From the IMG/VR virus record IMGVR_UViG_3300032308_001326, positions 1 to 29,096 of that record: a DNA stretch of 29,096 bases; one strand, 5' to 3'. Under the pieces are notes generated by a model that saw only the letters and a program-made list of their open reading frames with translations, was not told where the DNA came from and searched no databases. Position numbers and translations under genes: made by a program. Source of the stretch: a virus. Below, piece after piece: positions 1-29,096 of this stretch (the stretch's first letter is position 1; every line of letters starts with the position of its first letter).

Positions 1-135
1 GGATACCTGAGGCTCAACGCGCTTAAGTATCTCTCCAGGGCCGGCTTAAAGGGCGATGCGGTGACTGATTTGAAAAAAGCCGCCTGGTACATCAACCGTC
101 TGATCGGGGATCTCGAGAGTGAACGTCCGCGCTAA
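1..135 (+). CDS. DUF3310-domain protein, 3' fragment
   Basis: The reading frame is open from the first base and stops at TAA 133-135, so only the last 44 residues are present. The stretch LRLNALKYLSRAG followed by DLKKAAWYINRLI is the typical core of the DUF3310 family, which is widespread in phages and includes the domain found in the T7 gp1.7 nucleotide kinase. Most members have no tested function. The fragment is too short to say whether a catalytic part lies upstream. It overlaps the next small frame by 17 nt if that gene starts at GTG 119, and so seems to end an early-gene operon. Family assignment is from remembered motif similarity only. Confidence 0.7.
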   Translation, partial: GYLRLNALKYLSRAGLKGDAVTDLKKAAWYINRLIGDLESERPR

Positions 136-271
136 AGTGAAAAAACGCAATCCCGTAATCCGCGATCTAATCCAGCGGCCTCCTCGGGGAGCGGGCAAGC
201 ACAAGGACAAACGGAGGCAGAATGAGAATCGAGGCAACAATACGCCGGTTCACGATCCTCGTCATTCCTGA
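119..271 (+). CDS. Small basic phage protein, unknown function
   Basis: This frame encodes 50 residues from GTG 119, or 44 from the in-frame GTG at 137. It is strongly basic, with KKRNPVIRDLIQ followed by a Lys/Arg/His-rich segment. Short Arg/Lys-rich phage proteins beginning with a K-R-N-P-V type motif are common in early operons and have no known function, so the resemblance supports coding. The frame overlaps the DUF3310 gene upstream and the 222 gene downstream, giving an operon-like run of overlaps. No clear Shine-Dalgarno (SD) site marks either GTG, so the start is uncertain. It could bind nucleic acid because of its charge, but that is only a guess. Confidence 0.45.
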   Translation: MNVRAKVKKRNPVIRDLIQRPPRGAGKHKDKRRQNENRGNNTPVHDPRHS

Positions 272-506
272 GGGGTTCGCTTGGCCAGAGTACGTTAACG
301 GACAGTATGGTCTAGCCGTAACCTACTGGAGGCGAGCTAAATGGCAGTGGGGCCTGCGCTGTAGCCTGCTGTGGGGCCGCAGTCGACCGTTCGTAAGGGT
401 TACGACCTACTCGTGCCCTAGCGCGGGTACAGCAGGCGCCGTCAGCCCTCTGAAGTGTGTGCTGCCCCATGCGAACGCGAACAAGTATTCGTGGTGGAGA
501 CGTTAG
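222..506 (+). CDS. Hypothetical protein (94 aa)
   Basis: ATG 222 is preceded by a good SD site (GGAGG at about 212-216). The product is 94 residues, rich in Trp, Tyr and Arg in the middle, with a Ser/Ala/Cys-containing C-terminal third. I do not recognise a family and see no membrane segment or signal peptide. It overlaps the preceding small frame by 50 nt, more than usual in this window, so one of the two may not be real. The SD site favours this one. It is followed by a 108 bp gap before the next start. Confidence 0.45.
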   Translation: MRIEATIRRFTILVIPEGFAWPEYVNGQYGLAVTYWRRAKWQWGLRCSLLWGRSRPFVRVTTYSCPSAGTAGAVSPLKCVLPHANANKYSWWRR

Positions 507-541
507 GGTTTGTCCCTATAAAAAAAGTTGAAAAAAGTTCA

Positions 542-561
542 CACAAGCGGATTCGTTTGTG
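542..561 (+). promoter_or_regulatory. Hairpin in the leader of the 615 gene
   Basis: CACAAGCG (542-549) can pair with CGTTTGTG (554-561) through one G-U pair around a GATT loop. It lies in the 108 bp gap 507-614 between two genes. No run of T follows, so it is not a convincing terminator. It may be a leader RNA structure or processing site. A TATAAA box at 517-522 is present, but no acceptable -35 box lies at the right distance. Confidence 0.3.
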
Positions 562-614
562 AGAGTATTTGTCTACGGTCACTAACGATCGCAACCAAGA
601 GAAAGGACAGTGAA

Positions 615-875
615 ATGAACAACGCAGCACAAAACGCCTACGACAACCGGTTTGATCCACGCCTCGAGGGAGCCGACGAAGAGTATCTCTGGGACGAGAC
701 AGAAGAGAACAAGACGCACCTCGTTGAAACATTCGTGACCTTCGCTAACTTCGAAGCGTTCAAGGTCGCAGGCTTCGAGAACCTCAACTGGGTAGCCAAC
801 CTGATCAACGAGCCCGTGACCTCCTGGGCAACGCAGTGGGTCGCCGAAGAAATCGCACAGCTCGAGGGGCAGTGA
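615..875 (+). CDS. Hypothetical acidic protein (86 aa)
   Basis: I place the start at ATG 615, preceded by an AAAGGA-type ribosome site, rather than at the upstream in-frame TTG 528, which reads through a leader hairpin and gives an unlikely N-terminus. The 86-residue product is acidic (DEEYLWDETEEN in the first half) with an amphipathic second half containing several Trp and Phe residues. No family is recognised. Its TGA overlaps the ATG of the next gene (TGATG at 873-877), so the two are probably translationally coupled. Early or middle phage operons commonly hold such small acidic proteins; the function is unknown. Confidence 0.65.
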   Translation: MNNAAQNAYDNRFDPRLEGADEEYLWDETEENKTHLVETFVTFANFEAFKVAGFENLNWVANLINEPVTSWATQWVAEEIAQLEGQ

Positions 876-1093
876 TGGACGACTTTGAAATCAAACAGCA
901 GCGGGAAAAAGAAACCCGCGCCCTGGTCGAGCAGGCCGTCGATCGGATGTTCAACGAATGCAAACTGGACGAGAGCATCAGGAAGGGGTTCTCTCTGGGC
1001 TGCACTACCGGGATAGCCGCAATGCTCTTCCTGGACCTCTCTGAAGAACGTCAGAAGCACTGGATGTATTTTTTTAACAAGGAACAGAAATGA
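875..1093 (+). CDS. Hypothetical protein (72 aa)
   Basis: The ATG at 875 overlaps the previous stop and has GAGGGG just upstream as ribosome site. The product is 72 residues. The N-terminal half is highly charged and probably helical (KQQREKETRALVEQAV), followed by a short Gly/Ala-rich hydrophobic patch (GCTTGIAAMLFL) that is too short and interrupted to be a confident membrane helix. Its last bases overlap the next gene start (ATGA at 1090). No family is recognised. Confidence 0.6.
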   Translation: MDDFEIKQQREKETRALVEQAVDRMFNECKLDESIRKGFSLGCTTGIAAMLFLDLSEERQKHWMYFFNKEQK

Positions 1094-1272
1094 CAATTGC
1101 ATCAGCTAAGGTGGCCACCAAGTGCCTGGTACTCAACGGCACCCACCTCATACCACACTTCCACTTCAACGGCTACTACGCCCTCCCAGGTGGACTGATG
1201 GCCAGCGAGGCAGAGCTACTCAGGCGCGGGGCAAAGAAGGGTATGCTCATGCTATGGCCGAAGTTTGACTGA
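1090..1272 (+). CDS. Hypothetical protein (60 aa)
   Basis: The start ATG overlaps the stop of the preceding gene (ATGA), the usual arrangement in this operon. The product is 60 residues with a His/Tyr-rich middle (HLIPHFHFNGYYALPGG) and a basic C-terminal part. I do not recognise it. It is the last gene before the strong intrinsic terminator at 1280-1303, so it closes the upstream transcription unit. Confidence 0.55.
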   Translation: MTIASAKVATKCLVLNGTHLIPHFHFNGYYALPGGLMASEAELLRRGAKKGMLMLWPKFD

Positions 1273-1279
1273 CACAACA

Positions 1280-1303
1280 AGCCGGGGAAACCTGGCTTTT
1301 TTT
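1280..1303 (+). terminator. Intrinsic (rho-independent) terminator
   Basis: AGCCGGG (1280-1286) pairs with CCTGGCT (1291-1297) through one G-U pair around a GAAA tetraloop of the stable GNRA class, directly followed by a run of seven T ending at 1303. It lies 8 nt after the stop of the 1090 gene and should end transcription of the small-gene operon. The T run touches the ATG at 1304 of the next gene. Confidence 0.9.
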
Positions 1304-1771
1304 ATGCCCGAAATGAAAATCATTCCAATTACCTTGCGTCAGGCGCAGGAGTTTGTGAAAGACCATCATAGGCATAACCGTCCGCCGGTTGGTCACAAGT
1401 TCAGTATTGGCCTGGCAAACAAAGAGGGTAAGTTGATCGGAGTAGCTACAGCAGGCCGACCAGTATCAAGGCACCTCGATGATGGGTTCACGTTAGAAGT
1501 CAATCGAACTTGCACGTTGGGCGATCGCAACGCCAACTCTATGTTGTACGGCGCTATCTGGCGAGCGGCGAAAGCAATGGGGTACGTTCGCTGCATAACC
1601 TACACACAGCATGATGAGAGCGGGGCCTCCTTGCGCGGAGCTGGATGGGTCAAGGCCAAGGAACTACCCCCTAATACAGGCTGGAGCAAACCATCTAGAC
1701 CTCGAGAGGACATTGGGTCAGCCGGCATCTCTCGCACAAGATGGGAAATTCAAACTTTTTCTGTGCCATAA
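1304..1771 (+). CDS. XF1762-family phage protein
   Basis: The sequence matches the pattern I know for the XF1762 family of phage and prophage proteins: VGHKFSIGLA, a GVATAGRPVSRHLDDGF block, LEVNRTC, SMLYGAIWRAAKAMGY and a SGASLRGAGW block. The succession of these blocks resembles an acyltransferase (GNAT)-type fold, but no activity has been shown to my knowledge. Start choice is hard. ATG 1304 (155 aa) abuts the T run of the terminator, ATG 1313 gives 152 aa, and TTG 1265 would read through the hairpin; none has a visible SD site. The conserved part begins near MKIIPITL, which fits 1304 or 1313. The gene lies alone between the terminator and the 273 bp gap before terS. Confidence 0.8.
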   Translation: MPEMKIIPITLRQAQEFVKDHHRHNRPPVGHKFSIGLANKEGKLIGVATAGRPVSRHLDDGFTLEVNRTCTLGDRNANSMLYGAIWRAAKAMGYVRCITYTQHDESGASLRGAGWVKAKELPPNTGWSKPSRPREDIGSAGISRTRWEIQTFSVP

Positions 1772-1834
1772 TGATTCCTCGATCCCATGCGGTACGTCGG
1801 TGGTGGGATCTTGCAAACCCTGTTACACGAGCGA

Positions 1835-1844
1835 GCCAGAGCAG
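1835..1844 (+). repeat. GCCAGAGCAG repeat, copy 1
   Basis: First of three related copies upstream of terS, reading GCCAGAGCAG. It is 63 bp upstream of copy 2 and shares the GAGCG context just before it. Confidence 0.5.
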
Positions 1845-1897
1845 GGACGGTGGGCGAACCCTAGAGCCGGGCGGTTGAAATAAGTCTGGGGAGCGTT

Positions 1898-1907
1898 GCC
1901 AGAGCAG
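1898..1907 (+). repeat. GCCAGAGCAG repeat, copy 2
   Basis: Second copy, identical to copy 1 over ten bases. With copy 3 it shares the longer string AGC(G/A)TTGCCAGAG. Confidence 0.5.
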
Positions 1908-1956
1908 CGTCAAGCGGTCCTGTATCTTCTCTATAGATACGGTAAGGGCTAGCATT

Positions 1957-1966
1957 GCCAGAGAGA
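1957..1966 (+). repeat. GCCAGAG repeat, copy 3
   Basis: Third copy, with the core GCCAGAG kept and the last three bases changed. It is 59 bp after copy 2 and 88 bp before the terS start. Confidence 0.4.
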
Positions 1967-2044
1967 TAAGAAAGAAAGAAAGAAAAGAATAAATAATGCT
2001 AAAGCCGCTTTCGCTAACTTTTTTTTTATTGCAAAGAGAAAACA

Positions 2045-2410
2045 ATGCACGTTGCAACCGAGGCCAATCAAACGATAGTTAGAACACTAGCGTCTGCTGG
2101 CATTCGTCATGAAGATATCGCCACAAAGCTAGGCATTTCCCAAGACACATTGGTCCGTAAATACCGTAAAGAACTCGACGATGGCCGTATTGATGCCAAC
2201 GCAGAGATGGCCTCATCCTTATTCAATCAAGGTAAGAACGGAAACGTGACCGCGGCCATCTTCTGGCTAAAGTCCCGTGCAGGCTGGTCCGATCGATCCC
2301 AGATTGAGTTGACGGGTGAGAACGGTGGCCCTGTCAAGATCGACACTACTGTGTTCAATGAGCTAATCACAAACCTCGAGACCAGGCGGCAGCTCAAGGC
2401 CAATGAATGA
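2045..2410 (+). CDS. terS: Terminase small subunit
   Basis: The product is 121 residues. Residues about 9-40 form a helix-turn-helix (AGIRHEDIATKLGISQDTL) for DNA recognition, followed by a central helical part with the block AAIFWLKSRAGW that is typical of small terminase subunits, and a C-terminal segment that would contact TerL. Length and position directly before terL fit. The small subunit selects phage DNA for packaging and probably binds near the repeats in the 273 bp gap just upstream (inference). The start ATG has only a weak AAAGAGA ribosome site. The gene overlaps terL by 8 nt, so the two are likely translationally coupled. Confidence 0.9.
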   Translation: MHVATEANQTIVRTLASAGIRHEDIATKLGISQDTLVRKYRKELDDGRIDANAEMASSLFNQGKNGNVTAAIFWLKSRAGWSDRSQIELTGENGGPVKIDTTVFNELITNLETRRQLKANE

Positions 2411-3830
2411 TGATGCGCTGATTCAGGCGCTCTCTGATCCTAAGGTACAGGCTCAGGCTGCAGCACTCTCAGACGTCGATAGAGCCGCATTCTTCTGGCG
2501 AATGAAGTGGCTTACAGGAGCCCATGATCACCAGATAATGCCTCCAGGTGATTGGTGGTCAATCTGGTTGCTCTGCGCGGGCAGGGGAGCGGGCAAGACG
2601 AGATTAGCTGCTGAACAGATAGGGTGGCTTGCATGGTCCAATCCAGGCACTCGAGCCCTTGTTGCCGCCCCAACATCATCTGACGTAAGGGGAACCTGCT
2701 TCGAGGGCGACAGCGGGCTTCTTAACGTCATTCCTCCCATTTTGGTAGAGGACTATAACAAGTCCCTGCACGAGCTAAAGCTAAAGAACGGCTCGCTCAT
2801 TAAGGGCATCCCTGCATCAGAACCAGAACGCTTCCGCGGCCCTCAGTTCCATTACGCCTGGGCTGATGAGCTAGCGGCCTGGGACTACTTGCAAGCGGCA
2901 TGGGATCAGATTCAGTTCGGGCTGCGGCTGGGTAAGCGGACGATCATGATCTGCACCACAACGCCCAGACCTAAAGACCTGATCATCGACCTGATCGGTA
3001 GGGACGGCGACGATGTAGTGGTGACTACGGCATCGACGTACACCAACCTGGCAAACCTCTCCCCCAACTTTCAAAGACAGATCCTGCAGTACGAAGGGAC
3101 CAAGTTAGGGCGCCAGGAGATCTTCGCCGAGATCATTGATCCTGAAGAGAGCGGCATTGTCAAAAGGGATATGTTCAGGTTGTGGCCGGCTGACAAGCCA
3201 TTCCCGCGGTTTGAATACATTATTCAGAGTTACGATTGCGCCTATACAGAGAAGACGCAGAATGATCCGACTGCCTGTATTACTTATGGTGTCTTTAAAC
3301 CAACCGACGATCCAATGTCGGTGATGGTTATTGATTGCTGGCAGGATAGATTACAATACCCCGATTTACGGCCCAAGGTCATTGAGGAATACAACAATGT
3401 GTATGGCGAGGGAAAGGATCGCAAGCGCGTTGACCTCATTCTGGTTGAGGATAAGTCAGCCGGTATCAGTCTCATTCAGGACCTTCAAAGGGCGCATCTT
3501 CCCGTTCGCTCATATAACCCCGGCAAAGCAGACAAGATGCAGCGGCTCAACATCGTCAGCAACGTAATCGCCCGCGGCCGGGTCTGGATACCTGAGAGCA
3601 GCACCAGGCCAGGCTACGTTCGCGACTGGGCCGAGGGGATGGTCAGCCAGCTCTGTGCATTCCCTGAGACGACGCACGACGACTTTGTGGACTGCACCAG
3701 CCAGGGCCTGCGGTTCCTCCGTGACTCAGGCTGGATTGAGATTGACCCACCGCCTCGAGACGATTACGACGACGATGACTACGCAGACTCCGGAGCCAGC
3801 AGGAAGCGCGTCAACCCCTACGCCGCATAG
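2403..3830 (+). CDS. terL: Terminase large subunit (packaging ATPase and nuclease)
   Basis: The product is 475 residues, usual for the family. The N-terminal ATPase has a Walker A motif GRGAGKT (residues 60-66) and a Walker B with catalytic carboxylate in AWADE (D155-E156), followed by the coupling-type motif TTTPRP. The C-terminal RNase H-like nuclease has the expected acidic residues: D278 in SYDCAY, D350 in VEDKSAG, and D426/D427/D430 in DDFVDC. The enzyme pumps DNA into the prohead through the portal and cuts the concatemer. It overlaps terS and is followed 7 nt later by the metallopeptidase gene. The C-terminus is unusually acidic (a run of Asp) and then basic. Confidence 0.97.
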   Translation: MNDDALIQALSDPKVQAQAAALSDVDRAAFFWRMKWLTGAHDHQIMPPGDWWSIWLLCAGRGAGKTRLAAEQIGWLAWSNPGTRALVAAPTSSDVRGTCFEGDSGLLNVIPPILVEDYNKSLHELKLKNGSLIKGIPASEPERFRGPQFHYAWADELAAWDYLQAAWDQIQFGLRLGKRTIMICTTTPRPKDLIIDLIGRDGDDVVVTTASTYTNLANLSPNFQRQILQYEGTKLGRQEIFAEIIDPEESGIVKRDMFRLWPADKPFPRFEYIIQSYDCAYTEKTQNDPTACITYGVFKPTDDPMSVMVIDCWQDRLQYPDLRPKVIEEYNNVYGEGKDRKRVDLILVEDKSAGISLIQDLQRAHLPVRSYNPGKADKMQRLNIVSNVIARGRVWIPESSTRPGYVRDWAEGMVSQLCAFPETTHDDFVDCTSQGLRFLRDSGWIEIDPPPRDDYDDDDYADSGASRKRVNPYAA

Positions 3831-3837
3831 GTGATAT

Positions 3838-5037
3838 ATGCCGATTGACCAGAAGATGCTCGACGAAGAACTGCGCCGAGTCCGTGAAAGCGGTTTTGGG
3901 TTTAATCCGATGGCTGGCAAGGCTGCAAAGCAGAAGAAGATGCGGGATGAGCGCAAGCGCGAGGAGAAGGAGCCAACACCAGAGCCAACAGCGTTAGACA
4001 TTCAAGCCGGGCGCCAGTTTGGGTTTGATCCTAACGTAGAGCGCCTGGGCATCCTCCCCTATCCTCGGGGGGCCTTGACGAAGGGCAGCAAGGTTGACTG
4101 GTCCGATTGGGTGGCGCCTCAGGTTGTGTACGATGCCGCGAAGGCGTATGCACTGCCAGGCTATGCCGCACAGGGCGGTGACTATACGCCAGAGGAGGTC
4201 GCCAACATGGCCGGAACAGTGGCCGGCGGAGGGATGGCTTTAGGTCGGGCTCCGGCAGGCGCTTTGGGGATGATGATAGGCCCAAGATCTAAGTTATGGG
4301 ATAAAGACGTTGCCGATATAGCCCAGCAAATGGAAAGAGAGGGACGCAATAGAAACGAAATTTGGCAAGCCACTAGAACTTTTCGAGCGCCTGACCAAGG
4401 ATTACGCCAAGAAATCCCAAGCATTGACATGAGTTATACGCCAAGCAAAGTTGCGCGTCGACAAGCAATGGAGGGCCGCAACTTGCATAACGATGATTTG
4501 TATGGCACGGTAGACGAGTTTATTGAGCATCCTTTTCTAAAAGAAGCTTACCCTGAATTGTTTAACCAAAGATTCTTGCAATTACGCCCAACCAACCCAG
4601 ACTTTCACGATGTCCCAGAGTCTATGGGGTTTTATTTTCCGCCAACAAAAAGTATTGTTCTAAACTCAAATCCGTCTTTAATGGATCGTAGATCGGCGGC
4701 GCTGCATGAGTTGGCCCACGCAATACAAGACATAGAGGGATGGCCAGGCGGAACAAGTCCTGAGCATATGGCAGGGAAAATGTCAAAACGCATAATTGAA
4801 AAATCAAAAGGCCAAACCAAAAAAGATCCAATAGATTATTATTCAGATCCATTTAAAGCTTATAAAAACGCATCGGGAGAATTGGAAGCCCGCATGGTGC
4901 AAAAAAGGCGAGATTACGACGCCGAAAAAAGAAGAAAAATTCCTCCATTTATGGATTACGAAGTTCGAGACGAGTTCCACATCCCAAATTATGCAAGCGG
5001 TGGGAGTGTTGGCTTTTTGAACACAATAAATAGGTAA
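3838..5037 (+). CDS. Putative zincin metallopeptidase-domain protein between terL and portal
   Basis: The product is 399 residues. Residues 285-300 contain ALHELAHAIQDIEGWPGG, a zinc metallopeptidase signature (H290-E291-x2-H294). A downstream ASGELEAR block (345-352) could supply the third zinc ligand, as in peptidase-like domains of large polyvalent phage proteins (LPD23-like, from memory). The N-terminal 160 residues are different: a charged Lys/Glu-rich segment and a Gly/Ala-rich stretch (GTVAGGGMALGRAPAGALG) that may be membrane-active or flexible. The C-terminus ends in NYASGGSVGFLN, a Gly-Gly motif seen in other proteins here. Base composition changes inside the gene: 4141-4200 is about 62% GC and 4801-4860 about 30%, which suggests that the peptidase half was acquired. 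Its place suggests a role in head maturation or DNA ejection, but this is inference. Confidence 0.75.
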   Translation: MPIDQKMLDEELRRVRESGFGFNPMAGKAAKQKKMRDERKREEKEPTPEPTALDIQAGRQFGFDPNVERLGILPYPRGALTKGSKVDWSDWVAPQVVYDAAKAYALPGYAAQGGDYTPEEVANMAGTVAGGGMALGRAPAGALGMMIGPRSKLWDKDVADIAQQMEREGRNRNEIWQATRTFRAPDQGLRQEIPSIDMSYTPSKVARRQAMEGRNLHNDDLYGTVDEFIEHPFLKEAYPELFNQRFLQLRPTNPDFHDVPESMGFYFPPTKSIVLNSNPSLMDRRSAALHELAHAIQDIEGWPGGTSPEHMAGKMSKRIIEKSKGQTKKDPIDYYSDPFKAYKNASGELEARMVQKRRDYDAEKRRKIPPFMDYEVRDEFHIPNYASGGSVGFLNTINR

Positions 5038-5044
5038 GACCAAT

Positions 5045-7639
5045 ATGGCAACCCAGTTCCCAGTTGACGCCGAGGCCGATCGCTTCGTTGATGGCCAGCC
5101 AGATACGGCGCCAGCAGAAGACATTGGATCGCTGTTTGAGGACTCCGACATTGAGGAGTTGCCCGACGGTGGCGCTATGGTCACGACAAAGTCTGAGGGG
5201 CCTCGAGAGAATGAGGACTTCTACCGCAACCTGGCTGACGACCTTGACCTTGAGATGGACGAGGACTTCGGCGGGCTGGCGCTGCGCTACATCGAGCTAG
5301 TTGAGAAGGATCGGCGGGCTCGAGAGAAGCGCGACGAGCAGTACGAGGAGGGTATCCGCCGCACAGGGCTCGGCAACGATGCGCCTGGCGGGGCCAACTT
5401 CAGCGGTGCCAGCAAGGTAGTCCACCCTGTCATGGCCGAGGCCTGCATCGACTTTGCCTCTCGAGCTATCAAGGAGTTATTCCCGCCCGATGGCCCTGTA
5501 CGGACGAATATCCTAGGTGACGTTGACGAGAACAAGCTAGCCGCGGCCGAGCGCAAGCGCGACTTCATGAACTGGCAGTTGACCCAGCAGATTGAGGAGT
5601 TCCGGGACGAGCAGGAGCAGATGATGACGCAGCTACCGCTAGGTGGCTCGCAGTACATGAAGCTCTGGTACGACGAGAAGAAGCGCCGGCCCTGTGCTGA
5701 GTTCCTGCCGATCGACAACGTCCTGCTGCCGTTCTCCGCGGTGAACTTCTACACGGCGCAGCGGGTAACGGAGGTCCACGACATTACCCAGTACGAGTTC
5801 GATCGCCGGGTTGCGTCTGGGCTCTACAAGGACGTTAGCTGGATGTCGTCTGCGATGGAGCTTGATCCAACCAAGTCGCAGAAGGCCACCGACAAGATTG
5901 AGGGGCGCAACCAGGGCGAGAACGAAGACGGGATGCGCCGTATATACCATGTATATACATGGCTTGAGATCAAGGGTGACGAGTACACGAAGGGTGAGTC
6001 GGCGCCGTACATTCTGATGATTGACGACTACAACTCTGAGGCGATCGGGTTGTACAGGAACTGGGAGGAAGGCGATGACACGATGGCGAAGTTGGACTGG
6101 ATCGTGGAGTTTAAGTTCATTCCTTGGCGGGGTGCTTACGCTATCGGCCTTCCTCATCTTATTGGCGGTCTGTCTGCTGCTCTCACCGGTTCTCTTCGCG
6201 CCCTTCTAGACTCCGCCCACATCAATAACGCCGCGACACTCTTAAAGCTCAAGGGGGCCAAGCTATCGGGCCAGTCCCTGCAGGTTGAGGTAACGCAGGT
6301 GGCCGAGATCGAGGCGGCGCCAGGCATTGACGACATCAAGAAGCTTGCGATGCCGATGCCGTTCAATCCGCCCTCTCCCGTTCTACTTAGCCTGCTGTCG
6401 TGGTTGACGGACGCCGCTAAGGGGGTTGTGACGACGAGCGAGGAGAAAATCGCTGACGTCCAGGCCAATGCACCTGTGGGGACGACGCAGGCGTTGATTG
6501 AGCAGGGCGCCGCGGTGTTCTCTGCAATCCACGCTCGGCTTCACGCTAGCCAGGCTCGAGTGCTAAAGATCCTGGGCCGCATCAACAAATGGTACCTGGA
6601 GGATATGCAGCGCGATGAGGTGGTTGAGGGTCTGGACATCAACCGCGAGGACTTCTTCAAGTCGGCCGATGTGATCCCGGTGAGTGACCCGCACATCTTC
6701 TCTGAGACCCAGAGGATGGCGCAGACGCAGGCCGTAATGGCTTTGATGGAGAAGAACCCTGATTTGTTTAATCGGCAGGCTGTTGTTCAGCGGTTTTTAA
6801 AGCAGATTAAGGTTCCGAATATAACGGAGTTGATGATTAACACCGCTGGGCCAGAGAAGGCTGATGCTGCTACAGAGAATGTGGCAATGTCTATTGGTCA
6901 ATCGGCTAATGCGTACCCAGAACAGGATCATTTGGGTCATATTCAGGTGCATTTGGACTATGCAAAGGACCCTGTATATGGTGGAAACCCGCTAATTGCG
7001 CCGACTTTCTCTCCAAAAGTCATTGAACACTTGAAACAACACATTGTTCTGTGGTATTTAAGCAGAATGAATGGCTATGTCAAGAAGACAACAGGGGAAA
7101 CTGTTGAAGATTATGGCTCAATGCCCGATCCGAAGCCGATGGATAAGATATTTGGTGCCGTATCTCAACACGTTATGCTAGATACGAAGGATGCATTGGC
7201 TGGAATCATGCCGGTTATCCAGCAAATCATGCAGCAGTCGCAGCAAAGTAAGCCACAACCCGAAATGCCGCCCGATGCACAGGTTCTTTTGCAGACTAGC
7301 ATGGCCGAGACCCAGCGTAGGGCGCAGCGAGATCAGCAGGAGATGCAACTCAAACAGGCAGAGCTGCAGGCTGATGCGGCTTTGCGGACTCAAAAGATGC
7401 AGGCTGACCAGGATTTGGCTGAAAAGGACCTTGAATTGCGTTACGGCACCAAAGAACTTGAGATGCAACTCAAGGAGCAGATTGAGGCCGCGAAGATTGA
7501 GCGCGATGCAGTTGGTTTAAAGAATGACCAGGACAAGATTGCTATTGAAATGGCAAAAGGTGGCCTGGTTAGGGATGATTCGACGGGTATGTCTGAGGGC
7601 GGTTTAATTCAACAAGGGGATGGTTATGAAAACCAATGA
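5045..7639 (+). CDS. Portal protein
   Basis: The product is 864 residues, long for a portal. It has an acidic N-terminal extension (about residues 1-75), a core with FSGASKVVHPVMAEACIDFASRA and the PLGGSQYMKLWYDEKKRRP block, and clip/stem/wing regions typical of podovirus portals. The C-terminal third has a long Gln/Glu/Lys coiled coil (about 753-836), possibly a barrel helix, then two Gly-Gly motifs, MAKGGLV (836-842) and MSEGGLI (849-855). Twelve copies form the vertex ring for DNA entry, to which TerL and later adaptors bind. Codon use shifts to A/T-ending codons from about base 6750 onward, suggesting a recombination point inside the gene. Assignment rests on position after terL, size and core motifs. 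Confidence 0.92.
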   Translation: MATQFPVDAEADRFVDGQPDTAPAEDIGSLFEDSDIEELPDGGAMVTTKSEGPRENEDFYRNLADDLDLEMDEDFGGLALRYIELVEKDRRAREKRDEQYEEGIRRTGLGNDAPGGANFSGASKVVHPVMAEACIDFASRAIKELFPPDGPVRTNILGDVDENKLAAAERKRDFMNWQLTQQIEEFRDEQEQMMTQLPLGGSQYMKLWYDEKKRRPCAEFLPIDNVLLPFSAVNFYTAQRVTEVHDITQYEFDRRVASGLYKDVSWMSSAMELDPTKSQKATDKIEGRNQGENEDGMRRIYHVYTWLEIKGDEYTKGESAPYILMIDDYNSEAIGLYRNWEEGDDTMAKLDWIVEFKFIPWRGAYAIGLPHLIGGLSAALTGSLRALLDSAHINNAATLLKLKGAKLSGQSLQVEVTQVAEIEAAPGIDDIKKLAMPMPFNPPSPVLLSLLSWLTDAAKGVVTTSEEKIADVQANAPVGTTQALIEQGAAVFSAIHARLHASQARVLKILGRINKWYLEDMQRDEVVEGLDINREDFFKSADVIPVSDPHIFSETQRMAQTQAVMALMEKNPDLFNRQAVVQRFLKQIKVPNITELMINTAGPEKADAATENVAMSIGQSANAYPEQDHLGHIQVHLDYAKDPVYGGNPLIAPTFSPKVIEHLKQHIVLWYLSRMNGYVKKTTGETVEDYGSMPDPKPMDKIFGAVSQHVMLDTKDALAGIMPVIQQIMQQSQQSKPQPEMPPDAQVLLQTSMAETQRRAQRDQQEMQLKQAELQADAALRTQKMQADQDLAEKDLELRYGTKELEMQLKEQIEAAKIERDAVGLKNDQDKIAIEMAKGGLVRDDSTGMSEGGLIQQGDGYENQ
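5947..5962. repeat. 16-bp perfect palindrome inside the portal gene
   Basis: CCATGTATATACATGG is its own reverse complement. GTATATAC occurs at 5940-5947 and again at 5951-5958. It lies in coding sequence. Chance would give about 0.4 such palindromes in a window this size, so any role is doubtful. Confidence 0.3.
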
Positions 7640-7769
7640 TCAGGATCAGAAAAGCGTTAATGTGAACCAACACAAACGCATTGCAATGGGCGAGAAGCTT
7701 GACGGCCAATCGCTCAAGGGCACTAATGAGAAGAAGGGGGGCCTTCAGCAGGCTAAAGAAAAGAAATGA
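7626..7769 (+). CDS. Small phage protein (47 aa) after the portal gene
   Basis: ATG 7626 starts inside the end of the portal gene (14 nt overlap), with AAGGGG as a good ribosome site just before it. The stop TGA overlaps the ATG of the next gene. The product is 47 residues, very polar and basic, with HKRIAMGEKLDGQSLKG and a KKGGLQ motif. Short proteins with an AMGE-L-DGQSLKG pattern occur next to portal genes in other phages as far as I recall; the function is unknown. KKGG matches the Gly-Gly motif found in the portal tail and other proteins here. Confidence 0.7.
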   Translation: MKTNDQDQKSVNVNQHKRIAMGEKLDGQSLKGTNEKKGGLQQAKEKK

Positions 7770-7948
7770 GGATTATTTCTGATCTTATTGGCCTGATTGA
7801 AGAGCAAAAGGGATTTGTCGCCGACTCAATGTTAGCCGGTGCAAATAGCTGGGAGGGGTACCAGCGACTGGTGGGCCAGCATATTGGCCTTCAGATGACT
7901 TTGGACTTTATCAACAATTTACTTGAGGATGGTGATGCAAACAAATGA
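7766..7948 (+). CDS. Hypothetical protein (60 aa)
   Basis: ATG 7766 overlaps the stop of the 47-residue gene (ATGA). The product is 60 residues, mostly helical by eye, with IISDLIGLIEEQKGFVADSM and a GLQMTLDFINNLLED end. It resembles small uncharacterised phage proteins found between portal and scaffold genes. It overlaps the next gene by 14 nt. No motif suggests an activity. Confidence 0.65.
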   Translation: MRIISDLIGLIEEQKGFVADSMLAGANSWEGYQRLVGQHIGLQMTLDFINNLLEDGDANK

Positions 7949-8345
7949 ACTTGAATGGGCTTTCCCATCGGTGGAACCGGGGGCGCGGCCGGCAGGTGGA
8001 CGAATTCTTGTCCAACTGAGACGGACCAAGCGTAAGACGGCAGGCTCGGGAATCATTCTCGTGGAGGAGACGAAGGAGACGGAGAAGTGGAACAACATGG
8101 TGGCCAAAGTCATTGCGTTGGGTCCTCTGGCTTTCTGTCACCGTGACACTCAGCAGCCCTGGCCTGAAGGCGCCTGGTGCAAGGTGGGTGATTACATCCG
8201 GGTCCCTAAGTGGGGCGGAGATCGCTGGGAGGTTCCAATCCCTAGCGAGGACAAGGAAGACCCGGCCCTTTTTGCCATCTTTAACGATCACGAGGTTATC
8301 GCGATTGTGACTGGCAATCCTCTTGACATGAAGGTGTATGTATGA
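7935..8345 (+). CDS. GroES-like (Cpn10) co-chaperonin
   Basis: I start at ATG 7935 (136 aa), which has a GAGG ribosome site six bases upstream, rather than TTG 7923. The pattern PAGGRILVQLRR, a mobile-loop-like stretch RTKRKTAGSGIILVEE, and VAKVIALGP matches the beta-barrel of Cpn10 proteins; a later VGDYIRVPKWGG block fits the second half of the barrel. Family members cap host GroEL so that large proteins can fold; T4 gp31 does so for its capsid protein. The location directly before scaffold and capsid genes supports the same job here. At 136 residues it is longer than bacterial GroES (about 97) and carries an insertion (about residues 68-85). It overlaps the scaffold gene by 4 nt. Confidence 0.8.
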   Translation: MQTNELEWAFPSVEPGARPAGGRILVQLRRTKRKTAGSGIILVEETKETEKWNNMVAKVIALGPLAFCHRDTQQPWPEGAWCKVGDYIRVPKWGGDRWEVPIPSEDKEDPALFAIFNDHEVIAIVTGNPLDMKVYV

Positions 8346-9208
8346 CCGACGATACTCAAGACCAGGAAGTTGGTGATGTTGTTGAGGAGCAGGACGGTTC
8401 CGCGGTTGCGCTAGTTGACCTCCCTGATGAGCCTAGTGAATCGGGGGAGTCTAGCTCTGAGACGGCGGAGCAGAACCGCAACCGGCGCCGTGAGAAGAAG
8501 GAGCGGTTCAAGCGGATCAATGAGGAGAAGGATACCCAGCTAACGCTACTGCAGCGTCAGAACCGTGAGCTGATGGAGCGTCTATCGGCCGTTGAGCGCC
8601 GCGGCGTCCAGTCCGAGATTGCCGGGGTGGACAAGAAGATCCAAGAGGAGGAGGAGCGTTACCAGTGGGCTCTGGGCCAGGTTAAGAAGGCCGTGAGCGA
8701 GGTTGACGGCGAGACCTTTGCCTCAGCGCAGCAGGTGCAGTCTGACGCCGAGAAGAAGCTTGAGTATTGGCGCTGGAAGAAGCAGTCAATGGTTGAGCAG
8801 GCGGAGGCGCCACCAAAGGCTGACCCTCGAGTTATGGACCATGCCAACAGGTGGATGGAACGTAACAAGTGGTTCAACCCCAACGGCGGCGATACGGACA
8901 GCGACATTGCTCGGGTGATTGACGCGCAGTTGGCGAGGGAGAACTACGACCCTACTTCCCAGGAGTACTGGGAGGAGCTTGATTCTAGATTGAGAGATAG
9001 ATTGCCAAATAAACAAAGACGCCCCAGAAGTGTTGTCACTGGGTCCGAAAGAGAGTCAACGCCTCAAGCAAGCGGGGATTCTTTTTACATTAGCCCTGAG
9101 CGTGTAAAGGCAATGAAGGACGCTGGTTTTTGGGATGATCCAAAGATGCGAGCCAAGATGATTAAACAATATGCGAATTGGAATCGCACCAACCGGGAAA
9201 CTGCGTAA
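8342..9208 (+). CDS. Scaffolding protein (putative)
   Basis: The product is 288 residues. It has an acidic N-terminus (about 1-45, DDTQDQEVGDVVEEQD), a long coiled coil (about 48-150: REKKERFKRINEEKD through the LLQRQNRELMERLSAVERR region), a conserved DHANRWMERNKWFNP block (about 166-180) and a C-terminal helical part. Acidic N-terminus, coiled coil and placement between portal and capsid genes are typical of phage scaffolds, which direct capsid assembly and then leave. I see no protease domain here. GC content falls from about 63% (8881-8940) to about 48% (9001-9120), marking a possible recombination point at about 8985. The start overlaps the co-chaperonin stop. Confidence 0.8.
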   Translation: MTDDTQDQEVGDVVEEQDGSAVALVDLPDEPSESGESSSETAEQNRNRRREKKERFKRINEEKDTQLTLLQRQNRELMERLSAVERRGVQSEIAGVDKKIQEEEERYQWALGQVKKAVSEVDGETFASAQQVQSDAEKKLEYWRWKKQSMVEQAEAPPKADPRVMDHANRWMERNKWFNPNGGDTDSDIARVIDAQLARENYDPTSQEYWEELDSRLRDRLPNKQRRPRSVVTGSERESTPQASGDSFYISPERVKAMKDAGFWDDPKMRAKMIKQYANWNRTNRETA

Positions 9209-9751
9209 ATGGATGCTAGAATAAAGAAACCGTTATCTCTTGGCGGCCGCGAAACTCGTGCTAGCGAGGACGCATCAAGGGCTCCTGTAGAGGAGAAGTT
9301 CATGTCAGCGCAAGAACGTCGAAAGATGTGGAGCGACGAGTGGACACAGACCGCGCTACCAAAAGTGCCTGAACTTCCGGGATGGCATCTTTGCTGGCTT
9401 TCGACGACAAACAGTTACGACAGCGTTGATAAGCGGATGCGACTTGGGTACGTTCCCGTTACAGCGGATGAGTTTCCAGGGTTCGAGAATTACCGCGTAA
9501 AGGCTGGAGAACAGATCGGTCACATTGCTTGCAATGAGATGGTTTTGTATAAGCTTCCGATGGACGTTTATCAAGACTTGATGTTGCATATGCATCATGA
9601 GTTGCCCAACGACGAGGCGGATAAGATCCGAGTCCAAGTTGAGAATCTTCAGGGTGCAAGGGACAGTTCTGGCAAGAGTTTGGGTCGAGTAGAAGGCGAA
9701 GGATTTGGTGACTTTGACCGAAACGTAAAAACGCCCATATTCCAAGGGTAA
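9209..9751 (+). CDS. Conserved phage head-region protein, unknown function
   Basis: The product is 180 residues from ATG 9209, which directly follows the scaffold stop. An alternative start at ATG 9302 (149 aa) has a better ribosome site (AGGAGA), so the N-terminal 31 residues are uncertain. The conserved-looking part is PGWHLCWLSTTN, RMRLGYVPVTADEFPGF and HIACNEMVLYKLP. I recall such proteins next to scaffold and capsid genes in other environmental podoviruses, without known function. The end, GEGFGDFDRN, is Gly/Asp-rich. Its position suggests a capsid-associated or assembly protein. Confidence 0.75.
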   Translation: MDARIKKPLSLGGRETRASEDASRAPVEEKFMSAQERRKMWSDEWTQTALPKVPELPGWHLCWLSTTNSYDSVDKRMRLGYVPVTADEFPGFENYRVKAGEQIGHIACNEMVLYKLPMDVYQDLMLHMHHELPNDEADKIRVQVENLQGARDSSGKSLGRVEGEGFGDFDRNVKTPIFQG

Positions 9752-9770
9752 CTTTTATTAGGAGTGTGCT

Positions 9771-10397
9771 ATGTCAGCAACTAGTGCTCCGTTCGGCCTG
9801 CGCCCGGCGTTCCATCCTTCTGGTCTGGATCGCGCTCAAGCGTTGGCGAATGGTATTGCGTCGGCTTACGATACCGACATTCTCAAAGGGGCTCCGATCA
9901 AGCAGAACACGAGCGGGAACATTGTTCTTGCTGCTGCATCGGATGCAATTCTTGGTGCCTTTGCAGGCGTTGAGTGGACTGATACGACGGGTCGCCGCCG
10001 TGTCAACAACTACTGGCCAGCGAACACCGCCTACCAAACTGGATCATGCGTCGCCTATTTCTATAACGACCCCAACATCGTTTATGAAATCCAGACCGAT
10101 GCAACGATTACGCAGGCTTCCATCGGCGACGAGTACAACTTCTCGGCCAACACTGGTTTTACAGTCTCCAGCGGCTCTAACGTCACTGGCCTGTCAACCA
10201 CCGGCCTGGGTGTTTCTACCGCTGCCGGCGCAGCCGGAACTGGCGTGATGCGTGTTGTTGATATTTCGCCTGGCGTTGACAATGCATGGGGTGACCCGTT
10301 CGTTGTTGTGCGGGTTCAGATCTCCAAGCACCAGTACGCTTCTATCAACGTGTCGTCGAATGCGGCGTCCACTGCGGCCTACCCGGCTGCGCTGTAA
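9771..10397 (+). CDS. Putative head decoration/stabilisation protein
   Basis: The product is 208 residues with a clear AGGAG ribosome site at 9761. It begins SATSAPFGLRPAFHPSGLDR, then has IASAYDTDILKGAPIKQ and AGVEWTDTTGRRR, and is otherwise beta-rich with many Thr, Ser and Gly. Proteins of this pattern lie just upstream of the major capsid gene in many marine and freshwater phages and are usually thought to decorate or stabilise the head. That role is inferred from position and composition. It ends 16 nt before the capsid gene, so the two are probably produced together. Confidence 0.7.
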   Translation: MSATSAPFGLRPAFHPSGLDRAQALANGIASAYDTDILKGAPIKQNTSGNIVLAAASDAILGAFAGVEWTDTTGRRRVNNYWPANTAYQTGSCVAYFYNDPNIVYEIQTDATITQASIGDEYNFSANTGFTVSSGSNVTGLSTTGLGVSTAAGAAGTGVMRVVDISPGVDNAWGDPFVVVRVQISKHQYASINVSSNAASTAAYPAAL

Positions 10398-10413
10398 TAG
10401 GAGGGACTGAATC

Positions 10414-11328
10414 ATGGCAGCTTCAATGCGTAGTACTGACTTCCGGAGCATCGTTGAGCCTATCCTCAATGAATGCTTCGATGGAGTTTATGACCAAAGG
10501 ACCGATGAATGGTCGCGTGTTTTCCGCGAGCAGAACGGTATCCCCCGCAACTACCACGAAGAACCCGTCCTGTACGGTTTCGGCGCGGCACCACAACTGC
10601 CAGACGGGACTCCGGTTTCGTACCAGCAGGGCGGTGTGCTCTTCCTCAAGCGTTATGTGTACAACGTCTATGGCTTGGCCTTCGCGTTGACCAAAGTGCT
10701 TGTTGAGGACGGCGACCATATCCGTATCGGTCAGGTGTATTCGCGTCACCTTGCTCAGTCTTTGATTGAGACCAAAGAGACGCTTTCTGCGAACGTCCTT
10801 AACCGTGCGTTCAACTCGTCCTACGCTGGCGGTGACGGTGTTGCCCTTAACTCGGCATCACACCCAATCGCCACTGGTACGTTTAGCAACCTGTTGTCAA
10901 CCGCGGCTAACCTTAGCCAGACCTCGCTCGAGCAGATGTTGATCCAGATCCGTCAGGCTGTGGACAACAACCAGAAGAAGATTCGCTTGGTGCCCCGCCA
11001 GTTGGTGGTCGCTCCTGGCAACGTCTTCCAGGCTGAGGTGCTGCTCAAGAGTGTTTTGCGCTCGGGTAACGCCAACAACGACATCAACCCGATCAAGTCG
11101 ATTGGGCTGCTGGACGAAGGCGCGGCTGTTCTTTCCCGTCTGACTAACCCATCCGCATGGTGGGTGCAGACCGACGCTCCAGAGGGCATGAAGCTTCTGA
11201 TGCGCCGTAAGCTTGAGAAGACGATGGAAGGGGATTTTGAAACCGATTCGATGCGCTACAAGGCAACTGAGCGTTACGACGTTGGCTTCACCGATCCTCG
11301 CGCAATGTACGGAACTCCGGGCGTTTAA
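10414..11328 (+). CDS. Major capsid protein (Mu gpT-like)
   Basis: The product is 304 residues, usual for the Mu gpT-like capsid family (HK97 fold). Recognisable parts are FDGVYDQRTDEWSRVF near residue 20, a GLAFALTKVLVEDGDH helix, AQSLIETKETLSANVLNRAF, LVPRQLVVAP and the end YKATERYDVGFTDPRAMYGT. Hundreds of copies form the head shell. AGGAGG lies about 10 nt before the start. A strong terminator follows the stop after 12 bases, closing the head operon. No N-terminal delta domain or maturation protease of the HK97 type is seen, and a separate scaffold is present. Confidence 0.93.
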   Translation: MAASMRSTDFRSIVEPILNECFDGVYDQRTDEWSRVFREQNGIPRNYHEEPVLYGFGAAPQLPDGTPVSYQQGGVLFLKRYVYNVYGLAFALTKVLVEDGDHIRIGQVYSRHLAQSLIETKETLSANVLNRAFNSSYAGGDGVALNSASHPIATGTFSNLLSTAANLSQTSLEQMLIQIRQAVDNNQKKIRLVPRQLVVAPGNVFQAEVLLKSVLRSGNANNDINPIKSIGLLDEGAAVLSRLTNPSAWWVQTDAPEGMKLLMRRKLEKTMEGDFETDSMRYKATERYDVGFTDPRAMYGTPGV

Positions 11329-11340
11329 GTAGCGCCTGGC

Positions 11341-11374
11341 AGGGGGGCGGTTCAAAAGGCCTCCCCCCTTTTTT
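11341..11374 (+). terminator. Intrinsic terminator after the major capsid gene
   Basis: AGGGGGG (11341-11347) pairs with CCCCCCT (11363-11369); inside it GG (11349-11350) pairs with CC (11360-11361) around a nine-base loop, with a C-T mismatch between the two stems. Six T follow (11369-11374). This is a strong intrinsic terminator. Downstream genes need their own promoter or read-through; 34 bp separate it from the next start. Confidence 0.92.
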
Positions 11375-11407
11375 GTTTAATTGGTCAAGCTTTTCAAGGA
11401 GAAGACC

Positions 11408-12406
11408 ATGCCTCAGTTTTCAGATGATTTGTTTCTCGGTCCTGCTCAAACATATATGGGCACGGGCCTTCGCAATTATTCCACCACTGCGACTGGCGGT
11501 ACAGGTGGCTCGTCTTCTTCTACCCTGACTGTTACGGCAGTTGGGTTTGGTGCGCCAATCATTGTTGGGATGTACGTTGATGGCACGTCTGTCACCGACG
11601 GCACTTTCATCACGGCGTTTGGCACCGGTACTGGCGGCGTTGGCACCTACACGCTGAACCAGGCAATCAACATTGCAAACAGCACTGCATTGACGTTGCA
11701 TGACCTGGAGCCGTTTGAAAATCCATCTCCAATGAGCATTGGCGTTGGCCCATTAGGTCGCGTCTACGCTTGGGATGTGGTTCCTCAGGCGTTGGTTACC
11801 AATAACATTGCCGCATCACAGACCCCTGCCGCCGCCGGTTCTTTGACACTGACTGCCGGTACTTCTGTGAAGTCTGTCACTACTGTGAGCGGTGTAACCG
11901 TGTTGCAACTTGACGTGCCTCGCGCAGTTCAGTTGACCACAGCATCTGGAACAATTGCAACTTCCCGCACGATCACCGTATCTGGTTTTGACGTTTACGG
12001 TCAGGCGATGAGTGAAGCAATTGCAACGGGAACAACCTCTTCTGCTGTGGCTAACGTCGCTGGCAAAAAAGCGTTCTACCAAATCACTGGTATCACAATC
12101 AGTGGCGCGTTGCCGGTAGCGATCACTGTTGGTACTACTGACGTTCTGGGTATCCCAGTTCGGGTACCTAACGTGGCCTATGTTGCTAGCGTCAAGAGCA
12201 ACAACACACTAGCGCAAGATGCTGGTACGTTTGTTGCGGCGGATACTGCAACGGCTACGACCACCACAGGCGACGTTCGCGGCACCTACGCTCCTGCCAC
12301 TGCATCGAACGGTATTGTTCGGACGGTGATGGGAATCCTGTTGCCAGGTATTGCAGTCGGCCCCAATGCAACCCGTGTCGGCGCTCTGGGCGTCACTCAG
12401 GCATAA
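11408..12406 (+). CDS. Virion structural protein with inserted beta module
   Basis: I start at ATG 11408 (332 aa), with AAGGAGA six bases upstream, rather than the upstream in-frame start at 11381. Residues about 1-20 and from about 95 on form one conserved unit: NPSPMSIGVGPLGRVYAWDV, LVTNNIAASQTPAAAG, FDVYGQ, KKAFYQI, NTLAQDAGTFVAADT and ending GVTQA. I know this pattern from hypothetical structural proteins next to capsid genes in environmental phages. Residues about 22-90 look like an added Gly/Thr/Ser module (TATGGTGGSSSSTLTVTAVG and GTGTGGVGTYTLNQA) of the kind seen in fibres. Beta-rich throughout with no membrane segments; probably exposed on the head or tail. Confidence 0.7.
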   Translation: MPQFSDDLFLGPAQTYMGTGLRNYSTTATGGTGGSSSSTLTVTAVGFGAPIIVGMYVDGTSVTDGTFITAFGTGTGGVGTYTLNQAINIANSTALTLHDLEPFENPSPMSIGVGPLGRVYAWDVVPQALVTNNIAASQTPAAAGSLTLTAGTSVKSVTTVSGVTVLQLDVPRAVQLTTASGTIATSRTITVSGFDVYGQAMSEAIATGTTSSAVANVAGKKAFYQITGITISGALPVAITVGTTDVLGIPVRVPNVAYVASVKSNNTLAQDAGTFVAADTATATTTTGDVRGTYAPATASNGIVRTVMGILLPGIAVGPNATRVGALGVTQA

Positions 12407-12419
12407 GGAGTAGCGAATC

Positions 12420-13373
12420 ATGCGTGAATTTAAACCAATGGTCAAGATGGAGACCACCGAGCCTACGGTTGAGCTAAAACTCAAGAAAGGCGGCGCTGTT
12501 GAGAAGAAAATGGCCGGTGGCGGCGCCCCGATGGGTGCAATGGTCGGTGCCCCTAAAGGCGGGATGATGGCTGGCGCCAAGCCTAAGAAGCCTTCCCTGG
12601 CCTCTCGCCGCCGTGCAATGATGGCTAGCGGTGCTGCTGGGGCTCCCTCGGGTCGTGCAGAGGCGATGATGGCTGCTGCCCCTCCTGCCATGCCTCCTAG
12701 CCTTCCTCCTAAGCCTCCTATGTCCGCCATGAAGAAGGGTGGCGAGATGGAGTCTCCCAAGGTCCACAAGGCCGAGATGAAGGAGATTTCTGGCATCAAG
12801 AAAGAACTTACCCGTCACGAGGGTAAGCCTGCTAGCAAGGCTCACCGCGGGCTGAAGAGTGGTGGTGTTGTGAACGGCAGTTGCGGTTACAAGACTGGCG
12901 GCGTCGTGAATGGCCAGGGCGGCTTTAAGACTGGTGGTGTGGCGATGTCTAACGCTGGTGGTTATGCCAAAGGCGGTGCTGCAAAAAAGTTTGCTGAGGG
13001 CGGCCGCGTACAGCACGACGGCGGTCCGGAGCAGATGCCACAGGGCAAGAAGAAGCCAGCAGGTCCAGTTTCCATCAACCAACTCTCCGGCACCTATAAG
13101 AAGGGCGGGGCGGTGATGATGGCCGAGGGTGGAGACCCTAACGCGGACTTCTATCGTCGCAAGACGGAAGAGAACGAGGCGGATGCGAAGGCGGTCAAGG
13201 ACGCTCTTTTGTATATCCCTCGCAAGGTTCGCAAGATGGGCAAGGCTCTCGTTGGCTCGTTCGGCTCTAACGACTTTCGTCCTGCTCAGGGCAAGGGCTC
13301 GGTGACTGAGACTGAGCGCGAGGTTAGTCGGACGGTTGAGCCTGGTAAGAAGCGCGGCGGCGCAGTCTGTTAA
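12420..13373 (+). CDS. Gly/Ala/Lys-rich repeat protein with many Gly-Gly motifs
   Basis: The product is 317 residues, basic and of low complexity: Met, Ala, Gly, Pro and Lys predominate in residues 20-110. It holds at least ten Gly-Gly motifs (LKKGGAV, MKKGGEM, YAKGGAA, FAEGGRV, YKKGGAV, MAEGGDP, RGGAV). Residues 145-181 form three tandem copies of a 12-13-residue unit ((L/Y/F)K(S/T)GGVVNG), encoded by 36-bp units at 12852, 12888 and 12924. Residues about 225-280 are a charged folded-looking part. It ends GGAVC. I do not recognise a family, though similar Gly-Gly-rich proteins occur in uncultured phage genomes. Position between two virion genes suggests a structural or assembly role. The start has GGAG 10 nt upstream. 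Confidence 0.7.
   Translation: MREFKPMVKMETTEPTVELKLKKGGAVEKKMAGGGAPMGAMVGAPKGGMMAGAKPKKPSLASRRRAMMASGAAGAPSGRAEAMMAAAPPAMPPSLPPKPPMSAMKKGGEMESPKVHKAEMKEISGIKKELTRHEGKPASKAHRGLKSGGVVNGSCGYKTGGVVNGQGGFKTGGVAMSNAGGYAKGGAAKKFAEGGRVQHDGGPEQMPQGKKKPAGPVSINQLSGTYKKGGAVMMAEGGDPNADFYRRKTEENEADAKAVKDALLYIPRKVRKMGKALVGSFGSNDFRPAQGKGSVTETEREVSRTVEPGKKRGGAVC
12852..12962 (+). repeat. 36-bp tandem coding repeats
   Basis: Three units at 12852-12887, 12888-12923 and 12924-12962 encode 12, 12 and 13 residues of the pattern (L/Y/F)K(S/T)GGVxxG. The DNA of the units differs at many third positions while the protein is kept, so the repeat is old and selected at protein level. Confidence 0.75.
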
Positions 13374-13377
13374 GGGC

Positions 13378-13393
13378 GGGGGCTCCGGCCCCT
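13378..13393 (+). terminator. Weak intrinsic terminator or stem-loop
   Basis: GGGGC (13379-13383) pairs with GCCCC (13388-13392) around a TCCG loop, which with the closing C-G pair belongs to the stable UNCG class; a G-T pair extends it. Only a poor T run follows (TGTCTTCATT), so termination would be partial. It sits in the 39 bp between two virion genes and could also serve as an RNA-stabilising stem. Confidence 0.45.
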
Positions 13394-13412
13394 GTCTTCA
13401 TTGGAGATTAGT

Positions 13413-14165
13413 ATGGGCGTTTATTCTTCAGCCACTCGTCAGGGTGCGTATGAGCCTTTTGAACTTCAGGTTGCCCGCGGCCAAGTTGATGGTCACACCC
13501 CTATAGAAATTTTTGGCTACAGTGCTGCAATTGGCGCTACTGCACAAGGCCCGATGTGGGAAGGTCAAACCCAGTCGGGTGGTTTGTATACACCACCATC
13601 AGCGGCGGCACCTTTGGTTTTGGTGAGTAGTTCTGCATCAGACACAACAGCACTAAGCGTAAGAATTGAAGGGTGTGGGGCAAATTTTGCTGCGTTGACT
13701 GAGACCATTGCGCTTAATGGCACGACCAACGTAACTACCACAAATTCTTTTTTGCGTATCAATGGGATGTATGTGACTAATGGCACAAACGTCGGGACCA
13801 TTACAGCAAAAATTAGTTCGACAACCTACGCGCAAATCAATGCCGGTGTTGGTCAGACGCAGACGTCAATTTACACCGTGCCTGCTGGTTACACATTCTA
13901 CTTGTCTTATGTCCAGTACGACGCCGCGATTGGATTTACGTCTAGTGCGTTTATGACTGGCCAAGAGTACAACAAAGACAATGTAACTGGACAAATTACC
14001 GTAACTCACCAAACTGTTTTTGTGCAAAAGCAAGAAATACCATACACCTGCCCGGTCCCTCATACTGAAAAAACTGATATGCAATTTTGCGTAAAGGCAA
14101 GCGCTGGTGGGCCATTGACGGCAAGTTTGTATGCAGGCGGTTTTCTTATCAAAAACCCGGACTAA
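13413..14165 (+). CDS. Beta-rich virion structural protein, unknown function
   Basis: Start at ATG 13413 (250 aa), with GGAG nine bases upstream; the in-frame ATG 13401 lacks a site. The sequence is beta-rich. It opens GVYSSATRQGAYEPFELQVARGQVDGHT, split here by its motifs GAYEPFELQVARG and VDGHTPIEIFGYSAAIG, which resemble conserved proteins of marine and freshwater phages with no known function. It continues with WEGQTQSGGLY, a sandwich-like centre with many Thr and Asn, YTVPAGYTFYLS and a PYTCPVP end. These proteins are usually treated as minor capsid or tail parts. Third codon positions are richer in A/T than in the capsid gene. No signal peptide or membrane helix is seen. Confidence 0.65.
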   Translation: MGVYSSATRQGAYEPFELQVARGQVDGHTPIEIFGYSAAIGATAQGPMWEGQTQSGGLYTPPSAAAPLVLVSSSASDTTALSVRIEGCGANFAALTETIALNGTTNVTTTNSFLRINGMYVTNGTNVGTITAKISSTTYAQINAGVGQTQTSIYTVPAGYTFYLSYVQYDAAIGFTSSAFMTGQEYNKDNVTGQITVTHQTVFVQKQEIPYTCPVPHTEKTDMQFCVKASAGGPLTASLYAGGFLIKNPD

Positions 14166-14167
14166 TC

Positions 14168-14686
14168 ATGCCTAGCAAGTCGCCAGCCCAAGAACGGTTG
14201 ATGCAGGCCGTCGCTCACAACCCTAAGTTTGCGAAAAAGGTCGGCATCCCTACGTCTGTCGGGAAAGAATTTGCAAAGGCTGATGAGGCAAAGATGAAGG
14301 GCGGTGGTTTGTACGCCAACATCGCGGCCAAGAGGAAGAGGATAGCCGAGGGTAGCGACGAGAGAATGCGTAAGCCTGGCTCTCCTGGCGCCCCGACTGC
14401 GAAGGCATTTGAAGAGTCAGCCAAGACCGTGAAGCTGAAGAAGGGCGGGCCTAGTCTTGCTATAGGTCGCGGTGAGAAGCTGCCAGCGGGCCAGGGAGCG
14501 GGTTTGACGGCCAAGGGTAGGGCTAAGTACAACCGCGAGACTGGAAGCGATCTGAAGGCTCCTCAGCCGGGCGGAGGCGCAAGGCGTGACTCGTTCTGTG
14601 CTCGGATGGGTCCGGTTGCGGAGAAGAGCGAGAAGGGAAGCCGTGCTCGAGCCTCGATGCAACGATGGAACTGTCCGGGGTGGTAG
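14168..14686 (+). CDS. DUF6321-domain protein
   Basis: Start at ATG 14168 (172 aa), 3 nt after the previous stop; the upstream in-frame start lies inside the preceding gene. The N-terminus SKSPAQERLMQAVAHNPKFA plus KKVGIPTSVGKEF is a known recurrent phage pattern. The C-terminal half, GAGLTAKGRAKYNRETGS, LKAPQPGGGARRDSFCARM and QRWNCPGW, matches DUF6321 as I remember it. The middle holds KMKGGG and LKKGGPSLAIGRGE, again the Gly-Gly motif. It is very basic, so it may bind DNA inside the virion; function is not known. Its stop directly abuts the next ATG. Confidence 0.75.
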   Translation: MPSKSPAQERLMQAVAHNPKFAKKVGIPTSVGKEFAKADEAKMKGGGLYANIAAKRKRIAEGSDERMRKPGSPGAPTAKAFEESAKTVKLKKGGPSLAIGRGEKLPAGQGAGLTAKGRAKYNRETGSDLKAPQPGGGARRDSFCARMGPVAEKSEKGSRARASMQRWNCPGW

Positions 14687-15739
14687 ATGGCCTATAGCGA
14701 AACGGTTAGTGCAACGGTCGTTAATGTTCAAAAGTTAATTGATCATGGCGCTCGTCGTGCGGGAAAGCTTGCCGAAGAGCTGACGGTTGAGCAGGTTAAT
14801 GCCGCTCGAGAGTCGCTGTATTTTGTCTTGTCTGAGCTTGTCAACACCGGAATTAACTACTGGTGTATTGACAAGAAGGTCATCGGGCTGCAGGCGAACA
14901 AGCAGGTTTACGATATGCCGGTGGGGTTCAATGACGTCCTCAACGCGCTATATCGCAAGATGAACCGTCCTGAGGGCGCGTATTCGTCTTCTTCGGGGAT
15001 TGCCGTTAATGCGTTTGACGGCAACATAGACACAGTCTGTACTCAAACATCTACTAATGGAAACATATCCGTTTATTACAATTCGCCGGTCTACATCGGG
15101 TCAATCGGCGTACTTGCAGGCGTTTCTGCAAACATCACAGTTGTATTTGAGTATTCCACCGACGGAATTACCTGGCAGACGCTCTATTCGCCGGGGCAGC
15201 AGACCTGGATTGACGGACAATGGCTCTGGTTTGACATCGAAACCGGCCAAAATTGCCAGTACTACAGAATGCGGGCCATCAACGGCGGGACTTTAGTCGT
15301 TCGGGAGCTGTTTTTTGGCAATAATTCGACCGAAATTACGATGGCTAGGCTCAATCGTGACGACTATACGAACCTGCCAAACAAAAATTTCACTGCAAAT
15401 CAGCCATTTCAGTTTTGGTTGACACGAACGCTGCCGCTTGCTCAGATGAACCTGTGGCCGGTGCCTAGTGATCCGTTCGTTCAGGTCGTTGTTTGGTATT
15501 CGCGCCAGGTAATGGACGTCGGTGCCCTAACAGATGAGCTAGAGATCCCGCAACGCTGGTATATGGCCATTTTGAATATGCTGGCGCATCAGATGGCACT
15601 GGAATTGCCAGGCATTGACCCTGCTCGCATTCAGTACCTGGCTGCTCAGGCAGATAAATCGTTCATGTTGGCCGAGCAAGAAGAACGAGACAAGTCACCA
15701 ATATACTTTGCACCTGCGATCGCTGTATATACTAGGTGA
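14687..15739 (+). CDS. Adaptor-like virion protein with inserted discoidin-like domain
   Basis: The product is 350 residues. Residues 1-95 (helical, AARESLYFVLSELVNTG, then a VYDMPVGFNDVLNALYRK beta part) and 215-350 (FQFWLTRTLPLAQMNLWPVP, WYMAILNMLAHQMALELPG) look like one head-tail adaptor or tail-tube protein. Between them, residues about 96-212 resemble an F5/8 type C (discoidin) domain: AVNAFDGNIDTVCTQT, YIGSIGVLAG, VFEYSTDGITWQTLY, YYRMRAINGGTLVVRELFFG. Discoidin domains bind sugars or lipids, so this part could touch the host surface from the neck region. The host-protein role is my inference from the layout (helix bundle plus domain) and the similarity in layout to the 27003 adaptor. 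Confidence 0.65.
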   Translation: MAYSETVSATVVNVQKLIDHGARRAGKLAEELTVEQVNAARESLYFVLSELVNTGINYWCIDKKVIGLQANKQVYDMPVGFNDVLNALYRKMNRPEGAYSSSSGIAVNAFDGNIDTVCTQTSTNGNISVYYNSPVYIGSIGVLAGVSANITVVFEYSTDGITWQTLYSPGQQTWIDGQWLWFDIETGQNCQYYRMRAINGGTLVVRELFFGNNSTEITMARLNRDDYTNLPNKNFTANQPFQFWLTRTLPLAQMNLWPVPSDPFVQVVVWYSRQVMDVGALTDELEIPQRWYMAILNMLAHQMALELPGIDPARIQYLAAQADKSFMLAEQEERDKSPIYFAPAIAVYTR

Positions 15740-15742
15740 CTT

Positions 15743-16078
15743 ATGCCGGTATTTCTTGATACTAGAGGGCTTTCGGATCTTTCGATCGCAATCTGTGACC
15801 GGTGCAAGTTCAAGAGGCCCCATGCTGTTATGAGGTCCGATCCTAACTTTCCGGGGCTGCAGGTATGCGACCAGGGTTGTGCGGACAACTTTGACCCGTA
15901 TAGGTTGCCGGCAAGGAAAACAGAGAAGATTACAATACGCTTTCCGCGGCCAGACGAAAGCATTGCCATTGAGGACAATAATCTTACGGTTGGGGGCGAT
16001 AATAACTTTGTGTTGTCCCCAGAGCAGAACACGCAGACGCCAGAGAACAACGGCAACCTGGATAGTATTGAGATATAA
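15743..16078 (+). CDS. Small CxxC (zinc-ribbon-like) phage protein
   Basis: The product is 111 residues with an AGGTGA ribosome site. It has CDRCKFKRPH (C18-x2-C21) and VCDQGC (C42, C46), which could bind zinc, followed by DNFDPYRLPARK and an IRFPRPDE block, then an acidic Asn-rich tail. I recall proteins with this Cys pair followed by DPYRLPAR next to adaptor genes of environmental phages; no role is known. It may be a small virion or assembly part. The AT-rich tail differs from the N-terminal half. Confidence 0.7.
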   Translation: MPVFLDTRGLSDLSIAICDRCKFKRPHAVMRSDPNFPGLQVCDQGCADNFDPYRLPARKTEKITIRFPRPDESIAIEDNNLTVGGDNNFVLSPEQNTQTPENNGNLDSIEI

Positions 16079-18553
16079 ATGGCTAATGTAACGATCACTC
16101 AGCTACCTTTTGCCCAGGCGCTAACCGGGACCGAGCTTGTCCCAATTGTTCAGAACGGGCAGACGGTTCGCACGACGACGGGTGCGATTGGTGGCGGCGG
16201 TACTGGCGGCGGTGTTTCTTCCGTTGATGTCTCTGGCGGCACTACCGGGTTAACGACCACCGGCGGCCCCATTACGACTTCCGGGACCATCACACTAGGT
16301 GGGACGCTTGCGGTTGGGAGTGGCGGTACGGGTGCGGGTACTGCGGCCGCGGCTCGAGTAAACCTGCTGCCGAGCTACGCAGGGAACTCGGGTTATGTAT
16401 TAAAGGTCAACTCTGGCGCCACTGACGTTGAGTGGTCTGCTACGGGTGGTGGCGGTAGTGGCTCCGTTACTCAAGTTAATACCGGCACAGGGCTTACTGG
16501 CGGCCCGATTACAACGACCGGGACGATCTCCCTGGCGAACACCGCGGTAACGCCTGCGACGTACTCTAATGCGACGGTTGCGGTGGATGCTCAGGGTCGG
16601 ATTACCTCGGCGTCTTCGGGTACTGCGCCGGTTACTTCGGTGACTGGGACGGCAAATGAGATTACCTCGAGTGGTGGCACGACGCCTACCCTTTCCTTGC
16701 CAAGCGCCCTCACCTTCACCGGAAAAACAATTGCCGGCGGGACGTATTCAGGCGGGACAATCAACAACACCTCTATTGGTGCCACTACTGCATCAACGGG
16801 TAGCTTTACGTCGTTGGCCGCCACATCGGGGACGGTTCTTGCGACTCCGACTGGCAACAACGACATTGTCAACAAGGCGTATGCGGATGCGGTTGCCTCT
16901 GGGTTGACCTTTCACCAGAACTGTGACTTTGCGACCGCTGACTTCCTGCCGGATTGCACCTACAACAATGGGTCGTCGGGCGTTGGCGCTACCCTGACCG
17001 CGGTCTCAAACGGCGAGCTGTTAGTTGACTCGTCCACAATTTACTCCGGCAATCGGATTCTTGTAAAAAATCAATCGTCCCAGTTACAAAACGGGATCTA
17101 TACGGTCACGCAGGTCGGCACCGTTTCAGCGCCGTTCATTCTGACTCGGGCGACGGACTACAACACGCCTGGCACGACTTACCTAAACGTTGACGCTGGC
17201 GACTTCACGCTTGTGCTGAATGGCGCAACGAACGCAAATACCTCGTGGGTTCAGACAACGCTGCAGCCAATTACGATCGGCACCACGAGCATCGTTTTTG
17301 TTCAGTTCGGTGCGGGTAGTGCTGTTTATTCTGCCGGGACTGGCCTAAGTCTATCTGGCACAAACCAATTCAGCATCACTAACAGCGGCGTGACATCGGG
17401 GACTTATGGGTCTGCGTCAGCGGTTCCTCAGTTGTCGGTTAACGCTCAAGGGCAAGTCACCGGTGCGTCAAATGTAAATATTGCGATTTCGGCGTCTCAG
17501 GTCACCTCTGGAACGCTTCCGATCGCTCAGGGTGGCACTGGGCAGACTACCGCGGCTAATGCAATCAATGCCCTTCTGCCGTCGCAAACGTCAAATAGTG
17601 GCAAGTTCTTAACGACCGATGGATCAAACGTCTCCTGGGATACGGGACGGCTTGGAACAGTTCAGTCGATCTCTGTTGTCTCTGCAAATGGCCTGGCGGG
17701 CACTGTAGCGAATCCTACGTCTACTCCTGCCATTACCCTATCTACGACCGTAACGGGGCTTCTGAAGGGCAACGGAACGGCAATTAGCGCGGCCACGTCT
17801 AATACGGACTACCAGGCGCCAATCACGCTTACGACGACCGGGACAAGCGGCGCGGCTACCTTTAACGGGACTACGCTAAACATCCCTCAGTACTCTGGCG
17901 GTGGTGGTGGTGGGACTCCTGGTGGATCGGATACCCAGGTTCAGTTTAATAACTCTGGTGCCTTTGGCGGCTCTGCTAACTTTACTTGGAACGGCGCAAG
18001 CTTGCAGATTGGCGGTCAAGGGGCGGTTAGATTTGCTGATTTAGATAGCAGCAACTATGTCGCTTTTAGGGCCCCGTCTACTGTTGGAACCAATGTTACT
18101 TGGACACTTCCGGCCGCTGATGGGTCCAATGGCCAGGTTCTTTCAACAAACGGTGGATCGACGCTGTCATGGGTTACGCCGACTAGCGTTACTCCTCCGG
18201 GCGGATCTGACACTCAAATTCAGTTTAATAGTTCCAATACATTTGGCGGGTCTAATAATTTAACTTGGGACGGCTCTAACGTACAATTAGGGTCTCAGGG
18301 TCAAATTCGGCTTGCTGATTCGGATAGCAGTAATTATGTGGCTCTGAGGTCGCCGGCTACTGTTGCTGCCAATAGAATATTTACGTTACCGTCAATATAT
18401 GGAACAAACGGTCAGTTTTTATCAACCGACGGCACTGGCGTCCTGTCCTGGGCTACGGCAAGTGGCGGCGGGGGCGGTAGTCCGAACCTTGACGGTGGAA
18501 CGCCAACTAGTAACTATGGCGGGATTACCGCAATTGACGGAGGGACGCCATAA
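16079..18553 (+). CDS. Tail fibre-like protein with tandem repeats
   Basis: The product is 824 residues of Thr/Ser/Gly-rich beta structure. The N-terminus, ANVTITQLPFAQALTGTELV and PIVQNGQTV, is a common attachment end of phage fibres. Gly runs act as linkers. A middle domain (about 280-420: GATLTAVSNGELLVDS, RILVKNQSSQLQNGIYTV, FILTRATDYNTPG) is frequent in tail fibres. Residues 614-706 and 707-797 are two tandem units of about 93 residues (PGGSDTQVQF, FADLDSSNYVAFR). The end, DGGTPTSNYGG, is also typical of fibre-cluster proteins. The short start/stop overlap with the next gene (ATAATG) couples them. It probably forms part of the host-contact apparatus. Confidence 0.8.
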   Translation: MANVTITQLPFAQALTGTELVPIVQNGQTVRTTTGAIGGGGTGGGVSSVDVSGGTTGLTTTGGPITTSGTITLGGTLAVGSGGTGAGTAAAARVNLLPSYAGNSGYVLKVNSGATDVEWSATGGGGSGSVTQVNTGTGLTGGPITTTGTISLANTAVTPATYSNATVAVDAQGRITSASSGTAPVTSVTGTANEITSSGGTTPTLSLPSALTFTGKTIAGGTYSGGTINNTSIGATTASTGSFTSLAATSGTVLATPTGNNDIVNKAYADAVASGLTFHQNCDFATADFLPDCTYNNGSSGVGATLTAVSNGELLVDSSTIYSGNRILVKNQSSQLQNGIYTVTQVGTVSAPFILTRATDYNTPGTTYLNVDAGDFTLVLNGATNANTSWVQTTLQPITIGTTSIVFVQFGAGSAVYSAGTGLSLSGTNQFSITNSGVTSGTYGSASAVPQLSVNAQGQVTGASNVNIAISASQVTSGTLPIAQGGTGQTTAANAINALLPSQTSNSGKFLTTDGSNVSWDTGRLGTVQSISVVSANGLAGTVANPTSTPAITLSTTVTGLLKGNGTAISAATSNTDYQAPITLTTTGTSGAATFNGTTLNIPQYSGGGGGGTPGGSDTQVQFNNSGAFGGSANFTWNGASLQIGGQGAVRFADLDSSNYVAFRAPSTVGTNVTWTLPAADGSNGQVLSTNGGSTLSWVTPTSVTPPGGSDTQIQFNSSNTFGGSNNLTWDGSNVQLGSQGQIRLADSDSSNYVALRSPATVAANRIFTLPSIYGTNGQFLSTDGTGVLSWATASGGGGGSPNLDGGTPTSNYGGITAIDGGTP
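17918..18472 (+). repeat. Tandem repeat of about 279 bp in the fibre gene
   Basis: Unit 1 starts at 17918 and unit 2 at 18197 (period 279 bp, 93 residues); both begin PGGSDTQ(V/I)QF and end in a SWV or SWA block. The DNA has diverged considerably while the protein pattern is kept. Confidence 0.8.
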
Positions 18554-19527
18554 TGGCCGTTCAGATACAACTTAGAAATGGTACTGCCGCGCAGTGGACC
18601 TCTGCCAATCCGACGCTTGCTGTTGGTGAGATTGGCGTTGAGACGGACACGAACCGGTTCAAGGTAGGCACTGGCTCAACCGCATGGAACAGCCTTGCTT
18701 ATTCGGTAGGGTTTTCCTGGAGGGGGACCTGGTCGGGGGCAACGGCCTACGTAGTAAACGATGTGGTTTATTACAACGGCTCGAGCTACATCTCTATCCA
18801 GAACGGTACCAATCAGAACCCGGCAACTCAGACGGCGTACTGGAACACGGTGGCGCTTGCCGGCTCTGTGTCCTCGGTAGCGCAGTCGTTCACCGGGGGG
18901 ATTGTTTCTGTTGCCGGCTCGCCGATTACCTCTTCCGGGACTTTGGCGTTGACTGTTGCCGGGACTAGCGGCGGTGTCCCCTACTTCTCGAGCGGTACGA
19001 CCTGGGCGACCAGTTCGGCGCTTGCATCTAACGCCTTGGTTGTTGGTGGCGGCGCTGGGAATCCTCCTGCAACTGTCACGACCGGGACCGGGGTGCTTAC
19101 GTTCTTGGGTACGCCGTCAAGCGCAAACTTGCTTTCGGCAATGACCGATGAGACAGGCACTGGTGTGTTGGTGTTTAACAATGCCCCCGCGCTAACGAAC
19201 CCAACGGTTACAAACTACGTTGAAACGCTGTATTCGGCTAATACCAGCACGGCGATTACGGTTGATTTGACCAACGGAACTGTTCAGAATTTGACGCTGA
19301 CGGGCAATGCAACGATCACAATGCCAACTGCTGTAGCTGGCAAGTCGTTTGTTATTATTTTGTCGCAAGACGGTACTGGCGGCAGAACGGTTACTTGGTC
19401 AACGGTATCTTGGCCTTCGGCGACCGCGCCAACAATCACCAGCACCGCGAGCAAACGGGATATTTTCTCGTTTTTCTCTAACGGTACAAGCTGGTTTGGA
19501 ACAACAATCGGACAGAATTACACATAA
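18553..19527 (+). CDS. Tail fibre protein with Mtd-like N-terminus and CBM-like module
   Basis: The product is 324 residues. Residues 1-50 (IQLRNGTAAQWTSANPTLAV and GEIGVETDTNRFKVGTG) match the N-terminal domain of the major tropism determinant type, which attaches receptor-binding proteins to the tail. Residues about 55-100 (WRGTWSGATAYVVNDVVYYN, then GSSYISIQNGTNQNP) look like a carbohydrate-binding module of the CBM5/12 type with exposed aromatics. The rest is Ser/Thr/Gly-rich fibre, ending in a beta domain (TVQNLTLTGNATITMP, KSFVIILSQDGTGGRTVTW) known from phage fibres. It overlaps both neighbours by one base or so (ATAATG). Probably a host glycan-binding fibre. Confidence 0.82.
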   Translation: MAVQIQLRNGTAAQWTSANPTLAVGEIGVETDTNRFKVGTGSTAWNSLAYSVGFSWRGTWSGATAYVVNDVVYYNGSSYISIQNGTNQNPATQTAYWNTVALAGSVSSVAQSFTGGIVSVAGSPITSSGTLALTVAGTSGGVPYFSSGTTWATSSALASNALVVGGGAGNPPATVTTGTGVLTFLGTPSSANLLSAMTDETGTGVLVFNNAPALTNPTVTNYVETLYSANTSTAITVDLTNGTVQNLTLTGNATITMPTAVAGKSFVIILSQDGTGGRTVTWSTVSWPSATAPTITSTASKRDIFSFFSNGTSWFGTTIGQNYT

Positions 19528-21563
19528 TGTTTGCTGCATCTAAATCAGGCCGAGTTGCCGCTGCCCCCGCTGCTACGGACCCGTTTTTTCCGTATGTCCC
19601 GTTGCTGTTAAATACAACCAGCACTAACGGGCAGCAGAACAATACGTTTCTGGACTCCAGCACCAATAACTTCACGATTACGCGCAACGGAACCCCGACG
19701 CAGGGTTCTGTGACTCCGTATTGGCCTGATGGGCAGTGGAGTAATTTTTTTAATGGCAGTTCAGATTATTTATCGGCACCGTCCACTACTGCTTTTGCTT
19801 TTGGTTCAGGTGTAAATTTCACCGTTGAGTGCTGGGTGTTCTTAACTGCTTACAGTCCGGGTGGGATTCTTGGCGGCGCATTGGTAGGAACTACATTTTC
19901 CGCATCAAGCGGGTGGTTTATTAACTCCGGGCAGGATATAAACACGCTGCGTATTACTAGCGATGCAAGTGGCAGTTGGGGTGATATTATAACCGTTTCT
20001 GCCGGAAATGGATTGCCGCTCAATCAATGGACCCATATTGCTTTTGTTCGTAACGGTGGGGCTTTGACTTTATATAAAAATGGAGTTTCTGTTGGAAGCA
20101 TAACCGGGGCAAGTGCATATAATTTTACGTCTCCCGGCAACACAGCCTACATTGGTTATGCCCAAGGAAGGTACGTTCCCGGTTATATTAGCAATGTACG
20201 CATAGTTAAAGGAACGGCAGTCTATACGGGTGCGTTTACTCCACCTACAACCCCACTAACAGCGATTACAAACACTACTTTTCTTACCTGCCAATCCAAC
20301 AGATTCAAAGACAATAGCACCAATAATTTTGCAATCACGGCCACCGGCACTCCCCGAGCCCAAGCATTCCAGCCGTTCTCACCGACTGCTTCGTACACTC
20401 CTGCGGCGTATGGGGGGAGTGGGTATTTCAACGGCAGCACGGATTATTTAACTACGCCAGCAAATACTGCGTTTGCGTTTGGAACAGGTGATTTTACCAT
20501 TGAGGCTTGGATTTATACCACTGCCAGAATTGGATCTGGCAATTATGGATCTTTAATAACTGGAGTGCAGGTATACGGGACTAGTTCTGACTGGATATTT
20601 TGTTTGACGTCGACGGGTTTGTTGTATTTTCAAATTGGCGTGCCTTCTTCTGGCGCTTACCTTTCAAACACAGCCGTTCCGTTGAATTCTTGGACTCATG
20701 TTGCATTTTCGAGGGCTAGTGGAACGGTAAAGGCTTTTATTAACGGAGTTGATGCCGGAAATTCTGCAACGTATTCAACTTCGATAAGCAACAATTCAAC
20801 ACCTTTGAGCGTAGGCGGTCCATCAAATGGAAGCGCCAATGGATTGATGCAAGGTTATATTTCTAATCTTCGCATTGTTAAGGGCACGGCTGTTTATACC
20901 GCCAACTTTACCCCACCAACGTCGCCAGTTACAGCAATCACTAACACTTCTTTGCTGACAAATTTTACCAACGCGGGGATTTACGACGCTGCGGTTCAGA
21001 ACAATTCAATCACAGTTGGAGATGCTCAGGCGTCAACCACGCAATCCAAATGGTCGCCCACAAGCATTAAGTTTGATGGAACTGGCGATTATTTGCTTAT
21101 GCCAAGCGCGACCGTACCGGCTCTTGCTGGTGCGTTCACAATTGAAATGTGGGTTTATTTTTCTTCGATTTCTTCAACGAATCAGACGTTGTGTTGCAAA
21201 TGGGACACATCTCTTTTTGCATGGCTTCTTCGAGCCAGTAATGCAGGCGTGTTTTTTTCATATGGCAATGGAGTGGCGTTCACGGCCACTTTAAGTTACG
21301 CAACTACGCTGACGTCTGGAACTTGGTATTATTTGGCAATCACAAGAAATTCTAGCAATTCTGTGCAAGCGTATATAAACGGTTCTGCAATTGGCTCTGC
21401 ACAAACGGCAACCGGATCGTTAAATTCAGCGGCCAATTTTGCAGTTGGTATTACTCCGTATCTCACAGACCTTCCTTTAAATGGTTATCTTCAAGACTTA
21501 CGCATAACCAACGGCGTTGCTCGTACCATCACAACGCCAACAGCAGCATTCCCAACGAGGTAA
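19527..21563 (+). CDS. Receptor-binding protein with three LamG-type lectin domains
   Basis: The product is 678 residues. Three concanavalin A-like (LamG) jelly-roll domains follow one another, starting near residue 74 (FFNGSSDYLSAP), 301 (YFNGSTDYLTTP) and 514 (IKFDGTGDYLLMP). Each has a core of the type FTVECWVFL or FTIEAWIY, WTHIAFVR, a strand with YKNGVSVG or FINGVDAG, and ends ISNVRIVKGTAVYT or LQDLRITNGVART. Short linkers resembling DSSTNNFTITRNGTP repeat before units 1 and 2. LamG domains bind glycans, so this is a good candidate host-receptor protein. A/T-ending codons are more common than in the head genes. A phage chaperone-type gene follows 3 nt later. Confidence 0.85.
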   Translation: MFAASKSGRVAAAPAATDPFFPYVPLLLNTTSTNGQQNNTFLDSSTNNFTITRNGTPTQGSVTPYWPDGQWSNFFNGSSDYLSAPSTTAFAFGSGVNFTVECWVFLTAYSPGGILGGALVGTTFSASSGWFINSGQDINTLRITSDASGSWGDIITVSAGNGLPLNQWTHIAFVRNGGALTLYKNGVSVGSITGASAYNFTSPGNTAYIGYAQGRYVPGYISNVRIVKGTAVYTGAFTPPTTPLTAITNTTFLTCQSNRFKDNSTNNFAITATGTPRAQAFQPFSPTASYTPAAYGGSGYFNGSTDYLTTPANTAFAFGTGDFTIEAWIYTTARIGSGNYGSLITGVQVYGTSSDWIFCLTSTGLLYFQIGVPSSGAYLSNTAVPLNSWTHVAFSRASGTVKAFINGVDAGNSATYSTSISNNSTPLSVGGPSNGSANGLMQGYISNLRIVKGTAVYTANFTPPTSPVTAITNTSLLTNFTNAGIYDAAVQNNSITVGDAQASTTQSKWSPTSIKFDGTGDYLLMPSATVPALAGAFTIEMWVYFSSISSTNQTLCCKWDTSLFAWLLRASNAGVFFSYGNGVAFTATLSYATTLTSGTWYYLAITRNSSNSVQAYINGSAIGSAQTATGSLNSAANFAVGITPYLTDLPLNGYLQDLRITNGVARTITTPTAAFPTR

Positions 21564-21565
21564 TC

Positions 21566-21988
21566 ATGCAACTCGCTAATCAAGATCTGGTCATTAAAGA
21601 CCACACAGAGTGGTTTCCCAATACATCGTTTGGCGACCGTGGTCCAAGCCTCGAGTGGATTGCCGAACAGGGTTACTATGTCATTTCCGTATGGAAGCCA
21701 TACAACCACGCAACTGAAAAGTTGGTTTCTGCCGCTCCGCATTTGTTTGACGGGATGTGCTGCTTGGTTGACGTTGAGCCAATGACTGCTGACGAGCTTA
21801 AATCGCGGGTCGACACTCAATGGGCCGTGATCCGCAGCCAACGCAATCAGATGCTCAAAGACACTGATTGGACTCAGGTTGAGGATTCTCCGGTTGACAA
21901 GGCGGTCTGGGCAACGTACCGGCAGGCGCTGCGGGATATCACCACGCAAGACGATCCGTTCAATGTGACATGGCCTGCTGAGGGTTAA
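21566..21988 (+). CDS. Tail fibre assembly chaperone-like protein
   Basis: The product is 140 residues with a GAGG ribosome site. The C-terminal half, RSQRNQMLKDTDWTQVEDSP, VWATYRQALRDITTQDDPF, matches the phage tail assembly chaperone pattern (Phage_tail_APC type). The N-terminal half (QLANQDLVIKDHTEWFPNTS) is less conserved. Such proteins are usually encoded right after the fibre gene they help to fold or trimerise, so its likely client is the LamG protein upstream or the fibre downstream. Chaperone role is from the family; client is inferred from position. Confidence 0.82.
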   Translation: MQLANQDLVIKDHTEWFPNTSFGDRGPSLEWIAEQGYYVISVWKPYNHATEKLVSAAPHLFDGMCCLVDVEPMTADELKSRVDTQWAVIRSQRNQMLKDTDWTQVEDSPVDKAVWATYRQALRDITTQDDPFNVTWPAEG

Positions 21989-21990
21989 TT

Positions 21991-23574
21991 ATGGCTCAGG
22001 CAACCTTCACCCCCATCCAGCTCTATTACAGCTCAAACGCTGGTGCGACGCCGTCTACGACAAACCTGACGTCGGGTGAGCTTGCCATCAACATCACAGA
22101 CGGGAAGCTGTTCTATAAGGACAACGCCGGGGTCCTGCAGGTTATTGCTCAGAAGTCTACCGCTTCGACCCCGTTCGCCGTCTCAATTGGCGGGACTGGA
22201 ATAACCTCCCTAACGACGGGCGGTATTGCTTACGGTGGCGCGACTACATACGCCTTTACTGCCGCGGGTACGACTGGGGATGTTCTTAAGTCAAACGGAG
22301 CCGGTGCCCCTACCTGGACGACGCCTGCGAGCACCAACACCCCCTCGGCACTGGTCGTCAGAAACGCCTCTGGGAACTTCTCTGCGGGCACGATAACGGC
22401 CGACCTGACTGGCACAGCCTCCACCGCAACAAGCCTCTCTGGTGGCGCTACAGGGGCCGTCCCGTACCAGTCTGCAGTGGGGGCGACGACATTCCTGGCT
22501 GCAGGGGCCTCCGGGACGGTGCTTACGATGTCCTCTGGCGGGGTTCCGCAATGGTCCACGGCCGGCACATCGACTCTGGCATCAAACCTTGCAGGAGGCA
22601 CGGCTGGGGCGCTTGCGTATCAATCTGCACCAAACGCGACCTCATTCTTGACGGCGGGGACTGCTGGCCAGGTTCTGACGTTGACATCAGGCCAGATCCC
22701 TGCCTGGGGGAACTTGACCGCCCCCACCTCGGTTGCGAACATCACTGGCGGCGCCGCTGGTTCTGTTCCGTACCAGACCGCCGCGAGCACAACAACGTTC
22801 CTGCCTGCCGGTACTAGTGGCCAGGTTCTAACCCTCACATCAGGACAGCTCCCTGCTTGGCAGACTCCGTCGGCAGTTACCTCGGTGGCGAACATTACCG
22901 GCGGGAATACGAACACGATCCCTGTTCAGACCTCTGCCAACAACACTAGCTTTATTATTGCGCCTTCGGGATCGAGCTACCTGAACTACACCGGTAGCGC
23001 CTTCCAGTGGTCAAACCCCGTCACGAGCGTCTCTGCCGGCACCGGGATGTCCTTTACGACCATTACTGCTTCTGGCTCGGTTGCGATTGATACGGCTGTT
23101 GTGCCGAGGTTTGCGAACGCCGGGACGTTTACGGCAACTCAGACGTTCTCAGGATCCTCAAGCGTGGCGGCGCTCACCCTAAACAACGCACTTGAGACTT
23201 GTACGGTTAACGCTAGCGCGGCGTCCGGCACGATCAATATTGATGTTGCGACCCAGTCCGTCGTGTATTACACCGCGAACGCTAGCACTACCTGGACAGT
23301 GAACCTTAGGGCAAGTTCTGGCACGACGCTAAATTCGTTTATGGCGGCGCAGCAGTCGGTAACGGTAGCGATGCTTGTCCAGACAGGGGCGACAACTGCG
23401 GCCTATCCAACGGCAATCACGGTTGACGGTGCTGCCCCTGCTCTAGTGAAGTGGCTTGGGGGGACGGCCCCGACCGCGGGTAACGCGAGCAGTATTGACG
23501 TCTACTCCTTCACGGTCATCAAGATTGGGCCGGCAACGTATACCGTCCTGGCCTCTCAAGCCAAGTTCGCCTAA
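21991..23574 (+). CDS. Tail fibre protein with about 51-residue repeats
   Basis: The product is 527 residues with a GAGGG ribosome site. The N-terminal attachment region (FTPIQLYYSSNAG, then LTSGELAINITDGKLFYKD) is typical of phage fibre proteins. The centre has four repeats of about 50-52 residues, starting near bases 22441, 22597, 22747 and 22900, each like GG(A/T)xGxVPYQ followed by LTAGTAGQVLTLTSGQ and PAW. The C-terminal part (about 420-527) is beta-rich (SVVYYTANASTTWTVNLRAS) and probably the trimer tip or a head-binding end. The whole is Ala/Thr/Gly-rich and lacks enzyme motifs. Probably one of several alternate or layered fibres. Confidence 0.8.
   Translation: MAQATFTPIQLYYSSNAGATPSTTNLTSGELAINITDGKLFYKDNAGVLQVIAQKSTASTPFAVSIGGTGITSLTTGGIAYGGATTYAFTAAGTTGDVLKSNGAGAPTWTTPASTNTPSALVVRNASGNFSAGTITADLTGTASTATSLSGGATGAVPYQSAVGATTFLAAGASGTVLTMSSGGVPQWSTAGTSTLASNLAGGTAGALAYQSAPNATSFLTAGTAGQVLTLTSGQIPAWGNLTAPTSVANITGGAAGSVPYQTAASTTTFLPAGTSGQVLTLTSGQLPAWQTPSAVTSVANITGGNTNTIPVQTSANNTSFIIAPSGSSYLNYTGSAFQWSNPVTSVSAGTGMSFTTITASGSVAIDTAVVPRFANAGTFTATQTFSGSSSVAALTLNNALETCTVNASAASGTINIDVATQSVVYYTANASTTWTVNLRASSGTTLNSFMAAQQSVTVAMLVQTGATTAAYPTAITVDGAAPALVKWLGGTAPTAGNASSIDVYSFTVIKIGPATYTVLASQAKFA
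22441..23040 (+). repeat. Four tandem fibre repeats of about 153 bp
   Basis: Repeat starts near 22441, 22597, 22747 and 22900. Units share GG-x-VPYQ and GQVLTLTSGQ-PAW patterns; the last is the most diverged. They encode rod-like fibre repeats. Confidence 0.7.
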
Positions 23575-23576
23575 CC

Positions 23577-24836
23577 ATGCCCCTCCTCTGCACAACTGGA
23601 GCCGCCTCCGCCAAGGGGTTTGGCAACCTTTATCAGCAAATTGCTATTTCTAGCACAGGATGGGCTAGTAGTCTTGGTTTCGGTGTTAATTCACCAGTGT
23701 CTATGGTGCTTGACTCCAATAACAATATTTATATTTCAGGGCAGTCATATGTAATTTTTAAAATAGCCCCAGACGGCACCGCTGTATGGCAAAGAATACT
23801 CCAACAAAGCGGGACCGGTTTTAGGGATTTGATAATTCAATCAATTCAAGTTTTGAGTTCAAACTCAATTTCAGTGGCTGGCGGAACATCTAACGGTGCT
23901 GTTTCCTGGTTGCCAGCATTTTCAGTTGTGAACGTTGACGGAACGGTCTCTTCGTCCCGTTACTTTACGTCTGCCACTTATGACTACATTGACAGCCAAA
24001 CAATTTCCAGCGCGGGATCAACATATTTATGCTATAGATCTTCGTCAAATTATAATTTGGTTAGGGTTTTTAATGGGGTTGGGGTTTCAAAGAAAAAGTA
24101 TACAAACGCATCTCACGGCGTAAAATTCATAGGAAGCGGAGCCGGCGATACTGCGTACCTAGGGGCGACATCACCGTCCATTCCGTGCATAACAAAAGTT
24201 GATTCAAATTTGTCAATTTTGTGGAAGCTAAACGGTAATTTTGTTTTTGCAAAAGCCTTAGAATTAAACGGGTTTGTGTACGTTACTGGGTACGACACAT
24301 CTTCATCTGACGGCGTCATATTAAAAATTAACGCCAGCACTGCCGTCCTTGTTTGGGCAAAAAAATATTTATTTGGGGTTTTGTCTTCGGTTGCGGCGGA
24401 CTCCTCAGGCAATATTTATGTTGCCGGAAACACAAGCTTCGATAAAAAAGGCATTGTTTTAAAATTTGACAGTAACGGCAATTTGATATGGTCAAGATCA
24501 ATTTTGATTAGCGGCCTAGTCTCAAACCAATACACATATATTCCGTCTATTGTTGTAAATAATACAAACAACACCTTTTGTGTGCAATTTGCGGTTAGCT
24601 CTTCTTCTACCTCTTGTTTTATGCTGTCCGTTCCAAATGACGGCACTCTGACCGGGACTTATACGGTAGGCGGCACGACTTTTGATTACAGCAGTAATTC
24701 TGCAAATTTATCCTCTATTTCGCCGTCCTTCTCTTCTCTTTCAATGTCTCTTGCTGCCAATTCCGGCAATGAATTCTCGTTCACTCTTTCTCCGTCTTCG
24801 AGATCGTTAACCTATAGCAAGATTTCTATCCCATAA
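23577..24836 (+). CDS. Beta-propeller receptor-binding tail protein
   Basis: The product is 419 residues. The N-terminus CTTGAASAKGFG resembles the TGAxSAKGFG motif found at the start of several environmental phage tail proteins. The rest has SBBP-type propeller repeats: DSNNNIYISGQSYVIFKI, PDGTAVWQRIL; LNGFVYVTGYDTSSSDG; DSSGNIYVAGNTSFDKKG, FDSNGNLIWSRS. Such propellers are found in adhesins and phage tips. The gene is AT-rich compared with the neighbouring fibre genes, so the propeller part was probably acquired by exchange. There is no good SD site at the start; it lies 2 nt after the previous stop and may be translated by coupling. Confidence 0.78.
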   Translation: MPLLCTTGAASAKGFGNLYQQIAISSTGWASSLGFGVNSPVSMVLDSNNNIYISGQSYVIFKIAPDGTAVWQRILQQSGTGFRDLIIQSIQVLSSNSISVAGGTSNGAVSWLPAFSVVNVDGTVSSSRYFTSATYDYIDSQTISSAGSTYLCYRSSSNYNLVRVFNGVGVSKKKYTNASHGVKFIGSGAGDTAYLGATSPSIPCITKVDSNLSILWKLNGNFVFAKALELNGFVYVTGYDTSSSDGVILKINASTAVLVWAKKYLFGVLSSVAADSSGNIYVAGNTSFDKKGIVLKFDSNGNLIWSRSILISGLVSNQYTYIPSIVVNNTNNTFCVQFAVSSSSTSCFMLSVPNDGTLTGTYTVGGTTFDYSSNSANLSSISPSFSSLSMSLAANSGNEFSFTLSPSSRSLTYSKISIP

Positions 24837-24851
24837 ACATAGTTGGTTATT

Positions 24852-25043
24852 ATGGTTACCTTATCTGACGTTGATCACAAAATTGATGCCCACGTTGACA
24901 TTTGTGCTGTCAGGTACGAGGGTATTGAGAAAGAGATGCGCGGTGTTCATGCTCGAATAAAGAGGCTTGAACAGGTCTTTATTACAGGCGCCGGGGCAAT
25001 CATCGCCCTACTCATGACGGTCATATTAAAGATACACAACTAG
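24852..25043 (+). CDS. Small membrane protein, candidate XhlA-like holin accessory
   Basis: Start at ATG 24852 (63 aa) rather than the in-frame TTG at 24843. Residues about 1-40 are charged and helical (DVDHKIDAHVDI, GIEKEMRGVHARIKRLEQ), and residues about 42-60 (ITGAGAIIALLMTVIL) form one C-terminal membrane helix. This layout, with RIKRLE before a single helix, resembles haemolysin XhlA-type small proteins that accompany endolysins. Location at the head of the lysis cassette supports that. It could also be a spanin or minor holin. Confidence in the exact family is modest. Confidence 0.65.
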   Translation: MVTLSDVDHKIDAHVDICAVRYEGIEKEMRGVHARIKRLEQVFITGAGAIIALLMTVILKIHN

Positions 25044-25057
25044 GTTTTCGGTGGTGT

Positions 25058-25100
25058 AAAATCCGCTCGGGCAGCCGCCCAACCAACTTTAGGGGATTTT
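25058..25100 (+). promoter_or_regulatory. Leader RNA structure over the ribosome site of the 25102 gene
   Basis: AAAATCC (25058-25064) is the exact complement of GGATTTT (25094-25100). Inside lies a small hairpin GGGC (25069-25072)/GCCC (25077-25080). The right arm covers part of the AGGGGA ribosome site (25091-25096), so the structure could lower translation of the following gene. A TAAAAT box at 25057-25062 overlaps the left arm; with TACACA at 25033-25038 it would make only a weak promoter. Confidence 0.4.
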
Positions 25101-25101
25101 C

Positions 25102-25320
25102 ATGGACGATTTGATCATTGAAGTTATTGATGGATCAACGCCGCTTGAGGCCTTGAATTCGCTTTTTTCTGTTTCGTTCGCAGTTGCCGCCGAGAATGGC
25201 ATCAGCGAGTTCACATTGACCCGCTTGTTTGACGCTCAGATATCTGCTCATTTTGAAATTGCCGACAAGGCTGAAGAAGACGCTGAAGGCGAAGAGGGCG
25301 GCGAAGACGACGACGAGTAA
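25102..25320 (+). CDS. Hypothetical acidic protein (72 aa)
   Basis: The product is 72 residues with an AGGGGA ribosome site. Residues 1-50 may fold as a small helical unit (GSTPLEALNSLFSVSFAVAA), and the last 15 or so residues are almost entirely Glu, Asp and Gly. No family is recognised. Its place between two small lysis-region membrane proteins suggests a late gene, perhaps a virion or lysis modulator. The preceding leader can form a structure over its ribosome site. Confidence 0.6.
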   Translation: MDDLIIEVIDGSTPLEALNSLFSVSFAVAAENGISEFTLTRLFDAQISAHFEIADKAEEDAEGEEGGEDDDE

Positions 25321-25327
25321 GAACAGG

Positions 25328-25351
25328 GCCCTGGTGGTGAGCTGCCAGGGC
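25328..25351 (+). promoter_or_regulatory. Stem-loop between the acidic gene and the next small gene
   Basis: GCCCTGG (25328-25334) pairs perfectly with CCAGGGC (25345-25351) around a 10-base loop. No T run follows, so it is not a clear intrinsic terminator. It lies just before the ribosome site of the 25369 gene and may affect RNA stability or translation. Confidence 0.45.
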
Positions 25352-25368
25352 TCAATTAAGGGGCGGAC

Positions 25369-25533
25369 ATGGAAATTGCTGAACTTTTCCTTAAAGCCTG
25401 GCCGGTGCTGCTGGGCCTTGTCACGCTCATTATTGTGCTGTCTAAGCTTGACTTGAGGGTTGCTGTACTTGAGGAGAAAATTAAAACGGCCTTTGAGATC
25501 ATCAACAAGATGAAGGACAAGCAAAATGGCTGA
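25369..25533 (+). CDS. Small membrane protein (54 aa), candidate holin or inner spanin
   Basis: ATG 25369 has AAGGGGCGG just upstream, a good ribosome site, and its stop overlaps the endolysin start by 8 nt. The product is 54 residues. Residues about 8-25 (LKAWPVLLGLVTLIIVL) form one membrane helix, and the rest is a short amphipathic coil (LDLRVAVLEEKIKTAFEIIN). One N-terminal helix followed by a coiled coil resembles small inner spanins or minor holins. Position directly before the endolysin supports a lysis role; the exact type is uncertain. Confidence 0.65.
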   Translation: MEIAELFLKAWPVLLGLVTLIIVLSKLDLRVAVLEEKIKTAFEIINKMKDKQNG

Positions 25534-26038
25534 CTTCAATCCTGCGTTCGAGAAAATGATCGTCGATGAGGGCGGTTATGTTTTACACACTGTTCCGGGT
25601 GACACCGGTGGGATGACATATGCAGGAATTGCGCGAAACCCAAACCCTCAATGGCCTGGGTGGGCTCTTATTGACCGCGGCCAGCAGGGTCCTGCTCTTA
25701 CGGGGATGGTTCGTTCGTTCTACAAGACTGAGTATTGGGATTGCATCCGAGGTGATGACATTGCGAGCCAGGCTGTTGCGGAGTCAATATTTAACTTTGG
25801 CGTAAACACCGGCATCAAGGTTGCAATCAAGCTGGCGCAGTTGATTGTGGGCGCTACCCCAGACGGCGCGGTTGGGGATATGACCTTGCAGAAGTTCAAC
25901 GCAATAAACCCAGATGCATTCAAGAATGCTTATGCGCTAGCAAAAATCACTCGCTACGCCGACATCTGCAATAAAAACAAAACGCAATCTAAATTTTTGC
26001 TGGGCTGGATCAATCGCACTTTGAAAGGACTTAAATAA
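25526..26038 (+). CDS. Endolysin, glycoside hydrolase family 108-type
   Basis: The product is 170 residues, usual for GH108 phage lysins. The N-terminus FNPAFEKMIVDEGGYV has the catalytic Glu in the DEGGY motif (E15), followed by GDTGGMTYAGIA, FYKTEYWD and FNFGVNTG, which are typical. The C-terminal part (about 100-170) looks like a peptidoglycan-binding domain of the PG_binding_3 type (VGATPDGAVGDMT). It probably cleaves the glycan strand as a muramidase. It has no signal peptide, so it should need a holin for release. It overlaps both neighbouring genes by a few bases. Confidence 0.92.
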   Translation: MADFNPAFEKMIVDEGGYVLHTVPGDTGGMTYAGIARNPNPQWPGWALIDRGQQGPALTGMVRSFYKTEYWDCIRGDDIASQAVAESIFNFGVNTGIKVAIKLAQLIVGATPDGAVGDMTLQKFNAINPDAFKNAYALAKITRYADICNKNKTQSKFLLGWINRTLKGLK

Positions 26039-26556
26039 TGGATCTAACGCAAACGTACATTAAAGAATGTTTTGATTACAATCCAGAAACGGGAGCGTTC
26101 TTTTGGAAAGTGCGGCCACTAGCTCATTTTAAGAGCGAACGGCGTCAAAGAGTGTTTAATAGTGTGTACCCGAGGAAACCGTGCGGTCATTTGAGCGAAG
26201 AAGGTTATTTGGTTATTAGGCTTAGCGGTTTTTTATACAAAGCCCACCGGCTTGCGTGGTTGTACATTCACGGCAATATGCCAACCGAATGGCTTGACCA
26301 CATCAATCGAAATCGATCAGACAACAGAATTGTCAATCTTAGGCTGGCGTCAGCGGAACTAAATGCCCAGAATGCTTCGGTTCGTAGTGACAACACAAGT
26401 GGTGTTCAGGGCGTGTCTTGGCACAAAGCCTCAAAAAAATGGGTTGTGCAGATTAGCAAAAAAGGAAAACCAACTTACGTCGGGTTATTTGCAACAATAG
26501 ATGAGGCAACAGAAGCTAGAAAACAAGCTGAACTTGCACGGATGGAGAGTTGTTGA
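26038..26556 (+). CDS. HNH homing endonuclease with AP2-like domain
   Basis: The product is 172 residues. Residues about 65-110 form an HNH unit: KAHRLAWLYIHGN, LDHINRNRSDNR (D87-H88 and N90) and NLRLAS. Residues about 120-160 (SGVQGVSWHKASKKWVVQIS, then the TYVGLFATIDEATEAR helix) match the AP2-type DNA-binding domain found in free-standing phage homing enzymes. It sits between endolysin and holin, overlapping both by one base or so, with an A/T-richer codon use than its neighbours. It most likely spreads itself between related phages rather than taking part in lysis. Confidence 0.92.
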   Translation: MDLTQTYIKECFDYNPETGAFFWKVRPLAHFKSERRQRVFNSVYPRKPCGHLSEEGYLVIRLSGFLYKAHRLAWLYIHGNMPTEWLDHINRNRSDNRIVNLRLASAELNAQNASVRSDNTSGVQGVSWHKASKKWVVQISKKGKPTYVGLFATIDEATEARKQAELARMESC

Positions 26557-26993
26557 TGGACCTAATTGGTATAGGAAGCATTATTGAGGGGGTTGGGAAA
26601 GTTGCGGGGGATTTGTACACAACCGACAAAGAACGCCTTCAAATGGCGCTGGAGGACCGCAAGCTTGACCTTGAGGAAAAACGCATCGACCAGGCTACAG
26701 ACCTCGCGCAGGTGGATATCAATAAAATCGAAGCGGCGTCTACTAGCTTATTTGTCAGCGGGTGGCGTCCTGCTGTGGGCTGGATTGGGGTTCTGGGTCT
26801 GGCTTACCAGTTCCTCGGGTACCCCTTAATGCAATGGGTTTGGGCCTTCGGACAGGGAGTAGAATTGATCCCTGCAGGTTTAGCGGCGCCGCCCGATCTT
26901 CAGGTTGAGCAGCTCATGACTCTGCTTGCTGGTTTGCTTGGCTTTGGCGGGATGCGCTCGTTTGAGAAGCACAAGGGCGTTGCCGCAAAATAA
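26556..26993 (+). CDS. Holin, GTA_holin_3TM-like
   Basis: Start at ATG 26556 (145 aa) with GGAGAG upstream; the TTG at 26550 is less likely. A charged helical N-terminal part (about 20-55, DKERLQMALEDRKLDLEEKR) is followed by hydrophobic stretches at about 67-85 (SGWRPAVGWIGVLGLAYQF), 86-100 and 118-133 (LMTLLAGLLGFGGM). The pattern SGWRP-GW and the closing GFGG match 3TM holins of the GTA type. Holins make the inner-membrane holes that let the endolysin reach the wall. The homing gene now separates it from the endolysin it serves. Confidence 0.85.
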   Translation: MDLIGIGSIIEGVGKVAGDLYTTDKERLQMALEDRKLDLEEKRIDQATDLAQVDINKIEAASTSLFVSGWRPAVGWIGVLGLAYQFLGYPLMQWVWAFGQGVELIPAGLAAPPDLQVEQLMTLLAGLLGFGGMRSFEKHKGVAAK

Positions 26994-27002
26994 GGAAGTG
27001 TC

Positions 27003-27632
27003 ATGGCCGTTGAGATGACCTATGCGAGTTTGGTAACAGACATCTCCTCTTACTTGGAGCGTACTGATACGGCCACGCTTGAGAAGATTCCCACTTTTAT
27101 CATGCTTGCCGAGCAGGTTATTTCTTCGGAGATCCAGTTCCTGGGCAATCTGACGGTGGTGACTAGCACGATGAATATCGGCGAGCCGACCATTGTCAAG
27201 CCGGCAAGATGGCGCAAGACCGTCTCTGTCAACCTGATTGATAATAATCAGCGCCAGCCTGTGTTCTTGCGAAAGTACGAGTATCTGAGGAATTACTGGC
27301 CTAACGCCACTCAGACTGATACGCCCGTATATTACTGCGACTACGACTATACGCACTGGCTAGTGGCCCCGACCCCTGACCTGGCTTATAACTACGAGGT
27401 CTTGTATTACGAGCGGGTTCAGCCTCTGGATGTTACGAACCAGACTAACTGGTTTACGCAGTACGCTCCCCAGGCGATGCTGTACGGTAGCTTGCTGCAG
27501 GCGATGCCGTTTTTAAAGAATGACGAGCGGATTCCAATGTGGCAGGCGCAGTACGACAAGATCATCGCTACATTGAAAACAGAAGACGTTGCCCGGATTG
27601 GTGACCGTCAGGCAGTCGTGAGGGATTCATAA
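27003..27632 (+). CDS. Head-tail adaptor protein, SU10-like
   Basis: The product is 209 residues with a GGAAG ribosome site. TYASLVTDISSYLERTD, IPTFIMLAEQVISSEIQF, LIDNNQRQPVFLRKYEYLRN, VYYCDYDYTHWLVAPTPDL and YNYEVLYYERVQPL follow the pattern I know for SU10-type phage adaptor proteins, which attach to the portal after packaging. It follows the lysis cassette and begins another virion block. A second adaptor-like gene lies at 14687. Confidence 0.85.
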   Translation: MAVEMTYASLVTDISSYLERTDTATLEKIPTFIMLAEQVISSEIQFLGNLTVVTSTMNIGEPTIVKPARWRKTVSVNLIDNNQRQPVFLRKYEYLRNYWPNATQTDTPVYYCDYDYTHWLVAPTPDLAYNYEVLYYERVQPLDVTNQTNWFTQYAPQAMLYGSLLQAMPFLKNDERIPMWQAQYDKIIATLKTEDVARIGDRQAVVRDS

Positions 27633-28858
27633 TGAGTTTTATTAGCCCGTTCACTGGCGACGTCATTCAACCTACTGACGTCTCCTATCGCAGCATCAAT
27701 CTAACGGCCAACACGACGCTTGCATGGCCTGTTAATGGTAACGCCGCGGGTGACGTCATTGCCCGCATTATGGACGTTTCTGCAGCCACTGCAGGGCTAA
27801 CGATCACGCTGCCTGCTGCGAACCAGGCGTCTGTTGGCCAGGATAGCTTGATCCGAAACGTTGGGTCGAACTCCTTTAATGTCGTAAATAACGCAGGCGG
27901 TGCCGTTGCTACTGTTGCCGCTAGCCAGTCGCGCTATATCTACATCTCAACGAACACGACTGCGGCCGGCACCTGGGGCTCTATTGCGTTCGGTGTTGGG
28001 TCATCTAACGCTGACGCGGCCACGCTTGCCGGGTACGGGCTCAAGGCAATTTCAACGACCCTGAACTCTTCGCACCCTGTTAGTACGTTCTCGGCCAACT
28101 ACACGACGGTGGCTGCGGATAGGGCGGGGACGTTCGTCTGGACTGGCGGAAGCGGGACACTAACGATTACCTCGGCGGCTACGCTAGGCAACGACTGGTA
28201 TATCTTGCTTCGCAACGGCGGAACCGGAAACCTCGCGGTAACCCCAAGCTCTAGTCAGTTAATTGACGGGGCAAATTCGATCTCCTTGGCTCCCAGTGAC
28301 TCGTGCATGATTTGCTGCTCTGGGAGCACTTTTTATACTGTTGGGTTGGGCAGGAGCACCCAATTTAACTTTACGCAGCTCACGAAGGCGGTGGCGTCCG
28401 GGACCTATACCCTGACCCCTTCAGAGGCCGCCAACGTCATCCAAAAGTATACGGGCACTATTACTAGCCCGGTTACGGTCGTATTGCCTCAGACGATTCA
28501 GGTTTACTACATTACGAACCAGACGTCCTCTGCGATCACATTCTCAACTGGCGCGGCTGGGGCGGCCACGGTTTCTGTTCCTGGCACCCAGCAGGTTATC
28601 CTTTTGTGTGACTCGGTCAACCTGCTCAACGCATCTACGATCGCGGTTGGGGGCTCCTCCCTGTCCTTGGTTAATGGCTCGGCTGGGTCTCCTTCCCTGT
28701 CGTTCTTATCAGAGGCCTCGACGGGTATGTTCTACCCTGCCACAGGTGAGATCGGGCTGGCCATCCTTGGTGTAAAGATGTTTGGCCTTACCGCGAGCGG
28801 GCTAACTGTCTCTGGCATTGGGACCTTCACAGGCGGGATTTCTGGTGGAGTTTTCTAA
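27632..28858 (+). CDS. Fibre-like or minor virion structural protein
   Basis: The product is 408 residues, starting within the previous stop (ATAATG). It is beta-rich with Thr/Ser/Ala/Gly and repeats a motif like NTTLAWPV or TITLPAANQ, DSLIRNVGSNSFNV and TWGSIAFG. The centre holds a second copy-like unit (SGTLTITSAATLGNDWYILL, RNGGTGNLAVTPSS). The C-terminal end, LSEASTGMFYPATGEIGLAI, resembles fibre C-termini of environmental phages. Position between the adaptor and another virion gene suggests a tail or fibre part; no enzyme or membrane motif is seen. Confidence 0.72.
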   Translation: MSFISPFTGDVIQPTDVSYRSINLTANTTLAWPVNGNAAGDVIARIMDVSAATAGLTITLPAANQASVGQDSLIRNVGSNSFNVVNNAGGAVATVAASQSRYIYISTNTTAAGTWGSIAFGVGSSNADAATLAGYGLKAISTTLNSSHPVSTFSANYTTVAADRAGTFVWTGGSGTLTITSAATLGNDWYILLRNGGTGNLAVTPSSSQLIDGANSISLAPSDSCMICCSGSTFYTVGLGRSTQFNFTQLTKAVASGTYTLTPSEAANVIQKYTGTITSPVTVVLPQTIQVYYITNQTSSAITFSTGAAGAATVSVPGTQQVILLCDSVNLLNASTIAVGGSSLSLVNGSAGSPSLSFLSEASTGMFYPATGEIGLAILGVKMFGLTASGLTVSGIGTFTGGISGGVF

Positions 28859-29096
28859 TGACAAAGAAGGTCTTTTCGTTAAACACTCTCGCCGGGGTCC
28901 AGAGAGACGGGACGGTATTCGACAAGAACTTCTATACCTCGGCTCGGTGGGCGCGTTTCCAGCGAGGTCGTCCACGAAAGATTGGCGGCTATAGGGCGCT
29001 CTCAGAACAGTTAAGCGGACCCTCTCGAGGCATCTGGGTCAACTCCTCGAACGGCATCAACCAGGTCTTCTCTGGGTATAGCAGCGGCCTGCAAGA
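28858..29096 (+). CDS. Virion structural protein, 5' fragment
   Basis: The reading frame begins at ATG 28858, overlapping the previous stop, and runs open to the window end (79 residues). KVFSLNTLAGVQRDGTVFDK and FYTSARWARFQRGRPRKIGG resemble the starts of phage structural proteins that follow adaptor genes in podoviruses. In P22-like order this would be a tail hub or nozzle component, but the fragment is too short to be sure. Confidence 0.65.
   Translation, partial: MTKKVFSLNTLAGVQRDGTVFDKNFYTSARWARFQRGRPRKIGGYRALSEQLSGPSRGIWVNSSNGINQVFSGYSSGLQ

Follow-up and report, generated by a model that had tools for sequence, protein, structure and literature searches.

The DNA analysed here, hereafter the window, is the 29 kb IMG/VR virus record IMGVR_UViG_3300032308_001326, in which a terminase gene is followed, in this order, by genes for a polyvalent-type protein, a portal, a GroES-like protein (named through its annotated relatives), a capsid protein and a DUF6321 protein (Table 1). 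In the polyvalent-type protein the Pfam matches to LPD23, DUF6782 and M78 all fall under the gathering cut-off. Another product may act as a scaffold, as its place in the gene order suggests, and is referred to as the scaffold-position protein. The same short sequence, built around a glycine pair, is found on several otherwise unrelated proteins of this phage and of its relatives. The first-pass annotation had reported it, as (K/A)xGGx(V/A/L), in the metallopeptidase, the portal tail, a 47-residue protein, the protein encoded at 12420 and the DUF6321 protein; the observation was upheld for the 12420 protein, the metallopeptidase and the portal, was lost for the 47-residue protein, and applies to the DUF6321 protein in a weak form.

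The comparison covered about 160 related contigs, gathered from viral contigs in scans that used the portal and the 12420 protein as queries, whose genes were called by a simple longest-ORF script that got some small genes wrong. Isolated or complete relatives found through the portal include Caulobacter phage RW, Roseobacter phage CRP-901, Pelagibacter phage HTVC027P and MW202545, an uncultured genome from Manatee Spring. A scan of genome contigs returned four MAG contigs, three of them betaproteobacterial, which is too weak for naming a host. Literature searches with the motif strings and with the SDSIPA region described below returned nothing relevant.

Table 1. Genes and motif sites of the locus (positions in the window)
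Feature	Position	Strand	Remark
Polyvalent-type protein: LPD23-like region and zincin (HELAH) metallopeptidase	3838..5037	+	Pfam; HELAH in sequence
YASGGSVG, candidate C-terminal tag of polyvalent protein	4990..5013	+	
Portal protein, long C-terminal helix, then disordered tail with two motifs	5045..7639	+	phrog_1216
MAKGGLV, portal tail	7550..7570	+	only in closest relatives plus L018
MSEGGLI, portal tail	7589..7609	+	
KKGGLQ, 47-residue protein, judged not an instance	7731..7748	+	GG to GA in close relatives
Scaffold-position protein, without motif here	8342..9208	+	motif in 8/45 relatives
GG-repeat protein, Lys/Gly-rich, candidate multivalent hub	12420..13373	+	family of 49; 18-sequence alignment
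LKKGGAV	12480..12500	+	GG and V invariant across family
MKKGGEM	12729..12749	+	
LKSGGVV	12852..12872	+	
YKTGGVV	12888..12908	+	
FKTGGVA	12924..12944	+	
YAKGGAA	12963..12983	+	
FAEGGRV	12990..13010	+	
YKKGGAV	13095..13115	+	
C-terminal KRGGAVC	13350..13370	+	family often ends KKRGGxxC, terminal Cys
DUF6321 protein	14168..14686	+	PF19846 above its cut-off
LKKGGPS, weak motif form, DUF6321 protein	14435..14455	+	

A protein family with many copies of the motif

As learnt from the relatives, the motif spans seven residues, [F/Y/L/M]-[K/A]-x-G-G-x-[V/A/I/L], with an aromatic or hydrophobic residue at position -3. Among homologues of the 12420 protein (the GG-repeat protein), position -3 shows an excess of Tyr (11-fold), Phe (6-fold) and, at about 3-fold each, Leu and Met; Lys and Ala are 2- to 3-fold over-represented at -2, and Val is 4.6-fold over-represented at the second position past the glycine pair. 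Counting was done with a strict pattern, [FYLM][AKNRS]xGGx[VAILM], with the third position restricted. The GG-repeat protein of the window, said earlier to hold at least ten copies, has 16 GG pairs, eight of which fit the strict motif against 0.07 expected from shuffles. The remainder of the interval 3838-14686 holds three strict sites, one in the metallopeptidase and two in the portal tail, against 0.21 in shuffles (p=0.002), and the window outside this interval has none against 0.47 expected. With the earlier pattern, the shuffle check was passed by the GG-repeat protein (8 against 0.47) and not by the rest of the proteins encoded in the interval (3 against 0.91, p=0.06).

Across the 49 non-redundant members of the GG-repeat family, each with 4 to 11 strict motifs, 386 sites were counted against 3.1 expected, a 126-fold excess; the strict pattern was learnt from this family, so that this count is not independent, while the counts in other families are. 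Five GG pairs are invariant in an alignment of 18 sequences with 37% mean identity. A repeat at the DNA level was ruled out, since GG in the 12420 gene is written with six different codon pairs, which places the constraint on the protein and not on the DNA. By its composition the protein is likely unstructured; it has no tblastn match in isolated phages and no match in PHROGs or Pfam. In MW202545, where both the GG-repeat and the polyvalent protein are present, they carry eight and four sites, respectively. RW and CRP-901 are without either protein, and in a broad scan their motif count is at chance, the ejection-type protein of RW excepted. The motif and the two proteins are in this way present or absent together, a co-occurrence in few genomes and not a test.

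Single copies at the ends and joints of other proteins

The polyvalent slot was defined as the proteins encoded between terminase and portal, of which 68 non-redundant ones were analysed. They are long mosaics with ART-PolyVal, PcfJ, LPD23, GDSL lipase or GP88 domains, and relatives of the window pass the cut-off for ART-PolyVal, PcfJ and LPD23, as expected of polyvalent-type multidomain proteins. The order of the five domains varies among the polyvalent proteins of L017, L020, L021, L022, L068 and L079. The slot holds 92 strict sites against 9.2 in shuffles and 135 sites of a looser pattern against 11, the looser form being present in 57 of the 68 proteins. In 34 of 63 slot proteins a looser site lies at most 45 residues from the C-terminus, against 6.2 if sites were spread uniformly, and homology blocks tend to end near the sites (87 against 29 and 84 against 31 by chance). 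Three types of tail are seen repeatedly, GGxVxGLSxVEKV, GGxVx(n)SxNxDxMxxEL and GGTVxDYIxITERPL, and one of these is found behind four or more unrelated segments. As the first-pass annotation stated, YASGGSVG ends the polyvalent protein of the window (residues 385-392 of 399), and its relatives have GGxVxGLSxVEKV-type tails in that place, with 19 strict sites in nine proteins against 1.0 expected (20-fold). Among motif-bearing proteins left unassigned, 60 of 69 occupy the polyvalent slot, with their genes directly upstream of the portal gene. The GG matches in the relatives' terminases (PEEGGIV) lie inside the conserved protein body and were left uncounted.

Towards the end of their structural genes, complete relatives encode an ejection-type protein of about 1100-2700 residues, whose C-terminal region matches tape-measure proteins of PHROGs and isolated phages. 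The motif sits upstream of this conserved region; its GG is invariant in all eight relatives whose copies include the upstream part, in a linker that is otherwise variable. The model of this tail is of low confidence (mean pLDDT 54).

Both portal motifs were confirmed within the final 29 of 864 residues. The portal model is of low confidence (mean pLDDT 47), with a helix at 743-838 and coil at 839-864, and only the post-helix coil was used; solved structures offered no convincing relative of the portal. The family has four strict sites in 33 non-redundant proteins against 0.6 expected (6.7-fold). When loss in close relatives was checked, the GG-repeat protein kept the motif, and retention in the portal was limited to its nearest relatives, those of at least 79% identity, and to L018. 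Scaffold-position proteins carry eight strict sites in 45 proteins against 0.2 expected (40-fold), and the DUF6321 family 11 in 31 against 0.3 (37-fold). The window's own DUF6321 site, listed in the first-pass annotation, has no hydrophobic residue after GGx; 10 of the 31 relatives have a proper motif. DUF6321, together with an N-terminal PSKSPAQ...KKVGIP region, also matches the ends of longer proteins (phrog_10346, 3477, 727 and 22033), and looks like another C-terminal add-on.

The site proposed for the 47-residue protein had to be dropped: the motif is present in none of 22 relatives, and the close ones read KKGALQ or KKGALE. In the family counts the strict motif was absent from GroES, the adaptor-like protein and several other families; in the fibre-like family it was under expectation, and most other families were at or below chance. 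The capsid set had no strict sites, with only three non-redundant members counted.

A candidate docking tag and alternative explanations

The choice of unrelated proteins for the head interior is unexplained for most phages. The motif described here is enriched in, and confined to, particular protein classes, with a characteristic placement in them, and since these are polyvalent, ejection-type, scaffold-position, portal-tail and many-copy proteins, the simplest account would be a common docking during head assembly. Among the explanations offered in the first-pass annotation, a putative docking peptide or common binding partner fits the distribution best. We tentatively propose, at a little less than an even chance, that this motif serves as a short linear tag by which internal, ejected proteins are docked or loaded, and that the GG-repeat protein is a multivalent hub. 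According to this model, a tag of about [FYLM][KA]xGGx[VAIL], placed in flexible tails and linkers of cargo proteins, would be bound by a groove of a putative shared receptor, and tagged proteins would enter the head before DNA packaging and exit with the DNA. The GG-repeat protein, with about eight tags, may act within the procapsid as a hub or adaptor; polyvalent effectors would bear one C-terminal tag and often one per module joint; the tape-measure-like ejection protein, presumed from its protein type to be ejected, would bear one ahead of its conserved C-terminal region; and the portal tail of the closest relatives, expected to face the head interior, would bear one or two. If true, the tag would be visible in raw genomes of phages, uncultured ones included, and would mark their candidate injected effectors. 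Weighing against a tag are the small number of carriers among portals (3/33) and scaffold-position proteins (8/45), and the polyvalent proteins without the motif. The ejection-type protein of RW bears NMARGGYAV in a phage without the hub, so that the GG-repeat protein is not required there.

Cleavage could also gather one motif on unrelated proteins. The first-pass annotation had offered the peptidase encoded at 3838 as the enzyme, a proposal that is not supported, because the catalytic region is detectable, weakly, in 2 of 15 relatives, and because L005, with a portal 96% identical, is without the peptidase region and keeps the two portal motifs and those of the GG-repeat and ejection-type proteins. 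Motif and peptidase do not go together in the slot either, where HExxH occurs in 12 of 68 proteins against 57 of 68 for the looser motif. A host protease or an unrecognised phage one, separating polyvalent modules and trimming tails during head maturation, is a broader form of the idea that we consider unlikely. Sites at module joints speak for it, as does the processing of the P1 polyvalent proteins DdrB and DarA before or during packaging (PMC5512222). However, beyond the rarity of the window's peptidase region, the prohead protease Peptidase_S78 was found in none of the 15 relatives in a search with positive controls (the MPTase-PolyVal search gave no signal in its own controls). Moreover, several proteins end 2-4 residues past GG (KKRGGAVC, LAKGGIVNV, FKKGGKVNW); in the GG-repeat proteins the last residue is often Cys, a feature that would be odd in a discarded stub. 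Cutting at eight sites would leave the GG-repeat protein in small pieces.

It is improbable, in our judgement, that the motif reflects recurrent local structure, for instance a turn with a short strand at the start of a small domain or a flexible hinge between modules, that arose in convergent linkers with no common partner. This would agree with the GG that unrelated phages' tape-measure proteins carry beside a GPGTGxSDSIPAxLSDGEFV region, and with the sites lying where the models are unstructured and of low confidence, but Tyr/Phe at -3 and Val at the second position past the glycine pair are enriched beyond what Gly/Lys composition gives, and polyvalent proteins show a weaker but similar residue pattern. 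That the Lys/Gly-rich repeats bind or condense head DNA like RGG-type boxes, with copies elsewhere incidental, is highly improbable: GG-repeat proteins have a mean net charge of about +38, yet the acidic forms FAEGG, MAEGG and YADGG are common, and single copies gather at polyvalent C-termini far above chance.

Comparison with known packaged and ejected proteins

A docking or loading tag would have partial precedents. Short capsid-targeting sequences address the internal proteins of T4 and DarB of P1 to the head (PMC5694885, PMC9024508), and each is likewise a short peptide borne by injected proteins that have no other relationship. They are N-terminal, whereas the GG motif lies mainly at C-termini or between modules, a difference that by analogy argues against the tag, and those of T4 are cleaved off. 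The P1 Dar proteins have no consensus among them (PMC9024508), unlike the proteins described here, with one consensus and a multi-copy protein bearing it. Two early packaged P1 proteins, DarA and Hdf, are needed for other Dar proteins (PMC12810830); the GG-repeat protein, which is repetitive, can be likened to them by its proposed hub role alone.

Iyer et al. (2017, PMC5512222) predicted that the polyvalent proteins encoded by phages and conjugative elements are packaged and injected. The slot proteins of this group resemble theirs, with ART-PolyVal, PcfJ and LPD23 domains beside portal and terminase, and it is solely this gene position that suggests packaging and injection of the proteins described here. 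The words glycine and linker are absent from the text of that paper; a candidate GG tag at module joints and protein ends extends its description.

Among the tape-measure proteins with the GPGTGxSDSIPAxLSDGEFV region, GG lies just upstream of it, as in the ejection-type proteins of this group. The wider comparison sampled seven records; GG precedes the region in an Arthrobacter phage, a Klebsiella phage, a cyanophage, DSL-LC04 and Caulobacter phage RW, HTVC027P has the variant xGGRIGY, and HTVC104P is without the motif. It is doubtful, though conceivable, that a loading or ejection tag with a dedicated hub is used by many aquatic tailed phages, their tape-measure proteins included; the matched tape-measure proteins include those of Arthrobacter phages of another type. 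A related stretch, GxGDGxSDDIPAxLADGEFV, is common to the ejection-type proteins of L090, L093, L096, L098, L100, L111 and L112 and to tape-measure proteins of other phages.
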